Source: Hyphomonas oceanitis SCH89
GTDB taxonomy: Bacteria; Pseudomonadota; Alphaproteobacteria; Caulobacterales; Hyphomonadaceae
Direction: 5' to 3'
Length of the DNA: 64,000 nt
Assembly (NCBI RefSeq): GCF_000685295.1
Contig: NZ_ARYL01000008.1
Location: forward strand, 1 to 64,000
In this document: piece by piece, positions 1 to 64,000 of the stretch
How the letters are laid out: each line of letters begins with the position of its first letter
Position numbering within the stretch: the stretch's first letter is position 1
Notes under the pieces: model-generated
The model's input: only the letters and a program-made list of their open reading frames with translations
The model's database searches: none
What the model was told of the DNA's origin: nothing
Program-made: the position numbers and the translations under genes

Positions 1-28
1 AGCCTGTACCGATCATCGCAACGCGCAT
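1..28 (-). CDS. ugd: UDP-glucose 6-dehydrogenase, N-terminal fragment cut by the window edge
   Basis: Reading leftward from the ATG at 28-26, the nine visible codons give MRVAMIGTG. This is the start of the Rossmann NAD-binding motif typical of UDP-glucose/GDP-mannose dehydrogenases, and the next partial codon (T..) is compatible with the usual Tyr. The enzyme oxidises UDP-glucose to UDP-glucuronate. The divergent neighbour at 188 is a UDP-glucuronate decarboxylase, which uses exactly that product, so the context supports the call. Only the first residues are visible; other Rossmann dehydrogenases can begin similarly. Confidence 0.6.
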
Positions 29-187
29 GGATTAGTCCTTTTCGAAAGCCCGCCCGGTTTGGCGCAGGGGGTGCGATTTTTGGGCCGTCAGGTCAAGGCA
101 AGTGCACTGTGACGTATATATACAAACCCAGCACCCGTAACCGGAGACACTATTGACGACGAAGTGAATTCGGGGCACGGGCACGTC

Positions 188-1141
188 ATGCATTATGTTC
201 CCCGCATTCTCGTCACCGGCGGCGCCGGCTTCATCGGCTCCTTCCTGTGCGAACGCCTGCTCGAAACGGGGGCGGAAGTGCTCTGCGTCGACAATTTCTT
301 CACGGGCCGGCGCACCAATGTCGCGCACCTGCTGGATAATCCGAAATTCGAAGTGATGCGTCACGACGTGACGTTTCCGCTCTTTGTGGAAGTCGACCAG
401 ATCTACAACCTGGCCTGCCCGGCAAGCCCGATCCACTATCAGTTCGACCCCGTTCAAACGACCAAGACCAGCGTGCATGGCGCCATCAACATGCTGGGCC
501 TCGCCAAGCGTACCCGGGCACGCATCCTTCAGGCCTCGACATCCGAGGTCTATGGCGATCCGGCGATCCACCCGCAGACTGAAGACTATTGGGGCAATGT
601 GAACCCGATCGGGATCCGCTCCTGCTATGACGAGGGCAAGCGCTGCGCCGAAACGCTGTTTTTCGACTATCACCGCCAGCACAAGGTGGAGATCAAGGTC
701 GCGCGCATCTTCAATACCTATGGCCCGCGCATGCATCCGAATGATGGCCGGGTCGTCTCCAACTTCATCGTGCAGGCGCTGAAGGGCGAGGACATCACGC
801 TCTATGGCGACGGAGAGCAGACGCGCAGCTTCTGTTATGTGTCCGATCTTGTGACCGGTCTGGTGTCGCTGATGGGAACGGGACCTGATTTCGTGGGCCC
901 GGTGAATATCGGCAATCCGGGCGAATTCACGATCCGGCAACTGGCCGAGCGCGTGATTGCGCTGACCGGGGCGAAGTCCAAGCTCGTGCACCGGCCGCTC
1001 CCGCAGGATGATCCCAAGCAGCGCCAGCCGGACATTTCCCTTGCGCAGGAGAAGCTTGGCTGGGCGCCAACGGTATCGCTGGACGAGGGACTCAAGCCTA
1101 CGATTGCCTATTTCGAGGAAGAAATCCGGGCGATGAGCTGA
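188..1141 (+). CDS. uxs: UDP-glucuronate decarboxylase (UDP-xylose synthase), extended SDR family
   Basis: This 317-residue extended short-chain dehydrogenase converts UDP-glucuronate to UDP-xylose in the cytosol for surface polysaccharides. The glycine-rich NAD motif GGAGFIGS lies at residues 11-18. The catalytic triad appears as TSE at 118-120 and Tyr147-xxx-Lys151 (YDEGK). The 'YNLACPASP' and 'NTYGPRM' segments are typical of UXS enzymes. I chose the ATG at 188 because the protein then starts directly before the Rossmann strand; an ATG at 164 would add eight unconserved residues. It is divergent from a probable ugd whose product is its substrate. dTDP-glucose 4,6-dehydratase is the main alternative but fits less well. 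Confidence 0.9.
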
Positions 1142-1154
1142 TTGGGTTTGCCAG

Positions 1155-1228
1155 TGGGCCCGGCAGGACTCGAACCTGCGACCAAACCGTTATGAGCGGT
1201 CCGCTCTAACCAACTGAGCTACAGGCCC
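1155..1228 (-). tRNA. tRNA-Ile (CAU anticodon, probably lysidine-modified)
   Basis: A complete 74-nt cloverleaf folds on the minus strand: acceptor GGGCCTG/CGGGCCC with one G-U pair, D stem GCTC/GAGC, anticodon stem GACCG/CGGTT around the loop CTCATAA, and T stem GCAGG/CCTGC with loop TTCGAGT. The anticodon is CAT at 1192-1194. Elongator Met, initiator Met and Ile2 tRNAs share CAU. The body resembles tRNA-Ile2 (TCATAA..., TTGGTCGC), and the acceptor has C4-G69 and C5-G68, pairs known to be read by the lysidine synthetase TilS. The CCA end is not encoded. Automated annotation may call it tRNA-Met. Confidence 0.93.
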
Positions 1229-1306
1229 CACTGAGCCCCCGGTTTAAGCGGGCCTAGAACCTGTGGCAATGGCGCAAATCACCCTCTTTGGCCATGTATT
1301 TGCATT

Positions 1307-1320
1307 GATGATAAATCATC
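1307..1320. promoter_or_regulatory. Inverted repeat GATGAT-AA-ATCATC upstream of galE
   Basis: A perfect 6-bp inverted repeat with a 2-bp centre lies about 70 bp before the galE start, in a locally AT-rich stretch between the tRNA gene and galE. Its size and position suit a dimeric repressor operator or a small hairpin. I recognise no specific regulator, and a short palindrome can occur by chance. Confidence 0.25.
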
Positions 1321-1390
1321 GGTCAACCGAAACGCCGTAACGTGCTGGTTTGACATTGAATCAGCCGATTTGGGCTGCAAGGGTATCGTT

Positions 1391-2410
1391 ATGAAGCAAG
1401 TTTTGGTGACCGGCGGAGCGGGCTATATCGGCACGCATACTTGCGTGGAACTGATGGCCCAAGGCTATTCGCCGGTTGTTGTGGACAATTTCTGCAATAG
1501 TAGCCCGGCTTCCCTGGACCGTGTGCGTCGCCTGACCAATCATGAACTGCCGTCTTATGAAGCAGACATTCGCGACACCGCGCGGATCACCGAAATCCTG
1601 AAGAAGCATAATTGCGAGTCGGTCATCCATTTTGCCGGCCTGAAAGCCGTGGGGGATTCCGTCGCCAAGCCGCTGGAGTATTACAGCGCCAACGTCATGG
1701 GCTCGCACAGCCTGCTGACGGCCATGATGGAAGCTGGTACGAAGCGTTTCGTGTTCAGTTCCAGCGCCACCGTCTACGGCGAGCCGGTTTTCCTGCCCTA
1801 TACCGAAAGCCACCCGCTCAGCCCGACCAGCCCCTATGGCCAGACCAAGCTGGCCGTCGAGCAGATGCTGAATGACCTCGTGGCATCCGGTAGCATGACG
1901 GATGTGGCGATCCTGCGCTATTTCAATCCGATTGGCGCGCATTCCAGCGGTCAGATCGGCGAGGATCCGCACGGCGTTCCGAACAATCTAATGCCTTACG
2001 TGGCGCAGGTGGCGGTCGGGCGCCGAACGGAACTGAACGTCTTCGGCAATGATTATGACACCCCGGACGGCACCGGCGTGCGTGACTACCTGCATGTGGT
2101 CGACCTTGCTCGCGCGCATGTGCTGGCGCTGCAGCGGTTTGAACGTGAGCCCGGTGCGATCACGGTGAACCTCGGAACGGGGCAGGGCACGTCAGTGCTG
2201 GAACTGGTCAAGGCCTTCGAGGCGGCCAGCGGACGCCCGGTTCCGCTCAATTTCGCGCCGCGTCGCAGCGGTGACATTGCGGCCTTCTGGGCAGATCCTG
2301 CCCAGGCGGAATCCCTGCTCGGATGGCAGGCTGAATATGATATCAGCGATATGTGCCGCGACCAGTGGGCCTGGCAAAGCCAGAACCCCAATGGATTTGA
2401 GACGACCTGA
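1391..2410 (+). CDS. galE: UDP-glucose 4-epimerase
   Basis: This 339-residue cytosolic SDR enzyme interconverts UDP-glucose and UDP-galactose, feeding LPS and exopolysaccharide synthesis. The NAD motif GGAGYIG is at residues 8-14 and the catalytic Ser near 124-125 is in the 'SSSATVYGEP' segment. Tyr149-xxx-Lys153 (YGQTK) follows. The C-terminal half has the family segment 'DGTGVRDYLHVVDLA'. The start at 1391 puts the Rossmann strand at the N-terminus and has AAGGG about nine bases upstream; an upstream in-frame ATG at 1370 has no such support. Length matches the family. It shares a nucleotide-sugar theme with the preceding genes but is separated from them by a tRNA gene. Confidence 0.95.
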   Translation: MKQVLVTGGAGYIGTHTCVELMAQGYSPVVVDNFCNSSPASLDRVRRLTNHELPSYEADIRDTARITEILKKHNCESVIHFAGLKAVGDSVAKPLEYYSANVMGSHSLLTAMMEAGTKRFVFSSSATVYGEPVFLPYTESHPLSPTSPYGQTKLAVEQMLNDLVASGSMTDVAILRYFNPIGAHSSGQIGEDPHGVPNNLMPYVAQVAVGRRTELNVFGNDYDTPDGTGVRDYLHVVDLARAHVLALQRFEREPGAITVNLGTGQGTSVLELVKAFEAASGRPVPLNFAPRRSGDIAAFWADPAQAESLLGWQAEYDISDMCRDQWAWQSQNPNGFETT

Positions 2411-2506
2411 TATCGCTGTCATTTTTCCAGTCTGAGGCAACTTTTGCCGTGTTGCGGCCTTAATCCTTTGGGACACAGGGCCATCAACAAGAATGGAAAT
2501 CCAGAC

Positions 2507-3307
2507 ATGCTGAAACAGACAAAACTGATCGCTGCGATGGGTGCCTGCATGCTGGCGCTTGCGCCAGCTGCCTGCGCACAGATGCCAACGACGACAAAGG
2601 GAGCCTCAATGACAACGATGGGGCAATCTATGATGAATCACAATTCGATCCAGCCTGAGACGACGCTGGATGTTTCTGCCGAAGGCGAAGTCATGCGCGC
2701 GCCTGACATCGCATACATCACCGCAGGCGTTCAGGCAGATGCCGCCACGGCGCAGGAAGCCATGCAGCAGCAGGCCAATTCCATGACCGGCGTTTTCGAT
2801 GCGCTCGCCAAGGCCGGTGTCGAGAAAAAGGACATGCAGACGTCCAACTTCTCGCTGCAGCCGCGCTACACCTATGTCGAAATCGACGAGGGCAAGGGCC
2901 GCACACGGGGCGAGCAACGCCTTGATGGCTATACAGCCTCCAACCAACTGACCGTGAAGGTTCGCGACCTCGACAACCTTGGCGCCACGATGGACAGCCT
3001 TGTCTCTGCCGGCGGCAACACGTTCTCGGGCATCAGCTTTGCCCTCGACAATGATGACGAAGTGCGCGCCGAAGCGCGCCGCAAGGCCGTCACCAACGCG
3101 CTGTCGAAAGCAGAGCTCTACGCGACCGCAGCTGGCATGAAGGTTGGCCGGATCGTGACCATGACGGAAGGCGGCGACTATAGCCCGCAGCCAATGGCCA
3201 TGATGGCCCGCAGCAAGGAAATGGCGATGGACGCCTCGACCCCGATTTCGGGCGGCGAAGTGGGCTACACCGCGCGTGTGAACGTGCAGTTCGAGCTGGT
3301 GAAATAA
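2507..3307 (+). CDS. SIMPL-domain (DUF541, YggE-like) periplasmic protein
   Basis: The predicted product has 266 residues. It has a basic N-terminus and hydrophobic stretch ending near 'APAACAQ', then a Met/Gln/Thr-rich linker, then one SIMPL domain (about residues 55-265) with the segments 'VSAEGEVMRAPDIAYITAGV' and 'ALDNDDEVRAEARRKAV'. E. coli YggE, the best-known relative, is linked to oxidative stress; the biochemical role is unknown. The Cys near residue 23 could be a lipobox, but the -3 residue is Pro, so ordinary signal peptidase cleavage is at least as likely. The start at 2507 is chosen because it begins the signal peptide; upstream codons are not conserved-looking. A hairpin terminator follows. 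Confidence 0.88.
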   Translation: MLKQTKLIAAMGACMLALAPAACAQMPTTTKGASMTTMGQSMMNHNSIQPETTLDVSAEGEVMRAPDIAYITAGVQADAATAQEAMQQQANSMTGVFDALAKAGVEKKDMQTSNFSLQPRYTYVEIDEGKGRTRGEQRLDGYTASNQLTVKVRDLDNLGATMDSLVSAGGNTFSGISFALDNDDEVRAEARRKAVTNALSKAELYATAAGMKVGRIVTMTEGGDYSPQPMAMMARSKEMAMDASTPISGGEVGYTARVNVQFELVK

Positions 3308-3332
3308 GCCTCGGGCTTCAGCATTTCAGACA

Positions 3333-3363
3333 AACGGCGGTTCCTTGGGGAGCCGCCGTTTTT
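3333..3363 (+). terminator. Rho-independent terminator after the SIMPL gene
   Basis: An 8-bp stem AACGGCGG/CCGCCGTT (3333-3340 with 3353-3360) closes a 12-nt loop and runs into TTTTT on the plus strand. It sits 25 bp after the SIMPL stop codon and before the convergent kdsD stop. Confidence 0.8.
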
Positions 3364-3378
3364 GATTCAGGCTAAGGC

Positions 3379-4368
3379 CTAGACGTAACCTTCGGCGAGG
3401 AGGTCCTTCATGTCGACGATGCCGATAGGGCGGCCATCTTCGACGACAAAGGCGTTCGAGATGCGGTTATCGCTGAGCCGTTTTATGACCGTTGCGAGGC
3501 GCTCGTTGGGGGCAACCGTGCGCGGACCGGGCGTCATGACGGAGGCTGCGTCGCCATCGAGCTTGCCGGCGAGCATGGCGCGGCGAAGGTCACCATCCGT
3601 GACCATGCCGACAATGCGCCCGTCATTGCCGAGGACAGCCACGCACCCCTTGCGGCCCTCGGAGACGGCGAGGATGACTTCCTGCACGTTCGCATCGGTT
3701 GAGACCGAGGGGATGTCGTCGCGGCGGTCGGAAACATAGTCCCCCGCTGTTTGCAGCGAGCGGCCAAGCTTGCCGCCGGGATGGCGCGAGCCGAAGTCTT
3801 CCCGGCTGAAGCCACGCCGGTCCATCAGGAGGATGGTCAGCGCATCGCCAAGGGCGAGAGCCATGGTTGTGGATGAGGTGGGCGCGAGGCCATTCGGGCA
3901 GGCCTCAGCGACGGTGGGCATATGCAGAACGACGTCGGAGAGGCGCCCAAGGGTCGAATCGGGGGCGCGGGTCATTCCGATGACCGGAATGGCATTGCCG
4001 CGGCAATAGCGCAGCAGGTCGACCATTTCACGGCTTTCGCCGGAATAGGAGATGGCAAGGAGCACGGAGCCCGGCACGATCATGCCGAGGTCACCGTGGC
4101 TGGCTTCGGTCGGGTGGAGAAAGAAGGAGGGCGTGCCTGTCGACGCGAGGCTGGCGGCGATCTTCTGGCCGATATGACCCGACTTGCCGACACCGGCGAC
4201 AATCACATAGCGATCGGTTGCCATGACCAGGTCTGCCGCGCGGATGATGGTCTCATCAATACCCGCTTCAAGCTTCTCCAGCGCGTCGCGCTCGATGCGG
4301 ATGACATTACGCGCAAGTTCGATTTCTGACTCGGTTTTCAAGGACGACTCCCTAGAGGCTTTGCGCAT
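3379..4368 (-). CDS. kdsD: Arabinose-5-phosphate isomerase (KDO pathway)
   Basis: This enzyme converts ribulose-5-phosphate to arabinose-5-phosphate, the first step towards KDO for LPS inner core. The 329 residues comprise an N-terminal SIS sugar-isomerase domain (about 45-180, with 'VGKSGHIGQKIAASLASTGTPSFFLHPTEASHGDLGM' features including the His-rich 'HPTEASHGD') and two C-terminal CBS domains (about 205-325). That architecture and length match KdsD/KpsF. The ATG at 4368 has no obvious ribosome-binding site; a TTG at 4341 has GGGAG eight bases upstream and may be the true start, giving a nine-residue shorter protein. KdsA, which uses its product, is encoded 9.6 kb away. Confidence 0.93.
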   Translation of the reverse strand: MRKASRESSLKTESEIELARNVIRIERDALEKLEAGIDETIIRAADLVMATDRYVIVAGVGKSGHIGQKIAASLASTGTPSFFLHPTEASHGDLGMIVPGSVLLAISYSGESREMVDLLRYCRGNAIPVIGMTRAPDSTLGRLSDVVLHMPTVAEACPNGLAPTSSTTMALALGDALTILLMDRRGFSREDFGSRHPGGKLGRSLQTAGDYVSDRRDDIPSVSTDANVQEVILAVSEGRKGCVAVLGNDGRIVGMVTDGDLRRAMLAGKLDGDAASVMTPGPRTVAPNERLATVIKRLSDNRISNAFVVEDGRPIGIVDMKDLLAEGYV

Positions 4369-4430
4369 AGGCGTCTGCCCGAATGGGAGTGTTCGTCAAG
4401 CCTTGGGCGTGTGTTCGGCTGCGCGCGAGC

Positions 4431-5657
4431 CTAGTTGCCGAACTGGCGCGCCTCGTACTCGCCGACCGTAAAGGCGGGGCGACCAGCAGGAATAACAACC
4501 GTGGCGCCGACAAAGCTCGTCGGGGTCGCGTCACCCTGTTCGAACTCCATGGATTCGTCAGAAGCCGGTCCGGCATCGGCCATCAGGATCTCGCTGGCAT
4601 CTTCAGCGGTTTCTTCATCCTCCTCCACGGCCACTTCGACGACTTCTTCCACTTTCGCTTCAGGCGCCTTTGGTGCGGCGGTCAAACCGCGCAGTGTGGT
4701 CGTGGTTGGCTGAAGGGCGCCCAGCGGCTTGCCGTTCAGCATGGGTACTGCTGCGCCATTCGGGTTTGCGGTAGTCGTATTGAACTCCGAGAAGGCCATT
4801 GCGATGCGGCGACCCGGATCGGCTGGATCAGCCGGGAGTTCATAGCTCTTGAACGCCGCTTCGACGAGTGCTTCGACATGGGCGTTACGCGACTTGGACG
4901 TGCTGCCGCCGAGCATGATGGCGATGATGCGGTGACCGTCGCGCTTGGCTGAGGTCATCAGGTTGAAGCCGGAAGCGCGGGTGTAACCCGTCTTGATGCC
5001 ATCAACACCATCAACAGAGTCGAGCAGTTCATTGTGGTTCTTGTAGGTCTTGCCAGCCCAGGTGAAGCGGGGGCGCGAGAAATAGTGATAGGACTCGCCA
5101 TGGTCGTCGATCATGGCCTCGGCCAGAATGGCAAGGTCACGGGCGGTGGTAATCTGGCGGTCGTCGGGCAGGCCGGAGGCATTCACGAAACGTGTGTTCT
5201 GCATGCCAAGGCTTTTGCCTTTGACGGTCATCAGCTGGGCAAAGCGGCTTTCAGAGCCGCCCAGGCGTTCGGCAATGACAACGGCCACATCATTTGCGGA
5301 TTTCGTCACGAGGGCGCCGATGGCATCGCTGACGCTGATGGTCGAGCCGGGCTTGAGCTTGAGATTGGACGGCGCCTGGCTTGCGGCGAAGCGCGAAACG
5401 GTCAGTTTTTCGTCGAGCGAGACGTCGCCGGCATTGATCGCATCGAACAGCATGTAGAGCGTCATGACCTTGGTCAGGGACGCCGGATAGCGCGGATCAT
5501 CAGCGTTGCGGGCGTGGAGAACTTCGTGAGTGTCTTTGTCGATCACAATGGAGGCGTACTTCTCGGCGAAGGCCGCTGGCGCACTGAGGCCGGTCACAAC
5601 GAGCATTGCCGCTACGGCAAGCGTTCGGATCGCCAAGCCCCAAGTATGCTGTCTCAT
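4431..5657 (-). CDS. D-alanyl-D-alanine carboxypeptidase (peptidase S11, penicillin-binding protein)
   Basis: This periplasmic enzyme trims the terminal D-Ala from peptidoglycan stem peptides. A signal peptide covers residues 1-31. The three penicillin-binding motifs are all present: Ser60-x-x-Lys63 (SLTK), Ser120-Ala-Asn122 and Lys222-Thr-Gly224. After the catalytic domain (about 33-260) comes a 150-residue tail with a strongly acidic Glu-rich stretch (near 340-355) instead of the usual membrane-anchoring helix. The start is well supported by GGAGG upstream. It is transcribed away from the phasin gene. Which of the DacA/C/F paralogues it corresponds to cannot be told. Confidence 0.93.
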   Translation of the reverse strand: MRQHTWGLAIRTLAVAAMLVVTGLSAPAAFAEKYASIVIDKDTHEVLHARNADDPRYPASLTKVMTLYMLFDAINAGDVSLDEKLTVSRFAASQAPSNLKLKPGSTISVSDAIGALVTKSANDVAVVIAERLGGSESRFAQLMTVKGKSLGMQNTRFVNASGLPDDRQITTARDLAILAEAMIDDHGESYHYFSRPRFTWAGKTYKNHNELLDSVDGVDGIKTGYTRASGFNLMTSAKRDGHRIIAIMLGGSTSKSRNAHVEALVEAAFKSYELPADPADPGRRIAMAFSEFNTTTANPNGAAVPMLNGKPLGALQPTTTTLRGLTAAPKAPEAKVEEVVEVAVEEDEETAEDASEILMADAGPASDESMEFEQGDATPTSFVGATVVIPAGRPAFTVGEYEARQFGN

Positions 5658-5888
5658 TGTGGTCTACCTCCGCGAAAGTATGAACCCCGAACCGCCCAAG
5701 GTTTACGATAGAGTCCCAAAAATGCGTTGACCACACCTTAACACAGGCAAAGCCATCAAATTTTGGCAATCCTTGGGTACCTGTGCAAAAAGCGTGCAGG
5801 CTTGCTTATGTTGCAGCGCACAATTTTTGTTGCGAACGCGAATAAAATGTACTATATAAGGCGAACACGAGGAAAAAGGATTCGCCCC

Positions 5889-6329
5889 ATGGCCAAGTCA
5901 CCTACATCTGCTTCGAAGTCCAAACCCGCTCCAAAGGCCACTAAAGCCGAGGCGCATGCAACGGAAGCCGCGACCAAGATGCTGGATGACGGCATGGAAA
6001 AAGTCTCCGACATGGCCAGCAAATTCGGCACATATGCTGAAGACGGCATGAAGAAGATGGCTGAACACGCCTCCGCTTCGACAGAAGTGATGCGCACGAT
6101 CGGCAGCCGCAACATGGACTTCTTCACCCGCACGCTTGAGCAAAGCGTTGAGGCAACCCAAGCCATGACCGGCGCGAAAGATCCGCGCAAGGTCGTGGAA
6201 ATCCAGACCGGTTTCGCAAAATCCATGATGTCTGCCTATACGTCAGAGATGAGCGCGCAGGCTGAGCTTTGCATGCTCGCATGGCGTGACGCGGCAAAGC
6301 CTTTCACGAAAGTCTGGGCAACGAAATAA
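5889..6329 (+). CDS. Phasin family protein (polyhydroxyalkanoate granule-associated)
   Basis: This 146-residue protein has a Lys/Ala/Pro-rich N-terminus (about 1-30), then an amphipathic helical domain containing the phasin_2 pattern ('NMDFFTRTLEQSVEATQAM', 'DPRKVVEIQTGFAKSMM'). Phasins coat PHA storage granules and control their number and size. The ATG at 5889 follows GAGGAAAAAGGA; an in-frame upstream ATG at 5763 would start in the promoter region. The 230-bp upstream region is AT-rich with a TATATAAG stretch near 5850 and several TGC-containing elements, which might bind a PhaR-type regulator (inference). No PHA synthase gene is nearby. A long-stem terminator follows. Confidence 0.9.
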   Translation: MAKSPTSASKSKPAPKATKAEAHATEAATKMLDDGMEKVSDMASKFGTYAEDGMKKMAEHASASTEVMRTIGSRNMDFFTRTLEQSVEATQAMTGAKDPRKVVEIQTGFAKSMMSAYTSEMSAQAELCMLAWRDAAKPFTKVWATK

Positions 6330-6383
6330 CTCCCTTACGTTCAGACGGAGTCCACGCCGTCTGACTGTTGAGTGAGTATAATG

Positions 6384-6417
6384 AAGAGCCGGGCCTTTTT
6401 GGTCCGGCTCTTTGTTT
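6384..6417 (+). terminator. Rho-independent terminator after the phasin gene
   Basis: A 12-bp stem (AAGAGCCGGGCC at 6384-6395 with its complement at 6401-6412, one G-U pair) closes a TTTTT loop and is followed by a T-rich tail (TTGTTTAC). It lies about 55 bp after the phasin stop. Confidence 0.85.
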
Positions 6418-6465
6418 ACTGGGAGGCATGTTTTTCGCGTGGCTTCTGCCCTGAAGCAGATTACC

Positions 6466-6876
6466 ATGCTTCACATGACCGATTTTATCGATTTCCAGAC
6501 CTTCAAACGCCCAGCGAAGCCAAATAATTGGCTCGTCGCTCCCGATGGCTTCATCGACGCTGCGCTACCTGACGAGTCGTCCCCGGTCTACGACCGTACG
6601 CCTGACGCCCTGTTCAAGGATGTCATGGAAATGATCGCCGCGCGGAGCGACTGGAAGATAAAGGCGTCCGATCCATCAACGGGTCGCATCAGTTTCATCG
6701 CCGTCACGAAAATTCTCCGGTTCAAGGATGACGTGGATATTCTCGTGCTGCCCGTTGAGGCGCATGACGCGCAATCGACGCTCACGGTATACTCCCGTTC
6801 GCGGGTCGGTTACTCGGATCTCGGTACAAATGGGAAGCGGGTGAACGCACTCCTCAGTGCGCTCGCCATGCCCTAA
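6466..6876 (+). CDS. DUF1499 family protein
   Basis: The protein has about 136 residues and no signal peptide or membrane segment. It shows the DUF1499 arrangement: an N-terminal '[10 protein letters not shown]' segment, '[22 protein letters not shown]' and '[15 protein letters not shown]' near the C-terminus. The biochemical function of DUF1499 is unknown. Candidate starts are ATG 6466 and ATG 6475; neither has a strong ribosome-binding site, and the frame extends to a TTG at 6412 inside the preceding terminator, which is unlikely. It sits 64 bp before clpS. Confidence 0.8.
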
Positions 6877-6940
6877 AAGCAGGCATGACATGCTTTTGCC
6901 TCGCTTCGTCCCTTCAAACTCACGCAGGAACGTATATCTT

Positions 6941-7330
6941 ATGGCCATGAGCGAATTGTCTGAACACGTCCGGATGAGCGATCCGAACCTGCCGGGGCCA
7001 CCGGCGGGAACGCCGCCAGGCGGTGGTGACGGCATCGGTGTCGACATCGACACCCAGACGCGGATCAAGACGAAAAAGCCTTCGCTTTACCGGGTTCTGC
7101 TGCTGAACGACGACTACACGCCGATGGAGTTCGTCGTCTACATTCTGGAGCGATATTTCAATCGCTCACGCGAGCAGGCGACCCGCATAATGCTACATGT
7201 CCACCAGAAGGGCGTGGGGCTGTGTGGGGTCTACACCTACGAAGTGGCTGAAACAAAAGTCGCTCAGGTGCTTGACCTTGCCAAACGCCATGAACACCCT
7301 CTCCAATGCGTTATGGAGAAAGAAGACTAG
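6941..7330 (+). CDS. clpS: ClpS, ATP-dependent Clp protease adaptor
   Basis: This 129-residue adaptor delivers N-degron proteins to ClpAP. The first 40 residues are a flexible Pro/Gly-rich tail, longer than in E. coli. The folded core starts near '[22 protein letters not shown]', which holds the hallmark LLNDDYTPM substrate-binding loop, followed by 'MLHVHQKG' and '[12 protein letters not shown]'. The ATG at 6941 has AGGAA about ten bases upstream. clpA begins 33 bp downstream on the same strand, the usual adaptor-unfoldase pairing. Alphaproteobacteria often have two ClpS paralogues; this one, next to clpA, is the likely housekeeping copy. Confidence 0.96.
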
Positions 7331-7363
7331 TTTTTATCACCCCCGACCTGAAAGGTCTGACAC

Positions 7364-9679
7364 GTGCCACGATTGTCCCACTCTCTCGAAACCGCTCTCG
7401 AAAAGGCGCTCACACTCGCGTCCGAACGCGACCATGAGTATGCCACGCTTGAGCACCTCCTTCTGGCCCTTACGGAAGACGAGCATGCCCGCGAAGTGAT
7501 GGGGGCCTGCAAGGTTGATATTGAAGCGCTGACCGCTGAGCTCGTGCGCTATATCGACGAAGAACTTTCCAGCCTCATTCTTGAAGAGAGCGAAGGCCGC
7601 GTTCAGCCGACCGCTGCGTTCCAGCGCGTCGTCCAGCGCGCGATCCTGCATGTCGAAAGCTCGGGCCGAGATGAAGTGACGGGGGCCAACGTGCTGGTCT
7701 CGATCTTCTCTGAGCGTGAAAGCCACGCTGCCTACTTCCTGCAGGAGCAGGACATGACCCGCTATGACGCGGTCAACTTCATCTCGCATGGCGTGGCCAA
7801 GCAGCCCGGCATGTCCCGCCCCTCCAGCCCGCGTGGCGCGGAAGGTGGCGAAGAAGAAGCCGTCAAGCAGGGCCATGAGGCGCTCGATGCCTATTGCGTC
7901 GATCTCAATGCCAAGGCCCGTGCCGGCAAGATCGATCCGCTGATCGGCCGCGACGCCGAAGTGAACCGCTGCATCGAAGTGCTTTGCCGCCGCAACAAGA
8001 ACAACCCGATCCTCGTGGGCGATCCCGGCGTTGGCAAGACGGCGATAGCCGAAGGCCTCGCCAAGAAAATCGTCGACGGCGAAGCCCCTGAAATCCTGGA
8101 CGAAGCGGTCATCTGGTCGCTCGACATGGGCGCATTGCTCGCAGGCACGCGCTACCGCGGTGACTTCGAGGAACGCCTCAAGTCCGTGATGAAGGAACTC
8201 GAGCAGCAGGAAAAAGCGATCCTGTTCATCGACGAGATCCACACGATTATCGGCGCCGGCGCGACATCTGGCGGCGCAATGGATGCCTCGAACCTCTTGA
8301 AGCCCGCGCTTCAGAATGGCGGCCTGCGCTGCATGGGTTCGACGACGTTCAAGGAGTATAAGCAACACTTCGAGAAGGACCGCGCGCTTAGCCGCCGGTT
8401 CCGCAAGATCGACGTGGTTGAGCCGACTGTGCCGGATGCCATCAAGATCCTGACGGGCCTGAAATCCCGCTTCGAGGATTTCCACGGCCTGCGTTACACC
8501 AATGATGCCATCAAGGCGGCCGTTGAACTGTCGGATCGCTACATTACTGACCGCAAACTGCCGGACAAGGCGATCGACGTGATCGACGAAGCCGGCGCGG
8601 CCCAGTGGCTGCTGCCCGCCAACAAGCGCAAGAAGCAGGTTGGCATTAAGGACGTGGAAGCCGTGGTCGCCAAGATCGCGCGCATCCCCCCGAAACAGGT
8701 GTCCAGCGACGACATGATCGCGCTGAAATCACTGGAGACGGACCTGCAGCGTGTCGTGTTCGGTCAGGATGCCGCCATTACGGCGCTCTCGGCTGCGATC
8801 AAGCTGGCACGCGCGGGCCTGCGCGAACCGAACAAGCCCATCGGCTCGTATCTCTTCACCGGCCCGACCGGCGTCGGCAAGACCGAAGTGGCCAAACAGC
8901 TCGCCTCGATCATGGGCGTCGAAATGCTGCGCTTCGACATGTCGGAATATATGGAACGACACACCGTTTCCCGCCTGATCGGCGCGCCTCCGGGCTATGT
9001 CGGTTATGATGAAGGCGGCCTGCTGACAGACGGCGTGGACCAGCATCCGCACTGCGTGCTGCTGCTCGACGAAATCGAGAAGGCCCACCCGGACCTGTTC
9101 AACATCCTGCTCCAGGTCATGGACAATGGTGCGCTGACGGATGCGAATGGCCGCAAGGTCGACTTCCGCAATGTCATCCTGATCATGACGACGAACGCGG
9201 GCGCTTCCGATGCCTCCAAGAACTCGATCGGCTTTGGTCGCGGCAAGAAGGACGACGAGCAGGAAGAGGCGCTCAAGCGCCTGTTCACGCCGGAATTCCG
9301 CAACCGTCTCGATGCAACGATCACGTTCGGCGGTCTCACACCTGCCATCATCGACCGTGTTGTCGAGAAGTTCATCCTGCAGCTGGAAGTCCAGCTGGAA
9401 GATCGCAATGTCTCGATCGAGATCACCAAGGCGGCCCGGGACTGGCTGGCCAAGCGCGGCTTCGACCCCGACATGGGCGCGCGGCCTCTGTCACGTACGA
9501 TCCAGGAGCACGTCAAGAAACCGATGGCCGAAGAGCTTCTTTTCGGGAAGCTGCAAAAGGGCGGCGTAGTCAAGATCGACGTGGACAAGAAGGACGAGGA
9601 AAAGCTCGCTTTCAAATACGTCGCGGAACCTGCCAAGAAGCGCTCCGCCAAGAAGGACGATGCCGAAGAGCCGGCCTGA
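7364..9679 (+). CDS. clpA: ClpA, ATP-binding unfoldase subunit of ClpAP protease
   Basis: This 771-residue AAA+ unfoldase threads substrates into ClpP. It has the ClpA N-domain (about 1-145), then D1 with Walker A GDPGVGKT near residue 219 and Walker B 'AILFIDEIHTI', then D2 with Walker A GPTGVGKT near residue 500 and Walker B 'VLLLDEIEKAH'. There is no ClpB-type middle coiled coil, which separates it from ClpB. The start is GTG with AAAGG upstream. The Lys-rich C-terminal tail (about 740-771) is slightly longer than in E. coli. Coupled with clpS; a terminator follows at 9707. Confidence 0.97.
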   Translation: MPRLSHSLETALEKALTLASERDHEYATLEHLLLALTEDEHAREVMGACKVDIEALTAELVRYIDEELSSLILEESEGRVQPTAAFQRVVQRAILHVESSGRDEVTGANVLVSIFSERESHAAYFLQEQDMTRYDAVNFISHGVAKQPGMSRPSSPRGAEGGEEEAVKQGHEALDAYCVDLNAKARAGKIDPLIGRDAEVNRCIEVLCRRNKNNPILVGDPGVGKTAIAEGLAKKIVDGEAPEILDEAVIWSLDMGALLAGTRYRGDFEERLKSVMKELEQQEKAILFIDEIHTIIGAGATSGGAMDASNLLKPALQNGGLRCMGSTTFKEYKQHFEKDRALSRRFRKIDVVEPTVPDAIKILTGLKSRFEDFHGLRYTNDAIKAAVELSDRYITDRKLPDKAIDVIDEAGAAQWLLPANKRKKQVGIKDVEAVVAKIARIPPKQVSSDDMIALKSLETDLQRVVFGQDAAITALSAAIKLARAGLREPNKPIGSYLFTGPTGVGKTEVAKQLASIMGVEMLRFDMSEYMERHTVSRLIGAPPGYVGYDEGGLLTDGVDQHPHCVLLLDEIEKAHPDLFNILLQVMDNGALTDANGRKVDFRNVILIMTTNAGASDASKNSIGFGRGKKDDEQEEALKRLFTPEFRNRLDATITFGGLTPAIIDRVVEKFILQLEVQLEDRNVSIEITKAARDWLAKRGFDPDMGARPLSRTIQEHVKKPMAEELLFGKLQKGGVVKIDVDKKDEEKLAFKYVAEPAKKRSAKKDDAEEPA

Positions 9680-9706
9680 TAGGCGTCAAAAATTGAAACG
9701 AATTAA

Positions 9707-9736
9707 GGGCCGCTCGCAATGCCGGGCGGCCCTTTT
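9707..9736 (+). terminator. Rho-independent terminator after clpA
   Basis: The stem GGGCCGC/GCGGCCC (9707-9713 with 9726-9732) is followed by TTTTGATTT on the plus strand, 28 bp after the clpA stop. Confidence 0.85.
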
Positions 9737-9874
9737 GATTTGCGACTGACTTGGAGCGTTTTGGGCATGGAAATACCTCATTGTGTTTCCATGCTTCCAA
9801 TCTAAGCATGTCGCGATTGGCCCCCATCTCAAACGGCTGGGCCTCTTCCCAATTACCAAGCAAGGATTGTTTGA

Positions 9875-10468
9875 ATGAACCGTATGTTGATTGCTGCGCT
9901 CGCCCTGACGTCATTGGCGGCCTGCGACAAGGGCGGGGCGAAGGATGCGCCCGAAGCCGCGCCTTCCGAGATTGTCGCTGCAACACCTGTTGCCGAAATC
10001 AATGCGATTGCCGGAACCGACGGGAATGACACGCTCGACGGCACAGAAGGGCGCGACTCAATCGAAGGCGGTGCCGGGAAAGACAAGTTAAATGGTCTGG
10101 GCGGCAATGATATCCTCAAGGGAGGGGGCGGCGCTGACACGCTGGACGGAGGGCCTGGTAAGGACGTTCTGATCGGCGGGGCAGGGAACGACACGCTGAC
10201 AGGTGGCGCGGGGAAGGATACCTACCGTTTCACCAAAGGCTGGGGAATGGATGTGGTGACGGATTTCGAATCCAAGGAACGTCTGGATATGGCGCGCCTG
10301 CGCCTGCAGTCCGACACGGAAACGCCGGAAGCCACTTTCGCCAAATTGTCCATCACCGCTGACGGTACAGACACGCTGATCAAGATCACTGGCGATGATG
10401 CAAACGTAATGCGTTTGCAGGGCGTGAAACCTTCGGCGCTTTCCGTCGCCAATTTCAGGTTCAAATAG
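9875..10468 (+). CDS. Lipoprotein carrying RTX-type calcium-binding nonapeptide repeats
   Basis: The protein has 197 residues. A lipoprotein signal ends at Leu-Ala-Ala-Cys17, then comes a short Ala/Pro-rich linker. Residues about 46-117 hold tandem glycine/aspartate nonapeptides of the GGxGxDxLx type (at least six, e.g. GGAGNDTLT), which bind calcium in RTX proteins. The C-terminal 80 residues ('TDFESKERLDMARL...') resemble the region after RTX repeats in peptidase M10-type secretion domains. RTX proteins normally lack N-terminal signals and leave by type I secretion, so a lipobox plus RTX is unusual. Asp18 at +2 would retain an E. coli lipoprotein in the inner membrane; whether that holds here is unknown. 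It stands alone, with no type I secretion genes nearby. Confidence 0.85.
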   Translation: MNRMLIAALALTSLAACDKGGAKDAPEAAPSEIVAATPVAEINAIAGTDGNDTLDGTEGRDSIEGGAGKDKLNGLGGNDILKGGGGADTLDGGPGKDVLIGGAGNDTLTGGAGKDTYRFTKGWGMDVVTDFESKERLDMARLRLQSDTETPEATFAKLSITADGTDTLIKITGDDANVMRLQGVKPSALSVANFRFK

Positions 10469-10593
10469 CGCGTCAAGTCTCCAGCATTGCGTCTGATTGG
10501 CGTGGACATTGATGTTCGCGTGGTTCTAATTATGCCCAAGCGTCAGCCGTGCCGTTCCTGGCGTGAGCAGAACGGCGCAATGGGAGAGACGAA

Positions 10594-11796
10594 ATGGCTG
10601 GCATGGTCAAAGGCAAGTGCGACTCGAAATTCGGCGCGCTGAAGGAAGAATTCGAACGCAATTTTGCGGAGCGAGGCGAAGTCGGCGCATCGGTTTGCCT
10701 CTCGGTGAATGGCGAGACTCTGGTCGACCTCTGGGGCGGAAAGGCCAACCCGGAAACCGGCGAGGACTGGCAGGAAGATACAATCTCGATTGTCTTCTCG
10801 TGCTCAAAGGCCGCGACCTCCGTCTGCGCCCATATCCTGATCGACCGGGGGGAGTTGAAGCCGTCTGCGCTCGTTTCGGACTACTGGCCGGAATTTGCCA
10901 AGAACGGCAAAGAGAAGACCACCGTCCAGATGATGCTGAACCATGAGAGCGCGCTGCCGACGCTGCGCGATCCGGTCAAGCCGGGCGGCTATACGGACTG
11001 GGACTATATGATCAAGCGCCTCGAGGATGAGGAAGCTTTCTGGGAGCCGGGCACGCGCAACGGCTATCACATGATCAATTTCGGCTGGACCGTCGGTGAA
11101 CTTGTCCGGCGTGTATCAGGCAAGTCGCTCGGCACTTTCTTCCGCGATGAAGTGGTGGCAAAGACAGGCGCGAAATTCTGGCTCGGCCTGCCGGAAGACG
11201 AAGACGTCCACATCGCGCCCATCCACACATATGCACCGCAGCCCGGCGATGTGCCGACCGAGTTCACGATCAAGCTGATGACGGAGCCGGACTCGATCCA
11301 GCACAAGTCGTTCATGAACAGTGGCGGATGGGACTTCAACGACCGCAAAAGCCAGGCAGCCGAGATTGGTGGCGGTGGTGGTCTTTCCAATGCGCGCGGA
11401 CAGGTAGCCATGTACACGCCGCTCGCCTGCAATGATGGCAGCCTGGTCTCGAAGGACCGCGTTGCCAACATGAGCATGGTGTCGACCGCGACCCAGCGCG
11501 ATGCGACCCTGCTCATCCCCACACGTTTTGCCTCCGGTTTCATGAAGTCGATGGACAATCGCGCGCTGAACCTCGGCCCGGGCACCAGCGCCATCATGGG
11601 TGACAAGGCCTTCGGCCATGTCGGCGCCGGTGGCTCCATCGGCTTTGCAGACCCCGAATGCGGCATGGCCTTCAGCTATACGATGAACCAGATGGGCGGC
11701 GGCCTCTTGCTGAACGATCGCGGCCAGCCGCTGATCGACGCGGCCTACAAAGCGCTTGGCTATCGCACGAATGCGCCGGGGGCCTGGGTGAAGTGA
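10594..11796 (+). CDS. Serine hydrolase of the beta-lactamase/EstB esterase family
   Basis: The 400-residue protein has the class C beta-lactamase-like fold (Pfam Beta-lactamase). The nucleophile motif Ser-Cys-Ser-Lys (SxxK) lies near residues 70-73 in 'SIVFSCSKAATSV'. A Tyr-containing second motif follows near 'NGYHMINFGWTVGELV', and 'GHVGAGGS' near residue 345 occupies the KTG-like position. No signal peptide is visible, which favours an intracellular esterase or hydrolase over a periplasmic beta-lactamase. The start has GGGAGAG upstream. The downstream methyltransferase starts inside its stop codon (GTGA overlap), so the two are translationally coupled. Confidence 0.85.
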   Translation: MAGMVKGKCDSKFGALKEEFERNFAERGEVGASVCLSVNGETLVDLWGGKANPETGEDWQEDTISIVFSCSKAATSVCAHILIDRGELKPSALVSDYWPEFAKNGKEKTTVQMMLNHESALPTLRDPVKPGGYTDWDYMIKRLEDEEAFWEPGTRNGYHMINFGWTVGELVRRVSGKSLGTFFRDEVVAKTGAKFWLGLPEDEDVHIAPIHTYAPQPGDVPTEFTIKLMTEPDSIQHKSFMNSGGWDFNDRKSQAAEIGGGGGLSNARGQVAMYTPLACNDGSLVSKDRVANMSMVSTATQRDATLLIPTRFASGFMKSMDNRALNLGPGTSAIMGDKAFGHVGAGGSIGFADPECGMAFSYTMNQMGGGLLLNDRGQPLIDAAYKALGYRTNAPGAWVK

Positions 11797-12533
11797 AGTT
11801 CGGGCCGGAGACCTTTGGCGAACTTAACGCCGAGGACTATGACGCCCTCCACGATCCTGGCACGACTGAGGAATCCGTTGCGCTGATCAGCGAGATTGCG
11901 GCGGGTGGGCGTGTGCTGGAACTCGCCATAGGCACGGGCCGCGTGGCCCTGCCACTGGCGGCGCAGGGGCTGGAAGTTCATGGTATCGAAGGCTCACCTG
12001 AAATGGTGGCCAAGCTGCGTGAGAAGCCCGGCGGCCATGCGATCCCGGTCGTCATCGGCGACTTCGCGGATGTCGCCATAGAAGGCACGTTCGACCATGT
12101 ATTCCTGGTCTTCAACACGCTGTTCAATCTCACCACGCAGGAAGCGCAGGTGCGGTGTTTCGCCAATGTGGCCAAGCGCCTGGCGCCGGGCGGCACATTC
12201 CTAGTCGAGACATTTGTACCCGATGCCGAAAAGGCGCGTAGCGGCCAGAACGTGCGCACGATGAAAGTGGGGTTCAGTTCTGTCTGGATCGAAGCGGCGC
12301 TGCACCACCGTGTCGAACAGCGAATCGATTTCCAGCGCATGCGCATCACGCAGGATGGCATCCGCATGGTGCCGCTTGTTATGCGCTATGCTTGGCCCGC
12401 CGAAATGGACCTGATGGCGCAGCTTGCCGGGCTCAGCCTAAAGCATCGCTGGGGTGGCTGGAAGCGAGAGCCGTTCACAGCCGAGAGCGGCATGCATGTA
12501 TCGGTGTACGAAAAGCCCGCTCACGCAGGCTAG
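11793..12533 (+). CDS. Class I SAM-dependent methyltransferase
   Basis: This 246-residue cytosolic protein has the Rossmann methyltransferase motif I '[19 protein letters not shown]' near residues 34-52 and an acidic residue after strand 2 in '[10 protein letters not shown]'. Motif post-II is '[16 protein letters not shown]', and a C-terminal segment is typical of the family. The substrate cannot be inferred. I place the start at the GTG at 11793, which overlaps the upstream stop as GTGA; longer frames run into the preceding gene. Its stop codon interlocks with that of the convergent rluE gene (CTAG at 12530-12533). Confidence 0.85.
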
Positions 12534-13078
12534 GCCTTCCGCCATTGGCCCGTTCCGAGTCCGTTCAGAGTCCATTCGCCGACCTGTGCACGGATCAGGC
12601 GGAGGGTTGGGTGGCCAACCGAGGCGGTCATGCGGCGAACCTGCCGGTTGCGGCCCTCGGTGATGGTCAGGCTGATCCAGCTGTCGGGCACGGACTTGCG
12701 CACGCGGATTGGCGGATCACGTGGCCAGAGGTTTTCTGGTTCGGGGATAGCCTCGGCCTTGGCAGGGGCGGTCTTGCCGTCCTTCAGGGTGACGCCGGTG
12801 CGCAGCGCCTTGAGGGCCGCCTCGTCGGGCACGCCTTCGACCTGGACCCAATAGGTTTTCGGCTGCTTGAATTTCGGGTCGCTGATGCGGTTCTGTAGCT
12901 GGCCGTCATCGGTGAGGACAAGCAGGCCTTCACTGTCCTGGTCGAGGCGGCCCGCAGCATAGACGCCGGGCACTGTAATGAAGTCCGACAGGGTCTTGCG
13001 CGGCGAGCCTTCGGTGCCCTTGTCGGTGAACTGGGACAGCACGCCGAAGGGCTTGTTGAAGAGGATCAGGCGGGGCAT
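12530..13078 (-). CDS. rluE: 23S rRNA pseudouridine synthase, RsuA/RluE family
   Basis: This short (182-residue) pseudouridine synthase lacks an S4 domain, as RluE does. It begins '[17 protein letters not shown]' and carries the catalytic motif '[15 protein letters not shown]', where the Asp in RLD is the nucleophile. The later '[10 protein letters not shown]' motif is also present. RluE modifies U2457 of 23S rRNA in E. coli; the exact target here is inferred. The ATG at 13078 has AAGGA upstream and lies four bases after the kdsA stop, so the two genes probably form one transcript. An earlier in-frame ATG would begin inside kdsA. Confidence 0.88.
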
Positions 13079-13082
13079 CGGC

Positions 13083-13934
13083 CTATCCTTGCTGGATGAC
13101 CTCATGGATCGCTTTCAGCTGAGCGAGCAGCGCGCGGGCACCGGAGACAGGCAGGCAGCTCGGCCCGTCGCAGAGGGCGGCGTCCGGGTCCGTGTGGAAT
13201 TCGAGGAAGACGCCATCGGCGCCAGCGGCCACAGCGGCCTTCGCAATGATCGCGACGCCATCGCGGCGACCGCCGGTGGACGCGCCAGCGGTGCGCGGGT
13301 CAGCGCCCGGCAGCTGTACGGCGTGGGTTGCGTCGATGGTGACCGGGCAGCCGAGTTTCTGCATTTCGGGAATGCCGAGCATGTCGACCACGAGATTATT
13401 GTAACCGAAGCTGGAGCCGCGCTCGCAGAGGATGACGCCGACATCGGCGGCTTCGCCAATCTTGGTGACGATGTTCTTGGTGTCCCAGGGCGCAATGAAC
13501 TGGGCTTTCTTGACCTGCACGATGCCGCCGGCCTTGGCCGTGGCGCGCGCTGTGGCGACAACAAGGTCTGTCTGGCGGCAAAGGAAGGCGGGTATCTGCA
13601 CGATATCGGCAATGGCAGCGACCGGCTCGGCTTGCTCGGCCGTGTGCAGGTCTGTGCAGATTGGCACGTTCAGCTCGGCCTTAACGGCTTTCAGGATCTT
13701 CAGGCCTTCCTCAAGGCCGGGACCACGATAGGAATGGATGGAGGAGCGGTTGGCCTTGTCGAAGCTGGCCTTGAAAACATAGGGCAGGCCAAGGTCGGCG
13801 CAGATGGCCTTCAGCTCGGCACCGACGGTCAGCGCCAGCTCCTTGCTCTCCAGAACGTTGAGACCGGCAATGATCGCCAGCGGTTTGCCCTTGCCGATGG
13901 TCCAGCCGGATTTTGCATGCGTCAGCGCCGTCAT
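13083..13934 (-). CDS. kdsA: 3-deoxy-8-phosphooctulonate synthase (KDO-8-P synthase)
   Basis: KdsA condenses arabinose-5-phosphate with phosphoenolpyruvate to KDO-8-phosphate for LPS core. The 283-residue protein shows the family segments '[19 protein letters not shown]', '[13 protein letters not shown]', '[12 protein letters not shown]' and '[15 protein letters not shown]'. Length is normal. Two start codons sit six bases apart: the second ATG (13934) lies eight bases after AGGAG, whereas the first (13940) is only two bases from it, so I favour 13934. It precedes rluE by four bases. KdsD, the enzyme supplying its substrate, is also in this window. Confidence 0.96.
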
Positions 13935-14022
13935 CGTCATCTCTCCTGAAAGTGTCTTTGCACGGGAGATAACCCTGTTTCGGCGGCAAGGTAACCCGCG
14001 TCCTTCAGGTCGCAGAATCAAA

Positions 14023-14049
14023 GAAGCCGCCCTGTCGAGGGGCGGCTTC
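14023..14049 (-). terminator. Hairpin terminator on the minus strand between the 26-codon ORF and kdsA
   Basis: A perfect 10-bp stem GAAGCCGCCC/GGGCGGCTTC (14023-14032 with 14040-14049) closes a 7-nt loop. On the minus strand it is followed by TTTGATT, a weak T-tract. It lies about 58 bp past the stop codon of the 26-codon ORF and 88 bp before the kdsA start, so it could end a short transcript from that ORF. Confidence 0.6.
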
Positions 14050-14106
14050 CGTGAGCCCATGGGGCTAGTCAGGTCCGGGCGGCGTTACAGCGGCCCTACC
14101 GCGTCT

Positions 14107-14187
14107 CTAGGTGTTGATTGGAGGCTGCTCCAGCCAGACACCATAGGACACAGACCCAACGGCCTCACCTGGTTTCTCACTCGACAT
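14107..14187 (-). CDS. Putative 26-residue small protein with an extremely strong ribosome-binding site
   Basis: Reading leftward from 14187, ATG is followed by 25 sense codons and TAG. The peptide starts MSSEKPGEAV and ends GVWLEQPPINT: a mildly acidic/Ser-Gly N-terminal part, one Tyr, one Trp and a Pro-Pro near the end. It has no hydrophobic signal or membrane segment. The start is preceded, at ideal spacing, by a sequence perfectly complementary to the 16S rRNA 3' end (separate entry). Terminators lie on both sides (14327-14351 for the upstream gene, 14023-14049 after it), so it appears to be its own short transcript. I do not recognise the family. It could instead be a peptide-encoding small RNA; the coding call rests on the ribosome-binding site and clean stop. 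Confidence 0.55.
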   Translation of the reverse strand: MSSEKPGEAVGSVSYGVWLEQPPINT

Positions 14188-14202
14188 GGATCACCTCCTT
14201 TC
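14188..14202 (-). promoter_or_regulatory. Extended Shine-Dalgarno sequence matching the whole 16S rRNA tail
   Basis: The minus strand reads GAAAGGAGGTGATCC directly before the ATG at 14187. This is the full complement of the usual bacterial 16S rRNA 3' end (GGATCACCTCCTTTC), with AGGAGG six bases from the start codon. Typical genes in this window show four to six matching bases. Confidence 0.75.
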
Positions 14203-14315
14203 AAACGTGCTGCTTGCACGGACTTTGTCCCGGACCATCCAGAACAGGACGAAGTTAAGCATGATTTGCGCCAACACCAAGTTAAGAACGCGCTTTTTGC
14301 GTGAACTTTTTGGTT

Positions 14316-14351
14316 GAAAAAGAAAAACGCCCGGACGTGACGTCCGGGCGT
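14316..14351 (-). terminator. Strong Rho-independent terminator after the RcnB-like gene
   Basis: A perfect 11-bp stem ACGCCCGGACG/CGTCCGGGCGT (14327-14337 with 14341-14351) with a 3-nt loop runs, on the minus strand, into TTTTTCTTTTTC. It lies 31 bp after the stop of the gene at 14382-14918. Confidence 0.92.
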
Positions 14352-14381
14352 GAATCAAGTGATGAAATTTCAGGCACTTAG

Positions 14382-14918
14382 CTAGTTTGTACCGATCACT
14401 CCAATGGCGAGGCCGATGATGGCGCCGGTCGCCACGGAGGCGAGAATCGCATCGCCCCGGTCATAATCGCGGGCCCAATAGTAACCTCGCGGCGGGTCAT
14501 AGAGGCCGTAGCGGCCATAGTCGCGGATATAAACGGTCTGCGGATGGGGGTGATAATATCCCCCAACGGCATAGCGCGGGACGTAGCGCGGCGGTGGCGC
14601 ATAGTAGCGTGGCGGGGTGTAATAGACGCGTGCTGGTGCCCGACCGTAATAGCGAGGGCCGCTATAGTGGTTATGGTAGTTGTTGTGACCGCGGTAGTCA
14701 CGACGGTCATCGCGGCGATGGTGACGCCTGTCGTCACGGCGGTCATCCCGGCGACCATCGCGCCTGTCATGGCCACGATAATCATTCTTGCCGGAATAGT
14801 GGCCTCCGCGGTCATCATGGCCGCGTCGGCCCTGGTCGGCGCTGGCCATAGGGGCGATCAACAAGCCAACCGCTGCAGTCGCCGCTACAAGACGGGAAAT
14901 ACTCTTGAACAGTTTCAT
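14382..14918 (-). CDS. RcnB-like secreted protein rich in Arg, Asp, His and Tyr
   Basis: The 178-residue product has a signal peptide (about 1-27, ending 'PMASA'). A low-complexity segment (about 30-80) of repeated Asp-Arg-Arg and His units follows (DRRDDRR and variants). Next is a Tyr/Pro-rich part and a C-terminal domain 'YDPPRGYYWARDYDRGDAILASVATGAIIGLAIG' ending in a Gly/Ala hydrophobic stretch. The 'PPRGYYW' core with the terminal hydrophobic segment matches the RcnB/YcgR-like periplasmic family (Pfam RcnB). RcnB affects Ni/Co homeostasis in E. coli, but most relatives are uncharacterised. The start has GGAGG upstream. The His-rich tract could bind metal, which is inference. Confidence 0.8.
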   Translation of the reverse strand: MKLFKSISRLVAATAAVGLLIAPMASADQGRRGHDDRGGHYSGKNDYRGHDRRDGRRDDRRDDRRHHRRDDRRDYRGHNNYHNHYSGPRYYGRAPARVYYTPPRYYAPPPRYVPRYAVGGYYHPHPQTVYIRDYGRYGLYDPPRGYYWARDYDRGDAILASVATGAIIGLAIGVIGTN

Positions 14919-15057
14919 GGCACTCTTGCCTCCGATGTTCGGCCGTCCTGACCAATGCCGGAACCGCCGATAAGTTGCCGCACACCTGCGCGACCTTGAA
15001 GCAAGAATTAAGCCTTTCGGGCTGAACTGTGCCTGAACACCATGTTAAGGAACCGCC

Positions 15058-15492
15058 ATGGCAGATTTCGGCGATCTTCACGTATCAGGCGAGTTGACGG
15101 TTCCTGCCTGGGAACTGAGCGAAGCCTTCGTGCGGGCTTCGGGCCCGGGTGGCCAGAACGTCAACAAGGTTTCGTCGGCGGTTCAGCTGACCTGGGTTGT
15201 CGAGGCATCGTCCATTCCGGCAGAGGTCAAAGCGCGGTTCGCCAAGCTCTATGGCAGCCGGATGACGAATGATGGCCGCATCATTGTTGAAGCCAGCGAA
15301 CACCGCAGCCAGCCGATGAACAGGGAGGCCGCCCGCAAGCGCCTCGCGCAAATGATCCAGAAGGCGTCCATCCGCCCCAAGCGCCGCATTGCGACACGGC
15401 CAACGGCTGGCAGCGTGCGCCGGCGCATCAAGGCCAAGAAGCGCCGGGGCGAGATAAAGTCGCTGCGAGGCGATGTAACGCCGGAGGACTAG
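15058..15492 (+). CDS. arfB: ArfB (YaeJ) peptidyl-tRNA hydrolase, ribosome rescue factor
   Basis: ArfB releases nascent chains from ribosomes stalled without a stop codon. This 144-residue protein is a release-factor-like catalytic domain with the GGQ motif at residues 31-33 (in 'ASGPGGQNVNK') and no codon-recognition domain. A long basic C-terminal tail (about 110-144) follows, which in ArfB inserts into the empty mRNA channel. Length and tail match the family. Its stop interlocks with that of the convergent DsbA-like gene (CTAG, 15489-15492). Confidence 0.95.
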   Translation: MADFGDLHVSGELTVPAWELSEAFVRASGPGGQNVNKVSSAVQLTWVVEASSIPAEVKARFAKLYGSRMTNDGRIIVEASEHRSQPMNREAARKRLAQMIQKASIRPKRRIATRPTAGSVRRRIKAKKRRGEIKSLRGDVTPED

Positions 15493-16232
15493 CTTTCCAG
15501 CTCGGCCTTGATGGCAGCATCCAGCTTTGCCATGTCAGCGCCCTCGATATGAGTGCCGCCAACGAAGAAGCCTGGCGTTCCGCCGACTTCGAGCTTGCGG
15601 CCCAGGTCTTTCATGTCGGAGAGCTGTTTCTGGATTTCCATCGACTTCATGTCGGCGCGCATTTTCTGCACGTCGATACCGAGTGATTCGGCGATTGCAT
15701 CGATGCGCTTGTCGGTGAGGTCGTCGTTCGACTTCAGCTCCATAAGGGCGACGTGCATCTTGTTGTACTTGTCCTGCTTGCCTGCGGCGAGCGCGGCAAG
15801 GGAGGCAGTCTCGCTGACACCGCCGAAGATCGGCAGTTCCTTGAAGACGACACGCACCTTGCCATCATATTGGGCTGGCAGGCCCTGAACGGTCTCGACC
15901 GAGCGTTTGCAATAACCGCAGCGGTAATCAAAGAATTCGACAACCGTCACTTTTGCATCGGCCGGGCCGATCGAAGGATCGCTGGCAAGGTTGTAGAGCT
16001 TGTCTTTCTGGCTCGAGATGGCTGCTTGCTGCGCGGCGGCTGCGCTAGCGCGCTGTTTCTCGCCGAGCGCCACGAGGGCGTCTTCGATGACTTCGGGATT
16101 CGCGACGATGTATTCGTGCACGATCTCTTCGATCTCGGCCTTGCTCATTTGGCTGGTTGGCTTGCCCTGCGCGCAGGCTGGGGTCAGGGCAATGGCGGTC
16201 ATCGCCGCTGCGGTGAACAGTTTGCGTATCAT
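15489..16232 (-). CDS. DsbA/Com1-type periplasmic thiol-disulfide oxidoreductase
   Basis: This 247-residue protein has a signal peptide (about 1-22), an N-terminal helical dimerisation-type region ('SKAEIEEIVHEYIVANPEVIEDAL...') and a thioredoxin-like domain. The redox motif is Cys-Gly-Tyr-Cys ('FFDYRCGYCKRS', near 105-108), and the cis-Pro loop is 'VGGTPGFFV'. The domain order is that of alphaproteobacterial DsbA-like proteins and ScsC/Com1, which oxidise or isomerise disulfides in exported proteins. The ATG at 16232 is chosen because the signal peptide begins there; the frame stays open 66 codons upstream without conserved features. Confidence 0.9.
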   Translation of the reverse strand: MIRKLFTAAAMTAIALTPACAQGKPTSQMSKAEIEEIVHEYIVANPEVIEDALVALGEKQRASAAAAQQAAISSQKDKLYNLASDPSIGPADAKVTVVEFFDYRCGYCKRSVETVQGLPAQYDGKVRVVFKELPIFGGVSETASLAALAAGKQDKYNKMHVALMELKSNDDLTDKRIDAIAESLGIDVQKMRADMKSMEIQKQLSDMKDLGRKLEVGGTPGFFVGGTHIEGADMAKLDAAIKAELES

Positions 16233-16329
16233 GGGGTGGGCCTTTTCAGTATTCAAATACAATGTCGTCGCTAACCGCCATGTATACGGCCAGCGCGGGC
16301 AGCGTCCATCACTCCTGACAGAAAGTTGA

Positions 16330-17775
16330 TCAGCGCCGGTCTGTCGTGATGTCGGTTGCGAAATTGCCGAAAGGCATGTCGCGACCGTTGCTCTGGATGG
16401 ACAGTCGTGGGCCCCGGTTGGCGCGGTCATAGAAACTGCGATTGTCCGGATTGTTTGGATCGGTGATCAGCATGATGTCGTCCGCCCTGCGGAAGTTAGG
16501 CGTACCACGCTCAAGCTGGTCGGCAGCGCGGTGGGCAAAGGCATTGGCCCTGACGATGTCACCGATTGCGTAAGCGGATTCTGCCGTGGCGAGCTGTGCC
16601 TCGGCGCGGCGACCCTGTTTGTCCAGCGTAATGGCGAGCTGCGCCCAGGCGAAGGCATTATCTGGCTCGGCGATCAGTGCGTCGCGCAGGGAGGCTTCGG
16701 CGGCTTCCACATCGCCCGGTTCATCGCGGGCATTGAGCGAACGGGCATAGTTGATGAGCAGCAGCGGCTGGCCGGGTTTCAGCTCCAGCGAGCGCTTGTG
16801 CGGGGCAACCGATTCAGCCGTGCGACCGCTCTCGAACAGGATCTGGCCTTTCAGCTCGTGGAAGTAAGGATTATCCGGTTCGCGCTTAAGAAGGATGTCG
16901 ACCTCTTTCAGGGCAACATCGATGTCTGAGACCTGCAGTGCTGCGATGGAGCGGGCATAGTGCGCCGGCTCGCCGTCATCGGTGGCGGGATATTCGTTAC
17001 GTACCTTGTTGGCCGTATCGAGGAAGCCGATCAGCTTGGCGCGCATCATGTCATACTGATACTGCTCGTGCTCGGTCGGCGGTTCGTCCATCAGGCCGGA
17101 TTGCTCGGCCAGTTGGCGCACGGCGCGGATACGGTCAGAGGCCAGCGGGTGGGACCGGAAATAGGGGTAACGGCGGGCGTTCGAGAGGACTTCCTGGTAA
17201 CGGAACTTGTCGAAGAAGCGGACGATGCCGCCCGTCGATTCGTGCAGCTGGCTCAGGTATTCCACGGCAGCGGCGTCGGCCATGGATTCCTCGGCGCGCG
17301 TGTGGACGAAGAAGTTCAGCGCGGCGAATTGCTGCGAGCTGCCGATCAGGGCTGCGCCGGCGCCGCCCTCACCTGCGGCGAGGGCAAGAATGCCGAGGCC
17401 GATCGAGATGAGCGCGGGGCGCGAGGCGATCTCGGCGGCGCGTTGGCGGCTGACGCTGTGGCCACACGCGATGTGGCAGGTTTCGTGCGCGATGACGCCC
17501 TTGATCTCGTCAGGCGAGTCGGCGGCGATAATCAGGCCGGTATGGATGTGGATGTTCTGGCCGTTCGCCACGAAGGCGTTCAGGCTGGGATCGTTGATGA
17601 TGTAGAAGCCAACATCCTTGGGGTTGAGGCCCGCGACGGTCAGGATCGGGTCGGTCCATTCGCGCAGGGTTTCCTCGATTTCGGCATCACGGATCAGGCT
17701 CTGCGCCGATGCGGTGAAGGCAAAGGCGGCAGCGGCAAGGCTCGTGGCAGCAAGACGCAGCAATTGTCGCGCCAT
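16330..17775 (-). CDS. M48 family metalloprotease with C-terminal TPR repeats (BepA-like)
   Basis: The 481-residue protein has a signal peptide (about 1-25). A zinc metalloprotease domain carries His97-Glu-x-x-His101 (HETCH) and a downstream Glu in 'AEESMAD' (about 161-167) as third ligand. A helical TPR region (about 250-460, e.g. 'PDNPYFHELKGQILFESGRTAESVAPHKRSLELKPGQPLLLINYARSL' pattern) follows. This matches BepA/YfgC, which degrades or assembles stalled outer-membrane proteins such as LptD. A Leu/Ala/Gly-rich hydrophobic stretch (about 120-145) lies within the protease domain, as in the family. BamB and a YfgM-like gene are also in this window, so outer-membrane assembly is a recurring theme. 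Confidence 0.9.
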   Translation of the reverse strand: MARQLLRLAATSLAAAAFAFTASAQSLIRDAEIEETLREWTDPILTVAGLNPKDVGFYIINDPSLNAFVANGQNIHIHTGLIIAADSPDEIKGVIAHETCHIACGHSVSRQRAAEIASRPALISIGLGILALAAGEGGAGAALIGSSQQFAALNFFVHTRAEESMADAAAVEYLSQLHESTGGIVRFFDKFRYQEVLSNARRYPYFRSHPLASDRIRAVRQLAEQSGLMDEPPTEHEQYQYDMMRAKLIGFLDTANKVRNEYPATDDGEPAHYARSIAALQVSDIDVALKEVDILLKREPDNPYFHELKGQILFESGRTAESVAPHKRSLELKPGQPLLLINYARSLNARDEPGDVEAAEASLRDALIAEPDNAFAWAQLAITLDKQGRRAEAQLATAESAYAIGDIVRANAFAHRAADQLERGTPNFRRADDIMLITDPNNPDNRSFYDRANRGPRLSIQSNGRDMPFGNFATDITTDRR

Positions 17776-17868
17776 GTCAGGCGTCTCCTCTTCGTGGAAC
17801 CAGACACCCTGAGCTTAAGCAGCTACGCCAGTATTGGCGAGGGGGTAGGCACATCCATGACAGTAATG

Positions 17869-18888
17869 TCAGGAATTACCTGAGGCGAATATGAATGAAA
17901 GCTCGGGATCAAGCTGGATGCCTGTCTCGGCCCCGGCGGGTAGGGACAGCGCACGCGGCACAAGGGATGTCAGTTGCAGGTCGCCGACATTCATGATGAG
18001 ACGCGCCATTGGCCCGGTCAGTCGGCTGGAAACAACAGTGGCACTTACAGGAGAGGTGGCATCAGGGATGACGCCTTCGGGCCGGATGACGATGATGGCG
18101 TCCGGGGCGATGGCGTCGCTTAGCAGGCCTGCGGGAAGGTCATGGCCCGCGATAATGTTCACGGGGCCCAGCGCTGCGGCAATGTCGGCGCCCTGAGGCT
18201 TCAGGTAGACATCTGCGGCTTTGCCCTGCTGCAGGATGCGGCCGGATTTCATGATCGCGATATGATCGGCACTTTCCAGCGCTTCGGCGGGGTCGTGGGT
18301 CACCAGCAGGGCAGGCACGCCCGCGGCGCGGATAGCGTCGAGGGCTTCGTCGCGCACGGTTCCACGCAGCGACGGGTCCAGGCCCGAGAAGGGTTCGTCC
18401 ATCAGGATGGCCGCCGGGCGCGGAGCGAGGGCGCGGGCGATGGCAACACGCTGTTGCTCGCCGCCTGAAAGCTCATGCGGATAGGCGCCGCTGCGGGCAC
18501 CAAGACCGAGACGTGAGAGCCATTGGGTTGCAATGGCGCGGGCCTCATCCTTCGGCAGGTTGGCGAGGCCAAAGGCGACATTCTGGAGGGCGGTCAGGTG
18601 TGGAAACAGCGCGAAATCCTGGAAGATCAGGCCGATACGCCGCTTCTCTGGCGCCAGTGTGTGGCCGGGTTCCGAGAGGATGATATCCCCGAGACAGACC
18701 TTGCCTGTGTCGACCGGCTCAAGGCCTGCGAGCAGGCGCAGGAGTGTCGACTTGCCGGCGCCGGAGCCGCCGAGCAGGGCCGTGATGGCGCCTGGCTGCA
18801 GGTCCAGCGACACGCCGGATACGACGGCGAGACCGTCATACACGCGGCTGATATTCTGCGCCGAGAGAGGGGTTGGGACGAGGGTCAT
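17869..18888 (-). CDS. fbpC: Ferric iron ABC transporter, ATP-binding protein
   Basis: This 339-residue ATPase powers the importer encoded by the next two genes. Walker A GGSGAGKS lies at about 40-47, the signature LSGGEQ at 140-145, and Walker B 'AAILMDEPFSGLD' just after. A C-terminal TOBE-like regulatory domain (about 240-330) follows. The order FbpA-FbpB-FbpC with start/stop overlaps indicates a single operon transcribed leftward. Its start overlaps the permease stop by four bases (ATGA). Related CUT1 or thiamine ATPases are alternatives, but the partner proteins favour iron. Confidence 0.9.
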   Translation of the reverse strand: MTLVPTPLSAQNISRVYDGLAVVSGVSLDLQPGAITALLGGSGAGKSTLLRLLAGLEPVDTGKVCLGDIILSEPGHTLAPEKRRIGLIFQDFALFPHLTALQNVAFGLANLPKDEARAIATQWLSRLGLGARSGAYPHELSGGEQQRVAIARALAPRPAAILMDEPFSGLDPSLRGTVRDEALDAIRAAGVPALLVTHDPAEALESADHIAIMKSGRILQQGKAADVYLKPQGADIAAALGPVNIIAGHDLPAGLLSDAIAPDAIIVIRPEGVIPDATSPVSATVVSSRLTGPMARLIMNVGDLQLTSLVPRALSLPAGAETGIQLDPELSFIFASGNS

Positions 18889-20498
18889 TCAGGGGCTCCG
18901 GGGCGCGCGCGGGAAAGGCGCCAGGACAGGAAGATGACGGGCACAAGTCCGGCCAGCGTGATCAGGAGGGCGGGCAAAGCGGCGGCGGCGAGGCGCTCGT
19001 CGGTGGCATAGGCGTTGGCGCGTACCGCCAGCGTATCCCAGTTGAAGGGGCGAAGCATGAGGGTTGCAGGGAGTTCCTTGAGGGATTCCACAAACAGGAT
19101 GAGGGCGCCGGCTGTTGCGCCCGAGAGGGCAATCGGCAGATCAACTTCGCGGGCCCGGCGCAGGGGCGAGGCGCCGAGACTGCCAGCGGCCTGACTAAGC
19201 GAGGCAGGCGCGCGGGCGAGAGCGGCGACCATCGGCTCGGCCCCGGCAGCGGTGAAGCGGCTGGCATAGACCCATGCCAGTGCGATGAGGGCTGACGCGC
19301 CGGTCAGCGTAAATGGCAGCAGGCCGAGCACGACCAGCGCACCCATGGCGAGCACGGCGCCGGGAATGGCATAGCCTGACGAAGCGGTAAGCCGGGCAAA
19401 GCGCGGCAGCAGGCCGGAAGCGCGCTGGGACAGGGCGATTACAAGGGCCAGCACGAAGGCGAGTGCGGCGCCTGCGCCTGCGAGGATCAGCGTGTTCATC
19501 AGCGCAGGGCCAATTGGGGCAAGCGTTTCGCTCGTTTCCACGCTGCGCCAGATGAGGCGACCGACAGGCAGGCCAAAGGAAATCAGGAAGATCGCGATGC
19601 AGAGCGCAGTCGCCCCGGCAGCGGCCAGTGGCGTGAGGGGCGCGCGGGCGACGGCGCGCCAGCGGCGGGAATTCTGCTCGCTGCCCCGGCGTCCCCGGCT
19701 CCATCGCTCGAACAGGACGAGGCTCAGCACGAGCGATAGCAGGACGAGCGCGAGACGGGCAGCGGTGGCGGGTTCGCCGAAGCTCGTCCAGGCGCGCACG
19801 ATGCCATAGGTCAGTGTCGGCACGCCGAGATATTCAGCGGCGCCATAGTCAGCGGCGGCTTCCATCAGCGACAGCGACAGTCCGGCCGCGATGGCCGGGC
19901 GTGCGGCGGGCAGGGCGACGCGCCAGAAACTGCGGGCGGCACTAGCGCCGAGGCTGCGGGCCGCTTCAAGCGAACAGACCGACTGAGAGATGAAGGCCGC
20001 GCGGGCGGTAAGGTAGACATAAGGATAGAGGGTCAGCGCCAGAACGAAGGCGAGACCGGGCAAGGAATGGATGTCCGGGAACCAATAGTCGCGGGCGCGC
20101 CATCCGGTCGCCGTCCGAAGGGCGGCCTGGATCGGCCCACCAACGCCCATCAGGTCACCATAGGCATAGGCCAGCACATAGCCCGGCGCGGCGAGGGGCA
20201 GGATCAGCAGCCACTCGAATACGGCCCGGCCCGGAAAGCGGTACATGGTGACGAGCCATGCAGCTGGAACGGCGAAGGCGAGAATGAACAGTCCGGTCAG
20301 CGCGAGCGTGCCGATTGTACCTAGCAGATAACCCGTCAGGAGCGTCGTACGAATATGGTCCCACGCGTCGCCGCCACCAAAGACCAGCCCGGCCACAAGC
20401 GTGGCGGCGACTGGCACTGCAATGACAAGGCCCGCCACAAAGGCGGGCCCGTCACTTGCGCGAATGGCAAGGTTTCGGAAGGGAACGACGCGGGCCAA
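18885..20498 (-). CDS. fbpB: Ferric iron ABC transporter, two-domain permease
   Basis: The 537-residue integral membrane protein contains two fused BPD permease units. Each has about six transmembrane helices and an EAA loop ('EAARSLGASAARSFWRVALPAARPAI' near 180-205, and a second copy 'QAAGSLGASPLRRAREVDLPIALSG' near 430-455). The fused form is typical of FbpB/SfuB iron permeases. It sits between the ATPase (four-base overlap) and the substrate-binding protein (five-base gap), so one operon is likely. Membrane location is certain; the iron substrate is inferred from the binding-protein family. Confidence 0.92.
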   Translation of the reverse strand: MARVVPFRNLAIRASDGPAFVAGLVIAVPVAATLVAGLVFGGGDAWDHIRTTLLTGYLLGTIGTLALTGLFILAFAVPAAWLVTMYRFPGRAVFEWLLILPLAAPGYVLAYAYGDLMGVGGPIQAALRTATGWRARDYWFPDIHSLPGLAFVLALTLYPYVYLTARAAFISQSVCSLEAARSLGASAARSFWRVALPAARPAIAAGLSLSLMEAAADYGAAEYLGVPTLTYGIVRAWTSFGEPATAARLALVLLSLVLSLVLFERWSRGRRGSEQNSRRWRAVARAPLTPLAAAGATALCIAIFLISFGLPVGRLIWRSVETSETLAPIGPALMNTLILAGAGAALAFVLALVIALSQRASGLLPRFARLTASSGYAIPGAVLAMGALVVLGLLPFTLTGASALIALAWVYASRFTAAGAEPMVAALARAPASLSQAAGSLGASPLRRAREVDLPIALSGATAGALILFVESLKELPATLMLRPFNWDTLAVRANAYATDERLAAAALPALLITLAGLVPVIFLSWRLSRARPGAPE

Positions 20499-20503
20499 TT
20501 GGT

Positions 20504-21568
20504 TCAGTTCCAGCCGGCCCGGTCGTAGATTTCCTGCGCTTCGGCCTGGTGCTCACCGAGTTCCTGCAGCGGGAATTCGCTCGGCTTGAAATCGGGAAGC
20601 TGTTCAAGCCCAGCGGGCAGCGGCATGCCGGCAACCATCGGGAATTCCTTGGTGGCGCTGGTCAGCATCTGCTGGCCCTCTGCGGTGGTCAGCCATTCGA
20701 TGAAGCGGATGGCGTTCTCCTTGTTGGGCGCATGTGCAGCGACGGCAGCGCCGGATACGTTGATGTGCGTGCCGACGCCGTCCTGCTCGGGAAAGGATAG
20801 CGCGGTCTTTGCCGTGACGGCTTTCTCGGCGTCTGTGCCTGTGGCCATGCGCACCCAGTAATAATGGTTGATCAGGGCGGCAGAGCATTCACCTGCCGCG
20901 ATGGACTCGATCTGCGTCGTGTCACCGCCCTGGGGTGGACGGGCAAAGTTGGCAACGACGTTGCGTGCCCACTCAGCCGCCTTGTCAGAGCCCCATCGAC
21001 CGATAAATTCGCCCATTAGCGAGAGATTGTAGACATTGGAGCTGGAGCGCATGCAGATTTCGCCGTGTAGCGTGCCGTCGGCCAGATCCTGATAATGGGC
21101 AACCTCTTCGGGCTTCAGGCGGGTCGGATCGTACACGATGATCCTGGCGCGCCGGGCGAGGCCGAACCAGTTGCCTTCGGGCTCGCGGAAATGCGGCGGG
21201 ATCAGCGATTCCAGTGTCTCGGAGCGAATGCCTTGGGTGAAGCCGCCTGCCTGAAAGCGGTAGAGCGTGCCTACATCGGAGGAAATGATGACGTCAGCGG
21301 GGCTTTTGTCGCCTTCGGCCTTCATCGTTTCGATCAATTCAGGTGCACCAGACTCGCGGAAACGGACATGGATGCCGGTTTCCTTCTCAAACATATCGTA
21401 CATGACCTTGTCGGAATCATAGTGCCGGGCGGAATAAACATTCAGCACACCGGCGCTGGGAACCGCAGGCGCAGCAACGGGTTCAGCTTTTGTTGCCGCA
21501 GGTTCAGCCGGTTTGCCGCAAGCGACCGCGAACAAAGCGATAGCGGTGAGTAATACGGGAAACTTCAT
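20504..21568 (-). CDS. fbpA: Ferric iron ABC transporter, substrate-binding lipoprotein
   Basis: The 354-residue protein has a lipoprotein-like signal ending at Cys17 ('FAVAC'), an Ala/Pro/Glu linker (about 20-40), then a periplasmic-binding-protein fold beginning 'GVLNVYSARHYDSDKVMYDMFEKETG'. This is the Fe(III)-binding family signature (VYSARHY). Paired Tyr residues in 'INHYYWVRM' (near 230) match the iron-ligand Tyr pair. It is the first gene of the fbpABC operon. The lipobox -3 residue is Ala rather than Leu, so lipidation is likely but not certain. A Fur-like sequence lies 42-60 bp upstream. Confidence 0.92.
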   Translation of the reverse strand: MKFPVLLTAIALFAVACGKPAEPAATKAEPVAAPAVPSAGVLNVYSARHYDSDKVMYDMFEKETGIHVRFRESGAPELIETMKAEGDKSPADVIISSDVGTLYRFQAGGFTQGIRSETLESLIPPHFREPEGNWFGLARRARIIVYDPTRLKPEEVAHYQDLADGTLHGEICMRSSSNVYNLSLMGEFIGRWGSDKAAEWARNVVANFARPPQGGDTTQIESIAAGECSAALINHYYWVRMATGTDAEKAVTAKTALSFPEQDGVGTHINVSGAAVAAHAPNKENAIRFIEWLTTAEGQQMLTSATKEFPMVAGMPLPAGLEQLPDFKPSEFPLQELGEHQAEAQEIYDRAGWN

Positions 21569-21609
21569 GAGATGGAACGATCCTTGTCTGGCTGGCGACT
21601 ATCAAACAT

Positions 21610-21628
21610 AATTGAGAATGGATCGCAA
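21610..21628 (-). promoter_or_regulatory. Fur-like sequence upstream of fbpABC
   Basis: On the minus strand, positions 21628-21610 read TTGCGATCCATTCTCAATT, 42-60 bp before the fbpA start. It matches 13 of 19 positions with the sequence between the PKHD hydroxylase and the lipoprotein (36673-36691), including TTGCGA and TCA. Placement before an iron importer supports an iron-responsive operator, but the palindrome is weak and similar TTGCGAA strings occur elsewhere in the window (for example near 5832). Confidence 0.35.
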
Positions 21629-21770
21629 CAAGTGAGGGTAGCGACGTTTTGCCCGAATCTTGCACAGGACGGTCAAGGAATTGGTTTTTCAGCCGAAATG
21701 ACTCCGCACAGGCCGTCTTCTTCGGTAAATCAGGGACTAACTCCGGTCAGAATAACAGGGGTGGTGGGAC

Positions 21771-22028
21771 ATGAATGACATCGTATTGGACCTGGATCTG
21801 GGAACGCCAGAGGAACAGGCACTTTGGGAAATGGCTGTCGACTTCTTCGTCAACATGCTCAGTTCCAACGACAATGCCGTGGGTGGGGATGCCCCGGAAA
21901 TGATGGTCCATACGGCTTTCAAGCCGAACGGACGCATCACCAAGAAGCTGATCTTCCAGGACAGGACATGGGCAGACGCCTTTGTTCGCTTCTGGGAAGA
22001 GCAGAAAATGCAGGCGGCCGCCGCCTAG
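21771..22028 (+). CDS. Small hypothetical protein
   Basis: The 85-residue acidic protein begins 'MNDIVLDLDLGTPEEQALWEMAVDF' and ends in an Ala-rich tail. It has no signal peptide, membrane segment or Cys. Predicted helices (about 12-30 and 65-82) flank a short strand-like middle 'KKLIFQDRTW'. I do not recognise the family. It is likely real because the frame has coding-like composition, an acceptable GT/GA-rich ribosome-binding region, and lies on the same strand 38 bp before the ThiO-like gene. Confidence 0.65.
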   Translation: MNDIVLDLDLGTPEEQALWEMAVDFFVNMLSSNDNAVGGDAPEMMVHTAFKPNGRITKKLIFQDRTWADAFVRFWEEQKMQAAAA

Positions 22029-22066
22029 GCGTTTCGCTTGACGGCCAAGTCGCCTAGAGAGCCGGG

Positions 22067-23215
22067 ATGAGCCCGAACCCCCGTTCTGCGCATGTCGCCA
22101 TTATTGGCGCTGGCATTATCGGCCTCGCCTGTGCCTGGGAACTGGTACAGCGCGGCGCGCGCGTGACCCTCTATGATACGCAAACGCCCGGGCGCGGGGC
22201 GAGTTGGGCCGCTGCCGGCATGCTGGCACCCGCCTTCGAGGCCGCAGCCGAAGACGGCGCGCATCCGCGGCTGTTCGATCTTTGCATGGAAAGCGCGGCG
22301 CTCTGGCCGGGCTTTGCCGCCTCTGTCAGCCAGGCATCAGGGCGCGATCTTGGCTTTTCGCCGGGGCCGTCGCTGGCGCTGGCCTTTGACGGGGCCGAGG
22401 CGGCTGGCTTGCACCGTCTCTCAGCCGCCCTGACGCGGCATGGCGTGCAGAGCGACATGCTGCTGCCCGAGGCCGTATGGGACATTGAGCCTGCCGTTTC
22501 ACGCGGCGTGCATGGCGCGCTGAGGCTGCCAACTGACGGACAGGTGGACAATCGTGCCATCGTCACGGCCCTGATTGCGGCCCTTGGTGAGCATGAGGCG
22601 GTCCGTTTTGTGACCGTTCCGGCACCGCTCGAAGACCGCGACGGGCGCCTCTTCATCGAGGGGCATGACATGATCCTCGCTGCAGCGGGCTGGAACACGG
22701 CGGCTATCAAGGTGCGCCAGAATGGCGATGATTTCAGCCTCGTGAACTGGGACACGGCGCTTGACGAGATCGATTGCTATGGCGGGCAGATGCTGTCGGT
22801 GTCGCGTGAGCCGGGCCTGCCAACCATGACGCTGCGCTGCGGCAGCATCTATATTGCGCCAAAGCCTGACAGGGTAATCATCGGCGCCACGATGGAGCCG
22901 GGCCGCGCAACGCTTGAGCCTGACGAGGGCGCGATTGCCGAGCTGCGCGCGGAAGCGGTGCGGCTGTGCCCGGCGATTGCCTATGCGCCCGAACTGGAAA
23001 CGTGGGCCGGTGTGCGGCCTGGCACGCTGGATCACGCGCCGCTGCTTGGGAAAACGCGGGCTGAGGGGCTGTTCGTCGCCTCAGGTCACTACCGGAACGG
23101 CATCCTGCTCGCGCCGATAACCGCAAAGATCATGGCGGATGCGATGCTCGACGGGAAAACCGGCGAACTGGCGGCGGCATTCAGCCCGGCCCGCTTTGCG
23201 GCTGCGACCGCCTGA
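22067..23215 (+). CDS. thiO: Glycine oxidase ThiO-like FAD-dependent oxidoreductase
   Basis: This 382-residue DAO-family flavoenzyme has the FAD dinucleotide motif 'AIIGAGIIGLACAWEL' near residues 11-26, the early family segment 'GRGASWAAAGMLAP' and a C-terminal 'GHYRNGILLAPITAKIM'. These are close to ThiO, which makes the glycine imine (dehydroglycine) used for the thiazole of thiamine. Unlike many ThiO genes it has no thiS, thiG or thiC neighbour in the window and no visible TPP riboswitch in the 38-bp gap upstream, so the substrate assignment remains inference. D-amino acid oxidase activity is the alternative. Confidence 0.8.
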   Translation: MSPNPRSAHVAIIGAGIIGLACAWELVQRGARVTLYDTQTPGRGASWAAAGMLAPAFEAAAEDGAHPRLFDLCMESAALWPGFAASVSQASGRDLGFSPGPSLALAFDGAEAAGLHRLSAALTRHGVQSDMLLPEAVWDIEPAVSRGVHGALRLPTDGQVDNRAIVTALIAALGEHEAVRFVTVPAPLEDRDGRLFIEGHDMILAAAGWNTAAIKVRQNGDDFSLVNWDTALDEIDCYGGQMLSVSREPGLPTMTLRCGSIYIAPKPDRVIIGATMEPGRATLEPDEGAIAELRAEAVRLCPAIAYAPELETWAGVRPGTLDHAPLLGKTRAEGLFVASGHYRNGILLAPITAKIMADAMLDGKTGELAAAFSPARFAAATA

Positions 23216-23281
23216 CGCCGCGCTCATGCTGGACGGGCGCCCCTGCCGCGCCTAAGTCTCCTGACAAGCAGGAGGAAACGC

Positions 23282-24454
23282 ATGCACCAGATCGCCCCCA
23301 TGAGCGAAGACCAGATGGCCATCAAGGACGCCGTCGCCAAGACGATTGCGCCTTTCGATGACGAATACTGGGGCAAGACGGACGAGACCGGCAAATGGCC
23401 GGAAGAGTTCTGTGATGCCATGGCCAAGGGCGGCTGGCTGGGCATCACCTTCCCGGAAGAATATGGCGGCGCGGGCCTCGGCCTGACCGAAGCGGCCTTG
23501 ATGATGCAGACGGTGACGCGCTCGGGCGCGGGCTATTCCGGCGCGTCGGCGATCCACCTCAACATATTTGGCCCTAAGCCGCTGGAGAAATTCGGCACAG
23601 CGGAACAGAAGCAGGAAAACCTGCCCAAGATCATCTCGGGCAAGGAGAAGATGTGCTTTGCCGTGACCGAGCCGAACTCCGGGCTGGATACGTCGTCGCT
23701 GGAGACCAAGGCCGAGCGGACGAATAATGGCTATGTCATCAATGGCCGGAAAATCTGGACCACGGGCGCGCAGCGCGCCGACAAGATCCTGATCATCGCC
23801 CGCACGACGCCGAAGGACCAGTGCGCCAAGCCCTATCTTGGCCTGTCGCTCTTTTATACGGACCTGAACCGGAACAAGATCGAGGCCAACCCGATCCCGA
23901 AAATGGGCCGCAAGGCGGTCGAGTGCAACACGCTGTTCATTGACGGGCTGGAAGTGCCCAAAGAGCACCTCATCGGCGAAGAAGGCGCGGGCTTCAAATA
24001 CCTGCTGCAGGGCCTGAACCCGGAACGCGTCCTGTTTGCGGTTGAGAGCGTCGGCCTCGGCTTTGCCGCGCTGGAGCGCGCCGCGCGCTATGCGCAGGAG
24101 CGTGTCGTGTTCGGTCGTCCGATTGGCCAGAACCAGGGCATCCAGCATCCGCTGGCACGCAGCTGGGCGGAGCTCTCGGCGGCAGAACTGATGGCTTACA
24201 AGGCGGCAAGCCTTTACGACGCCGGGCAGGATTGCGGTGCAGAGGCTAATGCCGCGAAATATCTCGGTACCGAAGCTGGCTTCACCGCCTGCGAAACCGC
24301 TGTGCTGACGCATGGCGGCATGGGCTATGCCAAGGAATACCATGTCGAGCGCATGATGCGCGAAGCCATGCTCGCCCGCATCGCCCCCGTCAGCCGCGAA
24401 ATGATCCTGAACTTCATCGCCGAACGCGTGCTGGGCCTGCCGAAGAGTTACTAG
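23282..24454 (+). CDS. Acyl-CoA dehydrogenase
   Basis: The 390-residue FAD enzyme catalyses alpha-beta dehydrogenation of an acyl-CoA. It shows the N-terminal helical domain, the signature 'CFAVTEPNSGLDTSSLETKAER' (about 127-148) and 'NGRKIWTTGAQ'. The C-terminal domain includes 'RYAQERVVFGRPIGQNQGIQHPLA' and 'THGGMGYAKEYHVERMMREA'. AGGAGG upstream of the ATG at 23282 fixes the start. The chain-length or branched-chain specificity cannot be read from sequence alone. No other beta-oxidation gene is adjacent. Confidence 0.93.
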   Translation: MHQIAPMSEDQMAIKDAVAKTIAPFDDEYWGKTDETGKWPEEFCDAMAKGGWLGITFPEEYGGAGLGLTEAALMMQTVTRSGAGYSGASAIHLNIFGPKPLEKFGTAEQKQENLPKIISGKEKMCFAVTEPNSGLDTSSLETKAERTNNGYVINGRKIWTTGAQRADKILIIARTTPKDQCAKPYLGLSLFYTDLNRNKIEANPIPKMGRKAVECNTLFIDGLEVPKEHLIGEEGAGFKYLLQGLNPERVLFAVESVGLGFAALERAARYAQERVVFGRPIGQNQGIQHPLARSWAELSAAELMAYKAASLYDAGQDCGAEANAAKYLGTEAGFTACETAVLTHGGMGYAKEYHVERMMREAMLARIAPVSREMILNFIAERVLGLPKSY

Positions 24455-24465
24455 CTGGCCTAAGG

Positions 24466-25092
24466 CTACATCCCGTCTGCGTCCTTCATGTGCTGGAAGA
24501 ATTCTTCCTTGCTGTTGGTGCGCGGATAGGGGGTGAGCGGAACGGGGACTTCGAGAAAGGCGCAGAGCGGGCCCCAGCCGTCCTTGGCGGAATGCACGAG
24601 CAGGCGTTCGGGTGGCACGGTGGCTTTCACGTTTGCTTCGTGCGCGTGGAAGGTGGCGATCAGTTCGTCCTTTTCCCGGGCGTCGCCGAAGCTGCGCTTC
24701 AGGACCTTGCTGACCATTGTGAACCACTCGGTCGCCTGCGGTGGCCATGTTTCGGGCGCCCAGACCGTGGCGAGGATGGTCTCGGAGATGCTGGTATACC
24801 AGCTTTCGGCAGAGCGCGTTGAGAGGATGATCCTGGCATCCGGATAGGTCTCGGCGACGTCCTGCCAGAAGGCGGCGGTTGGCCAGTCCACGGCTGATTT
24901 GTAGCCATCATAGATGGCCGCATAGTCGGACTTGCCGGCCAGTGCAGCGTTCCAGAGCGGGACTTGCGCCTCGCCATTATGGATGACTTCGATCATATGA
25001 TGGCACGGGCCGAGGCCCAGTTCCTCAAGCGCCAGCTTGAGCGACATTGTGCCGGTGCGGCCGAATCCGGCGCTGATAACAGATAGTGTCAT
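24466..25092 (-). CDS. Sulfotransferase family protein
   Basis: The 208-residue cytosolic protein belongs to the P-loop-like sulfotransferases that use PAPS. The 5'-phosphosulfate loop is 'SAGFGRTGTMSLKLALE' (about 7-23), and the 3'-phosphate segment is 'ARIILSTRSAESWYTSI' (near 93-110). This layout matches the short Sulfotransfer_4 group found in many bacteria and some eukaryotes. The acceptor is unknown. It is convergent with the acyl-CoA dehydrogenase gene with only 11 bp between stops. No sulfate activation genes are nearby. Confidence 0.82.
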   Translation of the reverse strand: MTLSVISAGFGRTGTMSLKLALEELGLGPCHHMIEVIHNGEAQVPLWNAALAGKSDYAAIYDGYKSAVDWPTAAFWQDVAETYPDARIILSTRSAESWYTSISETILATVWAPETWPPQATEWFTMVSKVLKRSFGDAREKDELIATFHAHEANVKATVPPERLLVHSAKDGWGPLCAFLEVPVPLTPYPRTNSKEEFFQHMKDADGM

Positions 25093-25282
25093 GTGTCCCT
25101 CCCACGCCCGGTTCTCCGGGTCTCATTCAGGAGGCTAGCACGGTTACGGAGCATTCTATAGCGGAGCCTTCGTCCTTCTTCCGGCGGAGGCGGATAGGGA
25201 ACTTGGCGCTCTACGTGCTGATTGGCTTTCTCAAACCTGCAATTCGGACTAGGCTCTGCAAAAGCCTTGGGAGGGCGTTTGC

Positions 25283-25858
25283 ATGCTTTATTTGATACTC
25301 GGTCTGGTCGTCTTCTTCGGGGCGCACCTGTTCACGACTTTCAGGTCGCGGGAGCCGGACAAGGATATCAAGGTCAAGCTTGGCTATCCGACCTATATGG
25401 GGCTTTACAGCCTTGTTTCGATTATCGGTTTTGTGCTGATCTGCTACGGGTATGGCGCGTCGCGCGGGGCGGGTATCCTCTATACGCCGCCGAGCTGGGG
25501 CAAGCATGTGAACATGCTGTTGATGCTGCCGGCACTGATCCTGCTGGTGGCCTCGCAATTGCCGACCGGGGCGATCAAGAAGGCGGCAAAGCACCCGATG
25601 CTGGTGGCTGTGAAGCTCTGGGCCTTCGGGCATTTGCTGGCCAATGGCGAGTTGAACTCGGTCATCCTGTTCACTGTTTTCCTGGCCTATGCCGTGATTG
25701 ACCGGATCGCGGTCAAGAAGCGCGGTGACTTGGGTCCGGCCAAGGATGCGCCGTCTTCGGTGATGGCAGATGTCGGGTCTGTGCTGATCGGGGCAGGGGT
25801 CTACGTGGGCTTCGTGCTGTGGCTGCACCAGATTCTGATCGGCGTGCCGATTGTTTGA
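25283..25858 (+). CDS. NnrU family integral membrane protein
   Basis: The 191-residue protein has about five to six transmembrane helices. It shows the NnrU arrangement: 'GLVVFFGAHLFTTF' at the N-terminus, 'HPMLVAVKLWAFGHLLANGE' in the middle and 'DRIAVKKRGD' before the last helices. NnrU was named for a link with nitric oxide metabolism in Rhodobacter, but relatives also occur as isoprenoid or carotenoid isomerase-like proteins (15-cis-zeta-carotene isomerase); the role here is open. GGGAGG precedes the ATG. No denitrification genes are in the window. Confidence 0.87.
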   Translation: MLYLILGLVVFFGAHLFTTFRSREPDKDIKVKLGYPTYMGLYSLVSIIGFVLICYGYGASRGAGILYTPPSWGKHVNMLLMLPALILLVASQLPTGAIKKAAKHPMLVAVKLWAFGHLLANGELNSVILFTVFLAYAVIDRIAVKKRGDLGPAKDAPSSVMADVGSVLIGAGVYVGFVLWLHQILIGVPIV

Positions 25859-25870
25859 TAATTCGCGGTG

Positions 25871-25893
25871 AACCCACCTGTTTGGCGGGTTTG
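25871..25893 (+). terminator. Possible weak terminator after the NnrU gene
   Basis: AACCC-A-CC and GG-C-GGGTT (25871-25878 with 25884-25891) form a short interrupted stem with a TGTTT loop, 12 bp after the stop. The T-tract is short (TTTGG), so termination is uncertain. Confidence 0.3.
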
Positions 25894-25930
25894 GCTCACT
25901 ATTCGCGTAAAGCCTGCAGGAGTGTGACCC

Positions 25931-26293
25931 ATGAATTATGACTTCAATTACGCCCTTGCGGTGTTTCTCAACAATGTAATGAACCGCTATGCGGCCTTCG
26001 ACGGTCGGACCAGCCGCCGGGAATTCTGGCATTATGTGTCCATCGCCTTCATCATCTCGATCACGCTGAGCATTCTCTCTGAGATTCCGTATCTCGGCGC
26101 GATTTTCAGCCTGTTGAGCCTGCTCATCAGCCTCGCCCTGCTGCTGCCGGGCATCGGCATTGCCATCCGGCGGATGCACGATATCGAGCAGAGCGGCATC
26201 ATGGTGCTGATCCCCATCTACAATATTTACCTTGCCTGCCAGCCGGGAACGCCGGGAACCAACCGTTTCGGACCGGAACCTGCAAAGGCCTGA
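25931..26293 (+). CDS. DUF805 family inner membrane protein
   Basis: The 120-residue protein starts with the family segment 'RYAAFDGRTSRREFWHYV' (about 18-36). Two to three transmembrane helices follow (about 37-85), then 'IAIRRMHDIEQSGIMVLIPIYNIYLACQPGTPGTNRFG', the conserved DUF805 C-terminal pattern. The function of DUF805 proteins (E. coli YhaH/YhaI) is unknown. AGGAG lies upstream of the ATG. It is followed closely by panB on the same strand. Confidence 0.9.
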   Translation: MNYDFNYALAVFLNNVMNRYAAFDGRTSRREFWHYVSIAFIISITLSILSEIPYLGAIFSLLSLLISLALLLPGIGIAIRRMHDIEQSGIMVLIPIYNIYLACQPGTPGTNRFGPEPAKA

Positions 26294-26354
26294 ACAAGCC
26301 CCTGCGCGTTGACTTGTCTTGCTCGCCGGGCGCGGTCAGGCTAAGTCGCGGCCC

Positions 26355-27191
26355 ATGTCGAAACAAACACAGACCCGTCGCAAGACCGTCAAAGACATCG
26401 CCGCTGCCAAGGGGAAGACGCCGATTGTCTGCCTCACGGCCTATGATGCGCCCATGGCGAGCCTGCTGGACCCGCACGCCGACCTTCTTCTCGTGGGCGA
26501 TAGCGTGGGCATGGTCGTCCATGGCCTGCCATCCACCGTTGGCGTGACGATGGAAATGATGATCCTGCACGGTCAAGCTGTAATGCGCGGCGCCGAGCAG
26601 GCGCTTGTCGTGGTCGACATGCCGTTCGGGTCGTACGAGACGAACAATGATGATGCCTTCCTGAATGCCGCCCGCATCATGAAGGAAACGGGCTGTCAGG
26701 CCGTGAAGATCGAGAGCGGCACCTATGCGGCCGGACAGATTGCTCACCTTGTGGAGCGCGGCGTGCCGGTGATGGGCCATATCGGCCTGCGCCCACAGGC
26801 GGTCAATGTAGATGGCGGTTTCCGCGCCAAGGGCCGCACCAATGCCGAGCGCGACCGGGTGATTGCCGAGGCCCGCGCCTCCGCCGATGCAGGCGCCTTT
26901 GCCATCGTGATTGAGGGCGTCGCTGAAGACCTCGCGGCCGAGATTACGGCTGAAGTGAGCTGCCCGACCGTCGGTATTGGCGCATCAGCGGCCTGTGACG
27001 GGCAAGTGCTCGTGACGCATGACATGCTGGGCCTGTTTGACTGGACACCGAAATTCGTGCGCCGCTACGCCGATCTCAGCAAGACGATCAGCGAGGCGGC
27101 AGCGGCCTATGCCGACGATGTCCGCACGCGCCGCTTTCCCGGAGATGCTGAAACCTATGCCCTGCGAAAACCTGACCCGGAACAGCGCTGA
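26355..27191 (+). CDS. panB: 3-methyl-2-oxobutanoate hydroxymethyltransferase
   Basis: PanB transfers a hydroxymethyl group to 2-oxoisovalerate, giving ketopantoate, the first committed step of pantothenate and CoA synthesis. The 278-residue TIM-barrel protein shows 'PIVCLTAYDAPMASLL' (about 22-37), 'DLLLVGDSVGMVVHG', 'VVVDMPFGSYE' and 'VPVMGHIGLRPQ', all family signatures with the metal and substrate residues (Asp in GDS, Asp in VDMPF). I chose the ATG at 26355; the frame opens earlier at 26319 but without homology. panC and panD are not in the window. Confidence 0.96.
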   Translation: MSKQTQTRRKTVKDIAAAKGKTPIVCLTAYDAPMASLLDPHADLLLVGDSVGMVVHGLPSTVGVTMEMMILHGQAVMRGAEQALVVVDMPFGSYETNNDDAFLNAARIMKETGCQAVKIESGTYAAGQIAHLVERGVPVMGHIGLRPQAVNVDGGFRAKGRTNAERDRVIAEARASADAGAFAIVIEGVAEDLAAEITAEVSCPTVGIGASAACDGQVLVTHDMLGLFDWTPKFVRRYADLSKTISEAAAAYADDVRTRRFPGDAETYALRKPDPEQR

Positions 27192-27260
27192 CACGTTGCA
27201 GCCTGCCAATAGCGCGTCTAGGTTCCTGACCGAGTCACCAAACCCACCGGAGCGACTGAA

Positions 27261-28013
27261 TTGAGCGATATTTTCGGAGAAGTCGACGAGAGCCTTCGAC
27301 AGGACAAACTGGAAGGCTGGTGGGGTCGCTACCAGTATTTCGTGTATGGCGCCTTTGGCCTCGTACTCGTCGCGGTGGCCGTGAATGAGTTTGTGCTCAT
27401 CCCGCGCACGGAGGCGGCGCGTGCCGCACGCGCCCTGGAAATGGAAAAAGGCCTGTCAGAGCTGCACAATGGCTCCTATGTCGAGGCCCAGTCGGCGTTT
27501 TCAGACCTTGCCGAGGGTGGCAGCAAGATGGCGCCGCTCGCAGCGAACTATCTGGCCCAGACGCTCTATGAGGGTGGCGGTGATGCCAAGGGGGCTGCGG
27601 ATGCCCTGGCTGCGATCGGAACGGTCGAGGGCGGCCCTTATGAGCGCCTGGCCCTGCTGAAGAATGCCTATTTCCTGGCTGACGGCCAGTCCATGGTCGA
27701 GCTGGAAGCCACTCTGGGCAGCTTGGTTGATGATGAAGGTCCGCTGGGTGCCCTGGCGCGCGAACTTGTTGCCGCCAAGGCGTTTGCGACCGGCGACACG
27801 GCCCGCGCCCGTACGGAATTCAACCGGCTGCGTTACGACGCAGCTGCACCTGAAGGCGTCAAGCGCCGCGCAGAGCTTGCATTGGCCGCCATTCCTGCCG
27901 GCGCCGAAACGCTCGAAGCGCCTGCGGAAGCCGCGCCTGAAACACCTGACACAGTAACCGAAGCGCCGGCTCCCGCGCCCGCCCCTGCAGAGTCTGAGGA
28001 GACTGGCCAATGA
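27261..28013 (+). CDS. YfgM-like membrane-anchored TPR protein
   Basis: The 250-residue protein has a cytosolic N-terminus, one transmembrane helix (about 28-48) and a periplasmic helical TPR_21 region (about 50-210). An Ala/Pro/Glu-rich C-terminal tail follows. YfgM in E. coli is a periplasmic chaperone partner of the Sec translocon and PpiD. The start is TTG with GGAG upstream; no ATG in frame precedes the conserved 'DIFGEVDESLRQDKLEGWW'. Its stop overlaps the bamB start (ATGA), and bamB is followed by der, the same order as yfgM-bamB-der in E. coli, which strengthens the call. Confidence 0.87.
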   Translation: MSDIFGEVDESLRQDKLEGWWGRYQYFVYGAFGLVLVAVAVNEFVLIPRTEAARAARALEMEKGLSELHNGSYVEAQSAFSDLAEGGSKMAPLAANYLAQTLYEGGGDAKGAADALAAIGTVEGGPYERLALLKNAYFLADGQSMVELEATLGSLVDDEGPLGALARELVAAKAFATGDTARARTEFNRLRYDAAAPEGVKRRAELALAAIPAGAETLEAPAEAAPETPDTVTEAPAPAPAPAESEETGQ

Positions 28014-29359
28014 GCTCATCGCGTAAACTGGCTGTCGCCATCGCCCTTGGCGCGACGCTGTCGCTTGCTTCGTGCAGCAGCTTCCCGAGCTTTGGCGGCA
28101 ACAAGGCCAAGGAAAAATCGGCCGAGGACAAGGCTGGCCGGATCACGATGGTTCTGACCGATGAGGCCGTAAAGCCAAACCCTGAACTGGCGGACGTCGC
28201 CATCGAGCTGCCGGAGCCACAGGTCATCAAGGCCTGGACCGAGGCCGGCTCCAATGCCACGAAAGTGGTCGGCAATGTCGCCGCCGGTGCGGATCTGAAG
28301 ATTGCATGGAAAGCCGATGTCGGCGCCAAGTCCGACAAGAAATCGGCTATCACCACGCCGCCGGTGACCAATGAAACCACCGTGTTCACGATGGACGCCG
28401 ACCAGACCGTCGTCGCGACAAACCTGTCGAACGGCAAACAGGTCTGGAAGAAAAAGCTGAAAGGCCTCACCAAGCGCGACAAGCAGGCGCTCGGCGGCGG
28501 TCTCGCCGTGACGGGTGATACGCTGATCGTGGCCAGCGGCTACGGCTTCGTTTCGGCGCTTGATGCCGCTACGGGCACGGAAAAGTGGAAGCGCGAGATG
28601 GGCGCACCGATGACGGGCGCGCCGACCATCAAGGATGGCCGCATCTTTGTCGCCTCGAACAATAACGAGATTTTCGCGATGTCGCTGGAAAACGGCGAGA
28701 CCGAGTGGAGCGATCAGGCGATTTCGGAATCGGCCCGTGTACTTGGCAGCTCCAGCCCGGCTGCCGTCGAAGACTTCATCATCGCACCTTATTCTTCGGG
28801 CGAAATCATCGCCTATCTCGCCTCCAACGGTCGCCGGCTCTGGACGGATGCGATCTCTCAGGCTGGCCGGTTCACGCCAATTTCCGAGATCAACGATATT
28901 GGCTCGCGGCCCATCCTGTCGGGCGGGCTCGTTTTTGCATCCAGCCAGTCGGGCGTGACGGTTGCCATTGACGGTCGTAGCGGTACGCGGATCTGGTCCA
29001 TTCCGACCGGTTCGACACAGGCCCCGGCGCTTGCGGGCGAGTTCATGTTCCTTCTCGGGACCGATGATACGCTCTCGGCGATCAACCCGGCCAATGGCGA
29101 GGCCTATTGGGTCACCCCGCTGCGGAAGTTCAAAAAAGAGAAAAAGAAGAAGGGCCGGATCAGTTATGCCGGGCCGATCATCGCCTCCGGGCGCATCGTG
29201 ATTGTCTCGTCGCTGGGAGAACTGCTTGCCTTTTCGCCCCAAACCGGGCAGCAGACCGACTCTGTCAAGCTGGGGTCGACCGCTTATCTCGAACCGATCG
29301 CCGTACAGGACAAATTGCTTATCCTCACCGATGAGGCCAAGCTGATCGCCATCCAATAG
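28010..29359 (+). CDS. bamB: BamB, outer membrane protein assembly lipoprotein
   Basis: BamB is the beta-propeller lipoprotein of the BAM complex. The 449-residue protein has a lipobox at Leu-Ala-Ser-Cys22. A linker and then PQQ-like blades (about 100-445) follow, recognisable from repeats such as 'TVVATNLSNGKQVWKKKL', 'FVSALDAATGTEKWKREM' and 'IFAMSLENGETEWSD'. Serine at +2 after the lipid Cys fits outer-membrane sorting by E. coli rules. Its four-base overlap with the YfgM-like gene and the downstream der gene indicate one operon. The linker before the propeller is longer than in E. coli. Confidence 0.92.
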   Translation: MSSSRKLAVAIALGATLSLASCSSFPSFGGNKAKEKSAEDKAGRITMVLTDEAVKPNPELADVAIELPEPQVIKAWTEAGSNATKVVGNVAAGADLKIAWKADVGAKSDKKSAITTPPVTNETTVFTMDADQTVVATNLSNGKQVWKKKLKGLTKRDKQALGGGLAVTGDTLIVASGYGFVSALDAATGTEKWKREMGAPMTGAPTIKDGRIFVASNNNEIFAMSLENGETEWSDQAISESARVLGSSSPAAVEDFIIAPYSSGEIIAYLASNGRRLWTDAISQAGRFTPISEINDIGSRPILSGGLVFASSQSGVTVAIDGRSGTRIWSIPTGSTQAPALAGEFMFLLGTDDTLSAINPANGEAYWVTPLRKFKKEKKKKGRISYAGPIIASGRIVIVSSLGELLAFSPQTGQQTDSVKLGSTAYLEPIAVQDKLLILTDEAKLIAIQ

Positions 29360-29408
29360 GGCGCACGGCCCCCAAAGCCCGCCCGTAACTTAGTGAACGG
29401 GCAGGCTT

Positions 29409-30947
29409 ATGCCGCTGAAACTCGCCATTCTCGGGCGTCCAAATGTCGGAAAATCGACGCTGTTCAACCGGCTTGCCGGCAAGAAAATCGCGCTGGTCGA
29501 TGACCAGCCGGGCGTTACGCGTGACCGCAAGCAGGCCGAAGGGCGCCTTGCCTCGCTGCCGCTGATCCTTGTTGACACGGCTGGCTATGAAAACGTGCAT
29601 GATGACAGCCTGCAGTCGCGCATGCGCGAGCAGACCGAAGCGGCGATTGCCGAGGCCGAAGTGGCGCTGTTCCTGATCGATGCGCGCGTTGGCGTGACGA
29701 TTGAGGACCAGAGCTTTGCCCAGCTGCTGCGCAAGGCCAATATCCCCGTCGTGCTGGCGGCGAACAAGGCCGAAGGCAAGGCGGGCCGCGATGGACTGAA
29801 CGAGGCCTGGGAACTTGGTTTCGGCGAGCCTGTTGGCCTTTCGGCCGAGCATGGCGAAGGTATGGCTGACCTCTTTGAAGCGATCCGTCAGGCGCTGGGC
29901 GAGGAAGCCTTCGAGCGCGCGCTGGAAGAGGCCGAACCTGATTATACGCGTTTCGGCGGCGAAGACATTCTCGAGAAACTTTCCCATATCGACATTGATG
30001 ACATGTCGCTGTCAGACGATGATCTCGTCGCCGCCATTGAAGAGGCAGACGTTGATATCGAGCCAGAGCCTGTGCGGCCCGACAAGCCGATCAAGCTGGC
30101 CATTGTGGGCCGCCCGAACGCTGGCAAGTCGACCCTTATCAACCAGCTTCTGCAATCAGATCGCCTGCTGACCGGCCCTGAAGCGGGGATTACGCGCGAT
30201 TCCATTTCCATTGACTGGGAATGGGAAGGCCGCCGCATCCGCCTCGTCGACACGGCGGGCCTGCGCCGTAAGGCACGAGTGCAGGAAAAGCTGGAGCGCA
30301 TGTCGACCGGCGAGACCATACGCTCGCTCAAATATGCCGACATCGTTGCGCTGGTCATGGACGCCGACGAAGCGATGGAGAAACAGGACCTGCAGATCGC
30401 CGACCTCACGCTTCGCGAAGGCCGGGGCATCGTGCTGGTCATCTCCAAGTGGGACAAGGTGAAGGATCCGGACGCGGCAGCGAAGCATATTCGCGACCTG
30501 TCCAGCCGCCTCATGCCGAATGCCGGTGGGGCGCCAATCGTGTTCCTGTCGGGCCTGACCGGGCGTAATATCGAGAAACTGATGCCGGCCGTCGTGAGCG
30601 TTTATGCCAACTGGACAGCGCGGGTGAAGACCGGCGACCTGAACCGCTGGCTGCGCCATACGGTGGAGCGCCACCCGCCGCCATCGGTGCACGGCAAGCG
30701 CATCAAGCCGCGCTACATGGCCCAGATGAAGGCGCGTCCGCCGACGTTCGTGCTGATCGCCTCGCGCGGTGAGCAGATGCCGGATCAGTACAAGCGCTAC
30801 CTGGTGAATGGTGTGCGGGATGCGTTCGACATGAACGGCGTGCCGATCCGCCTGTTCGTGCGGCAGGGGAAGAACCCCTATGCCGACAAGGCCGCCGCGC
30901 AGACGCCAGCGAACCGCTACAAGGCCAAGCCGAAGACCAAATTCTAG
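29409..30947 (+). CDS. der: Der (EngA), two-domain ribosome-assembly GTPase
   Basis: Der is an essential GTPase for 50S subunit maturation. The 512-residue protein has two G domains: the first with P-loop GRPNVGKST near residue 9 and 'VDTAGYE', the second with GRPNAGKST near residue 233 and 'VDTAGLRRKARV'. A C-terminal KH-like domain (about 400-485) and a Lys-rich tail follow. The linker between G domains (about 165-225) is long and acidic ('DIDDMSLSDDDLVAAIEEADVDIEPE'). It is the third gene of the yfgM-bamB-der cluster, 49 bp after bamB. A long-stem hairpin follows. Confidence 0.97.
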   Translation: MPLKLAILGRPNVGKSTLFNRLAGKKIALVDDQPGVTRDRKQAEGRLASLPLILVDTAGYENVHDDSLQSRMREQTEAAIAEAEVALFLIDARVGVTIEDQSFAQLLRKANIPVVLAANKAEGKAGRDGLNEAWELGFGEPVGLSAEHGEGMADLFEAIRQALGEEAFERALEEAEPDYTRFGGEDILEKLSHIDIDDMSLSDDDLVAAIEEADVDIEPEPVRPDKPIKLAIVGRPNAGKSTLINQLLQSDRLLTGPEAGITRDSISIDWEWEGRRIRLVDTAGLRRKARVQEKLERMSTGETIRSLKYADIVALVMDADEAMEKQDLQIADLTLREGRGIVLVISKWDKVKDPDAAAKHIRDLSSRLMPNAGGAPIVFLSGLTGRNIEKLMPAVVSVYANWTARVKTGDLNRWLRHTVERHPPPSVHGKRIKPRYMAQMKARPPTFVLIASRGEQMPDQYKRYLVNGVRDAFDMNGVPIRLFVRQGKNPYADKAAAQTPANRYKAKPKTKF

Positions 30948-30950
30948 GGC

Positions 30951-30984
30951 TTTGGCGGGCGCTAGGCATCGCCCGCCAAATTAC
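30951..30984 (+). terminator. Long-stem hairpin after der
   Basis: A perfect 11-bp stem TTTGGCGGGCG/CGCCCGCCAAA (30951-30961 with 30970-30980) with an 8-nt loop lies four bases after the der stop. The following T-tract is poor (TTAC), but stem and position suggest a terminator or an RNA-stabilising hairpin. Confidence 0.6.
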
Positions 30985-31060
30985 AAGACTTGGACGGGGG
31001 CGCTTCCTGCGTGTAGGCATGCGCAAAATGCAGTCATGACAACACATAAGGGAGACACAG

Positions 31061-32200
31061 ATGGCGTCCAATGTTCCGACCAAAGGCTTGCAACTTCGCT
31101 CACACGTAAAGTCCGGCGGGGAGCTTGAGCTCTCACTGGTCGAGGTGGACATTCCGGCGCCCGGCCCGGACGATGTGATCGTGCGTGTCGAAGCGACACC
31201 GATCAACCCGTCCGACCTTGGCCTCCTGCTCGGCGCTGCTGATATGAGCACGGCAACTGCCTCAGGCACGGCGGATCGGCCTGTTGTTACAGCCAAGGTT
31301 CCGGCTGTCGGAATGCGTGCCATGGCACCACGGGTCGATGAGTCCATGCCTGTCGGCAATGAAGGTGCAGGCACGGTCGTGGCTGCCGGGTCGTCCCCGG
31401 CGGCGCAGGCGCTGCTCGGCAAGACGGTCGCTGGCCTTGGCGGCGAGATGTATTCCCAGTACCGCACGCTCAACGTGGCCCAGTGCATGGAGCTGCCGGA
31501 AGGTGCAACCGCGCGCGATGGCGCCTCGTGCTTCGTGAACCCGCTGACATCGCTCGCGATGACGGAAGTCATGCGCATGGAAGGTCACAAGGCCCTGCTG
31601 CACACGGCGGCGGCCTCTAACCTTGGCCAGATGCTGAACAAGATATGTATCGCTGACGGCATCGATCTCGTGAACGTGGTCCGCTCTGACGCGCAGGAGA
31701 AAATCCTGCGCGATCTCGGCGCGAAACATGTTGTCAATTCCACCTCGCTTGGCTTCATGAACGACCTGATCCAGGCGCTGGCCACGACGGGCGCAACGCT
31801 TGGCTTCGACGCTATCGGCGGTGGCCCACTGTCCGGGCAGATCCTCGTCGCGATGGAAGCGGCGGCGAACATGAATGCCAAAGAATATAGCCGCTACGGT
31901 TCGGCGACGCACAAGCAGGTCTATATCTATGGCCGTCTCGATATGAGCCCGACGACGCTGCCACCGGGTGTTGGCATGGCATGGGGCGTGGGCGGGTTCC
32001 TGCTTACGCCGTTCCTGCAGAAGGTGGGCGCCGAAGGCCGTGCCAAACTGCGCGCCCGCGTGGGCAAGGAACTCAAGACCACGTTTGCCAGCCATTACAC
32101 GTCCGAAATCTCGCTGGCCGAGGCCCTGCAACTGCCCGTGATCGAGGCCTATAACCGCCGCGCAACGGGTGAAAAATATCTCATCAATCCGAGCAAGTAG
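31061..32200 (+). CDS. MDR-family (zinc-independent) NADPH:quinone reductase-like oxidoreductase
   Basis: The 379-residue medium-chain dehydrogenase has an N-terminal GroES-like domain with 'VEATPINPSDLGLLLG' (about 46-61) and 'MPVGNEGAGTVVAAG' (about 97-111). A Rossmann domain follows with 'ALLHTAAASNLGQMLNKI' and 'LGFDAIGGG'. The zinc-binding Cys/His residues of alcohol dehydrogenases are absent, pointing to a quinone reductase/crotonyl-CoA reductase-type enzyme using NADPH. GGGAG precedes the ATG. Substrate is unknown and the gene stands alone between der and a lipoprotein gene. Confidence 0.85.
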   Translation: MASNVPTKGLQLRSHVKSGGELELSLVEVDIPAPGPDDVIVRVEATPINPSDLGLLLGAADMSTATASGTADRPVVTAKVPAVGMRAMAPRVDESMPVGNEGAGTVVAAGSSPAAQALLGKTVAGLGGEMYSQYRTLNVAQCMELPEGATARDGASCFVNPLTSLAMTEVMRMEGHKALLHTAAASNLGQMLNKICIADGIDLVNVVRSDAQEKILRDLGAKHVVNSTSLGFMNDLIQALATTGATLGFDAIGGGPLSGQILVAMEAAANMNAKEYSRYGSATHKQVYIYGRLDMSPTTLPPGVGMAWGVGGFLLTPFLQKVGAEGRAKLRARVGKELKTTFASHYTSEISLAEALQLPVIEAYNRRATGEKYLINPSK

Positions 32201-32246
32201 ACGCCCGGAACTTTAGCGAAGGCAGATGGCAGGCGAGGTATACGGT

Positions 32247-33266
32247 ATGGCAAAGCTTCACGTATTGATCGCGATGACCGCCCTTCTGGCGGCCTGTTCC
32301 AAGGCGCCCCCGGCACAAGACGTGTCGGAGGCGCCTGTCGCCTGGCGTCCGTTCACCGATGATAGTCCGTGGAATATGCCGATTGCTGCCGACGCTGTGG
32401 CTGACGCGGACTCGGCTGAAATGATTGAGGCGCTTGCCGAAGCTGGCAGCCTTTTTATCAATATCGATCAATGGTCTGTGCCGGTTTATTATATCGACAT
32501 GTCAGAGACGCCGACGCAGACGGTCTATGATTATTATCCGGGTGAATATGGTCGCGGTTTCGAAATGCCGCGTGAAATTCCGATCCCGGAAGATATGGCC
32601 ACGCAGAAACCCAGCGCGGGCTATATCGCCATTGTCGACAAGAAAAGCGCCCTCGAATGGGACTTGAACCAAGCAAGCAAGAACGATGACGGCAAGTGGA
32701 TGACCGGCTTTGGCGTGGTTTCCAGCTTGCGCGGCAAGGGTGTTTATCCGGCCTGGAATGAAGCGGAGACGCCCAATGAGGCCGCCAGTGCGCTGCCGTC
32801 CGGATTTCCGCTGGTGGCGGGTTTGATCCGTGTCGACGAAATAGAGAGCGGGCGCATTCCGCATGCGCTGATGATCGCCAGCCCGACTATTCGCTCGGAC
32901 GTTTTTGTTCGACCTGCCAGCACGGCGCGCCTGCAGCGCAGCGGTTTTACGCCCAGCACGACCGGCCTGCCGCTTGGCGCACGCCTCCAGCTCGATCCGG
33001 CCTTCAATATCGAAAAGTCAGACCTGTCGCCGACGGGCAAGATCATCGCGCGCGCCCTGCAGACCTATGGCGCCTTTGTCGGGGATCAGGCCGGCGCCAA
33101 TGTCCTGTTTGCCGAGGCGGGGCCGGAGCAGCTGGCCGAGTGGCCCGGCCTGTTGAAAGCGGATGAGCTGGCAGCCGTCTTCTCGCCAGAGATGATGGCG
33201 AAGCATTTCCGTGTCATTGATATGGGAGAGGCCCTGCCGGCAGAGCCTGTGCCTGCGCAGCCTTAG
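32247..33266 (+). CDS. Uncharacterised secreted lipoprotein of the 'DSPWN-PI' type
   Basis: The 339-residue protein starts with a lipoprotein signal ending Leu-Ala-Ala-Cys17. The mature part begins with 'WRPFTDDSPWNMPI', then 'WSVPVYYIDM', 'SAGYIAIVDKKSALEWDL' and 'GRIPHALMIASP'. This order of segments recalls a group of secreted bacterial proteins with 'DSPWN.PI' and 'IPHAL.IA' motifs and no assigned function; I am recalling the pattern, not a named family. The ATG at 32247 starts the signal; one at 32226 would add seven residues. Its stop interlocks with the convergent apaG stop (TTAG at 33263-33266). Confidence 0.7.
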   Translation: MAKLHVLIAMTALLAACSKAPPAQDVSEAPVAWRPFTDDSPWNMPIAADAVADADSAEMIEALAEAGSLFINIDQWSVPVYYIDMSETPTQTVYDYYPGEYGRGFEMPREIPIPEDMATQKPSAGYIAIVDKKSALEWDLNQASKNDDGKWMTGFGVVSSLRGKGVYPAWNEAETPNEAASALPSGFPLVAGLIRVDEIESGRIPHALMIASPTIRSDVFVRPASTARLQRSGFTPSTTGLPLGARLQLDPAFNIEKSDLSPTGKIIARALQTYGAFVGDQAGANVLFAEAGPEQLAEWPGLLKADELAAVFSPEMMAKHFRVIDMGEALPAEPVPAQP

Positions 33267-33682
33267 CTCGGCAGCGAGGTGTCATAAGGGCTGTCGAGCG
33301 AGAAGACCGGAATGGTCGCCACAATCTCGAAACCGCTTTCATCCTGCAGGTCATATGTGCCGCTCATCATGCCTGATGGTGCGGCAAGCGGCGCGCCGGA
33401 CGTGTAGCTGAAACGCTCGCCGGGTTGTAGTGTTGGCGTCTGGCCGATCACGCCTTCGCCATCGACGGCCTGCATGCGACCTTGCGCATCGACGATCTGC
33501 CAATGGCGGCGAACGATGGTCCAGGCCTGGTCGCTCTCATTCTCTACGTCGACCGTATAGGACCACATGAAACGACCGCGAGAGGGCTCGGATTCGTCAT
33601 GCATGAACTTCGGGCGGACGCGAATGCGCACGCCTTGCGTGATGTGTTCATAGAGCGGGGGAGCGTGTCGCCTGGCCATCAT
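33263..33682 (-). CDS. apaG: ApaG domain protein
   Basis: The 139-residue ApaG (DUF525) protein is an immunoglobulin-like beta sandwich. It shows 'ITQGVRIRVRPKF', 'RFMWSYTVDVENES', 'RRHWQIVDAQGR', 'VDGEGVIGQTPTLQPGERFSYTSGAPL' and 'GMMSGTYDL', the diagnostic series. ApaG has been linked to Co/Mg resistance in Salmonella, but its biochemical role is uncertain. It lies 21 bp downstream of metZ on the same strand, so both may be co-transcribed. Confidence 0.95.
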   Translation of the reverse strand: MMARRHAPPLYEHITQGVRIRVRPKFMHDESEPSRGRFMWSYTVDVENESDQAWTIVRRHWQIVDAQGRMQAVDGEGVIGQTPTLQPGERFSYTSGAPLAAPSGMMSGTYDLQDESGFEIVATIPVFSLDSPYDTSLPS

Positions 33683-33703
33683 GTGAAATTGATCTGAATT
33701 CCT

Positions 33704-34906
33704 TCACACACTGTTAAGAGCGTTAACAACATCGGCTTCAAGATCGTCAGGATCTTCAAGGCCAACCGAGAAGCGGATCCAGCTGCGGTCGAGGCCCATG
33801 GCGGCCTGCTCTTCGTCGGTTAACGCGCGGTGTGTCGTGCTGGACGGGTGGCAGGCGAGGGACTTGGTGTCGCCGAGATTGTTGCAGATATCGACAAGCT
33901 CCAATGAATTCAGGAACTTGAATGCCGCTTCCTGGCCGCCTTTGACGGACAGGGCGATCATCGTGCCGCCGCTCGTCATCTGGCGCTTGTGGACTTCGTA
34001 GTGCGGGTGGTCCTTGCGGTGGGGGTAGCGCACGGCCGCGACGTTCGGATGAGCCGCAATTACGTCAGCGATACGGGCCGCGCTGGCGCTTTGGGCATCG
34101 ACGCGCAATTTCAGGGTTTCGAGGCCCTTGAGCACGACCCAGGCGTTGAACGGCGCAGCGGCCGGGCCAACATGGCGCAGGTACGGATCGTACACTTCTT
34201 CCATATATTGGGCGCTTGTCAGGATGGCGCCGAGCATCACGCGGCCCTGACCATCCATGTGCTTGGTGCCGGAATAGACGACAACATCGGCGCCAAGCTC
34301 CAGCGGCTTTTGCAGGATGGGCGTTGCGAACACATTGTCCACGACCAGAACGGCGCCGGCTTTCTTGCACAGTTTCGACACCGCTTCGATATCGACACCG
34401 TCGAGCAGCGGGTTGGCCGGGCTTTCGATCAGCACGAGCTGGCAGCCCTTGGCGATCTCGCGCTCCCAGGCCTCAAGGTCCGCGCCGTCGACGAACACCG
34501 TTTCGATCCCGTATTTTGGCATCAGGTTGGCAATGATCCAGCGGCACGAGCCGAACAGGGCTGTCGCCGCAACGACGCGATCGCCAGACTTGAGGGGCGC
34601 GAGAATCGCTGAGGAAATGGCGCCCATGCCGCTTGCCGTGACGCGGCAGGTTTCCGCATTCTCGATCAGGGCGATGCGCTGTTGCAGCATTTCGCAGGTC
34701 GGGCTGCCATAGCGGGAATAAACGAATCCCGGCTCTTCGCCCTTCATGCGGGCCATGGCCTGTTCCGCGCTGTCATAGGCATAGCCGGACGTCAGGTAGA
34801 GCGCCTCGGAGATCTCGCCATGCTCTGAACGCATCAGGCCGCCGCGCACCGCTTTGGTTGCTGCTTTCCAGCTGGCCTTGCCTGATGAGTCTGACCCGTT
34901 TGCCAT
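33704..34906 (-). CDS. metZ: O-succinylhomoserine sulfhydrylase
   Basis: MetZ makes homocysteine from O-succinylhomoserine and sulfide in methionine synthesis. The 400-residue PLP enzyme of the Cys/Met-metabolism family shows 'YSRYGSPTCEMLQQRIALIE' and 'VVDNVFATPILQKPLELGADVVVYSGTKHMDGQGR', with the PLP lysine in SGTKH. The C-terminal 'SLGDTKSLACHPSSTTH'-like segment is present (here NLGDTKSLACHP). Length is normal. Many alphaproteobacterial metZ genes have a SAM-II riboswitch, but the 64-bp gap to the divergent dcd gene shows no such structure that I can recognise. Confidence 0.94.
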   Translation of the reverse strand: MANGSDSSGKASWKAATKAVRGGLMRSEHGEISEALYLTSGYAYDSAEQAMARMKGEEPGFVYSRYGSPTCEMLQQRIALIENAETCRVTASGMGAISSAILAPLKSGDRVVAATALFGSCRWIIANLMPKYGIETVFVDGADLEAWEREIAKGCQLVLIESPANPLLDGVDIEAVSKLCKKAGAVLVVDNVFATPILQKPLELGADVVVYSGTKHMDGQGRVMLGAILTSAQYMEEVYDPYLRHVGPAAAPFNAWVVLKGLETLKLRVDAQSASAARIADVIAAHPNVAAVRYPHRKDHPHYEVHKRQMTSGGTMIALSVKGGQEAAFKFLNSLELVDICNNLGDTKSLACHPSSTTHRALTDEEQAAMGLDRSWIRFSVGLEDPDDLEADVVNALNSV

Positions 34907-34970
34907 GGTAGTATAGTCCTTGTCTTTCCTGTACCGGGTCTTATGCCTGAGAGCACAAGGGGTGCAAGTG

Positions 34971-35987
34971 ATGGTGCAGGAAACGGGCGTTTTGCCCGAC
35001 CATGAAATTGAGGCGCTGGTCGCCGAAGGTGCAATCCGCAGCGACCTAGCGCTGGAGGTGGGGCAGGTGCAGCCTGCGAGCCTCGACCTGCGACTTGCGC
35101 AGGATGCCTACCGCCTGCGCGCAAGCTTCCTGCCTGGCAAGGACCGGACGGTGGCCGAGATGCTGCAGGAGCCCGGCGTGCATATGCACCGCATCGACTT
35201 GACGGAAAAAGGCGCTGTTCTGGAGACAGGCTGCGTCTATCTTGTGCCCCTGCAGGAGCACCTGCGTCTACCAGCCGGTATCTCGGCGCGGGCGAACCCG
35301 AAAAGCTCCACCGGCCGCATCGACGTGTTTACGCGACTGGTGACGAACCGGGGACGGGCGTTTGACGATGTACCTATGGGCTATTCCGGGCCGCTTTACC
35401 TTGAAGTGAGTCCGCGCACCTTCCCGATCATGGTGCGGCCGGGCGACCGGCTGGCGCAGGTGCGGTTCAAGCGCAAGCGTCCGGATGCGCTGAAGGAACG
35501 GGTCGTCTCGATTGATCTGGAGCCGCCTGCAGGCCAGCCAGCAGGTTACCGCGCCAAGCTCCATTCCGGTGTGGTCGATTTGCGCGGGATTGGCGCACAT
35601 GAGGCGGGCCAGTTCTGGGAGCCGGTCTATCCGCGCCATGGTCGCATCGTGCTGAACCCGGAAGACTTCTACATCCTCGTCAGCCGCGAGACGGTGAAAG
35701 TGGCCGCTATGGAAGCGGCCGAGATGGCCCCCATTGCGCCCGAGCTAGGGGAGTTCCGGGCCCATTATGCAGGCTTTTTCGACCCGGGCTTTGGGGTGAA
35801 CAAGGGTGGTAGCCGGGCCGTTCTGGAAGTCCGCTCGCGCGACGTGCCGTTCATCCTTGAGCACGGTCAGCCGGTCGCCAAGCTGATCTATGAGCCGATG
35901 GCGGCCAAGCCGTCAGGCCTCTATGGTGGCAAGGGCTCCAATTATCAGGGCCAGGGCCTGAAACTGTCCAAGCATTTCGCGCTCTAA
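34971..35987 (+). CDS. dcd: dCTP deaminase, long tandem-domain form
   Basis: This 338-residue protein is of the 2'-deoxycytidine-5'-triphosphate deaminase family, converting dCTP to dUTP for thymidylate synthesis. It is nearly twice the usual 190 residues because two dUTPase-like barrels are fused. The first has 'QPASLDLRL' (about 34-42) and 'ARANPKSSTGRIDVFTRLV'; the second has 'GHFRAHYAGFFDPGFG'-like sequence (here 'EFRAHYAGFFDPGFGVN') and 'RDVPFILEHGQPVAKLIYE'. This long form is common in Alphaproteobacteria. AAGGGG upstream supports ATG 34971. Its stop interlocks with the convergent PKHD hydroxylase gene. Confidence 0.9.
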   Translation: MVQETGVLPDHEIEALVAEGAIRSDLALEVGQVQPASLDLRLAQDAYRLRASFLPGKDRTVAEMLQEPGVHMHRIDLTEKGAVLETGCVYLVPLQEHLRLPAGISARANPKSSTGRIDVFTRLVTNRGRAFDDVPMGYSGPLYLEVSPRTFPIMVRPGDRLAQVRFKRKRPDALKERVVSIDLEPPAGQPAGYRAKLHSGVVDLRGIGAHEAGQFWEPVYPRHGRIVLNPEDFYILVSRETVKVAAMEAAEMAPIAPELGEFRAHYAGFFDPGFGVNKGGSRAVLEVRSRDVPFILEHGQPVAKLIYEPMAAKPSGLYGGKGSNYQGQGLKLSKHFAL

Positions 35988-36661
35988 GCTTCGCCCCACA
36001 GCCGCATCAGGTTGGCGATGGATTTCGACAGCGTAAGATATTCGGGCGAGCGCACGTCATGCGTCTGGCCGATTGTGGCGCGCAGGTTCTCCAGATCGAA
36101 CAGGATTTCGCGCGCGGCGGAATCACGGATGCTGCTCTCGATCCAGCCGACGCAGACAATGCGCCGGCCGGATGTGACGGGCCGCACCTGATGCAGGCTG
36201 GTTGAGGGATAGAGGACCAAGTCGCCTGCGGCTGCCTTGGCATGGTGCGTGATGCCGGCATGGTTGATCTCCAGCTCGCCGCCTTCGTAGCTGCCCGGCT
36301 CTGACAGGAAGAGCGTGAAGGAGAGGTCTGTGCGCAGTCGCGCCTCGCCTGTGCCCATGAACGGGTTATCGACATGCAAGCCATACGTACCGCCATCCTG
36401 CGTGCGGCTGACGAGCAGCGGCGAGAAGCGACGCGGTTGGGCGGCGGCGGCCAGCACGGGATGCGCGCGGATCGCTTCGCCCAGCATGTCGCGCAGCTTC
36501 GCGCCGGTGCGGGAGGAGAGGTCTGCCTGCTCATTGTGCTTCACGGCGCGAGCTGCAGAGCCAGCCGTGGCGGCGCCGTCTACCCAGCGCAGTGTGGCGG
36601 CGAGTTCGGTGGCTGTGGCCAGTTGGCCTGCGTCAAGAACGCCCGAAAGGGTAAGAAACAT
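35984..36661 (-). CDS. PKHD-type Fe(II)/2-oxoglutarate hydroxylase (PiuC/YbiX-like)
   Basis: The 225-residue dioxygenase shows His96-x-Asp98 ('YGLHVDNPFM'), the distal His157 ('STSLHQVRPVTSGRR') and the Arg that binds 2-oxoglutarate (near 166). These are all the residues expected of an active enzyme. PiuC/YbiX genes are usually iron-repressed and sit beside siderophore receptors; the target of hydroxylation is unknown. Here the divergent neighbour is a lipoprotein gene, and a Fur-like inverted repeat lies 17-29 bp upstream of the ATG. No TonB receptor is in the window. Confidence 0.92.
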   Translation of the reverse strand: MFLTLSGVLDAGQLATATELAATLRWVDGAATAGSAARAVKHNEQADLSSRTGAKLRDMLGEAIRAHPVLAAAAQPRRFSPLLVSRTQDGGTYGLHVDNPFMGTGEARLRTDLSFTLFLSEPGSYEGGELEINHAGITHHAKAAAGDLVLYPSTSLHQVRPVTSGRRIVCVGWIESSIRDSAAREILFDLENLRATIGQTHDVRSPEYLTLSKSIANLMRLWGEA

Positions 36662-36672
36662 GCTCTTCCTAC

Positions 36673-36691
36673 TTGCGAATGAGTTTCATTT
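36673..36691. promoter_or_regulatory. Fur-like operator between the PKHD hydroxylase and a lipoprotein gene
   Basis: The plus strand reads TTGCGAATGAGTTTCATTT. It contains a perfect 5-bp inverted repeat AATGA-GTT-TCATT (36678-36690), resembling alphaproteobacterial and enterobacterial Fur boxes. It lies in the 76-bp divergent intergenic region, so one site could control both genes. The match is by eye; iron dependence of PiuC-type genes in other bacteria supports it. Confidence 0.5.
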
Positions 36692-36737
36692 CTGTAAGGC
36701 GTGTAGCCCATTACGAGGACGCGGGTAAGGGTCGCAA

Positions 36738-37583
36738 ATGCCACACATCTATCACAGCTGGACACGTCTTGGACTGGGCGCCCTGATGGGCACCACCGCG
36801 CTCGCCGGTTGCGGCCAGTCGGCCTCAACGCCGACGCCTGCTGCTGAACCGGCGGCGGTCGAGGCGCCAGCTGTCGCAGCTGAGACGCTCGCGGCAGATC
36901 CAATGCCCGTCGGCTCCGTTGGCGGCGAAGGCGAGGGCGGCGTGGCGATCGAGCAGGCGGCGACAGACCCGGTCGTGTTCAATATCGCGCTGGCTGTCAC
37001 CGAAGCTCATATCCTGGCGGCGCGTGATGCCTATGCCGATGGCGAGACTGAAGCGGCGGCAGAAATGTTTGCCCATCCTGTGAGTGAAGTCCTGTTCGAC
37101 ATGGAGCCTGTGCTTGAAGCGCGCGGCGTGACACTTTTCGACGGCTTGCTGACGGATGCATCCATGGCCGCTTCGGCTGGCGAGACGCCGGAGCAGATTT
37201 CGGCCCGCACGGATGCCATCATCGCGGCCCTGCGCGCGGCAGCTCTCAAGGCGCCTGAAAATGGCACGGCGCCCGCCGATATTAAGATGCACGTCATTGC
37301 CGACATGATCGAACGGGCCGTCGCCATGTATCGCAGCGCCGCAGCGAGCGGCGTTTATGAGCCATATCTCGACGGCTATGGCTTTCACAAAGTGGCCGAG
37401 ACACAGTTTGCTGCGGCGAGGGACGAGATCGCGGCGAGCAATCCGGAGGCGGCTGCATCCATTGGCAATGCCATCGCGGCGCTGGCCGAAGCCTATCCTA
37501 GCGCTGCCCCGCAGGACGCGCTCATGGCCGATATTTCGCAACTCACGGTGCTAGCCTCCGACGTGACCCTGTCGGTCAACTAG
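36738..37583 (+). CDS. Uncharacterised lipoprotein, possibly iron-linked
   Basis: The 281-residue protein has a lipoprotein signal ending Leu-Ala-Gly-Cys25. An Ala/Pro/Glu-rich linker (about 27-65) and an all-helical domain follow, with 'VVFNIALAVTEAHILAARDAYADGETEAAAEMFAHPVSEVLFDM' near 78-120 and a second helical half. The regularly spaced His in 'EAHI', 'FAHPVSE', 'MHVI' and 'GFHKV' could bind metal. The helical bundle with His-Pro motif loosely recalls imelysin-type iron-regulated lipoproteins, but I do not recognise the family with confidence. It is divergent from a PKHD hydroxylase gene with a shared Fur-like site. Confidence 0.72.
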   Translation: MPHIYHSWTRLGLGALMGTTALAGCGQSASTPTPAAEPAAVEAPAVAAETLAADPMPVGSVGGEGEGGVAIEQAATDPVVFNIALAVTEAHILAARDAYADGETEAAAEMFAHPVSEVLFDMEPVLEARGVTLFDGLLTDASMAASAGETPEQISARTDAIIAALRAAALKAPENGTAPADIKMHVIADMIERAVAMYRSAAASGVYEPYLDGYGFHKVAETQFAAARDEIAASNPEAAASIGNAIAALAEAYPSAAPQDALMADISQLTVLASDVTLSVN

Positions 37584-37587
37584 TATC

Positions 37588-37938
37588 TTAAGGATGCGGG
37601 ATCGGGATACCGTGGCGGCCTGACAGGGCGCGCAGTATGGCATCCTTGTCGTCGATAAAGGCGACATCGCCGTTGTGTTTTACGTCCTCATGATCCGCTG
37701 TTTCGCCCGTAAGGATCAGCACCGGGCATGACTGGTTATCCGGGCCAAGCAGGCGCACGAGTTCGGTGCGCGGACGTGGCCACGCGATACGGTGCACGTC
37801 GATAAGCGCAGCGAGTTCGGGGAACGAAGCCAGCAGGCCTTCCATCAGCGCGCAATGCCAGCAATAAAAAACGTCACCGGGATAGGCGGGGTCTGAAAAG
37901 CCCGGCTGCAGCAGGAACAACTGATCTTTCCTACTCAT
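37588..37938 (-). CDS. DUF3088 family thioredoxin-like protein
   Basis: This 116-residue cytosolic protein begins 'KDQLFLLQPGFSDPAYPGDVFYCWHCALMEGLL'. A Cys-x-x-Cys pair (CWHC, near 26-29) is placed as in thioredoxin folds, and 'SCPVLILTGE' follows at the cis-Pro position. These are the features of DUF3088. Function is unknown. Its start overlaps the stop of the upstream GNAT gene by eight bases, so the two are translationally linked. Confidence 0.82.
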   Translation of the reverse strand: MSRKDQLFLLQPGFSDPAYPGDVFYCWHCALMEGLLASFPELAALIDVHRIAWPRPRTELVRLLGPDNQSCPVLILTGETADHEDVKHNGDVAFIDDKDAILRALSGRHGIPIPHP

Positions 37939-38389
37939 CGAGATTAAGCCTCATCTCCACGATGTGCTGGGTGAACCCGGCCTTCTCATAGGCGCTGATT
38001 GCGGGCGTGTTGCCGGAATAGACGGTGAGGCGCACTTCCGGCAGGCCCTTGGCTTTTGCCCAGTCAAAGAAGTGGGCCATCAGCAACTTGTTGAGGCCCT
38101 GGCCGCGATAGTCCGGGCGCACATACATGAAGCCGAGATAGGCGTGGTGCGTGTCCTGTACGTATGACTTGGACTCTTTCGTGCGGGCATATCCCGAGGC
38201 GACGAGTTGGCCATCCACGTCCACCACCGCGACTTCAGCATCATCTGAATCGATCAGCTCACCGATATCATAGTAATTCACCGGATCGGGCTTGATCGTA
38301 TGATCATAGGGGCGTTCGGCGGCGATGATGCCCTGTTCGAAGGCCTTCAGTGTTTCGAGGTCGTCACGCGTGGCGGTCCGGACTTTCAC
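37931..38389 (-). CDS. GNAT family N-acetyltransferase
   Basis: The 152-residue protein has the acetyl-CoA binding loop 'MYVRPDYRGQGLNKLLMAHFFDWAKAKG' (about 93-120, with R/Q-x-x-G-x-G/A pattern RGQGLN). The preceding beta bulge and terminal 'YSGNTPAISAYEKAGFTQ' are also typical of the family. The acceptor is unknown. It lies between an SDR gene (14 bp upstream) and the DUF3088 gene (overlapping), all leftward, and probably forms the tail of the purF transcription unit. Confidence 0.87.
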   Translation of the reverse strand: MKVRTATRDDLETLKAFEQGIIAAERPYDHTIKPDPVNYYDIGELIDSDDAEVAVVDVDGQLVASGYARTKESKSYVQDTHHAYLGFMYVRPDYRGQGLNKLLMAHFFDWAKAKGLPEVRLTVYSGNTPAISAYEKAGFTQHIVEMRLNLDE

Positions 38390-38403
38390 AGGGGAGCACT
38401 CCC

Positions 38404-39126
38404 TTACGAGCGGGCAGCGACCAGTTGCCGGTAGGCGATGCGCTGTCCAGTGCGGGTCTCATCCGTCGAGACCAGTCTAACCAGTTCGGCGGCGACTTCG
38501 TCCGGTGACGGCAGGGTCATCGGGTCTTCGCCGGGTTTGGCCTTGGCGCGCATGTCGGTGCGCGTGCCGCCGGGATCGAAGATATTGATCTTCAGGCCCA
38601 TGTTCTCGGTCTCGTCAGCCCAGCCCATGACCATGGCCTCAAGGCCTGCCTTGGACGCCTGATAAGGGCCCCAGAAGGCAACGGGCTTGGCGGCAACGCT
38701 GGACGTGACAAAAACGGCGCGCGGCGCAGGCGACTTGCGCAGCGAAGGAGAGAGCACAGAGATGAGACGCCAATTGGCTGTCAGGTTGATCTCGATCGTT
38801 TCCTCGAAGCTGCGCGGACCGACCGATTCCAGCGGGCCGAGCGTGCCGAGGATGCCAGCATTGGCGACGAAGCCATCGAGCCGGCCAAACCTGTCGGCGA
38901 TCACCTTGCCGAGCGTGTCGATGCCCTTGGCATCTTTCAGGTCCATCGGCACGAGGATCGCTTCATTGCCCATGGCGCGGATCTCGTCGTCGAGCTTTTC
39001 CAGCGCCGCTTTCGAGCGGGCGATGGCAATGACGAGGTCGCCTTGCCGCGCAAGATGGAGCGCAGCGGCGCGGCCGATACCGCGCGAGGCGCCGGTGACG
39101 AGAACGAGTCTGGGTTGGTCAGTCAT
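38404..39126 (-). CDS. Short-chain dehydrogenase/reductase
   Basis: The 240-residue classical SDR has the cofactor motif 'TGASRGIG' (about 11-18), 'NAGILG' (about 90-95), the catalytic Ser in 'VFVTSSVA' and Tyr-x-x-x-Lys in 'YQASK' (near 155-159). An Arg in the cofactor loop ('ARSKAAL') favours NADP(H). Substrate cannot be inferred. It lies 21 bp downstream of purF on the same strand. The last residues contain a conserved-looking 'RTGQRIAYRQL' extension. Confidence 0.87.
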   Translation of the reverse strand: MTDQPRLVLVTGASRGIGRAAALHLARQGDLVIAIARSKAALEKLDDEIRAMGNEAILVPMDLKDAKGIDTLGKVIADRFGRLDGFVANAGILGTLGPLESVGPRSFEETIEINLTANWRLISVLSPSLRKSPAPRAVFVTSSVAAKPVAFWGPYQASKAGLEAMVMGWADETENMGLKINIFDPGGTRTDMRAKAKPGEDPMTLPSPDEVAAELVRLVSTDETRTGQRIAYRQLVAARS

Positions 39127-39147
39127 GCCGGGCCCTTAGCGCAGGGC

Positions 39148-40599
39148 CTACGTGTCGTCCAGCAGGGAGAGCTGGCGTTCCTTGTCCGACTCGTCGTGCT
39201 GGTGGTCGACAAGTGGGGTCGGATAGTCGCCCGTGAAGCAATGGTCGGCAAACTGGGGCTGCATGTTGTTGCGCACGGGTTCGCCAATGGCCTTGTAGAG
39301 GCCGGGCACGGAGAGGAAGCCGAGGCTGTCGACTTTCAGTTCCGCCACCATTTCTTCGTGCGTGTGGATCGCGGCGAAGAGTTCGGACTTGGCCGCCATG
39401 TCGATGCCGTAGAAATCAGGGTTCACGATGGGCGGGCTGGCCGAGCGGAGGTGAACCTCCTTGGCGCCGGCTTCGCGGACCATCTGGACGATCTTCTTCG
39501 ACGTGTTGCCGCGCACGATGGAATCGTCGACCAGGATTACGCGCTTGCCTTCGAGTACGGCCCTGTTCGGGCTGTGCTTCTTGGAAATCGCGGCCTGGCG
39601 GCCAATCTGTGTCGGCTGGATGAAGGTCCGCCCGACATAGTGATTGCGGATGATGCCCATGCCGAACGGGATGCCTGAAGCTTCAGAGAAGCCGAGCGCA
39701 GCCGGCACGCCGCTGTCCGGCACCGGCACGATCACATCGGCATCCGCCGGTGTTTCCATCGCGAGCTGGTGGCCCATGCGGCGGCGGACTTCATAAATGG
39801 AACGGCCCTGAACAATACTGTCAGGGCGCGCAAAGTAGACGTATTCAAAGATGCAGGGGCTGGAGGCGCGGGGCGGGAAAGCCCGGATCGACTCAATGCC
39901 GTCGTCGGTAATGACGACCATCTCGCCATTCTCGACTTCGCGCACGAATTGGGCGCCGATAATGTCGAGCGCGCAGGTTTCCGACGCGAGCACATAGGCC
40001 GTACCAAGCTTGCCGATCACGAGCGGACGCAGGCCGATCGGGTCGCGTGCGCCGATCAGTTTCTTGCCGGTCAGGCCGACAAGGGCATAGCCGCCTTCGA
40101 TCTGTTGGAGGGCGTCAACGAGGCGATCCATGAAGCGCGGCTTGGGGCTGCGCGCGACGAGGTGAAGGATGACTTCGGTATCCATCGTCGACTGGAAGAT
40201 CGCGCCATCGCGCACCAGCTGGTGGCGCAATTCGCGGGCATTGGTCAGGTTGCCATTATGCGCAACGGCGAAACCGCCGAAGGACAGGTCGGCAAAGATG
40301 GGCTGGATGTTGCGGAGCATCGGCCGGCCCTGCGTCGAGTATCGGTTGTGACCGATCGCGGCATAACCGGGCAGGCGGGTGCGCAGATCGCCGCCGAAAT
40401 GGTCTCCGACGAGGCCCATATGGCGTTCCGATGGGAAGCGCTTCCCGTCATATGTGGTGATACCGCAGGCTTCCTGTCCGCGATGCTGGAGGGCGTGGAG
40501 CCCTAGCGCGGCGTAAAGACTGGCTTCTGGATTGCCGTAGATTCCGAAAACGCCGCACTCTTCACGGGGTTTGTCATCGTCATGATCGAACAGGATCAT
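39148..40599 (-). CDS. purF: Amidophosphoribosyltransferase
   Basis: PurF catalyses the committed step of purine synthesis, forming phosphoribosylamine from PRPP and glutamine. The 483-residue protein starts with a 14-residue propeptide before the catalytic Cys15 ('REECGVFGIYG'). The N-terminal Ntn glutaminase domain includes 'GHNRYSTQG', and the C-terminal PRTase domain includes the PRPP motif 'VILVDDSIVRGNT'. The presence of a propeptide suggests the self-processing class of PurF. It is the third gene of a radA-cvpA-purF cluster, 42 bp after cvpA; cvpA-purF linkage is widely conserved. Confidence 0.97.
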   Translation of the reverse strand: MILFDHDDDKPREECGVFGIYGNPEASLYAALGLHALQHRGQEACGITTYDGKRFPSERHMGLVGDHFGGDLRTRLPGYAAIGHNRYSTQGRPMLRNIQPIFADLSFGGFAVAHNGNLTNARELRHQLVRDGAIFQSTMDTEVILHLVARSPKPRFMDRLVDALQQIEGGYALVGLTGKKLIGARDPIGLRPLVIGKLGTAYVLASETCALDIIGAQFVREVENGEMVVITDDGIESIRAFPPRASSPCIFEYVYFARPDSIVQGRSIYEVRRRMGHQLAMETPADADVIVPVPDSGVPAALGFSEASGIPFGMGIIRNHYVGRTFIQPTQIGRQAAISKKHSPNRAVLEGKRVILVDDSIVRGNTSKKIVQMVREAGAKEVHLRSASPPIVNPDFYGIDMAAKSELFAAIHTHEEMVAELKVDSLGFLSVPGLYKAIGEPVRNNMQPQFADHCFTGDYPTPLVDHQHDESDKERQLSLLDDT

Positions 40600-40641
40600 A
40601 TGAGACCGGAGCCTCCTTTTTGCGTGACAGGTTCGTGACGT

Positions 40642-41211
40642 CTATTGGCCTGTTTCGGCCTTTGAGGGAAGGGTCGAATGCACATCCTGACCGACTTTCG
40701 TGGCGTTCTCGTTCACATAATCGGCAACACTGCTGAGTACGGGGTAGCAGGCTGCGTTCTGAATGAAGCCGGGAACCCGGCTCTCATCGAGCGCGAGGTG
40801 GAGAAGGACCACGAAGAATACAAGGGCTATTGCGCCGCGCGCGATGCCAAAGGCGAGGCCCGCGAAATGGTCGAACAGGCCTATGCCTTCGGCGCCCTGG
40901 ATGTTCTTGGACAGCCGCTGCCCGAACCAGGCCACCAGGACATAAACGCCGATGAAGGCGGTCACGATCAGCACGGCATCTGCCAAGGGGATGGTGAATA
41001 TGCCGAGATCCAGCTGGGCCAGGTTTTCCGGCAGCATGGCTGTTAAAGGGGCGCTGAAAAACTTGCGCGCATAGATAGCTGCTGTGAGCGCGCCGATGAA
41101 GGATCCCATTGTCGCGATTTCGCGCAGGAACCCCCGGGCAAACGCCATAATCGCGGAAATGACGATAACAGCGACGGCGATGGCGTCGAAAGCTGTAACA
41201 GAATCAAGCAT
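40642..41211 (-). CDS. cvpA: CvpA family membrane protein
   Basis: The 189-residue protein has four predicted transmembrane helices with the family segments 'FDAIAVAVIVISAIMAFARGFLREIATMGSFIGA' at the N-terminus and 'HFAGLAFGIARGAIALVFFVVLLH' (residues about 112-135). CvpA was named for colicin V production in E. coli and is linked to envelope stress; its mechanism is unclear. It overlaps the radA stop by eight bases and precedes purF, as in many proteobacteria. Confidence 0.93.
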   Translation of the reverse strand: MLDSVTAFDAIAVAVIVISAIMAFARGFLREIATMGSFIGALTAAIYARKFFSAPLTAMLPENLAQLDLGIFTIPLADAVLIVTAFIGVYVLVAWFGQRLSKNIQGAEGIGLFDHFAGLAFGIARGAIALVFFVVLLHLALDESRVPGFIQNAACYPVLSSVADYVNENATKVGQDVHSTLPSKAETGQ

Positions 41212-42586
41212 TAAGGGCGTCCGGGGCGAGCAATTCTACGAGTTCGATAAGCCTCTTAATCGGTATGATCGTCAAGCCATCGACTGCCGCAGGGCTGCCT
41301 TCGGGCACATAGGCGCGGGCGAAGCCGAGCCGCGCAGCCTCTTTCAGACGCTGCTCGATACGGGCCACGGGCCGGATTGCCCCAGAAAGGGACACTTCGC
41401 CAAAGAAGACGGAGCGTTTCGGCGCGGCATTGTCAGATAGCGACGTGAGCAAGGCGGCAGCGGCGGCAAGGTCGCCGGCGGGTTCGCCGATGCGGTAGCC
41501 GCCAGCGACGGAGAGATAGACGTCCATGCCCGCAAAGCCGATGCCGCAGCGGGCTTCCAGAACGGCCAGCAGCATGGCGAGGCGGCCTGTGTCCCAGCCG
41601 ACAACGCTGCGCCGGGGCGTGCCATAGGCGCTTTTGGCGACAAGGGCCTGCACTTCGGCCAGCACGGGGCGCGAGCCTTCCATGGCCGCGAACACAGCGG
41701 CGCCACCTTCTGCGCCGCCGTCTGACGACAGGAAGAGAGCCGAGGGCTCCTTGGCGGGGGCGAGGCCATATTGGTGCATCTCGAAGATGCCGATTTCGTC
41801 GGTCGGGCCGAAGCGGTTCTTCACGGCGCGCAGGATGCGGAACTGGTGGCCGCGCTCGCCTTCGAAATAGAAGACGGTGTCGACCATATGCTCGACCACG
41901 CGCGGGCCGGCGATTGTGCCTTCCTTGGTGACGTGGCCAACCAACACAAGCGCTGCGCCGGATTTCTTGGCCCAGCGCGTGAGTTCCTGTGCACAGGCGC
42001 GGACCTGGCTGACCGAACCGGGGGCCGCTTCGAGACTGTCGGACCACATGGTCTGGATGGAATCGATGACGACGAAATCAGGCTGGGCGGCCTTTAGCGC
42101 CGAGAGAATCTTGCGCAGGTCGGTCTCGGTGGCGAGCTGGACGGGGCTTTCAGCCACCTTGAGCCGGACGGCCCGTTCCTGGATCTGGGCGGCGGCTTCC
42201 TCGCCCGACACGTAGACCGTTTTGAGTCCGTTCCGTGCCAGTCGTGCGGCCACTTGCAGGAGCAGTGTGGATTTACCGATGCCCGGGTCGCCGCCAATCA
42301 GCGTCGCGGATGAGGGAACGAGCCCGCCGCCAAAGGCGCGGTCGAGTTCTTCCACGCCCATGACGATGCGCGTCGGCGCTTCGGTCTTGTCATTGAGGGC
42401 GACGAATTCTGTCTTGCTGGAACGCTTGGTGCCGACCTTGGCCGGGGCGAGGCCGCCGGGCACCGCCGCGACGGCTTCCTCGACGAGCGTGTTCCACTCG
42501 CCACAGCCATTACACTTGCCGGTCCACTTGGAATGGACCTCGCCGCAGGACTGGCAAATGAAGGCGGAGGTGGGAGCTTTGGCCAT
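41204..42586 (-). CDS. radA: RadA (Sms), DNA repair ATPase
   Basis: RadA promotes branch migration during recombination. The 460-residue protein has an N-terminal zinc finger (Cys11, Cys14, Cys25, Cys28). The RecA-like ATPase follows with Walker A 'GGDPGIGKST' (about 98-107), the RadA-specific 'KNRFG' motif ('VKNRFGPTDEIGIFEM') and a C-terminal Lon-protease-like domain (about 290-455). All hallmark elements are present. It begins the leftward radA-cvpA-purF cluster. Confidence 0.97.
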   Translation of the reverse strand: MAKAPTSAFICQSCGEVHSKWTGKCNGCGEWNTLVEEAVAAVPGGLAPAKVGTKRSSKTEFVALNDKTEAPTRIVMGVEELDRAFGGGLVPSSATLIGGDPGIGKSTLLLQVAARLARNGLKTVYVSGEEAAAQIQERAVRLKVAESPVQLATETDLRKILSALKAAQPDFVVIDSIQTMWSDSLEAAPGSVSQVRACAQELTRWAKKSGAALVLVGHVTKEGTIAGPRVVEHMVDTVFYFEGERGHQFRILRAVKNRFGPTDEIGIFEMHQYGLAPAKEPSALFLSSDGGAEGGAAVFAAMEGSRPVLAEVQALVAKSAYGTPRRSVVGWDTGRLAMLLAVLEARCGIGFAGMDVYLSVAGGYRIGEPAGDLAAAAALLTSLSDNAAPKRSVFFGEVSLSGAIRPVARIEQRLKEAARLGFARAYVPEGSPAAVDGLTIIPIKRLIELVELLAPDALNA

Positions 42587-42612
42587 GGGTGAGACCTAGC
42601 GGTGTTTGGCCG

Positions 42613-42975
42613 TCAACGGAACGGGCCAGCGAACACAAAGTAGGCACCAGCTGCTATCAGGCCGAAGCCGATGGCATGGTTCAGTGTGAATGCCTCCCTG
42701 AGGTACAGCACCGAGAACACGGCGAAGACGACGAGGGTGATGACTTCCTGCATTGTCTTCAGCTGGGCCGTGGACCAGACCGCGTGACCGATACGGTTGG
42801 CGGGCACCGCGAGGCAATATTCAAAGAAGGCGATGGACCAGCTGACAAGCACGACCAGCCAGAGGGCCTTGTCGGTATGCTTGAGGTGGCCGTACCAGGC
42901 GAAGGTCATGAAGACGTTTGAGGCGAGCAGGAGCCCGATGGGGGCGAGGGCGGGCCATGACAACAGGTTGGGCAT
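42613..42975 (-). CDS. DMT-type small membrane protein (DUF486)
   Basis: The 120-residue protein has four transmembrane helices and the family segments 'NVFMTFAWYGHLKH', 'SWSIAFFEYCLAVPANRIGH' and 'TLVVFAVFSVLYLREAFTLNHAIGFGLI'. These define DUF486, a branch of the drug/metabolite transporter superfamily. The role is unknown. ATG 42975 has GGAGA upstream; the frame opens 11 codons earlier without support. It lies 26 bp upstream of radA on the same strand. Confidence 0.9.
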   Translation of the reverse strand: MPNLLSWPALAPIGLLLASNVFMTFAWYGHLKHTDKALWLVVLVSWSIAFFEYCLAVPANRIGHAVWSTAQLKTMQEVITLVVFAVFSVLYLREAFTLNHAIGFGLIAAGAYFVFAGPFR

Positions 42976-43043
42976 TGAGCAAATCTCCGGGAAGGGCCGA
43001 AGATTCATAGACCGATACGCGGCGCGCCGGAATGGAGCAAAGT

Positions 43044-43244
43044 CTACTGGCGCTTTCCAATGGCTCTCGTGCAGCAGAACGAGAACATGCCGGCGGCGAT
43101 GATCATCGATGGCAGGAGAAGGAGCGGATTAATCTCGCTCGAAGCGCCAGACATCCGACTCAGGACAAGCGCGATAAAGCCGAAAATGCCGATCATCAGG
43201 GACAGAATCCCGTAGATCAGCCATCTCGTGGATTTGATATACAT
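43044..43244 (-). CDS. Small two-helix membrane protein
   Basis: The 66-residue protein has a short basic start and two hydrophobic helices (about 8-30 and 40-58), joined by a Ser/Gly loop, with a basic end 'TRAIGKRQ'. A Cys pair (FCCT) lies at the second helix. I do not recognise a family. It has no antisense competitor with better coding signs, lies on the same strand as its neighbours and the topology looks genuine. Confidence 0.6.
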   Translation of the reverse strand: MYIKSTRWLIYGILSLMIGIFGFIALVLSRMSGASSEINPLLLLPSMIIAAGMFSFCCTRAIGKRQ

Positions 43245-43283
43245 CGCTGCAGTCTCGCGTTTTGCTTCAGGTCCGTGGCAGCT

Positions 43284-44024
43284 TTACTGACCTCTTTTCT
43301 TGCGCGCTATCATATTGTCCATGCACAGGGTCAGTTCTTCGATCGTGTCTTCGTCCTGGCATTCGAGTTTAATCCGCGGTGCAGGTGATTTTTCAAGGCA
43401 TTCGCTATAAGCCGCGAAGGACTGGTTCTTGGCGCTGTCACACTCAGCCTGCGCTGTGCCGGGCTTTGGATCAAAGGCCGTGTTTGGCATCCACGCATAT
43501 TTCACAAGCCAGTCGTCATCGAGATCAAGTGCGCATTCGCCCCACCCCCCATCTGATGGCGCCTTGTCACAGGCGCTGAGAGAGGTTTGTTCGCCGCCGG
43601 TATAATGAAGTGATGCGTTGACGAAATAGTCACGCGCGGGCCAGCTCAAGCCCATTGAGATGACTTCGCCATCTTCTTTGACAAGTGCGAACACCCAATC
43701 GGGAAAGTCGAGATCGGCGATAGCCTTTGTGTAGAAATCGCGTTGGCCTTGCAGGACGCTTGGCGAATAGCTGCGCGAAATTGCGCTTGGCTTTGCGGCC
43801 ATGCAGGATGCTTTCAGGCATAGGTCGTTTTCACCCAGAGGCGGCGCGACATCGAGCTGCTTTGCCAAGACAGCAAACTCATCTTTGTGGAAATTGTAGT
43901 GAGATTTTAAGGACATGGCGCTTCGGAAGAAACGTGCGTCATTGTCCCAGCGATCAACGACCATGAACGCAATGAAGATAAAGCCGCCGATACCGATCAG
44001 CATCAGCAGGGGGTTCTTGGTCAT
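43284..44024 (-). CDS. Hypothetical membrane-anchored protein with several Cys residues
   Basis: The 246-residue protein has one N-terminal transmembrane helix (about 5-22) followed by a periplasmic part. Seven or more Cys residues are spread along it ('LCLKASCMAAKP', 'SACDKAPSDGGWGECALDL', 'AECDSAKNQ', 'YSECLEKSP', 'LECQDEDT'), which suggests disulfides. The middle 'DFPDWVFALVKEDGEVISMGLSWPARDYFVNASLHYTGG' looks like a beta-rich domain. No family is recognised. GGAGG precedes the ATG at 44024. Its upstream region (44025-44158) is AT-rich and probably holds its promoter. Confidence 0.7.
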   Translation of the reverse strand: MTKNPLLMLIGIGGFIFIAFMVVDRWDNDARFFRSAMSLKSHYNFHKDEFAVLAKQLDVAPPLGENDLCLKASCMAAKPSAISRSYSPSVLQGQRDFYTKAIADLDFPDWVFALVKEDGEVISMGLSWPARDYFVNASLHYTGGEQTSLSACDKAPSDGGWGECALDLDDDWLVKYAWMPNTAFDPKPGTAQAECDSAKNQSFAAYSECLEKSPAPRIKLECQDEDTIEELTLCMDNMIARKKRGQ

Positions 44025-44158
44025 GTGCAAGCCTCCACAACAAGGGGCAGGCCGAACCTTTGGCCCCATTTCATTGCGCGCCTAAGTTGCGCAATTTCGT
44101 GAAGATATTGTTTCTATTCCGGGTTGATTTTGTTTTATATGTCGAAAGTCGGGAAATG

Positions 44159-44923
44159 CTACATCGCTGGCTGGATCGGTCCGCTCGCGCGGCCGTGGAC
44201 GAACTGGTCGACATATTCATTGCCGCTGTGTTCGACGTCCGAGGCCTTGCCGCGCCAGATGATCTTGCCTTCGAACAGCATGGCGATCTCGTCGGCGATC
44301 TTGCGGGCCGACGGCATGTCATGCGTGATCGAGACGGCAGCGGCGCCAAGCTCGCGCACTTGTTCGAGGATCAGGTCGTTGATGGCATCGGCGGTGATCG
44401 GGTCGAGGCCGGTCGTCGGCTCATCGAAGAAGATCAGGTCCGGCTCGGAAATGATCGAGCGGGCGAGCGAGACACGCTTTTGCATGCCGCCGGAAATCTC
44501 TGCCGGGTAAAGCCCGGCAACTTCGGAGCCGAGGCGGACCTTCTTCAGCGTGGCGATGGCGCGTTCCTTTGCGTCGCTGCGCTTGAGACGCTCCTTGTGA
44601 ATGAGGCGGAAGGCGACATTTTCCCAGACGGTGAGACTGTCGAACAGCGCGCCTGACTGGAACAGCATGCCGACACGCGAGCGCATCATCTCACGCGGCT
44701 TGCCGGTGGATTGGGTCACGTCCTGGCCGTCAAAGAAGACCTTGCCGGAATCCGGCGTCATCAGGCCGAGCGCATTCTTCAGCATGACCGACTTGCCCGA
44801 GCCCGACCCGCCAATGACGACAAGGCTCTGGCCGGGGGCGACATCAAGATCGACGCCGCGCAGCACTTCATTCCGGCCGAATGACTTGACGACATTCTCG
44901 AGTTTCAGGATCGGCTCGCTCAC
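44159..44923 (-). CDS. mlaF: MlaF-type ABC transporter ATPase (lipid asymmetry)
   Basis: This 254-residue ATPase drives phospholipid transport between membranes with MlaE. Walker A is 'GGSGSGKS' (about 37-44), the signature is 'EISGGMQKRVSLARS' (near 143), and Walker B 'DLIFFDEPTTGLDP' follows. The variant signature SGGMxKR is characteristic of the MlaF/Ttg2A/MCE group. It overlaps mlaE by four bases (ATGA). The usual periplasmic MCE protein MlaD does not follow; the next gene is unrelated. Confidence 0.93.
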   Translation of the reverse strand: MSEPILKLENVVKSFGRNEVLRGVDLDVAPGQSLVVIGGSGSGKSVMLKNALGLMTPDSGKVFFDGQDVTQSTGKPREMMRSRVGMLFQSGALFDSLTVWENVAFRLIHKERLKRSDAKERAIATLKKVRLGSEVAGLYPAEISGGMQKRVSLARSIISEPDLIFFDEPTTGLDPITADAINDLILEQVRELGAAAVSITHDMPSARKIADEIAMLFEGKIIWRGKASDVEHSGNEYVDQFVHGRASGPIQPAM

Positions 44924-45732
44924 AGGCCCAGCTCCGCAAACAGGTTGGACATGATGTAATTGGTCGCCAGAACCAGAACGGCGGCGCCAACCATGGACAG
45001 CGTGGCCGCGCGGCCGACGCCTGTGGCGCCTGCCTGTGATCGGTCACCCTGGTAGCAGCCCATAATGGCAATCACGGCGCCGAAGACGACCGCCTTGGTG
45101 AGGCCGACGATAATGTCGTCAGTCGTCACGAAATCGAGCGTATTGCGCAGGTAGGTGGCCGAATCGAAGTCCAGGCTGAACACGCTGACCAGCCAGCCGC
45201 CCATGACACCGATAATGTCTGAGGCTGCCACAAGGATGGGCAGCGAGATGATGGCGGCCAGAAGGCGCGGTGCGTAAAGGTAGCGGAACGGAGATGCGGA
45301 CAGGGTTTCCAGCGCGTCGATCTGCTCGGTGACGCGCATGGCGCCGATCTCGGCGGAAATGCCTGCCGAGACGCGCCCGGCCAGCATCAGCCCGGTGATC
45401 ACGGCGCCAAGCTCGCGCGTGATGCCGAGCACCACGATGTTCGGCACGAACTGTTCGGCGCCGAAGCGGCTGCCGCCACTATAGATGTTGAGGGCGAGCG
45501 CGGCGCCGATAAAGACCGCCGACATTCCTACGACCGGAAAGGAATAGAAACCGATCTGGATCATCTGGCGCCAGATCTGGCCGAAGAACCAGCGCGGTGT
45601 GACAGCTGCGAAAGCCATGCGCCCGGCGAAGGTCGACAGGCGGCCGATTTCGGCGAAGGTGCCGAGCACGCCAGCACCGATCCAGCGCAGGGGATTGGGG
45701 AAGCCGCTTTTATGCGTAGACACGTTCGACAC
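44920..45732 (-). CDS. mlaE: MlaE-type ABC permease
   Basis: The 270-residue membrane protein has about five to six helices and the MlaE family segments 'GMSAVFIGAALALNIYSGGSRFGAEQFVPNIVVLGITRELGAVITGLMLAGRVSAGISAEIGAMRVTEQIDAL', including the conserved E-Q-I-D-A-L element. It forms the transmembrane part of a phospholipid/MCE transporter. Its start lies inside the end of the alanine racemase gene (23-bp overlap) and its stop overlaps mlaF, indicating tight coupling in an alr-mlaE-mlaF operon. Confidence 0.94.
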   Translation of the reverse strand: MSNVSTHKSGFPNPLRWIGAGVLGTFAEIGRLSTFAGRMAFAAVTPRWFFGQIWRQMIQIGFYSFPVVGMSAVFIGAALALNIYSGGSRFGAEQFVPNIVVLGITRELGAVITGLMLAGRVSAGISAEIGAMRVTEQIDALETLSASPFRYLYAPRLLAAIISLPILVAASDIIGVMGGWLVSVFSLDFDSATYLRNTLDFVTTDDIIVGLTKAVVFGAVIAIMGCYQGDRSQAGATGVGRAATLSMVGAAVLVLATNYIMSNLFAELGL

Positions 45733-46765
45733 GATTGCTCAGTCCCGTCAGGAGTTCATAACCAAGCGTGCCCGCGCGGGCGGCCTGATCTTCGAGTTTG
45801 GCATGCTCGCCGATGAATTCAACGCGCGCGCCTGCTTTTGCCTTATCCTGTGCCTTTGAAACATCAATGGTGACAAGGTCCATCGAAATCCGGCCCAGCA
45901 CGGGGCAGGCAATACCGTCGAGATAGGCTATCAGGGCGTTGGCGCCGCCGCGCAACAGGCCGTCTGCATAGCCGATGCCCACTGTCGCCAGTACGGCATC
46001 CTGCGCCAGCGTGTGCGTGGCCCCATAACCAACCTTTTCCCCCATTTCGGCGTCAAAGACGGTCATAATGGCCGCATCAAGGGTCAGGCCGGCATTGATC
46101 CGTAGGCCTTTGGGCGGCCGGGTGCCGCCATAGAGCGCGAGACCGGGCCGGATGAGGTCATAGCCATAGGCCTTGCCAAGATAGCAGCCATCGGAATTGC
46201 AGAGGCTCGCCGGCGTATCGGGGAAGACGTCGCTTATGCCGCTGAAGGCCTTTTGCTGGGCGGCATTCATCGGGTTGGCTTTATCGTCGGCACAGGCGAG
46301 ATGGCTCATCACCAGAACGGGTTGCAGCTTGTGAAGTGCGGGCAGGGCGGTTGCCAGTAGCGACGGTTTCAGACCCAGCCGGTTCATGCCGGTATCGAAA
46401 TGCAAAGCAGCGGTGCCCTTGGGCGCATTGGCCCAGGCTTTCACATGGTCCGGCGAGGAGAGGACAGCCGTCAGGCCAGCCGTGACATAGGCCGACATTT
46501 CCTTCCGCGTCGGCCCGTTGAGCACGAAAATGCGCGGGCCGAGGCCCAGCGTCTTGCGCAGGGCGAGGCCCTCTTCAAGATAGGCCACGAAAAAGCTGGA
46601 ACAGCCGGCGCGCATCAGGGCCCGCGAAACGGGCCCGGCGCCGAGACCGTAACCGTCAGCCTTGACGACTGCGGACGTTGTCGCGCCCGGATGGAGCCCG
46701 TCCAGCGCCCGCCAATTGGCGACGATATTGGACAGGTGGATCGTGGCGCGAGGCAATTGGCTCAT
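45710..46765 (-). CDS. alr: Alanine racemase
   Basis: Alr makes D-alanine for peptidoglycan. The 351-residue fold-type III PLP enzyme has the PLP lysine Lys35 in 'AVVKADGYGLG'. The family segment 'HFDTGMNRLG' is near 130, and the catalytic Tyr is near residue 254 in 'EKVGYGATHTL' (GYGxxxxL pattern), followed by 'IGYADGLLR'. Length is normal. It is the first gene of an unusual operon with mlaE and mlaF and overlaps mlaE by 23 bp. The other peptidoglycan gene in the window, a D,D-carboxypeptidase, lies 40 kb away. Confidence 0.95.
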   Translation of the reverse strand: MSQLPRATIHLSNIVANWRALDGLHPGATTSAVVKADGYGLGAGPVSRALMRAGCSSFFVAYLEEGLALRKTLGLGPRIFVLNGPTRKEMSAYVTAGLTAVLSSPDHVKAWANAPKGTAALHFDTGMNRLGLKPSLLATALPALHKLQPVLVMSHLACADDKANPMNAAQQKAFSGISDVFPDTPASLCNSDGCYLGKAYGYDLIRPGLALYGGTRPPKGLRINAGLTLDAAIMTVFDAEMGEKVGYGATHTLAQDAVLATVGIGYADGLLRGGANALIAYLDGIACPVLGRISMDLVTIDVSKAQDKAKAGARVEFIGEHAKLEDQAARAGTLGYELLTGLSNRVERVYA

Positions 46766-46796
46766 TGTTGCGATTTAGAACGCTTCGCGGCCTAAG

Positions 46797-48248
46797 TCAC
46801 TTCCTCGCGGCGTGCTCTTTCCAAGCCTCGCCCTTCATGTTCCAGACGGGCGTGAAGAAGACCATCCAGAGAATGATCAGTGTCATGCCGCCAGCCGGGA
46901 CAATCGCGATCTTCTGCGGGCCGAATATATCGACCAGCGCGCCCATCAGGGCCGCGCCGAATGGTGCCCCGGCCATGAAGCCGAGCTGGTAGATGGAGAG
47001 CACGCGGGCGAGCTTTTCCTTCGGGGCGGCATCCTGAACGATCGACCGGCTCATCGCGATCGAAATGCCGGCGGCAAGGCCCCAGACGAAAACGATGGTG
47101 AGAAAGCCCCAGTGCGGAATATCCCACATCATCGCGAGGATACTGCTTGAGCCGAGGAATTGCGCAATCAGCAACAGGCGGCCCTGGCGTTTGATGCGTC
47201 GGAAGATCGACAGCACGACGGAGGAAACGAACGCGCCCAACCAGAAGGTCACGAACATGTCGCGGATGCCGTCGGAGCCGAGATGGTAGACGTCGCGATT
47301 GATAATGGGCAGCACGACGAGGAAGGCGCCGATCACGAAGATGCCGACGCCGAACATGAGGGCCGTCATGGCCCAGAGCTTTCCGTCAGCGCGTACGGCG
47401 CGGAAGCCCTCGGCAATGTCGCCGAATGTGGCGCTGATGCCGGTGCGTCCGGTGCGCACCTGACGGCCTCTCGCGAGGTTGAGTGCAAAGAGGGTGCCGA
47501 CGGCGAGGACGATGCCTTGTGCCAGCAACAGCTTTTCGGCGGCGATGGGGCCGACGCCGAACCCGCCCATCCATTGCGGCATGCGGGTCATCTTGTCGGC
47601 ATAACCGGCGAGGATCAGCCCTGCGATCTGCGCCAGGAATTGCGCCATCGTGGCGAGCGTCACGCCGAGCTGGAGGGTGACGCCCGAACCTACGCGCATG
47701 CGCCGTTCGACCACTTCGTTCACGATGGAATCGCGGGCCGGCATCATGAAGGCGCCGACCGTGCCGATGGTCAGGCCATAGATGATCATGCCGACATAGG
47801 TGAGCTGCCCGCGCGCCACGGCGACTGCCAGGAAAAGCGCAGGGATGGCGGCAAGCAGGTGGAGAATGATCAGCAGGCGGCGGCCGTCCGCGCGTTCGGC
47901 CACCACGCCGCCGATCAACAGAAAGATCACCGAAGGGCCAGACAGTGCCATATTGGCGAGCCCGAGGGCCAGTCCGTCGAGATGGAGATGGTCGCGGCCC
48001 GTAATCAGGTAGGGGAACAGAACCATCTGCAGGCCGAAGGCCATGAACCAGCTGCACTGAACCATCAGGTAGGCAGGCAGTTCGATCTTCACGCCGCGGC
48101 GCAGCTGTTTCGCGCGCCAGTGTGTTGCCGTGGACAGGAGGGAGGCGCCTGCACCGAGCGCTTCGCTGACGCCGCTGACCGGGGAGGTCACGTCACCGGC
48201 TGCACCCTCGGCCATATCGTCGACGAGTTCTTCGATCCTGTCGCTCAT
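46797..48248 (-). CDS. Major facilitator superfamily transporter
   Basis: The 483-residue protein has a soluble N-terminal region (about 1-60) followed by twelve predicted helices. The MFS loop 2-3 motif appears as 'GGVVAERADGRRLL' (near 110), and 'MPARDSIVNEVVERR' (near 165) is typical of MFS_3 exporters (EntS-like). Substrate is unknown. GGGAG lies six bases before the ATG at 48248, which I prefer to an ATG four codons upstream. It is 31 bp upstream of alr on the same strand. Confidence 0.87.
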   Translation of the reverse strand: MSDRIEELVDDMAEGAAGDVTSPVSGVSEALGAGASLLSTATHWRAKQLRRGVKIELPAYLMVQCSWFMAFGLQMVLFPYLITGRDHLHLDGLALGLANMALSGPSVIFLLIGGVVAERADGRRLLIILHLLAAIPALFLAVAVARGQLTYVGMIIYGLTIGTVGAFMMPARDSIVNEVVERRMRVGSGVTLQLGVTLATMAQFLAQIAGLILAGYADKMTRMPQWMGGFGVGPIAAEKLLLAQGIVLAVGTLFALNLARGRQVRTGRTGISATFGDIAEGFRAVRADGKLWAMTALMFGVGIFVIGAFLVVLPIINRDVYHLGSDGIRDMFVTFWLGAFVSSVVLSIFRRIKRQGRLLLIAQFLGSSSILAMMWDIPHWGFLTIVFVWGLAAGISIAMSRSIVQDAAPKEKLARVLSIYQLGFMAGAPFGAALMGALVDIFGPQKIAIVPAGGMTLIILWMVFFTPVWNMKGEAWKEHAARK

Positions 48249-48337
48249 ATCGGCTCCCATGGACGATAGCGACTGTATCTACGGCGTCGGGTGGGGGAAA
48301 GTAAATCAGCCTGCATCGCTAGTCAGCAGATGCAGGC

Positions 48338-48529
48338 TCAACCTTTTTTTTGTTCAGCAGCCTTGATGCGGTCAATGAGGCTTTGCAACTTGTCAGGAAC
48401 CGGTTCGTTGAGCGCTTCCTGATAGCGCTCACGCAGGGCGTCCCTGAGTCGCTTGGACACGGCGCTGCCGTCTGCGTGGAACGGAGCAACTCCGCCTCGC
48501 TTTGGGGTCTTGTCCTGATCGTTGCTCAC
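48338..48529 (-). CDS. nepR: NepR family anti-sigma factor (general stress response)
   Basis: NepR sequesters the alphaproteobacterial ECF sigma factor EcfG until phosphorylated PhyR removes it. The 63-residue protein shows the NepR core 'LRDALRERYQEALNEPVPDKLQSLIDRI' (about 28-55), with the diagnostic (N/E)EPVP(D) turn between two helices. The start is GTG with a weak ribosome-binding site. Unlike most NepR genes, no ecfG or phyR lies next to it: the neighbours are an MFS transporter and an unknown protein. It may be a second NepR paralogue or the sole one at a dispersed locus. Confidence 0.85.
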   Translation of the reverse strand: MSNDQDKTPKRGGVAPFHADGSAVSKRLRDALRERYQEALNEPVPDKLQSLIDRIKAAEQKKG

Positions 48530-48654
48530 TTCAGCGCCATGTGTCTATTCATCCCCGGCAGTCCTTTAGCGGCAGGGATGCGATTACTCAACTCGCCTTT
48601 CGGGGAATTTGAATATTCAGCGTCTACATTGTGTCATGATAAGTAATAAAATAC

Positions 48655-48675
48655 AGAAAAAGCATTAGATGCTTT
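48655..48675 (-). terminator. AT-rich hairpin terminator downstream of the unknown gene at 48706
   Basis: On the minus strand AAAGCAT-CTA-ATGCTTT (48675-48659) forms a 7-bp stem with a 3-nt loop, followed by TTCTGTATTTTATT. It lies 31 bp after the stop codon. A separate perfect palindrome ACCTGCGCGCAGGT (48676-48689) lies between stop and hairpin. Confidence 0.55.
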
Positions 48676-48705
48676 ACCTGCGCGCAGGTTATTGAGTACT
48701 GAACA

Positions 48706-49206
48706 TTATTGTCCGGTGTCTGAAGAATATATTCCCGGATTTACTTTCAGTATTTTGGACAAATCATGTAACGTCATATGCGTGATGACCTTCGTTTCGA
48801 CGCCGCTACTCAGGTGAATCGCGTGTAAGTTGTTGTGCTTTGTTACATCCAGAAACTGAAAGAATCGGGCTTCAAGCTCAGCCATGCCTACGCGCATGTT
48901 CGCCGGGCTGGTGGAAATCATCGATTCCAGAAATTGCGAGATAAGCTCGTCCTCAGGTCTGCCGTATCTGTTCAGGAAACCCGTTATCGCGCGGAAATGT
49001 GGCAGGAGATGAGCCGCGGCGTCTGAGAGTGTCCGGACCGGCGCCGCAGACGAAGCAGATCGGCTGACGCCTGCATATGTTGCTACAGAATCGGATGCAG
49101 AGGCGCCGGCCACGGCTGGCTCCTTCTGGTTTCGGGGCCAGTTACCCTCAGAGATATGATGATCTGTCTTTTTTCCGGGCATTGGTTCGACTGTCCAGGG
49201 TTGCAT
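48706..49206 (-). CDS. Unknown 166-residue protein in an AT-rich pocket
   Basis: The protein is soluble with no signal. It has a polar, probably disordered first 60 residues (Ser/Ala/Pro-rich) and a helical domain ('SDAAAHLLPHFRAITGFLNRYGRPEDELISQFLESMI' about 62-98). Then comes a C-terminal segment 'ELEARFFQFLDVTKHNNLHAIHLSSGVETKVITHMTLHDLSKIL' that could be a small regulatory fold. I recognise no family. Codons and flanks are more AT-rich than neighbours, suggesting recent acquisition or relaxed selection. The start has GAGGT about 11 bases upstream. It lies upstream of nepR on the same strand. Confidence 0.65.
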   Translation of the reverse strand: MQPWTVEPMPGKKTDHHISEGNWPRNQKEPAVAGASASDSVATYAGVSRSASSAAPVRTLSDAAAHLLPHFRAITGFLNRYGRPEDELISQFLESMISTSPANMRVGMAELEARFFQFLDVTKHNNLHAIHLSSGVETKVITHMTLHDLSKILKVNPGIYSSDTGQ

Positions 49207-49440
49207 ACGCTGGATTGCACCTCATAATTTTTGGCTATCCGTGATCAACTTGTGACGCATGCGTTTGTTCCCCGGTCTGCGCAGTCCCTGCCTGCAGCAC
49301 CTCTTCTTTTGCCCGCTCATTACTTTAGCAAGTGCGGTGCGGACGATCAGGGCGGTCAAGGGTGAGTTGCCTTGCCGCCTGAGTGTTTGTAGCCTTCGAG
49401 TTGGCGCGTTGCCTCAAGCAGATGCCAAGGGTGGAGTATC

Positions 49441-49896
49441 ATGAGACTGTTCAGGCACCTCGTTAGTTGGGCGCTCGCCCTGTTTCTGATTGTCATGTTC
49501 GTGCAGGCGACGATCTATCCGCTGCCGAACCCGCCTGAGGGCTCAGTAAAGTTCTTCGATCCGCCTGGAACCAATATTGTTTTCCAGACCCTTGCCGAGC
49601 GTTCGGGCCAGACACTGTTCGAGCCTGCGGGGCGCATTCTTACGGGTGTTCTGGAACTCGTTGCAGCGCTGTTCCTGCTTTTCCCCTTCACACGGCGCTT
49701 TGGCGCGATCATCTCGGCCACCATTCTGGGCGCCGCCGTGGCATTTCACCTGTCACCCTGGCTTGGCCGAGAAGTTCCACTTTCACTGGCACGGGGCGAA
49801 ACGGCGACGGATGGCGGCATGCTTTTCATGCTGGCGATCATCATGCTGGTCTCCAGTCTGCTTGTGCTGGTGGTGCATCCCGGACGGCCCGAGTGA
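49441..49896 (+). CDS. DoxX-like membrane protein
   Basis: The 151-residue protein has four transmembrane helices (about 7-25, 64-82, 86-104, 124-143) and a periplasmic loop with 'PPGTNIVFQTLAERSGQTLFEP'. The sequence 'AGRILTGVLELVAALFLLFP' matches the DoxX/SURF4-like family (second helix with Glu). Roles of such proteins are mostly unknown. The flank upstream (49207-49440) holds only a doubtful short frame, and probably the divergent promoters. Confidence 0.78.
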   Translation: MRLFRHLVSWALALFLIVMFVQATIYPLPNPPEGSVKFFDPPGTNIVFQTLAERSGQTLFEPAGRILTGVLELVAALFLLFPFTRRFGAIISATILGAAVAFHLSPWLGREVPLSLARGETATDGGMLFMLAIIMLVSSLLVLVVHPGRPE

Positions 49897-49977
49897 CCTC
49901 ATGAATTGATATCTGCGCCTGTACGGGTCGTTAACGGTTTGCGTTCAATCTAACGGCGTTGCGACGCAGGCAAGCCG

Positions 49978-51180
49978 ATGGACGATATGGAAGCGCAGAT
50001 GAATTCGCCTAAAGGAGGGCGTGCCCGGGACGCCTTGTTCAGGCGGCTGCTGGACCTTGTTGCCATGCCAGCCTCCCGTCTTGCTCACCAGGACCGTAAC
50101 ATGGTGGGCGATATCCTGCTGGACATGTTGTTTCATGCTACGACAGAGGAGCGCAGCCTTTGCGCCAGTCGGCTGGCGACGAGCCGCGAGGCCCCACGCC
50201 GTCTTTTGCGCTATCTGGCGCAGTGTTCCTTTGAAATTGCCCAGCCGCTGCTGGAGCAGAATGAGGCATTCGACGCCTGCGACCTGAGCGAGATTGTCGA
50301 GTCCACGTCGACCGAGCATCGTATGGCTATTGCCCGCCGCAAGGTCGTGGCGCCGGGTGTTAGCGCGGCACTGGCCGAGCATGGCGAGCCGCACGTGGTG
50401 CGCGAACTGGTGGCGAATCCGGGCGCTCTCCTGCCAGAATCTGCTCTCGACAAGCTGCTCACGCGGTCGCGCGACGAATCCCAGCTTTGCGCGCTTATGG
50501 TCGAACGGCTGGAGCTGCGTCCGTCGCAGGCAATGGCCATGTTCTGGTGGTCCGATGGCGCCACGCGCCGCAAGATTCTCCAGCGCCACGCAGCTGATCG
50601 CCTTGAAGTCATCGAGACCTGCAAGGATGTATTCGAGATGATGGCGGCGGAGAAATGGGCTGACCCGGTCGCGCGCAAGGCCCTGCAGCTGATTGAAAGG
50701 CGCCAGCGCAATCGTGAAGCGCTTGAGCGCAGCCCGTTCGACAGCCTGGAAAGCGCGATCAATTCAGCCGCCATGGAAGGCATGAATGCCGAACTTGCCC
50801 AGGAAATCGGCTACCTCTGCGGCATCAAACCGGTGACGATTGCCAAGATACTCTCCGACAATGGCGGTGAGGGGCTCGCCGTGCTATGCAAGGCGACCGG
50901 CGTGAAGCGCGACTTCCTGCCTGTTCTCTGGGCATCGCTGCGTCGTCCGCTAGAAATCGACAATGACGAGATGCATCCGCAGTTTGCCATTGTCGCGGAA
51001 ACCTACGAGATTTTGACCGTCGCCAAGGCCCAGACCACCTTGCGTTACTGGAACTGGTCACTGTCCTCGGCCTTCTCACCGCAGGCATTGCGCGAAGCGC
51101 AGGCATCAGGCGCTCCGGCGAACGAAGAAGCGGCGTTCTCGACGTCCCAGCGCACGGCCCGACTGGTTTTTGGTAGCTAG
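49978..51180 (+). CDS. DUF2336 domain protein
   Basis: The 400-residue cytosolic protein is made of repeated short helices resembling HEAT-like units ('EHGEPHVVRELVANPGALLPESALDKLL' near 132-160). It shows the DUF2336 pattern common in Alphaproteobacteria ('FDSLESAINSAAMEGMNAELAQEIGYLCGIKPVTIAKILSDNGGEGLAVLCKATG' near 250-305). Function is unknown. The ATG at 49978 is used; a second ATG lies three codons later. It is the gene just before the Mrp operon, 95 bp away, on the same strand. Confidence 0.85.
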   Translation: MDDMEAQMNSPKGGRARDALFRRLLDLVAMPASRLAHQDRNMVGDILLDMLFHATTEERSLCASRLATSREAPRRLLRYLAQCSFEIAQPLLEQNEAFDACDLSEIVESTSTEHRMAIARRKVVAPGVSAALAEHGEPHVVRELVANPGALLPESALDKLLTRSRDESQLCALMVERLELRPSQAMAMFWWSDGATRRKILQRHAADRLEVIETCKDVFEMMAAEKWADPVARKALQLIERRQRNREALERSPFDSLESAINSAAMEGMNAELAQEIGYLCGIKPVTIAKILSDNGGEGLAVLCKATGVKRDFLPVLWASLRRPLEIDNDEMHPQFAIVAETYEILTVAKAQTTLRYWNWSLSSAFSPQALREAQASGAPANEEAAFSTSQRTARLVFGS

Positions 51181-51275
51181 GCTGCGAAAAAGTATCAAAG
51201 AGGCTTCCCAAGGGGCCTCCAGCCATTTAGGTCAGGCACTCGTGGATTGGGTTGATACGGGAGCTGAGACGCATA

Positions 51276-51764
51276 GTGGCGTACTTTCTAGGGCTTTTGT
51301 TTGCACTGGTTGCGTTCTGGATCGGCATGTCCGGCCATTTCGAACCCCTCCTGCTGGGACTTGGCGTTGTATCGCTGGTTCTCACGATGATCCTCGCTTA
51401 CCGGCTTGATATCCTTGACCGCGAAGGTGCGCCCTATGTGCGCGTTATCGGCTTTGCGATGTATTTTCCCTGGCTGATGAAGGAAATCGTCAAGGCCAAC
51501 TGGACGGTCATCCGGGCCTGCCTGCGCGCAGACCTTGATATCGCGCCGACGCTTGTGAAGCTGAAGACGATCTGCACGTCAGACCTCGCCAAGGTGACGT
51601 TCGCCAATTCCATCACGCTGACGCCCGGCACCGTTACGGTCGAGATCGATGGCGACAAGCTGCTCGTGCACGGTCTCTACGAACAGGATTCCCAGCCAGA
51701 AGCCTTCACCGAGATGGACCGCCGTTCGGCGCGCGCCATTGACGGCAAGGGAGCCGCCGCATGA
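51276..51764 (+). CDS. mrpE: Mrp-type cation/proton antiporter subunit E
   Basis: This 162-residue membrane protein belongs to the MrpE/MnhE family: two N-terminal helices, 'VRVIGFAMYFPWLMKEIVKANWTVI' (near 58-82) and a cytosolic C-terminal domain 'FANSITLTPGTVTVEIDGDKLLVHGL'. The family signature NSITLTPGT is complete. The start is uncertain: GTG at 51276 begins just before the first helix, with GGGAG 13 bases upstream, while a TTG at 51252 lacks support. It opens a nine-gene operon of overlapping cistrons. Confidence 0.93.
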   Translation: MAYFLGLLFALVAFWIGMSGHFEPLLLGLGVVSLVLTMILAYRLDILDREGAPYVRVIGFAMYFPWLMKEIVKANWTVIRACLRADLDIAPTLVKLKTICTSDLAKVTFANSITLTPGTVTVEIDGDKLLVHGLYEQDSQPEAFTEMDRRSARAIDGKGAAA

Positions 51765-52057
51765 CCGCCGCCGCCTTGATCGCCATCCTGCTTGGCATGA
51801 TCCTCCTGCTTATTCGCACGCTGATCGGACCAACGCTTTATGACCGCGTGCTCGCGGTGAACTCATTCGGCACGAAGACGGTGCTTGCGCTCGGCCTGCT
51901 GGGTTATGTCATGGGGCGCCCTGAGTTTCTCGACATCGCGATCCTCTACGCCATGATCAACTTCGTCTCGACGATCGCGATCCTCAAATTCTTCCGCTAC
52001 CGTTCCTTCCAGGTGCCGCTCGTGCGCCGCGGTGGTGCCCAGGGAGGCAAGCGCTGA
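51761..52057 (+). CDS. mrpF: Mrp-type antiporter subunit F
   Basis: The 98-residue membrane protein has three transmembrane helices. It shows the MrpF segments 'RTLIGPTLYDRVLAVNSFGTKTVLALGLLGYV' and 'FLDIAILYAMINFVSTIAILKFFRY', with conserved Asp residues in the second and third helices. It overlaps mrpE by four bases (ATGA) and the next gene by one base. MrpF is an essential small subunit of the Mrp complex, which exports Na+ or K+ in exchange for H+. Confidence 0.94.
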   Translation: MTAAALIAILLGMILLLIRTLIGPTLYDRVLAVNSFGTKTVLALGLLGYVMGRPEFLDIAILYAMINFVSTIAILKFFRYRSFQVPLVRRGGAQGGKR

Positions 52058-52431
52058 TGTCTGACCTGCTCGCCAACCTGCTGCAATTCTTTGAGATGGT
52101 GCGCTATCCGGCCGGATCCGCCCTGTGCCTCGTCGGCGCCATTCTATGCGTTATCGGCACCATCGGCGTGATGCGCTTTCCCGATTTCTACACGCGCATG
52201 CATGCGGCCAGTATCACCGACACTTCCGGCGCAACGGTCATCCTGATCGGTATGGCGTTGATGGCGCCGGGCTGGCTGATCGTCGCCAAGCTGGCCACGA
52301 TTTTCTGGCTCCTGTTCCTGACCAGTCCGGCAGCGTCACACGCTGTCGTCAATGCGGCGCACACGGCGGGCCTCCAGCCCCTGATTGGCCGGATCGGCAA
52401 GAAGGCCGATGACGAGGAGGGCGCAGCATGA
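52057..52431 (+). CDS. mrpG: Mrp-type antiporter subunit G
   Basis: The 124-residue membrane protein has three helices and the MrpG signature 'GTIGVMRFPDFYTRMHAASITDTSGATVILIGMAL' (about 33-67), plus 'LFLTSPAASHAVVNAAHTAGLQPL'. The family role is structural within the antiporter. It overlaps the previous gene by one base and the next by four. Confidence 0.95.
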   Translation: MSDLLANLLQFFEMVRYPAGSALCLVGAILCVIGTIGVMRFPDFYTRMHAASITDTSGATVILIGMALMAPGWLIVAKLATIFWLLFLTSPAASHAVVNAAHTAGLQPLIGRIGKKADDEEGAA

Positions 52432-53072
52432 CCGGCGTGCTTGAGGGCGATATCGGTATCGCATTGGTCAATATCCTGCTTCTGGCAGTTCTGTTCGTCG
52501 TCGCCATCTCGATTGCGCGCCTGCGCAACCTGTTCGCCATCGTCATGCTGTCGGGCATCTATTCGCTTGTTTCGGCGACATGGTATGTCGTGGTCGATGC
52601 TGTCGACGTGGCTTTTACCGAGGCTGCTGTTGGCGCCGGCATGTCCACAGTCGTGCTGCTGGGCGCCATGCTGCTGACCTCGCGCACCGCCAAGCCGGAC
52701 AAGAAATTTGCCCGTCTCGGGCCGCTTCTCGTTGTTATCGCGACAGGCGTGATGCTGATTTATGCGACCGTTGACCTGCCGGCGCTGGGCGACCCGAACT
52801 CGCCCGTGAACCAAGGCGTTGGCCTCACCTACATGCAGATCAACTGGGCCGACACGGGCATCCCGAACGTCGTTACCTCGGTTCTGGCCAGCTACCGGGG
52901 ATTCGATACGCTCGGCGAAACCACGGTTGTGTTCCTGGCCGGTCTCGCTGTTGCGTTGCTGCTGGGCTTCGGTGAGCGCTCGCTTGCGGAATCGATCAAG
53001 CGCGAAGGCAAGCTGCCGGGAAGTAACGGCAAGTCTGCTTCTGAAACCGGCAAAGAGGAGGACGCTTCGTGA
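52428..53072 (+). CDS. Stand-alone MrpA C-terminal (MbhD/MbhE-like) subunit
   Basis: The 214-residue membrane protein has an N-terminal DUF4040/MbhD-like part ('RLRNLFAIVMLSGIYSLVSATWYVVVDAVDVAFTEAAVGAGMSTVVLLGAMLL', about 28-80). An MbhE-like part follows (about 95-185, 'INWADTGIPNVVTSVLASYRGFDTLGETTVVFLAGLAVALLLG'). In Bacillus-type Mrp these sequences form the C-terminal region of the large MrpA protein; here they are a separate gene. 'RGFDTLGE' is a conserved MrpA/MbhE motif. It follows mrpG and precedes mrpB, with four-base overlaps on both sides. Confidence 0.88.
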   Translation: MTGVLEGDIGIALVNILLLAVLFVVAISIARLRNLFAIVMLSGIYSLVSATWYVVVDAVDVAFTEAAVGAGMSTVVLLGAMLLTSRTAKPDKKFARLGPLLVVIATGVMLIYATVDLPALGDPNSPVNQGVGLTYMQINWADTGIPNVVTSVLASYRGFDTLGETTVVFLAGLAVALLLGFGERSLAESIKREGKLPGSNGKSASETGKEEDAS

Positions 53073-53521
53073 ACAGTGATCATCACGTCATTCTTCGTGT
53101 TGTGTCGAAGATGCTCATACCGATCATCATGATGTTTGCGTTCTATACGCAATTCCACGGTGATTTCGGCCCCGGTGGCGGTTTTCAGGCCGGCGTGATC
53201 GTCGCTGTTGCGGTCATCCTGTACGCGCTCGTCGCGGGTGTTCCGGCCGCCATGCGCGCCGTGCCACCAGCTTTCACCCGCTCGCTCGCCGCTATTGGCG
53301 TCATGATCTATGCGGGCGTCGGCTATTGGGCGCTCTTCAAGGGCGGTCATTTCCTCGAATATCAGGCGCTCTTCAACGAGCCGCCGGGGGAACATCACGG
53401 CCAGCATATCGGCATCATGCTCATCGAACTCGGCGTCCTCTGCGGCGTGTCTGGTGCCATGTTGACCATCTTCTATGCCTTCGCCGGCCGCGTTGCCGAA
53501 ATCCGCGACAAAGACTGGTAA
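53069..53521 (+). CDS. mrpB: Mrp-type antiporter subunit B
   Basis: The 150-residue protein has four helices and the MnhB signature 'FYTQFHGDFGPGGGFQAGVIVAVAVILYALVAG' (about 27-60), with the conserved H-G-x-x-x-P-G-G-G-F-Q-x-G element. 'IELGVLCGVSGAMLTIFYAF' closes the protein. It overlaps the upstream gene by four bases and is followed three bases later by mrpC. Function is as an integral subunit of the cation/proton antiporter. Confidence 0.95.
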   Translation: MNSDHHVILRVVSKMLIPIIMMFAFYTQFHGDFGPGGGFQAGVIVAVAVILYALVAGVPAAMRAVPPAFTRSLAAIGVMIYAGVGYWALFKGGHFLEYQALFNEPPGEHHGQHIGIMLIELGVLCGVSGAMLTIFYAFAGRVAEIRDKDW

Positions 53522-53524
53522 GCC

Positions 53525-54040
53525 ATGCTGGAATTCATTCTCGAACGGGCAAACTACTGGGCCATCATCGGATTGATGATGATCGGCCTCTACATCACGT
53601 TTGCCAGCGGAAACCTCATCAAGCGCCTTGTCGGCCTGTCCCTGTTCCAGACTTCGGTCTGCCTGTTCTACGTGACGCTGGGCAAGGTTGCCGGTGGCAC
53701 CGCGCCGATCCTCTATGGCGAAGACGCCGTCGAGCATGGCGGGGGGCACGGCGCAGAGGCCGCGCATCATGCGACGGAAGTCGCCGGCGGCCACGCGCTC
53801 GGCAATGCCAGCGCGCCGGTGGAGCTGGTCCACACCTATTCCAACGTGCTTCCCCACGTTCTGATGCTGACGGCTATCGTTGTTGGCGTGGCCACGCTGT
53901 CGGTTGGCCTCGCACTGATCGTTCGTATCCGTGAAGCCTATGGCTCGATCGAGAGCGACGAAGTCCGCGAGATCGACCTTGAGACGGCACTCGCGCAGGA
54001 AGCCGAGATTGACCAATGGCTCCATGAGGCGGGCGCATGA
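53525..54040 (+). CDS. mrpC: Mrp-type antiporter subunit C (NuoK-like) with His-rich insertion
   Basis: The 171-residue protein has three helices like NuoK/MrpC, including 'LMMIGLYITFASGNLIKRLVGLSLFQTSVCLFYVTLGKV' and 'LPHVLMLTAIVVGVATLSVGLALIVRIREAYGSIE'. Between helices two and three (about 70-98) is a Gly/Ala/His-rich insertion with eight His. In canonical MrpC (about 110-120 residues) this loop is much shorter. The first helices carry the expected Glu/Lys positions for proton transfer. It overlaps the first antiporter gene by four bases (ATGA). Confidence 0.92.
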   Translation: MLEFILERANYWAIIGLMMIGLYITFASGNLIKRLVGLSLFQTSVCLFYVTLGKVAGGTAPILYGEDAVEHGGGHGAEAAHHATEVAGGHALGNASAPVELVHTYSNVLPHVLMLTAIVVGVATLSVGLALIVRIREAYGSIESDEVREIDLETALAQEAEIDQWLHEAGA

Positions 54041-55572
54041 TCGAAATACTGTTGAGTTCCGCGCCGCAATGGGCGCTGATGCATGCCGCGCCGCTGCTCG
54101 TGATGGTGCCGCTGATGCTGGCCCCGCTGCTGGCGCTTGTGCCGAGCGGCCGCGTGGCCTGGCTGGTCAGTGTTGCCGCGACCGCGATATCGCTGGTCTT
54201 CGCGCTTATCCTGCTGGGCATTGTCCAGTCGCCTGAGTCGGGCGGAGCGATCCGCTATGCCATGGGCAACTGGATGCCGCCGCTTGGGATCGAGTTCCGC
54301 ATTGATGCGCTGAACGCGATGATCCTGGTCCTGGTCACGACCATCGGCCTGCTGGCATCAATCATGTCTTATCCGACGGTTCTGGCCGAAGTGCGCAAGG
54401 AGAAGACGGCGCTGTTCTACTCCGCTTTCCTTGCCTGTTTCGCAGGCCTTTGCGGCGTGGCGAGCACGGGGGATGCGTTCAACCTTTTCGTCTTCCTTGA
54501 AGTCAGCTCAATCTCGACTTACGTGCTTGTGGCGCTGGGCGCCTCGCGCGACCGCCGCGCTCTTCATGCGGCCTTCAACTACCTGATCATGGGTACGATT
54601 GGCGCGACCTTCTTCATCATCGGCGTCGGCTTCCTTTATGCCGCGACCGGCACGCTCAACATGGTCGATATCGCCTCGAAACTGCCGGCCCTGCAGGGCA
54701 GCCGCACAGTGCAGGCAGGCTTTGCTTTCATCGTGGTGGGCCTTGGCCTGAAGGCCGCCATGTGGCCGCTGCACCAGTGGCTGCCGAATGCCTATTCCTA
54801 CAGCCCCAGCTTCGTCACCATGTTCCTTTCGGCCACGGCGACCAAGGTGGCACTCTATGCCCTTATTCGTTTCCTCTTCTTCGTATTCAGCCCGACCTTC
54901 GCCTTCGAGCATGCTGCCTTTACGGCGCTGCTGATGCCGGTCGGTATTGCGGCCATGGTGGCGTGCAGCTTCCAGGCCGTGTTCCAGACGGACGTGCGCC
55001 GCGTGCTGGCCTATTCGTCGGTCGCGCAGGTTGGCTACATGATCCTCGGCATATCGGTCGGCACGGCAGCTGGCCTCAGTGCGGGCCTGTTCCATCTCCT
55101 GAACCATGCGATGATCAAGGGCGCGCTCTTTATGGCGGTTGCTGGTGTCGTGCTCACCTACAAGGGCACCAATATCCGTGACTTTGCCGGCCTTGGCCGC
55201 TCCGCTCCCTGGACGATGACGGCTTTCGCGATTGCTGGCCTCTCGCTCATCGGCGTGCCGTTGACAGCAGGCTTCCAGTCCAAGCTTCAGCTGGGCTACG
55301 CTCTCTTCGAGCATGGCTGGTGGTGGGCGGTGATCCTCGTCGTGTTCTCAAGCTTCCTGGCTGTGATTTATGTCGGCCGCATTCTTGAAGCGGTCTTTTT
55401 CCAGCCGCCGGTCAATCCGCGCAAGACGCATAAGGAAGCGCCCATCGTGCTGCTCGTGCCGCTCTGGATACTGGCGCTGGCCAACATCTATTTCGGTATC
55501 ACGACCGAGATCCCGCTCGGCCTCGCCCGTGATGCAGCTGCGGCGGCCTTCGGACTGGAGGCGTTCCGATGA
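54037..55572 (+). CDS. mrpD: Mrp-type antiporter subunit D, first of three proton-antiporter proteins
   Basis: The 511-residue protein has about fourteen helices of the NuoL/M/N-MrpA/D family. The proton-path residues are present: Glu155 in 'NLFVFLEVSSIS' (TM5) and Lys240 in 'VVGLGLKAAMWPLHQWLPNAY' (TM7), with a further Lys in 'SATATKVALYALIRF' (TM8). The motif 'PLHQWLPNAYSYSPSFVTMFLSATATKV' is closest to MrpD. Four-base overlaps join it to mrpC and the next antiporter gene. Confidence 0.93.
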   Translation: MIEILLSSAPQWALMHAAPLLVMVPLMLAPLLALVPSGRVAWLVSVAATAISLVFALILLGIVQSPESGGAIRYAMGNWMPPLGIEFRIDALNAMILVLVTTIGLLASIMSYPTVLAEVRKEKTALFYSAFLACFAGLCGVASTGDAFNLFVFLEVSSISTYVLVALGASRDRRALHAAFNYLIMGTIGATFFIIGVGFLYAATGTLNMVDIASKLPALQGSRTVQAGFAFIVVGLGLKAAMWPLHQWLPNAYSYSPSFVTMFLSATATKVALYALIRFLFFVFSPTFAFEHAAFTALLMPVGIAAMVACSFQAVFQTDVRRVLAYSSVAQVGYMILGISVGTAAGLSAGLFHLLNHAMIKGALFMAVAGVVLTYKGTNIRDFAGLGRSAPWTMTAFAIAGLSLIGVPLTAGFQSKLQLGYALFEHGWWWAVILVVFSSFLAVIYVGRILEAVFFQPPVNPRKTHKEAPIVLLVPLWILALANIYFGITTEIPLGLARDAAAAAFGLEAFR

Positions 55573-57077
55573 GCCCTGACATGCTGATCCTTGCTGCCCT
55601 TTGCCTTCCGCTGCTGATTGCTGCGGGCATTGCCGCCGCTGGGCGTTTCCCGAACGTGCGCGAGGGTGTGACCCTTATCGGCTCCGTGATCCTGCTGGGC
55701 GTGGTGATCGCGCTGGCCGTGGCCGTGTCGAATGGCGAGACGCCGTATCTTGATCTCGGTGCGGCGGCGCCGGGCCTGTCCTTCACGTTCAAGCTCGAAC
55801 CGCTCGGCGCGCTCTTTGCGCTGGTCGCGAGCGGACTCTGGATCGTCAACTCGTTCTATTCGATCGGCTACATGCGCGGGAACCGCGAACGCAACCAGAC
55901 GCGCTTCTACATCTGCTTTGCCTTCGCCATTTTCGGTGCGCTGGGCGTGGCAATGTCGGGCAACCTGTTCACGCTGTTCGTTTTCTATGAAGTACTGACG
56001 CTGTCGACGTATCCGCTGGTCGCGCACAAGGGCGATGCAGCGGCCAAGCGCGGCGGACGCATATACTTGCTGACGCTGCTCGGCACATCCATCGGCCTGT
56101 TCCTCACCGCCGTGATGTGGACATGGACGCTCGCCGGTCAGAACCTCGACTTCGTGCAAGGCGGCCTGCTGGCGGGCCTGAACATCAGCCCGGCCGTTTC
56201 GACGGCGCTGCTCCTGCTCTTTGCTTTCGGTATCGGCAAGGCGGCGCTCATGCCGGTGCATTTCTGGCTGCCCAACGCCATGGTTGCGCCAACGCCCGTA
56301 TCGGCGCTGCTGCATGCCGTGGCCGTTGTGAAGGCTGGCGTGTTCACCGTGATGAAAGTGTCCATTTTCATCTTCGGCGAAGACCTGCTTCAGGCGACGC
56401 CGGGGCGCGAATTCATTCTTGGGGTCGCCTGCTTCACGATGATCGTCGGCTCGCTTGTCGCGATGACCAAGGACAACCTGAAGGCAAGGCTCGCCTATTC
56501 GACGATTGCCCAGCTCGCTTATGTGACGGCCGGAGCGATGATTGCCAACCAGGCCGGTTTCCTCGGTGGCAGCATCCAGATCGCGGCCCACGCTGCAGGC
56601 AAGATGACGCTCTTCATGTGTGCAGGCGCGATTTATGTCGCCACGGGCGCGACCAACATTTCCCAGATGCGCGGCCTTGGCCGCCGCATGCCGATGATCT
56701 TCATCGCCTTCTTCATCGCCTCGCTTTCGATCATCGGCATTCCGCCAATGGCTGGCGCCTGGGCGAAGTATGAGCTGATGCAGGGCGCCATCAATAGCGG
56801 CGACACCTATGTGCCGTGGATCCTGATCGGTTCTTCGCTGCTGAACATCGCCTATCTGCTGCCTATCCCGATCCTGGCGCTTATGCCGCCACCGGGCTCG
56901 CTTGAGCCGAAGGCGTTCAAGCGGCCCGGCGGTGCGCCTGCGCTGACCGTGGCGGCGCCGGTCTTCACCGCGGCGCTGTGCATCATCCTCTTCTTCCTCA
57001 TGGGGCCGCTGGCTGATTTCCTCGCGCCCTCCGTTGGCGGCAGCGCTGCAGCCATCGTCACAGGAGTCCAGCCATGA
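55569..57077 (+). CDS. Second proton-antiporter subunit (MrpD/NuoM-like)
   Basis: The 502-residue protein is the same fold as the preceding gene but clearly a different paralogue. Glu141 lies in 'GNLFTLFVFYEVLTLSTYPLV' and Lys224 in 'AFGIGKAALMPVHFWLPNAMVAPTPVSALLHAVAVVKAGVF', so both proton-path residues are retained. 'PTPVSALLHA' is more like the MrpA/NuoL signature than MrpD's. With the separate C-terminal gene at 52428, it may do the job of the MrpA N-terminal domain (inference). Confidence 0.92.
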   Translation: MSPDMLILAALCLPLLIAAGIAAAGRFPNVREGVTLIGSVILLGVVIALAVAVSNGETPYLDLGAAAPGLSFTFKLEPLGALFALVASGLWIVNSFYSIGYMRGNRERNQTRFYICFAFAIFGALGVAMSGNLFTLFVFYEVLTLSTYPLVAHKGDAAAKRGGRIYLLTLLGTSIGLFLTAVMWTWTLAGQNLDFVQGGLLAGLNISPAVSTALLLLFAFGIGKAALMPVHFWLPNAMVAPTPVSALLHAVAVVKAGVFTVMKVSIFIFGEDLLQATPGREFILGVACFTMIVGSLVAMTKDNLKARLAYSTIAQLAYVTAGAMIANQAGFLGGSIQIAAHAAGKMTLFMCAGAIYVATGATNISQMRGLGRRMPMIFIAFFIASLSIIGIPPMAGAWAKYELMQGAINSGDTYVPWILIGSSLLNIAYLLPIPILALMPPPGSLEPKAFKRPGGAPALTVAAPVFTAALCIILFFLMGPLADFLAPSVGGSAAAIVTGVQP

Positions 57078-57511
57078 GCAATGACACGCCTGAAACCCGC
57101 GACAAGTCCGGCCGTTTCCTCAGCCGTGCTGCCGAAAAGGCGCACGACCTGCACACCGTTTCCGACGAGGGTGTCCACCCGATGGCAAAGATCCTTTTTG
57201 GCTGGACCGAAGCCAAGAATATCGGCGCCATCATGTTCTGGGGCCTCGGCATTCTCGGCGCGGTCCTGATCGTCGCCGACGTTTTCGTGCACCGGCATGA
57301 CTATTTCACCTTCGCCAATTCGACCGGTTTCTACGGTCTTTACGGCTTTGCCTGCTTCGCCTTTGTGGTGCTGATGGGCTGGCCACTGGGCAACCTGTTG
57401 CGACGTGGCGAGAATTATTATGGCGATGCTGGCGGCCCGCCCGCCGACGTTGACCCGGACAGGCCCCTGCCGTCTGAAAATGCACATCCGACTTATGAGG
57501 GAGACGACTGA
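57074..57511 (+). CDS. Uncharacterised two-helix membrane subunit inside the Mrp operon
   Basis: The 145-residue protein has a charged N-terminus (about 1-45), two transmembrane helices (about 51-69 and 84-103) joined by a His/Asp-containing loop 'DVFVHRHDYFTFANSTGFYG', and a polar Pro/Asp-rich C-terminus. No canonical Mrp subunit has this form. Four-base and one-base overlaps with its neighbours show it is translated as part of the operon, so it may be an accessory or linker subunit. I recognise no named family. Confidence 0.8.
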   Translation: MSNDTPETRDKSGRFLSRAAEKAHDLHTVSDEGVHPMAKILFGWTEAKNIGAIMFWGLGILGAVLIVADVFVHRHDYFTFANSTGFYGLYGFACFAFVVLMGWPLGNLLRRGENYYGDAGGPPADVDPDRPLPSENAHPTYEGDD

Positions 57512-59259
57512 TGCCGGCCTTCCTGACCGCCCTGAACCCTGGCTGGCTGCTGATCCTTGCAGGCGTTGTGGCCATTTTCCTGCCCATGCGCCGCGCGCGT
57601 CAGGGCATTGCCATTGCCGCGCCGCTGATTGGCATCGCGCTCCTGGCCATGGCCGATCAGAATGTGAACCACCTGACGGCCAGCGTTATGGGCATGGACC
57701 TCGTGCTCTACCGCGTCGACGGCCTGAGCTTTGTGTTCGGCCTCGCCTTCCTGATCGCTGCGCTGCTGAACGCCATCTATGCCTGGCATACAGATGACCG
57801 CGTGCAGGATGGCATGGCACTGGCCTATGGGGGCGCGGCGGTTGCGGCGGCCTTCTGCGGCGACCTGATGACCCTGTTCATCTTCTGGGAGATCACGGCT
57901 GTAACCTCAGTCTTCATGGTGCTCGGGGCAGGGACGCGCGCGTCCTATTTCGCGTCAATGCGCTATCTTGGCGTCCAGATCCTGTCGGGCGTGCTGCTGC
58001 TGGCAGGCATCGCCTATGTCTACAAGGATACGGGCGGCATCAGCCTCAAAGTGTTCGAAAACCTGGCTGAGCCGGGCGCACTGCTCATCTTCATCGCTTT
58101 CGGTATCAAGGCGGCTTTCCCCTTCCTGCACAACTGGCTGCAGGATTCCTATCCGAAGGCCTCGGTTGTCGGCGCAGTTGTCCTGTCGGCCTTCACGACG
58201 AAACTTGCGGTCTATGCCTGTGCGCGCATGTTCCCCGGCCAGGATGCGCTGATCTGGATTGGCGCGATCATGACCTGTTTCCCGGTCTTCTTCGCCGTGC
58301 TCGAGAACGACCTGCGCAAGGTTCTGGCCTATTCGACGAACAACCAGATCGGCTTCATGATCTGCGCAATCGGCGTCGGTACACCATTGGCGCTTAATGG
58401 CGCCGTGGCCCACGCCTTTGCCGACATCATGTTCAAGGGCCTCCTGTTCATGTCCATGGGCGCCGTTCTTTACCGGACAGGCACGACCAAGGCCTCCGAG
58501 CTTGGCGGCCTTTACCGCTCCATGCCATGGACGACTGTGTTCTGCCTCGTCGGCGCCGTGTCGATTTCGGCCATGCCGCTCTTCTCTGCCTTCGTGACCA
58601 AATCGATGATCCTCAGCGCCGTGGCGCATGCCGGACTGCCGATCATCTGGCTGATGCTCATGTTCGCTTCCGCAGGTGTGCTTGAGCACTCGGGCATCAA
58701 GATCCCGTACTTTGCCTTCTTCGGGCATGACAGTGGACGCCGGGTGAAAGAGGCGCCGTTCAACATGTTGCTCGCGATGGGCATGGCGGCGTTCATCTGT
58801 ATCGCCATCGGCATTCCGGCCATCGTTCCGGGCCTCGGCTATGAGTGGCTCTACAACCTGTTGCCATATCGCGAAGAGGCGATGTCGTACCAGCCGTTCA
58901 CCTTCGAGCATATCCTGACGCAGATGCAGCTGCTCGTGCTCGCCACGTTCGCCTTTGTCGTGCTCAAGCGCTTCGGCCTCTACCCGCCCGAAAAGCCCGG
59001 CACGATCCTCGATACCGACTGGGCCTATCGCAAGGTCGGCTTCGGCATGGCCAAGTGGCTTGGCACGGTCTGGGGCAAGGTTGGTCCGGCCATGACGGCT
59101 GTGTTCTTCGGCATCACGGGACGGGCCTATAACCGGATCGAGGCAGCCTTCAGCCCACGCGGCGAACTGGCGCGTGGCGGCTTAACGGGTGCGATGGCGA
59201 TCTGGACGGCAGCATTGCTGGGGCTTGTGCTTCTGCTTGCCTTTGTAACAGTCGGCTAG
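57511..59259 (+). CDS. Third proton-antiporter subunit with long C-terminus
   Basis: The 582-residue protein has the antiporter core: Glu127 in 'LMTLFIFWEITAVTSVFMV', Lys200 in 'LLIFIAFGIKAAFPFLHNWLQDSYPKASVVGAV' and Lys in 'SAFTTKLAVYACARMF'. After the core comes an additional C-terminal region (about 440-582) with more helices and a cytosolic part 'GTILDTDWAYRKVGFGMAKWLG'. The last section resembles the C-terminal extension seen in MrpA/MbhH-like proteins. It is the last gene of the operon; a hairpin follows at 59291. Confidence 0.9.
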   Translation: MPAFLTALNPGWLLILAGVVAIFLPMRRARQGIAIAAPLIGIALLAMADQNVNHLTASVMGMDLVLYRVDGLSFVFGLAFLIAALLNAIYAWHTDDRVQDGMALAYGGAAVAAAFCGDLMTLFIFWEITAVTSVFMVLGAGTRASYFASMRYLGVQILSGVLLLAGIAYVYKDTGGISLKVFENLAEPGALLIFIAFGIKAAFPFLHNWLQDSYPKASVVGAVVLSAFTTKLAVYACARMFPGQDALIWIGAIMTCFPVFFAVLENDLRKVLAYSTNNQIGFMICAIGVGTPLALNGAVAHAFADIMFKGLLFMSMGAVLYRTGTTKASELGGLYRSMPWTTVFCLVGAVSISAMPLFSAFVTKSMILSAVAHAGLPIIWLMLMFASAGVLEHSGIKIPYFAFFGHDSGRRVKEAPFNMLLAMGMAAFICIAIGIPAIVPGLGYEWLYNLLPYREEAMSYQPFTFEHILTQMQLLVLATFAFVVLKRFGLYPPEKPGTILDTDWAYRKVGFGMAKWLGTVWGKVGPAMTAVFFGITGRAYNRIEAAFSPRGELARGGLTGAMAIWTAALLGLVLLLAFVTVG

Positions 59260-59290
59260 GTATCTATTGGCATCGCAAGTGCCTGTAGAT

Positions 59291-59333
59291 AAATGCAAAG
59301 TTGTCTTTAGCCTGTCAGGGCTGCATTTTTAAT
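59291..59333 (+). terminator. Nested hairpin terminator after the Mrp operon
   Basis: AAATGCA (59291-59297) pairs with TGCATTT (59322-59328), enclosing a shorter AGCC/GGCT stem (59309-59312 with 59319-59322), and is followed by TTAATATTT. It lies 31 bp after the last stop and before mucR. Confidence 0.55.
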
Positions 59334-59390
59334 ATTTACTATTAGTGTTCTTCAGATACGCCAGAATATAGTCTGGCTGGGGAGATGCTG

Positions 59391-59807
59391 ATGACTGATG
59401 CTCCAAAGAATACTGCACGGGATAGTGTGGTCATCGAACTTGCGAGCGAGATTGTGGCCGCTTTCGTTCGGAACAACTCGGTTTCGGCAGCCGAGCTGCC
59501 AGATCTTATCCGAAGCGTCCATGCGTCTCTTTCCGCACTCGGCACAACAGAAACCGACCAGAGCCGGCAGAAACCGGCTGTATCGGTGAAGCGCTCGCTC
59601 GGTGAGGATTTCCTTGTCTGCCTTGAGGACGGCAAGAAGTTCAAATCGCTGAAGCGCCACCTGCGGACCAAGTATGACATGTCGCCCGATGAATACCGGG
59701 AGAAATGGAACTTGCCACCAGACTATCCGATGGTCGCGCCAGGTTACTCCAAGCATCGTTCAATGCTGGCTAAAAAGATGGGCCTCGGAAAAGGCGAGAA
59801 AGCCTAG
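59391..59807 (+). CDS. mucR: MucR/Ros family transcriptional regulator with incomplete zinc site
   Basis: MucR proteins are global, H-NS-like regulators binding AT-rich DNA in Alphaproteobacteria. The 138-residue product has an N-terminal helical oligomerisation region (about 12-52) and the DNA-binding part 'CLEDGKKFKSLKRHLRTKYDMSPDEYREKWNL' (77-108), then 'PPDYPMVAPGY' and 'LAKKMGLG'. Of the four zinc ligands of Ros (C-x2-C-x9-H-x3-H), only Cys77 and His90 remain; the others are Asp80 and Lys94. The second ATG (59391) is six bases after GGAG, so I prefer it to the ATG at 59385, which touches the ribosome-binding site. Its AT-rich upstream region fits autoregulation. Confidence 0.9.
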   Translation: MTDAPKNTARDSVVIELASEIVAAFVRNNSVSAAELPDLIRSVHASLSALGTTETDQSRQKPAVSVKRSLGEDFLVCLEDGKKFKSLKRHLRTKYDMSPDEYREKWNLPPDYPMVAPGYSKHRSMLAKKMGLGKGEKA

Positions 59808-59952
59808 TTGTTGATCGCGAATACTGTTCGTTACGATACCGCAACGAAATAAATTTGTAAGACTGGTTAACAAATCCTGTAGTTGACTCTTGATCTGCGA
59901 CTCCACTCGCGCGATAGGTGATTCTGTCGAATCACCTTGGGGGTGGCCCACG

Positions 59953-60444
59953 ATGCCTAAAAAACCAGTATTCCAGGGCGTAACCATCGCCCAGCAAGCC
60001 TTGATAGATTACTGGAAGCAGCTGCGCGATGATGCCGGTTGCGTCCGGCGCGAGGCGATTGATCCCGGCGCGCTTCGCAGCATGCTAGCCAGTATTTCCA
60101 TCGTCCAGTTTGACGAGTCCGGTGATGGACGGTTCCGGATCGCCGGTTCCCGTCTGCGGGACATTTTCGGCATGGAGGCGCGGGGTCGTCGGGTTGCCGA
60201 TGTCATCGGCGAGCATGGCGATGCTTTCGCCCTCGGTCTGTCTGTCGCACTTGAACGGCGTGCGCCTGTTGGCGGTGTTATCGAGCAGTCCAACGGGATG
60301 CATGCGTGGCTGCGTTTGCCGCTCTTGGATTCCAACGGCGAGCTGACCATGGTGCTTTGCCATGACGAGATGTTGCCCAGCCGCCGCCTGATCCTGCCAA
60401 ATAAGGACTCTGTCCACACTTCTTCCCCGCGCGCGGCCGCCTGA
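59953..60444 (+). CDS. PAS_5 family (sensor-like) protein
   Basis: The 163-residue cytosolic protein has the PAS_5 (DUF1520-like) alphaproteobacterial pattern: 'LIDYWKQLRDDAGCVRREAIDPGALRSMLASISIVQF' at the N-terminus, 'RFRIAGSRLRDIFGMEARGRRVADVI' and 'HAWLRLPLLDSNGELTMVLCHDEM'. This gives a single PAS-like fold with no output domain. Ligand and partner are unknown. GGGGGTGG lies upstream of the ATG at 59953. The preceding 145 bp are AT-rich, with no further gene. Confidence 0.82.
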   Translation: MPKKPVFQGVTIAQQALIDYWKQLRDDAGCVRREAIDPGALRSMLASISIVQFDESGDGRFRIAGSRLRDIFGMEARGRRVADVIGEHGDAFALGLSVALERRAPVGGVIEQSNGMHAWLRLPLLDSNGELTMVLCHDEMLPSRRLILPNKDSVHTSSPRAAA

Positions 60445-60478
60445 ATCGCCTGCATTGCCTGATGTCGTCTTGATGACA

Positions 60479-60494
60479 TAGGAAAGTTATCCTA
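60479..60494. promoter_or_regulatory. Inverted repeat TAGGA-N6-TCCTA before the DnaA-domain-like gene
   Basis: The repeat TAGGA (60479-60483) and TCCTA (60490-60494) lies about 52-67 bp before the ATG at 60546. The right arm contains TTATCCTACA, one base longer than the DnaA-box consensus TTATCCACA. It may be an operator for the gene it precedes; support is only by eye. Confidence 0.25.
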
Positions 60495-60545
60495 CACCTT
60501 CCGGAGCCGGGTAGTCTTCTGCCTGCCAACCAGAAGGAGACAGTG

Positions 60546-60911
60546 ATGGCGAAATTCGATCCACAGAAAGACGAGGACCGCGCCTACCTGGCGGCGGCAC
60601 TGACGGCCTTTGCGCTTGGCCTGAAGCTGGAGGCGGTGCTCTCGTCGGAGCGGGGCAGACCGATAGAAGCGCGCGCCAGGCATATCGCGATGTATCTCAC
60701 GCACGTGGCGCTGGGCATGAGCCTCGCCCGGGTGGCGCGTGCCTTTGACCGCGACCGCTCAACCGTCGCCTATGCTTGCCACCTTGTGGAGGACAAGCGC
60801 GATGATGCGGATTTCGATGACTGGCTCGATCAGCTTTCGCTGGGCCTGTCGAGCGTTGTTCTACTGGGCATTGCGCCGCAACAGGCCTGTTCCGCTTCGC
60901 TCAGGCGGTGA
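60546..60911 (+). CDS. DnaA domain IV-like helix-turn-helix protein
   Basis: The 121-residue protein lacks the DnaA AAA+ domain but carries a domain IV-like segment: 'ARARHIAMYLTHVALGMSLARVARAFDRDRSTVAYACHLVEDKRDDADFDDWLDQL' (about 40-96). The DnaA signature of basic helix-turn-helix with 'DRSTVxxAC' is conserved. Such short proteins occur in many Alphaproteobacteria and are annotated only as helix-turn-helix proteins. It could recognise DnaA-box-like sites and compete with DnaA, which is inference. AGGAG lies six bases before the ATG at 60546. It overlaps the convergent sufE by 11 bp. Confidence 0.8.
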   Translation: MAKFDPQKDEDRAYLAAALTAFALGLKLEAVLSSERGRPIEARARHIAMYLTHVALGMSLARVARAFDRDRSTVAYACHLVEDKRDDADFDDWLDQLSLGLSSVVLLGIAPQQACSASLRR

Positions 60912-61320
60912 GGGCCGCATGGGCGTCGTTGCGAATGCGCTCCAGCATGGAGGCGAGGCCGTTGGAGCGCTGGGCTGTCAGCGCGCCCGATACGCCGATC
61001 TCGTCGAGCAGGGCCTTGGCATCAAACGCCGCGGCCTCGGCAGGTTTGGCGCCGGAATAGAGTCTTATGAGCAGTGCGATCAGGCCGGAGACGATCATCG
61101 CATCGGATTCGGCCCGCACGATCAGCTGGCCATCTTCCATATGGGTGACCATCCAGACCTGCGAAGCGCACCCCCGCACAATCGTCTTTTCTGATTTTTC
61201 GTCAGGTGCGAGCGCCGGGTTGGCCTTGCCGAGATCGATAATGTGGGCGTAGCGCGCCTCCCAGTCTTCCAGCCAGGAAAACTCTTCGCGTATCTCTGCG
61301 GCAGCCGATTCAATGCTCAT
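60901..61320 (-). CDS. sufE: SufE family cysteine desulfurase accessory protein
   Basis: SufE accepts persulfide sulfur from the desulfurase SufS for Fe-S cluster assembly. The 139-residue protein has 'IREEFSWLEDWEARYAHIIDLGK' at its start and the catalytic Cys51 in 'IVRGCASQVWM', plus 'MIVSGLIALLIRLYSG'. All family elements are present. The start is uncertain: ATG 61320 begins at the conserved region, but an ATG at 61338 is also possible; neither has a clear ribosome-binding site. The stop region overlaps the convergent gene. No suf operon is nearby. Confidence 0.92.
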   Translation of the reverse strand: MSIESAAAEIREEFSWLEDWEARYAHIIDLGKANPALAPDEKSEKTIVRGCASQVWMVTHMEDGQLIVRAESDAMIVSGLIALLIRLYSGAKPAEAAAFDAKALLDEIGVSGALTAQRSNGLASMLERIRNDAHAALTA

Positions 61321-61355
61321 GTGCGTGAAATGGGGCATCGCGCGGCAAATGAAAC

Positions 61356-61383
61356 CCCCCGGCGCCATGATGGCCACCGGGGG
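61356..61383 (-). terminator. Hairpin terminator after the secreted protein at 61411
   Basis: CCCCCGG (61356-61362) pairs with CCGGGGG (61377-61383) and encloses a second GCCA/TGGC stem with a TGA loop. On the minus strand it runs into GTTTCATTT. It lies 27 bp after the stop of the gene at 61411 and just before sufE. Confidence 0.65.
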
Positions 61384-61410
61384 TCTGGTATTCTTGAGGG
61401 GTGTTCGGGC

Positions 61411-62388
61411 CTACTGGTAGACGCCGCCGATGCACTTGCCAACATCCGACAGGGCATGCTCGCCGATGCAGAACGGCACTTCATATTGCTGGTTCGCTGC
61501 GGCCACACATTGCTGAAGGTTCAGGTTTGCCATGTTGAGGCAACCCTTGGTCTCACGCTCTGCCATGGCTGAGTTGATCTGGCTTGAATTCGTCTCGGTG
61601 CTGGCACCTAGTACGCGATAGGCCGCCAGCGTGGCGATCTGGTCAGCAACAGGTTCCTTGCCGAACTTTACGCGCTTGCGGTTGCCGGTCAGGCCGGATG
61701 TGACAGCGGCCGGGAACTTGATGGCGCTGGCTGCGCCGGACACGTTATCCCACAGTGAAGGTGCGCCCGTGCTGCCAGCCTGAACGAGAACAGAGTCGAA
61801 GCTTGTGTCGTTCATGGCGGTCACGAGGCCCAGCTTGGCAGGAATGCCGGCCGACTGGCTCAGGTTCAGGCCGCGGGCCTTGGCGCCCGAATTACCGATC
61901 TTTGCCTTGGCCCAGCCAGAAGCCTGTAGGGAATAGGCTTGCTCCTTGACGTAAGCGGCCGCGCTGTTGAGGCGGCGGCTATCAGCTTCCGTAGCGGCCA
62001 GCGCAGAGCTGACGGCCGTGTCGCCGCCGCTGAGTGTGCGGGCATAACGCACGTCGTTACGCATGCCGCTTTCCAGCGCGTCACGTCCGTAGAAGCTTTC
62101 AATGTCGTGCACGGCGGCACGGTATTCCGGGTTTTGCGAAGCGATCAGCGCGGAATACGCGATCCAGCCTTTCGACAGCTGGTCGGGATTATGACCGCCC
62201 AGCGAAGTAAGGGCATGGTCGATGTCCCCAGCTGAAGACAGTGGTTTGTCTTTCACGTCTGTGACGTCCGACTGGTACGTGGCATAGACTGCGGCTGTAT
62301 CCGAAATCGGATCGGTTGCCTGCGCACTTGCGCCTGCTGCCAGTCCCAATCCGACAAATGCCGCCCCGATCATTCTGATGGTTTTCAT
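61411..62388 (-). CDS. Uncharacterised secreted protein
   Basis: The 325-residue protein has a signal peptide (about 1-22, ending 'AGASAQA'). The mature part is helical with 'SLGGHNPDQLSKGWIAYSALIASQNPEYRAAVHDIESFYGRDAL' near 62-105. A C-terminal Cys-containing region 'KGCLNMANLNLQQCVAAANQQYEVPFCIGEHALSDVGKCIGGVYQ' has four Cys, consistent with two disulfides in the periplasm. I do not recognise a named family, although the long 'A..YGRD...M..D..YAR' helical pattern seems common in related bacteria. It is divergent from the histidine kinase gene (120-bp gap). Confidence 0.75.
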   Translation of the reverse strand: MKTIRMIGAAFVGLGLAAGASAQATDPISDTAAVYATYQSDVTDVKDKPLSSAGDIDHALTSLGGHNPDQLSKGWIAYSALIASQNPEYRAAVHDIESFYGRDALESGMRNDVRYARTLSGGDTAVSSALAATEADSRRLNSAAAYVKEQAYSLQASGWAKAKIGNSGAKARGLNLSQSAGIPAKLGLVTAMNDTSFDSVLVQAGSTGAPSLWDNVSGAASAIKFPAAVTSGLTGNRKRVKFGKEPVADQIATLAAYRVLGASTETNSSQINSAMAERETKGCLNMANLNLQQCVAAANQQYEVPFCIGEHALSDVGKCIGGVYQ

Positions 62389-62508
62389 GGTCTCAACTCT
62401 CCCTCACGCGATACGCGATAGTCTTGCCCCATCTTCCCCACCGGGGGAACCTCACCTTGCCTGTCGAAAGCATTACAAATACAGCAAGGGATGGGAACCA
62501 GCTTCAGA

Positions 62509-64000
62509 ATGCCTAATGAATCTCTATGGGATGTTAACGAGTCCCCCAGCATGACGCATCGCCGATTAAACTTGGTTAATGTTACATGGTTGGCGCTTAT
62601 TGCGGCAGCTGCCCTGATTGCTGTGCTGCGCGGCGTGGGAATCATCCCGCTGCTAATCGGTTGCGCGATTGCGATTCTCCCAGCCTGCGTGGGCCTTGTC
62701 TTCCTCCGGCAGGGGCGGGAAGCATCCAGCTTTGCGCCGCCGCTCCTTGTAATCTGCTGGACGCTGCTCGCCGTGCTCGGCGTTGCGCTGACCGGCGGAC
62801 CGTCCTCTCCTTTAACCATATTGTTCGCGCTGGCGCCGCTCGTCGCGCTTAACCTTTCAGACACGGACATGGCGGCTGAGGCGGCCATCTTTGGCGTCAT
62901 TGCCTACTTCGCTGTGCTCATCATGGGGCGCTTCGGCCTCTTGCCGCCAGCCATGGCAGAGCACCTGCCGCTGACCGTTGCGATTGCCTTTGCGGGCCTT
63001 GCCCTGGCCGGGCTGCTCGTCTGGGTGCTCGTGCGGGACCGTTATGCGAATGGCGCAGCCGTGCAGGCGCAGCCAGAGGCTGAGGCCGTCGCGGAGACGC
63101 CGCCTGCGCCTCTGCCTGTCTTCCCCACAGCATCGGGCCTACTGCTGCTCGACATCGCCCCCGAAGGCCGCGTGCGCAATCTTTCGGGCGACCGCCTCGG
63201 ACTTGCGACGCTGAAGACAGGCGCCGCGTTGAGCAGCCTGTTTGGCCCTGACGCCGACGTGGCCGCACTGCGCCCGGAAAGCGGCCTTGCGCAGGGCGAG
63301 ATCGTGCTGGCCGATGGTCGCCTCGCGGCCTACACGGCAGAGGCGCATGATGGTGGCACGCACCTGCTGCTGCATGATATCAGTGCGGCGCAGCGTCAGA
63401 GCGACGAAGCCTCTCGCGCCCTCGAAACAGCTGCGGCCAAACTTCAGGACCGCACCGCCTTCTTTGCCTCGCTGGGCCATGACCTGAAAACACCCCTTAA
63501 TGCCATCCTCGGTTATGCCGACATGATGCGCGCGCAGATCCGCGGTCCGCTACCGGATGCCTACAAGGACTATCCGGATATCATCCACGAAAGCGGACAG
63601 GACCTGCTCCTTCTGGTCGACGACATTCTCGATCTCGCCAAGGCCAATGCGGACCGCCAGCGCCTTGAGCCGGAACCGGTCGACCTCGTAGCCTCCGCTC
63701 AGTCCATCATCCGACAGCTCGACAACCAGGCTGAGCGCGCTGGCGTGAAGCTGAAGATGAAGGCCGACGCTGAAGTGTGGGCCGAAGCCGATGCCCGCGC
63801 CGTGCGCCAGATCTGGCAGAACCTGGTCTCCAACGCGATCAAGTATTCCGAGCGCGGCGGCACGGTGACTCTCGATGCCTTCGAGGCCGGTGGCGCGGCG
63901 GTGATCAGTGTCATCGACCGTGGCGCAGGCATGACGGAAGATGATCTAAAGAAAGTGACAGAGCCTTTCGCGCAGGGTGGCAATTCACGCGGCCGCGCGG
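62509..64000 (+). CDS. Sensor histidine kinase, 5' portion (runs off the window)
   Basis: An uninterrupted frame of 497 codons runs to the window end. The first 175 residues hold about five to six transmembrane helices. A PAS-like region (about 205-290) and the kinase core follow: H-box 'GHDLKTPLNAILGYADMM' with His324, dimerisation 'YPDIIHESGQDLLLLVDDILDLAKANA', N-box 'IWQNLVSNAIKYS', G1 'DRGAGM' and F-box 'PFAQG'. The dimerisation region resembles the PleC/DivJ group that controls the cell cycle. I start at ATG 62509 (weak GGGA upstream); ATG 62551 in the same frame is an alternative. The ATP lid is truncated. Confidence 0.9.
   Translation, partial: MPNESLWDVNESPSMTHRRLNLVNVTWLALIAAAALIAVLRGVGIIPLLIGCAIAILPACVGLVFLRQGREASSFAPPLLVICWTLLAVLGVALTGGPSSPLTILFALAPLVALNLSDTDMAAEAAIFGVIAYFAVLIMGRFGLLPPAMAEHLPLTVAIAFAGLALAGLLVWVLVRDRYANGAAVQAQPEAEAVAETPPAPLPVFPTASGLLLLDIAPEGRVRNLSGDRLGLATLKTGAALSSLFGPDADVAALRPESGLAQGEIVLADGRLAAYTAEAHDGGTHLLLHDISAAQRQSDEASRALETAAAKLQDRTAFFASLGHDLKTPLNAILGYADMMRAQIRGPLPDAYKDYPDIIHESGQDLLLLVDDILDLAKANADRQRLEPEPVDLVASAQSIIRQLDNQAERAGVKLKMKADAEVWAEADARAVRQIWQNLVSNAIKYSERGGTVTLDAFEAGGAAVISVIDRGAGMTEDDLKKVTEPFAQGGNSRGRA

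Follow-up and report, generated by a model that had tools for sequence, protein, structure and literature searches.

A 26-codon reading frame in the Hyphomonas oceanitis SCH89 window analysed here (64,000 nucleotides of contig NZ_ARYL01000008.1, to which all positions refer) is, on sequence evidence, the 5′ part of an independent small RNA of about 200 nt, and we infer that this RNA is transcribed in H. oceanitis. It carries a Shine-Dalgarno (SD) sequence complementary to the entire single-stranded 3′ tail of 16S rRNA, and relatives are found over much of the Alphaproteobacteria. On balance we favour an independently transcribed, ribosome-loaded small RNA in which it is translation rather than the peptide that is selected; since most of the peptide sequence can drift freely, docking and short translation would be the features under selection.

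The docking site and its reading frame

The SD sequence GAAAGGAGGTGATCC (14202–14188, minus strand) is a 15-nt perfect complement of the genome's own 16S tail and the only copy in the genome outside the rRNA. Directly 3′ of it lies an ATG at 14187 (minus strand), which opens a frame ending in a TAG at 14107 (14107–14187, stop included) and translated as MSSEKPGEAVGSVSYGVWLEQPPINT (26 aa), with start, frame and stop position all conserved. The 3′ region of the genome's own 16S reads ...GCGGCTGGATCACCTCCTTTCTAAGG... and the gene ends in GGCTGGATCACCTCCTTTCTAAGG; therefore 16 nt pair (TGGATCACCTCCTTTC of the own 16S) when the U of the AUG is counted. The 14-mer AAAGGAGGTGATCC is present in two copies in the 4.28-Mb genome, one in the site at 14188–14202 and the other antisense to the 16S gene, while the reversed-pattern control gives 0 matches. 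The anti-SD duplex of the site, at -29.7 kcal/mol, is the strongest in the window, exceeding the next (-20.2) by 9.5 kcal/mol, and the site accounts for all matches to the 16S tail of at least 10 nt in the window. Accessibility calculated from the partition function gives a median probability that the SD is wholly unpaired of 2e-4, versus 3e-5 in shuffles, and is uninformative. A relic or antisense copy of the 16S gene was considered as the source of the site and rejected, as only the tail complement is common to both and a conserved start, frame and terminator follow it.

Conservation and distribution

A similarity search with 14060–14330 gives matches in 53 of 101 genomes (the window's own included), covering nearly all of the window's genus together with several sister genera and best conserved over the SD and the ORF, which argues that the site is more than a chance occurrence. 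The alignment of these relatives contains two leader hairpins with co-changing arms, an invariant SD, the ORF and a terminator. The original prediction of a 16-base match to the 16S tail ahead of a 26-codon ORF is thus confirmed on the genome's own 16S end, and the extreme pairing that it stressed proves to be conserved among relatives, as befits an initiation site kept by selection.

Over the class, the pattern GAAAGGAGGTGATCC-N0-3-RTGTC is found in 50 of 385 sampled genomes, always in single copy (reversed control, 0), and in a sample of the phylum AAGGAGGTGATCC-N0-2-RTGTC occurs once each in 46 of 86 genomes of the class and in 0 of 213 sampled other Pseudomonadota. Among the matches listed, named records with the motif belong to Sphingomonas, Novosphingobium, Mesorhizobium, Bradyrhizobium and Methylobacterium, and further ones to Azospirillum, Roseococcus, Defluviimonas and Brevundimonas. 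The number of motif-bearing genomes is a lower bound because Caulobacter proper carries variants, GTGACC or GTGGTCC, in which the 16S complement is trimmed at its 3′ side; for the same reason AAAGGAGGTG alone is near-invariant. In the Caulobacter-like loci (L083–L090, L094, L095, L101, L103, L106 and L110) the 3′ side of the complement is altered to GTGACC, GTGGTCC or GTGGCC and AAAGGAGGTG is kept, so that not all 15 nt of the complement can be required.

Relationship to the CC2171 RNA

At gathering thresholds, Rfam recognises nothing in the whole window except one tRNA. In E-value mode the element aligns to RF01867 (CC2171) over 14024–14210 (minus strand), full length and collinear with the model (1–159 of 159), at 19.6 bits (E = 0.024–0.038). 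This score falls short of the curated gathering score of 75 bits, and we therefore claim homology rather than membership of the family. The gap is bridged by intermediate relatives giving graded full-length scores, which reach 41.5 (L050) and at best 48.8 bits (L039) within the window's own family, up to 143.6 bits in another family of its order and 76–90 bits in several members of other families of the class (90.5 and 81.7 among them), the gathering score being exceeded by Caulobacteraceae and some other members of the class. Thus the window RNA, which had at first been assigned to no recognised family, is by these sequence comparisons a diverged homologue of CC2171.

The RF01867 consensus begins with cAAcaAucGAAAGGAGGUGAUCCAGUGUC and has a closing helix, joining a segment near the start codon to one before the terminator, and a terminator hairpin, all of which recur in the window RNA. 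The window copy also has the 5′ signature GAAAGGAGGUGAUCC-N-RUGUC, with the spacer N missing there and present in sister genera, and shares GAAAGGAGGUGAUCCAGUGUC with the family consensus. It differs in starting with AUG rather than GUG, in its extra 5′ hairpins and in its interior. At the Caulobacter CC2171 locus the putative GUG start lies in GAAAGGAGGTG..GTGTC and would open a frame of about 22 codons. Rfam 15 added one covarying pair to RF01867 (PMC11701678), which has been predicted in Mesorhizobium huakuii (PMC5596092), and no paper on its function was found in the literature searched. Judged from locus numbering alone, the CC2171 RNA may be CCNA_R0051, a 209-nt RNA with its own promoter between CCNA_02253 and CCNA_02254 (PMC6237742); R0051 is absent from the list of Hfq-enriched sRNAs (PMC11005374).

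RNA structure

The fold of the window RNA has a z-score of -3.5, and the consensus of 16 Hyphomonadaceae sequences comprises 40 pairs, of which 23 show changes on both sides in one sequence or more. In the predicted fold (all elements on the minus strand), hairpin 1 of the 5′ leader (GUUCUGGA-UGG-UCCGGGAC, 14227–14245) has arms that change together in relatives, for example to GCGCCGGA/UCCGGCGC, and hairpin 2 (CGUGC...GCACG, 14206–14220), which is specific to the window's genus, changes from CGUGC/GCACG to CGCGC/GCGCG. At the 3′ end, the stem pairs of the intrinsic terminator GAAGCCGCCC-CUCGACA-GGGCGGCUUC, which is followed by a U-rich tail (14023–14049), covary in relatives.

The closing helix joins nucleotides 8–12 of the ORF (GUGAG, 14176–14180) to CUCAC just before the terminator (14051–14055). 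The consensus has this RF01867-type helix, with GUGAG/CUCAC in 16 of 16 Hyphomonadaceae and a compensatory series across the class. Invariance makes the helix uninformative within the window's family; elsewhere in the class it takes forms such as CAUUGUC/GACAAUG, CAUGGUU/GACCAUG, AUGAGAUU/AAUCUCAU, CGAGAUC/GAUCUCG and GAAUUG/CAGUUC, and others. A 5-bp partner lies within the 14 nt before the terminator for 23 of the 49 distinct pentamers found at ORF nucleotides 8–12, against a mean of 3.9 and a maximum of 11 in 2000 draws of partner regions from other types. In the minimum-energy fold of the window RNA, the partner of CUCAC is not 14176–14180 but another GUGAG lying 12 nt downstream of it (14164–14168), and a recognisable closing helix is missing in 26 of 219 members. 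An initiating ribosome covers the first codons of its frame. Because nucleotides 8–12 of that frame form the closing helix, a docked 30S subunit and the closed RNA should be mutually exclusive, and we propose that the RNA acts as a switch between them.

Constraint on start, frame and peptide

All 30 Caulobacterales loci chosen by the RF01867 model, and not by the motif, carry RTG followed by TC at the right spacing (29 GTG, 1 ATG), with frames of 19–30 codons throughout. The first stop of frame 0 falls at codons 13–36 in 152 of 156 non-redundant members and never earlier, and first stops fall in that interval in 53 and 55 of the 156 in frames +1 and +2, counts to be read with the provision that most of these loci were picked by a motif containing the start codon and that clades are not fully independent. 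The stop is TGA in 82, TAA in 44 and TAG in 30 of them, at a median of 54 nt before the terminator stem, and in the window's family its position is constant at codon 27, as TAG, TGA or TAA. Because the start is kept, the position of the stop is kept and an ORF of the Azospirillum type appears to have become a protein gene, we argue that initiation and the short frame are selected and that the frame is presumably translated.

The amino-acid sequence presents a different picture. In Hyphomonadaceae the dN/dS of frame 0 is 0.76, against 0.84 and 0.85 for frames +1 and +2; for the GTG group it is 0.87 (other frames, 0.92 and 0.77), and the 18-codon group gives 1.47 (other frames, 0.71 and 0.45). 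These values are rough because synonymous sites are constrained by RNA structure. Frame 0 thus does not appear to be singled out as protein-coding in the usual sense or to be under clear purifying selection, and since it lacks a clear synonymous bias the amino-acid sequence is evidently not kept. Searches of Pfam and NCBIfam and a plasmid tblastn with the window peptide gave no match, and a conserved micro-protein was rejected as unsupported by dN/dS. Of the frame conservation on which the original prediction had staked its case, one half holds, the frame being kept while TAG, TGA and TAA interchange, but the synonymous bias that was to accompany it is not clear, and its view of the peptide as the product finds no support; the peptide itself is probably not the product.

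Two observations concern the later part of the frame. Towards the end of the ORF (14109–14187, minus strand), the sequence GGAGCAGCCTC is almost invariant in Hyphomonadaceae and some other families and, as it occupies another frame in L078, reads as an RNA element, a predicted hairpin loop. In L116 and L217 (the latter Azospirillum) the ORF in the corresponding position encodes 56–59 residues with the closing helix and terminator kept, and in L278, L279, L116 and L217 the ORF behind the SD/start motif has 55–59 codons and a signal-peptide-like N-terminus, resembling a small exported protein. By their sequences, it seems that a protein gene has developed out of the sRNA ORF, perhaps on two occasions.

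Genomic context

Upstream of the RNA, an RcnB-like gene with an RcnB Pfam match (14382–14918) precedes a terminator hairpin with a T-run (14328–14350, minus strand) that isolates the RNA unit, and between this hairpin and the ORF the block TTAACTTGGTGTTGGCGCAAATCATGCTTAA (14255–14285, minus strand), conserved in relatives, is the probable promoter region. The suggestion that the RNA is an independent transcript lying between hairpin terminators is therefore well founded in the sequence, the unit being flanked on both sides. A consensus promoter expression matches only 40 of the 156 non-redundant members and is therefore uninformative; a sigma-54 promoter in TTGGCGCAAATCATGCTTA was considered and rejected, as its defining GG and GC vary in relatives. 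A weak suhB/MmgR match (14313–14378; 25.9 bits versus a cut-off of 41) overlaps the terminator of the RcnB gene.

In the window's genus, the unit usually lies between the RcnB-like gene and a kdsA-like gene, the latter downstream on the same strand beyond the terminator. No kdsA-like gene was found beside the RNA in the flank of G004, of which the RNA is 99% identical, or in the sister genus, so the RNA is not a kdsA leader. In this closest relative (L004, G004:C19) unrelated sequence directly 3′ of the terminator replaces the kdsA-like gene, marking a possible second point of insertion or rearrangement. Across orders no conserved neighbours of the RNA gene were found; the flanking genes differ, encoding SMC and MutS in Sphingomonas, a CMAS-type methyltransferase and a Tad/VWA protein in Mesorhizobium, an RNase R-like protein in Bosea and ExoD in Brevundimonas.

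In three genomes, an insert splits the RNA gene itself, exactly at the SD/start site; it measures 2.0 kb in G003 (L063, G003:C3:811500-817700), 3.2 kb in G012 (L064, G012:C48:10900-18200) and 4.1 kb in G024 (L065, G024:C63:41700-49900). The direct repeat GAAAGGAGGTGAT..ATGTCGAG stands at both junctions of the three cassettes, and their right ends are similar (..ATTGTAATCAATGACTTTTTT); among 200 genomes of the order, a sample without G003, this right end occurs in G012 and G024 only. The 4.1-kb cassette encodes Drt3a and Drt3b (E = 1.6e-93 and 2.6e-176). No family match was obtained for the proteins of the 2.0- and 3.2-kb cassettes (441 aa; 169 and 329 aa), which may be new defence genes, and no recombinase was recognised in any of the three. 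The SD/start site of the RNA gene appears to act as a hot spot at which defence-type cassettes insert.

Discussion

In the mechanism that we propose, a 30S subunit would be captured through full pairing of the SD with the 16S tail, initiation would follow at the AUG or GUG and the short frame (13–36 codons in nearly all members) would be translated, the ribosome stopping before the 3′ structure and a frame of arbitrary sequence serving its transit; no simpler model makes use of every conserved part. Where 30S subunits are free, the RNA would be opened and translated as a ribosome-gated switch; where they are scarce, the closing helix would re-form in the absence of a ribosome and the RNA would close into a different form, with altered stability or target pairing. 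More tentatively, we put forward as a possibility that throughout the class this RNA captures 30S subunits over a sequence-independent frame, that their availability toggles the helix and that the RNA serves as a sensor of ribosome occupancy or as a ribosome sponge.

Other roles have to be weighed against this reading. The RNA could be a trans-acting base-pairing sRNA, dual-function or ordinary, with an incidental short ORF whose translation only protects or tunes it. Rfam files the family as sRNA, the RNA is structured and it forms its own promoter/terminator unit with no conserved neighbours, all of which agrees with such a role; however, conservation is highest in the 16S-tail complement with the start codon, a segment that contains no obvious seed, and a conserved start, frame and stop are unexpected in a plain sRNA, so that we find this role rather doubtful. 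Less likely still is a functional micro-peptide of 18–26 residues whose sequence merely diverges fast between clades. Such a product would explain why frame and length are conserved and why anchor codons stay in frame (GACCTGG in 35 of 35, GAGCAGCC/GAGCAACC in 62 of 65), and the signal-peptide-like protein of 56–59 residues at the same position in Azospirillum fits with it, but the dN/dS of frame 0 is near or above that of the other two frames, the window peptide belongs to no Pfam or NCBIfam family and in one family (L078) the anchor lies in another frame.

The extent of the complement, which takes in all of the single-stranded mature tail and ends where the tail ends, could also reflect an action on 16S rRNA itself, either in its 3′-end maturation or by serving as a decoy for 30S subunits; translation would then be secondary. 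A Sinorhizobium meliloti study shows that YbeY, the 16S 3′-end nuclease, leaves double-stranded substrate uncut (PMC6943124), in keeping with such an action. Yet the spacing of the start codon, the frame and the stop are also under selection, a single chromosomal copy would face very abundant rRNA and Caulobacter members shorten the complement on its 3′ side, and we judge this role improbable. A leader-peptide attenuator of the kdsA-like gene, to which the position of that gene on the same strand past the terminator in the window's genus might point, is contradicted by synteny and retains hardly any likelihood: no such gene was found beside the RNA in G004 or in the sister genus, the neighbours differ in every other order and no link to one regulated downstream gene is found across the relatives.

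The favoured reading, a ribosome-loaded RNA selected for its translation, has partial parallels in known systems. Like the window RNA, rnTrpL/peTrpL of S. meliloti is a small independent RNA with a very short translated ORF (PMC10117765); unlike it, rnTrpL is leaderless, starting at the AUG, and is part of the trpE leader, whereas the SD of the window RNA is maximal and a partner gene is lacking. Extended SD sequences in Staphylococcus aureus likewise pair over more than the canonical length, including ahead of small ORFs and leader peptides (PMC13009471), but add two base pairs in many genes, in contrast to the present RNA, which belongs to another bacterial class and pairs with practically the whole tail at one locus in each genome. 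RF01867 itself is catalogued as a non-coding Caulobacter sRNA, whereas the window RNA appears, from its sequence, to be translated and class-wide. Against translation, ribosome profiling in Caulobacter is reported to show most intergenic ncRNAs there to be untranslated, two earlier-predicted ncRNAs being translated (PMC4117421). A frame that would be translated without constraint on its peptide, combined with a putative start-proximal closing helix, appears to be undescribed in the literature searched.

An RNA catalogued as a Caulobacter non-coding sRNA is thus spread over much of the Alphaproteobacteria and has at its core a ribosome-docking site as strong as such a site can be, with a short conserved frame behind it. 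Only 24.6% of genes in Caulobacter have a Shine-Dalgarno sequence (PMC4117421), and in a class where many genes are without one so extreme an SD is a conspicuous exception. Should translation not be the function of this RNA, there would still be the gain of a broader family model, a structure and a test based on its start codon; should translation be its function, the RNA would provide a simple genetic handle, a single locus tractable in laboratory strains, on how cells sense or buffer free ribosomes.
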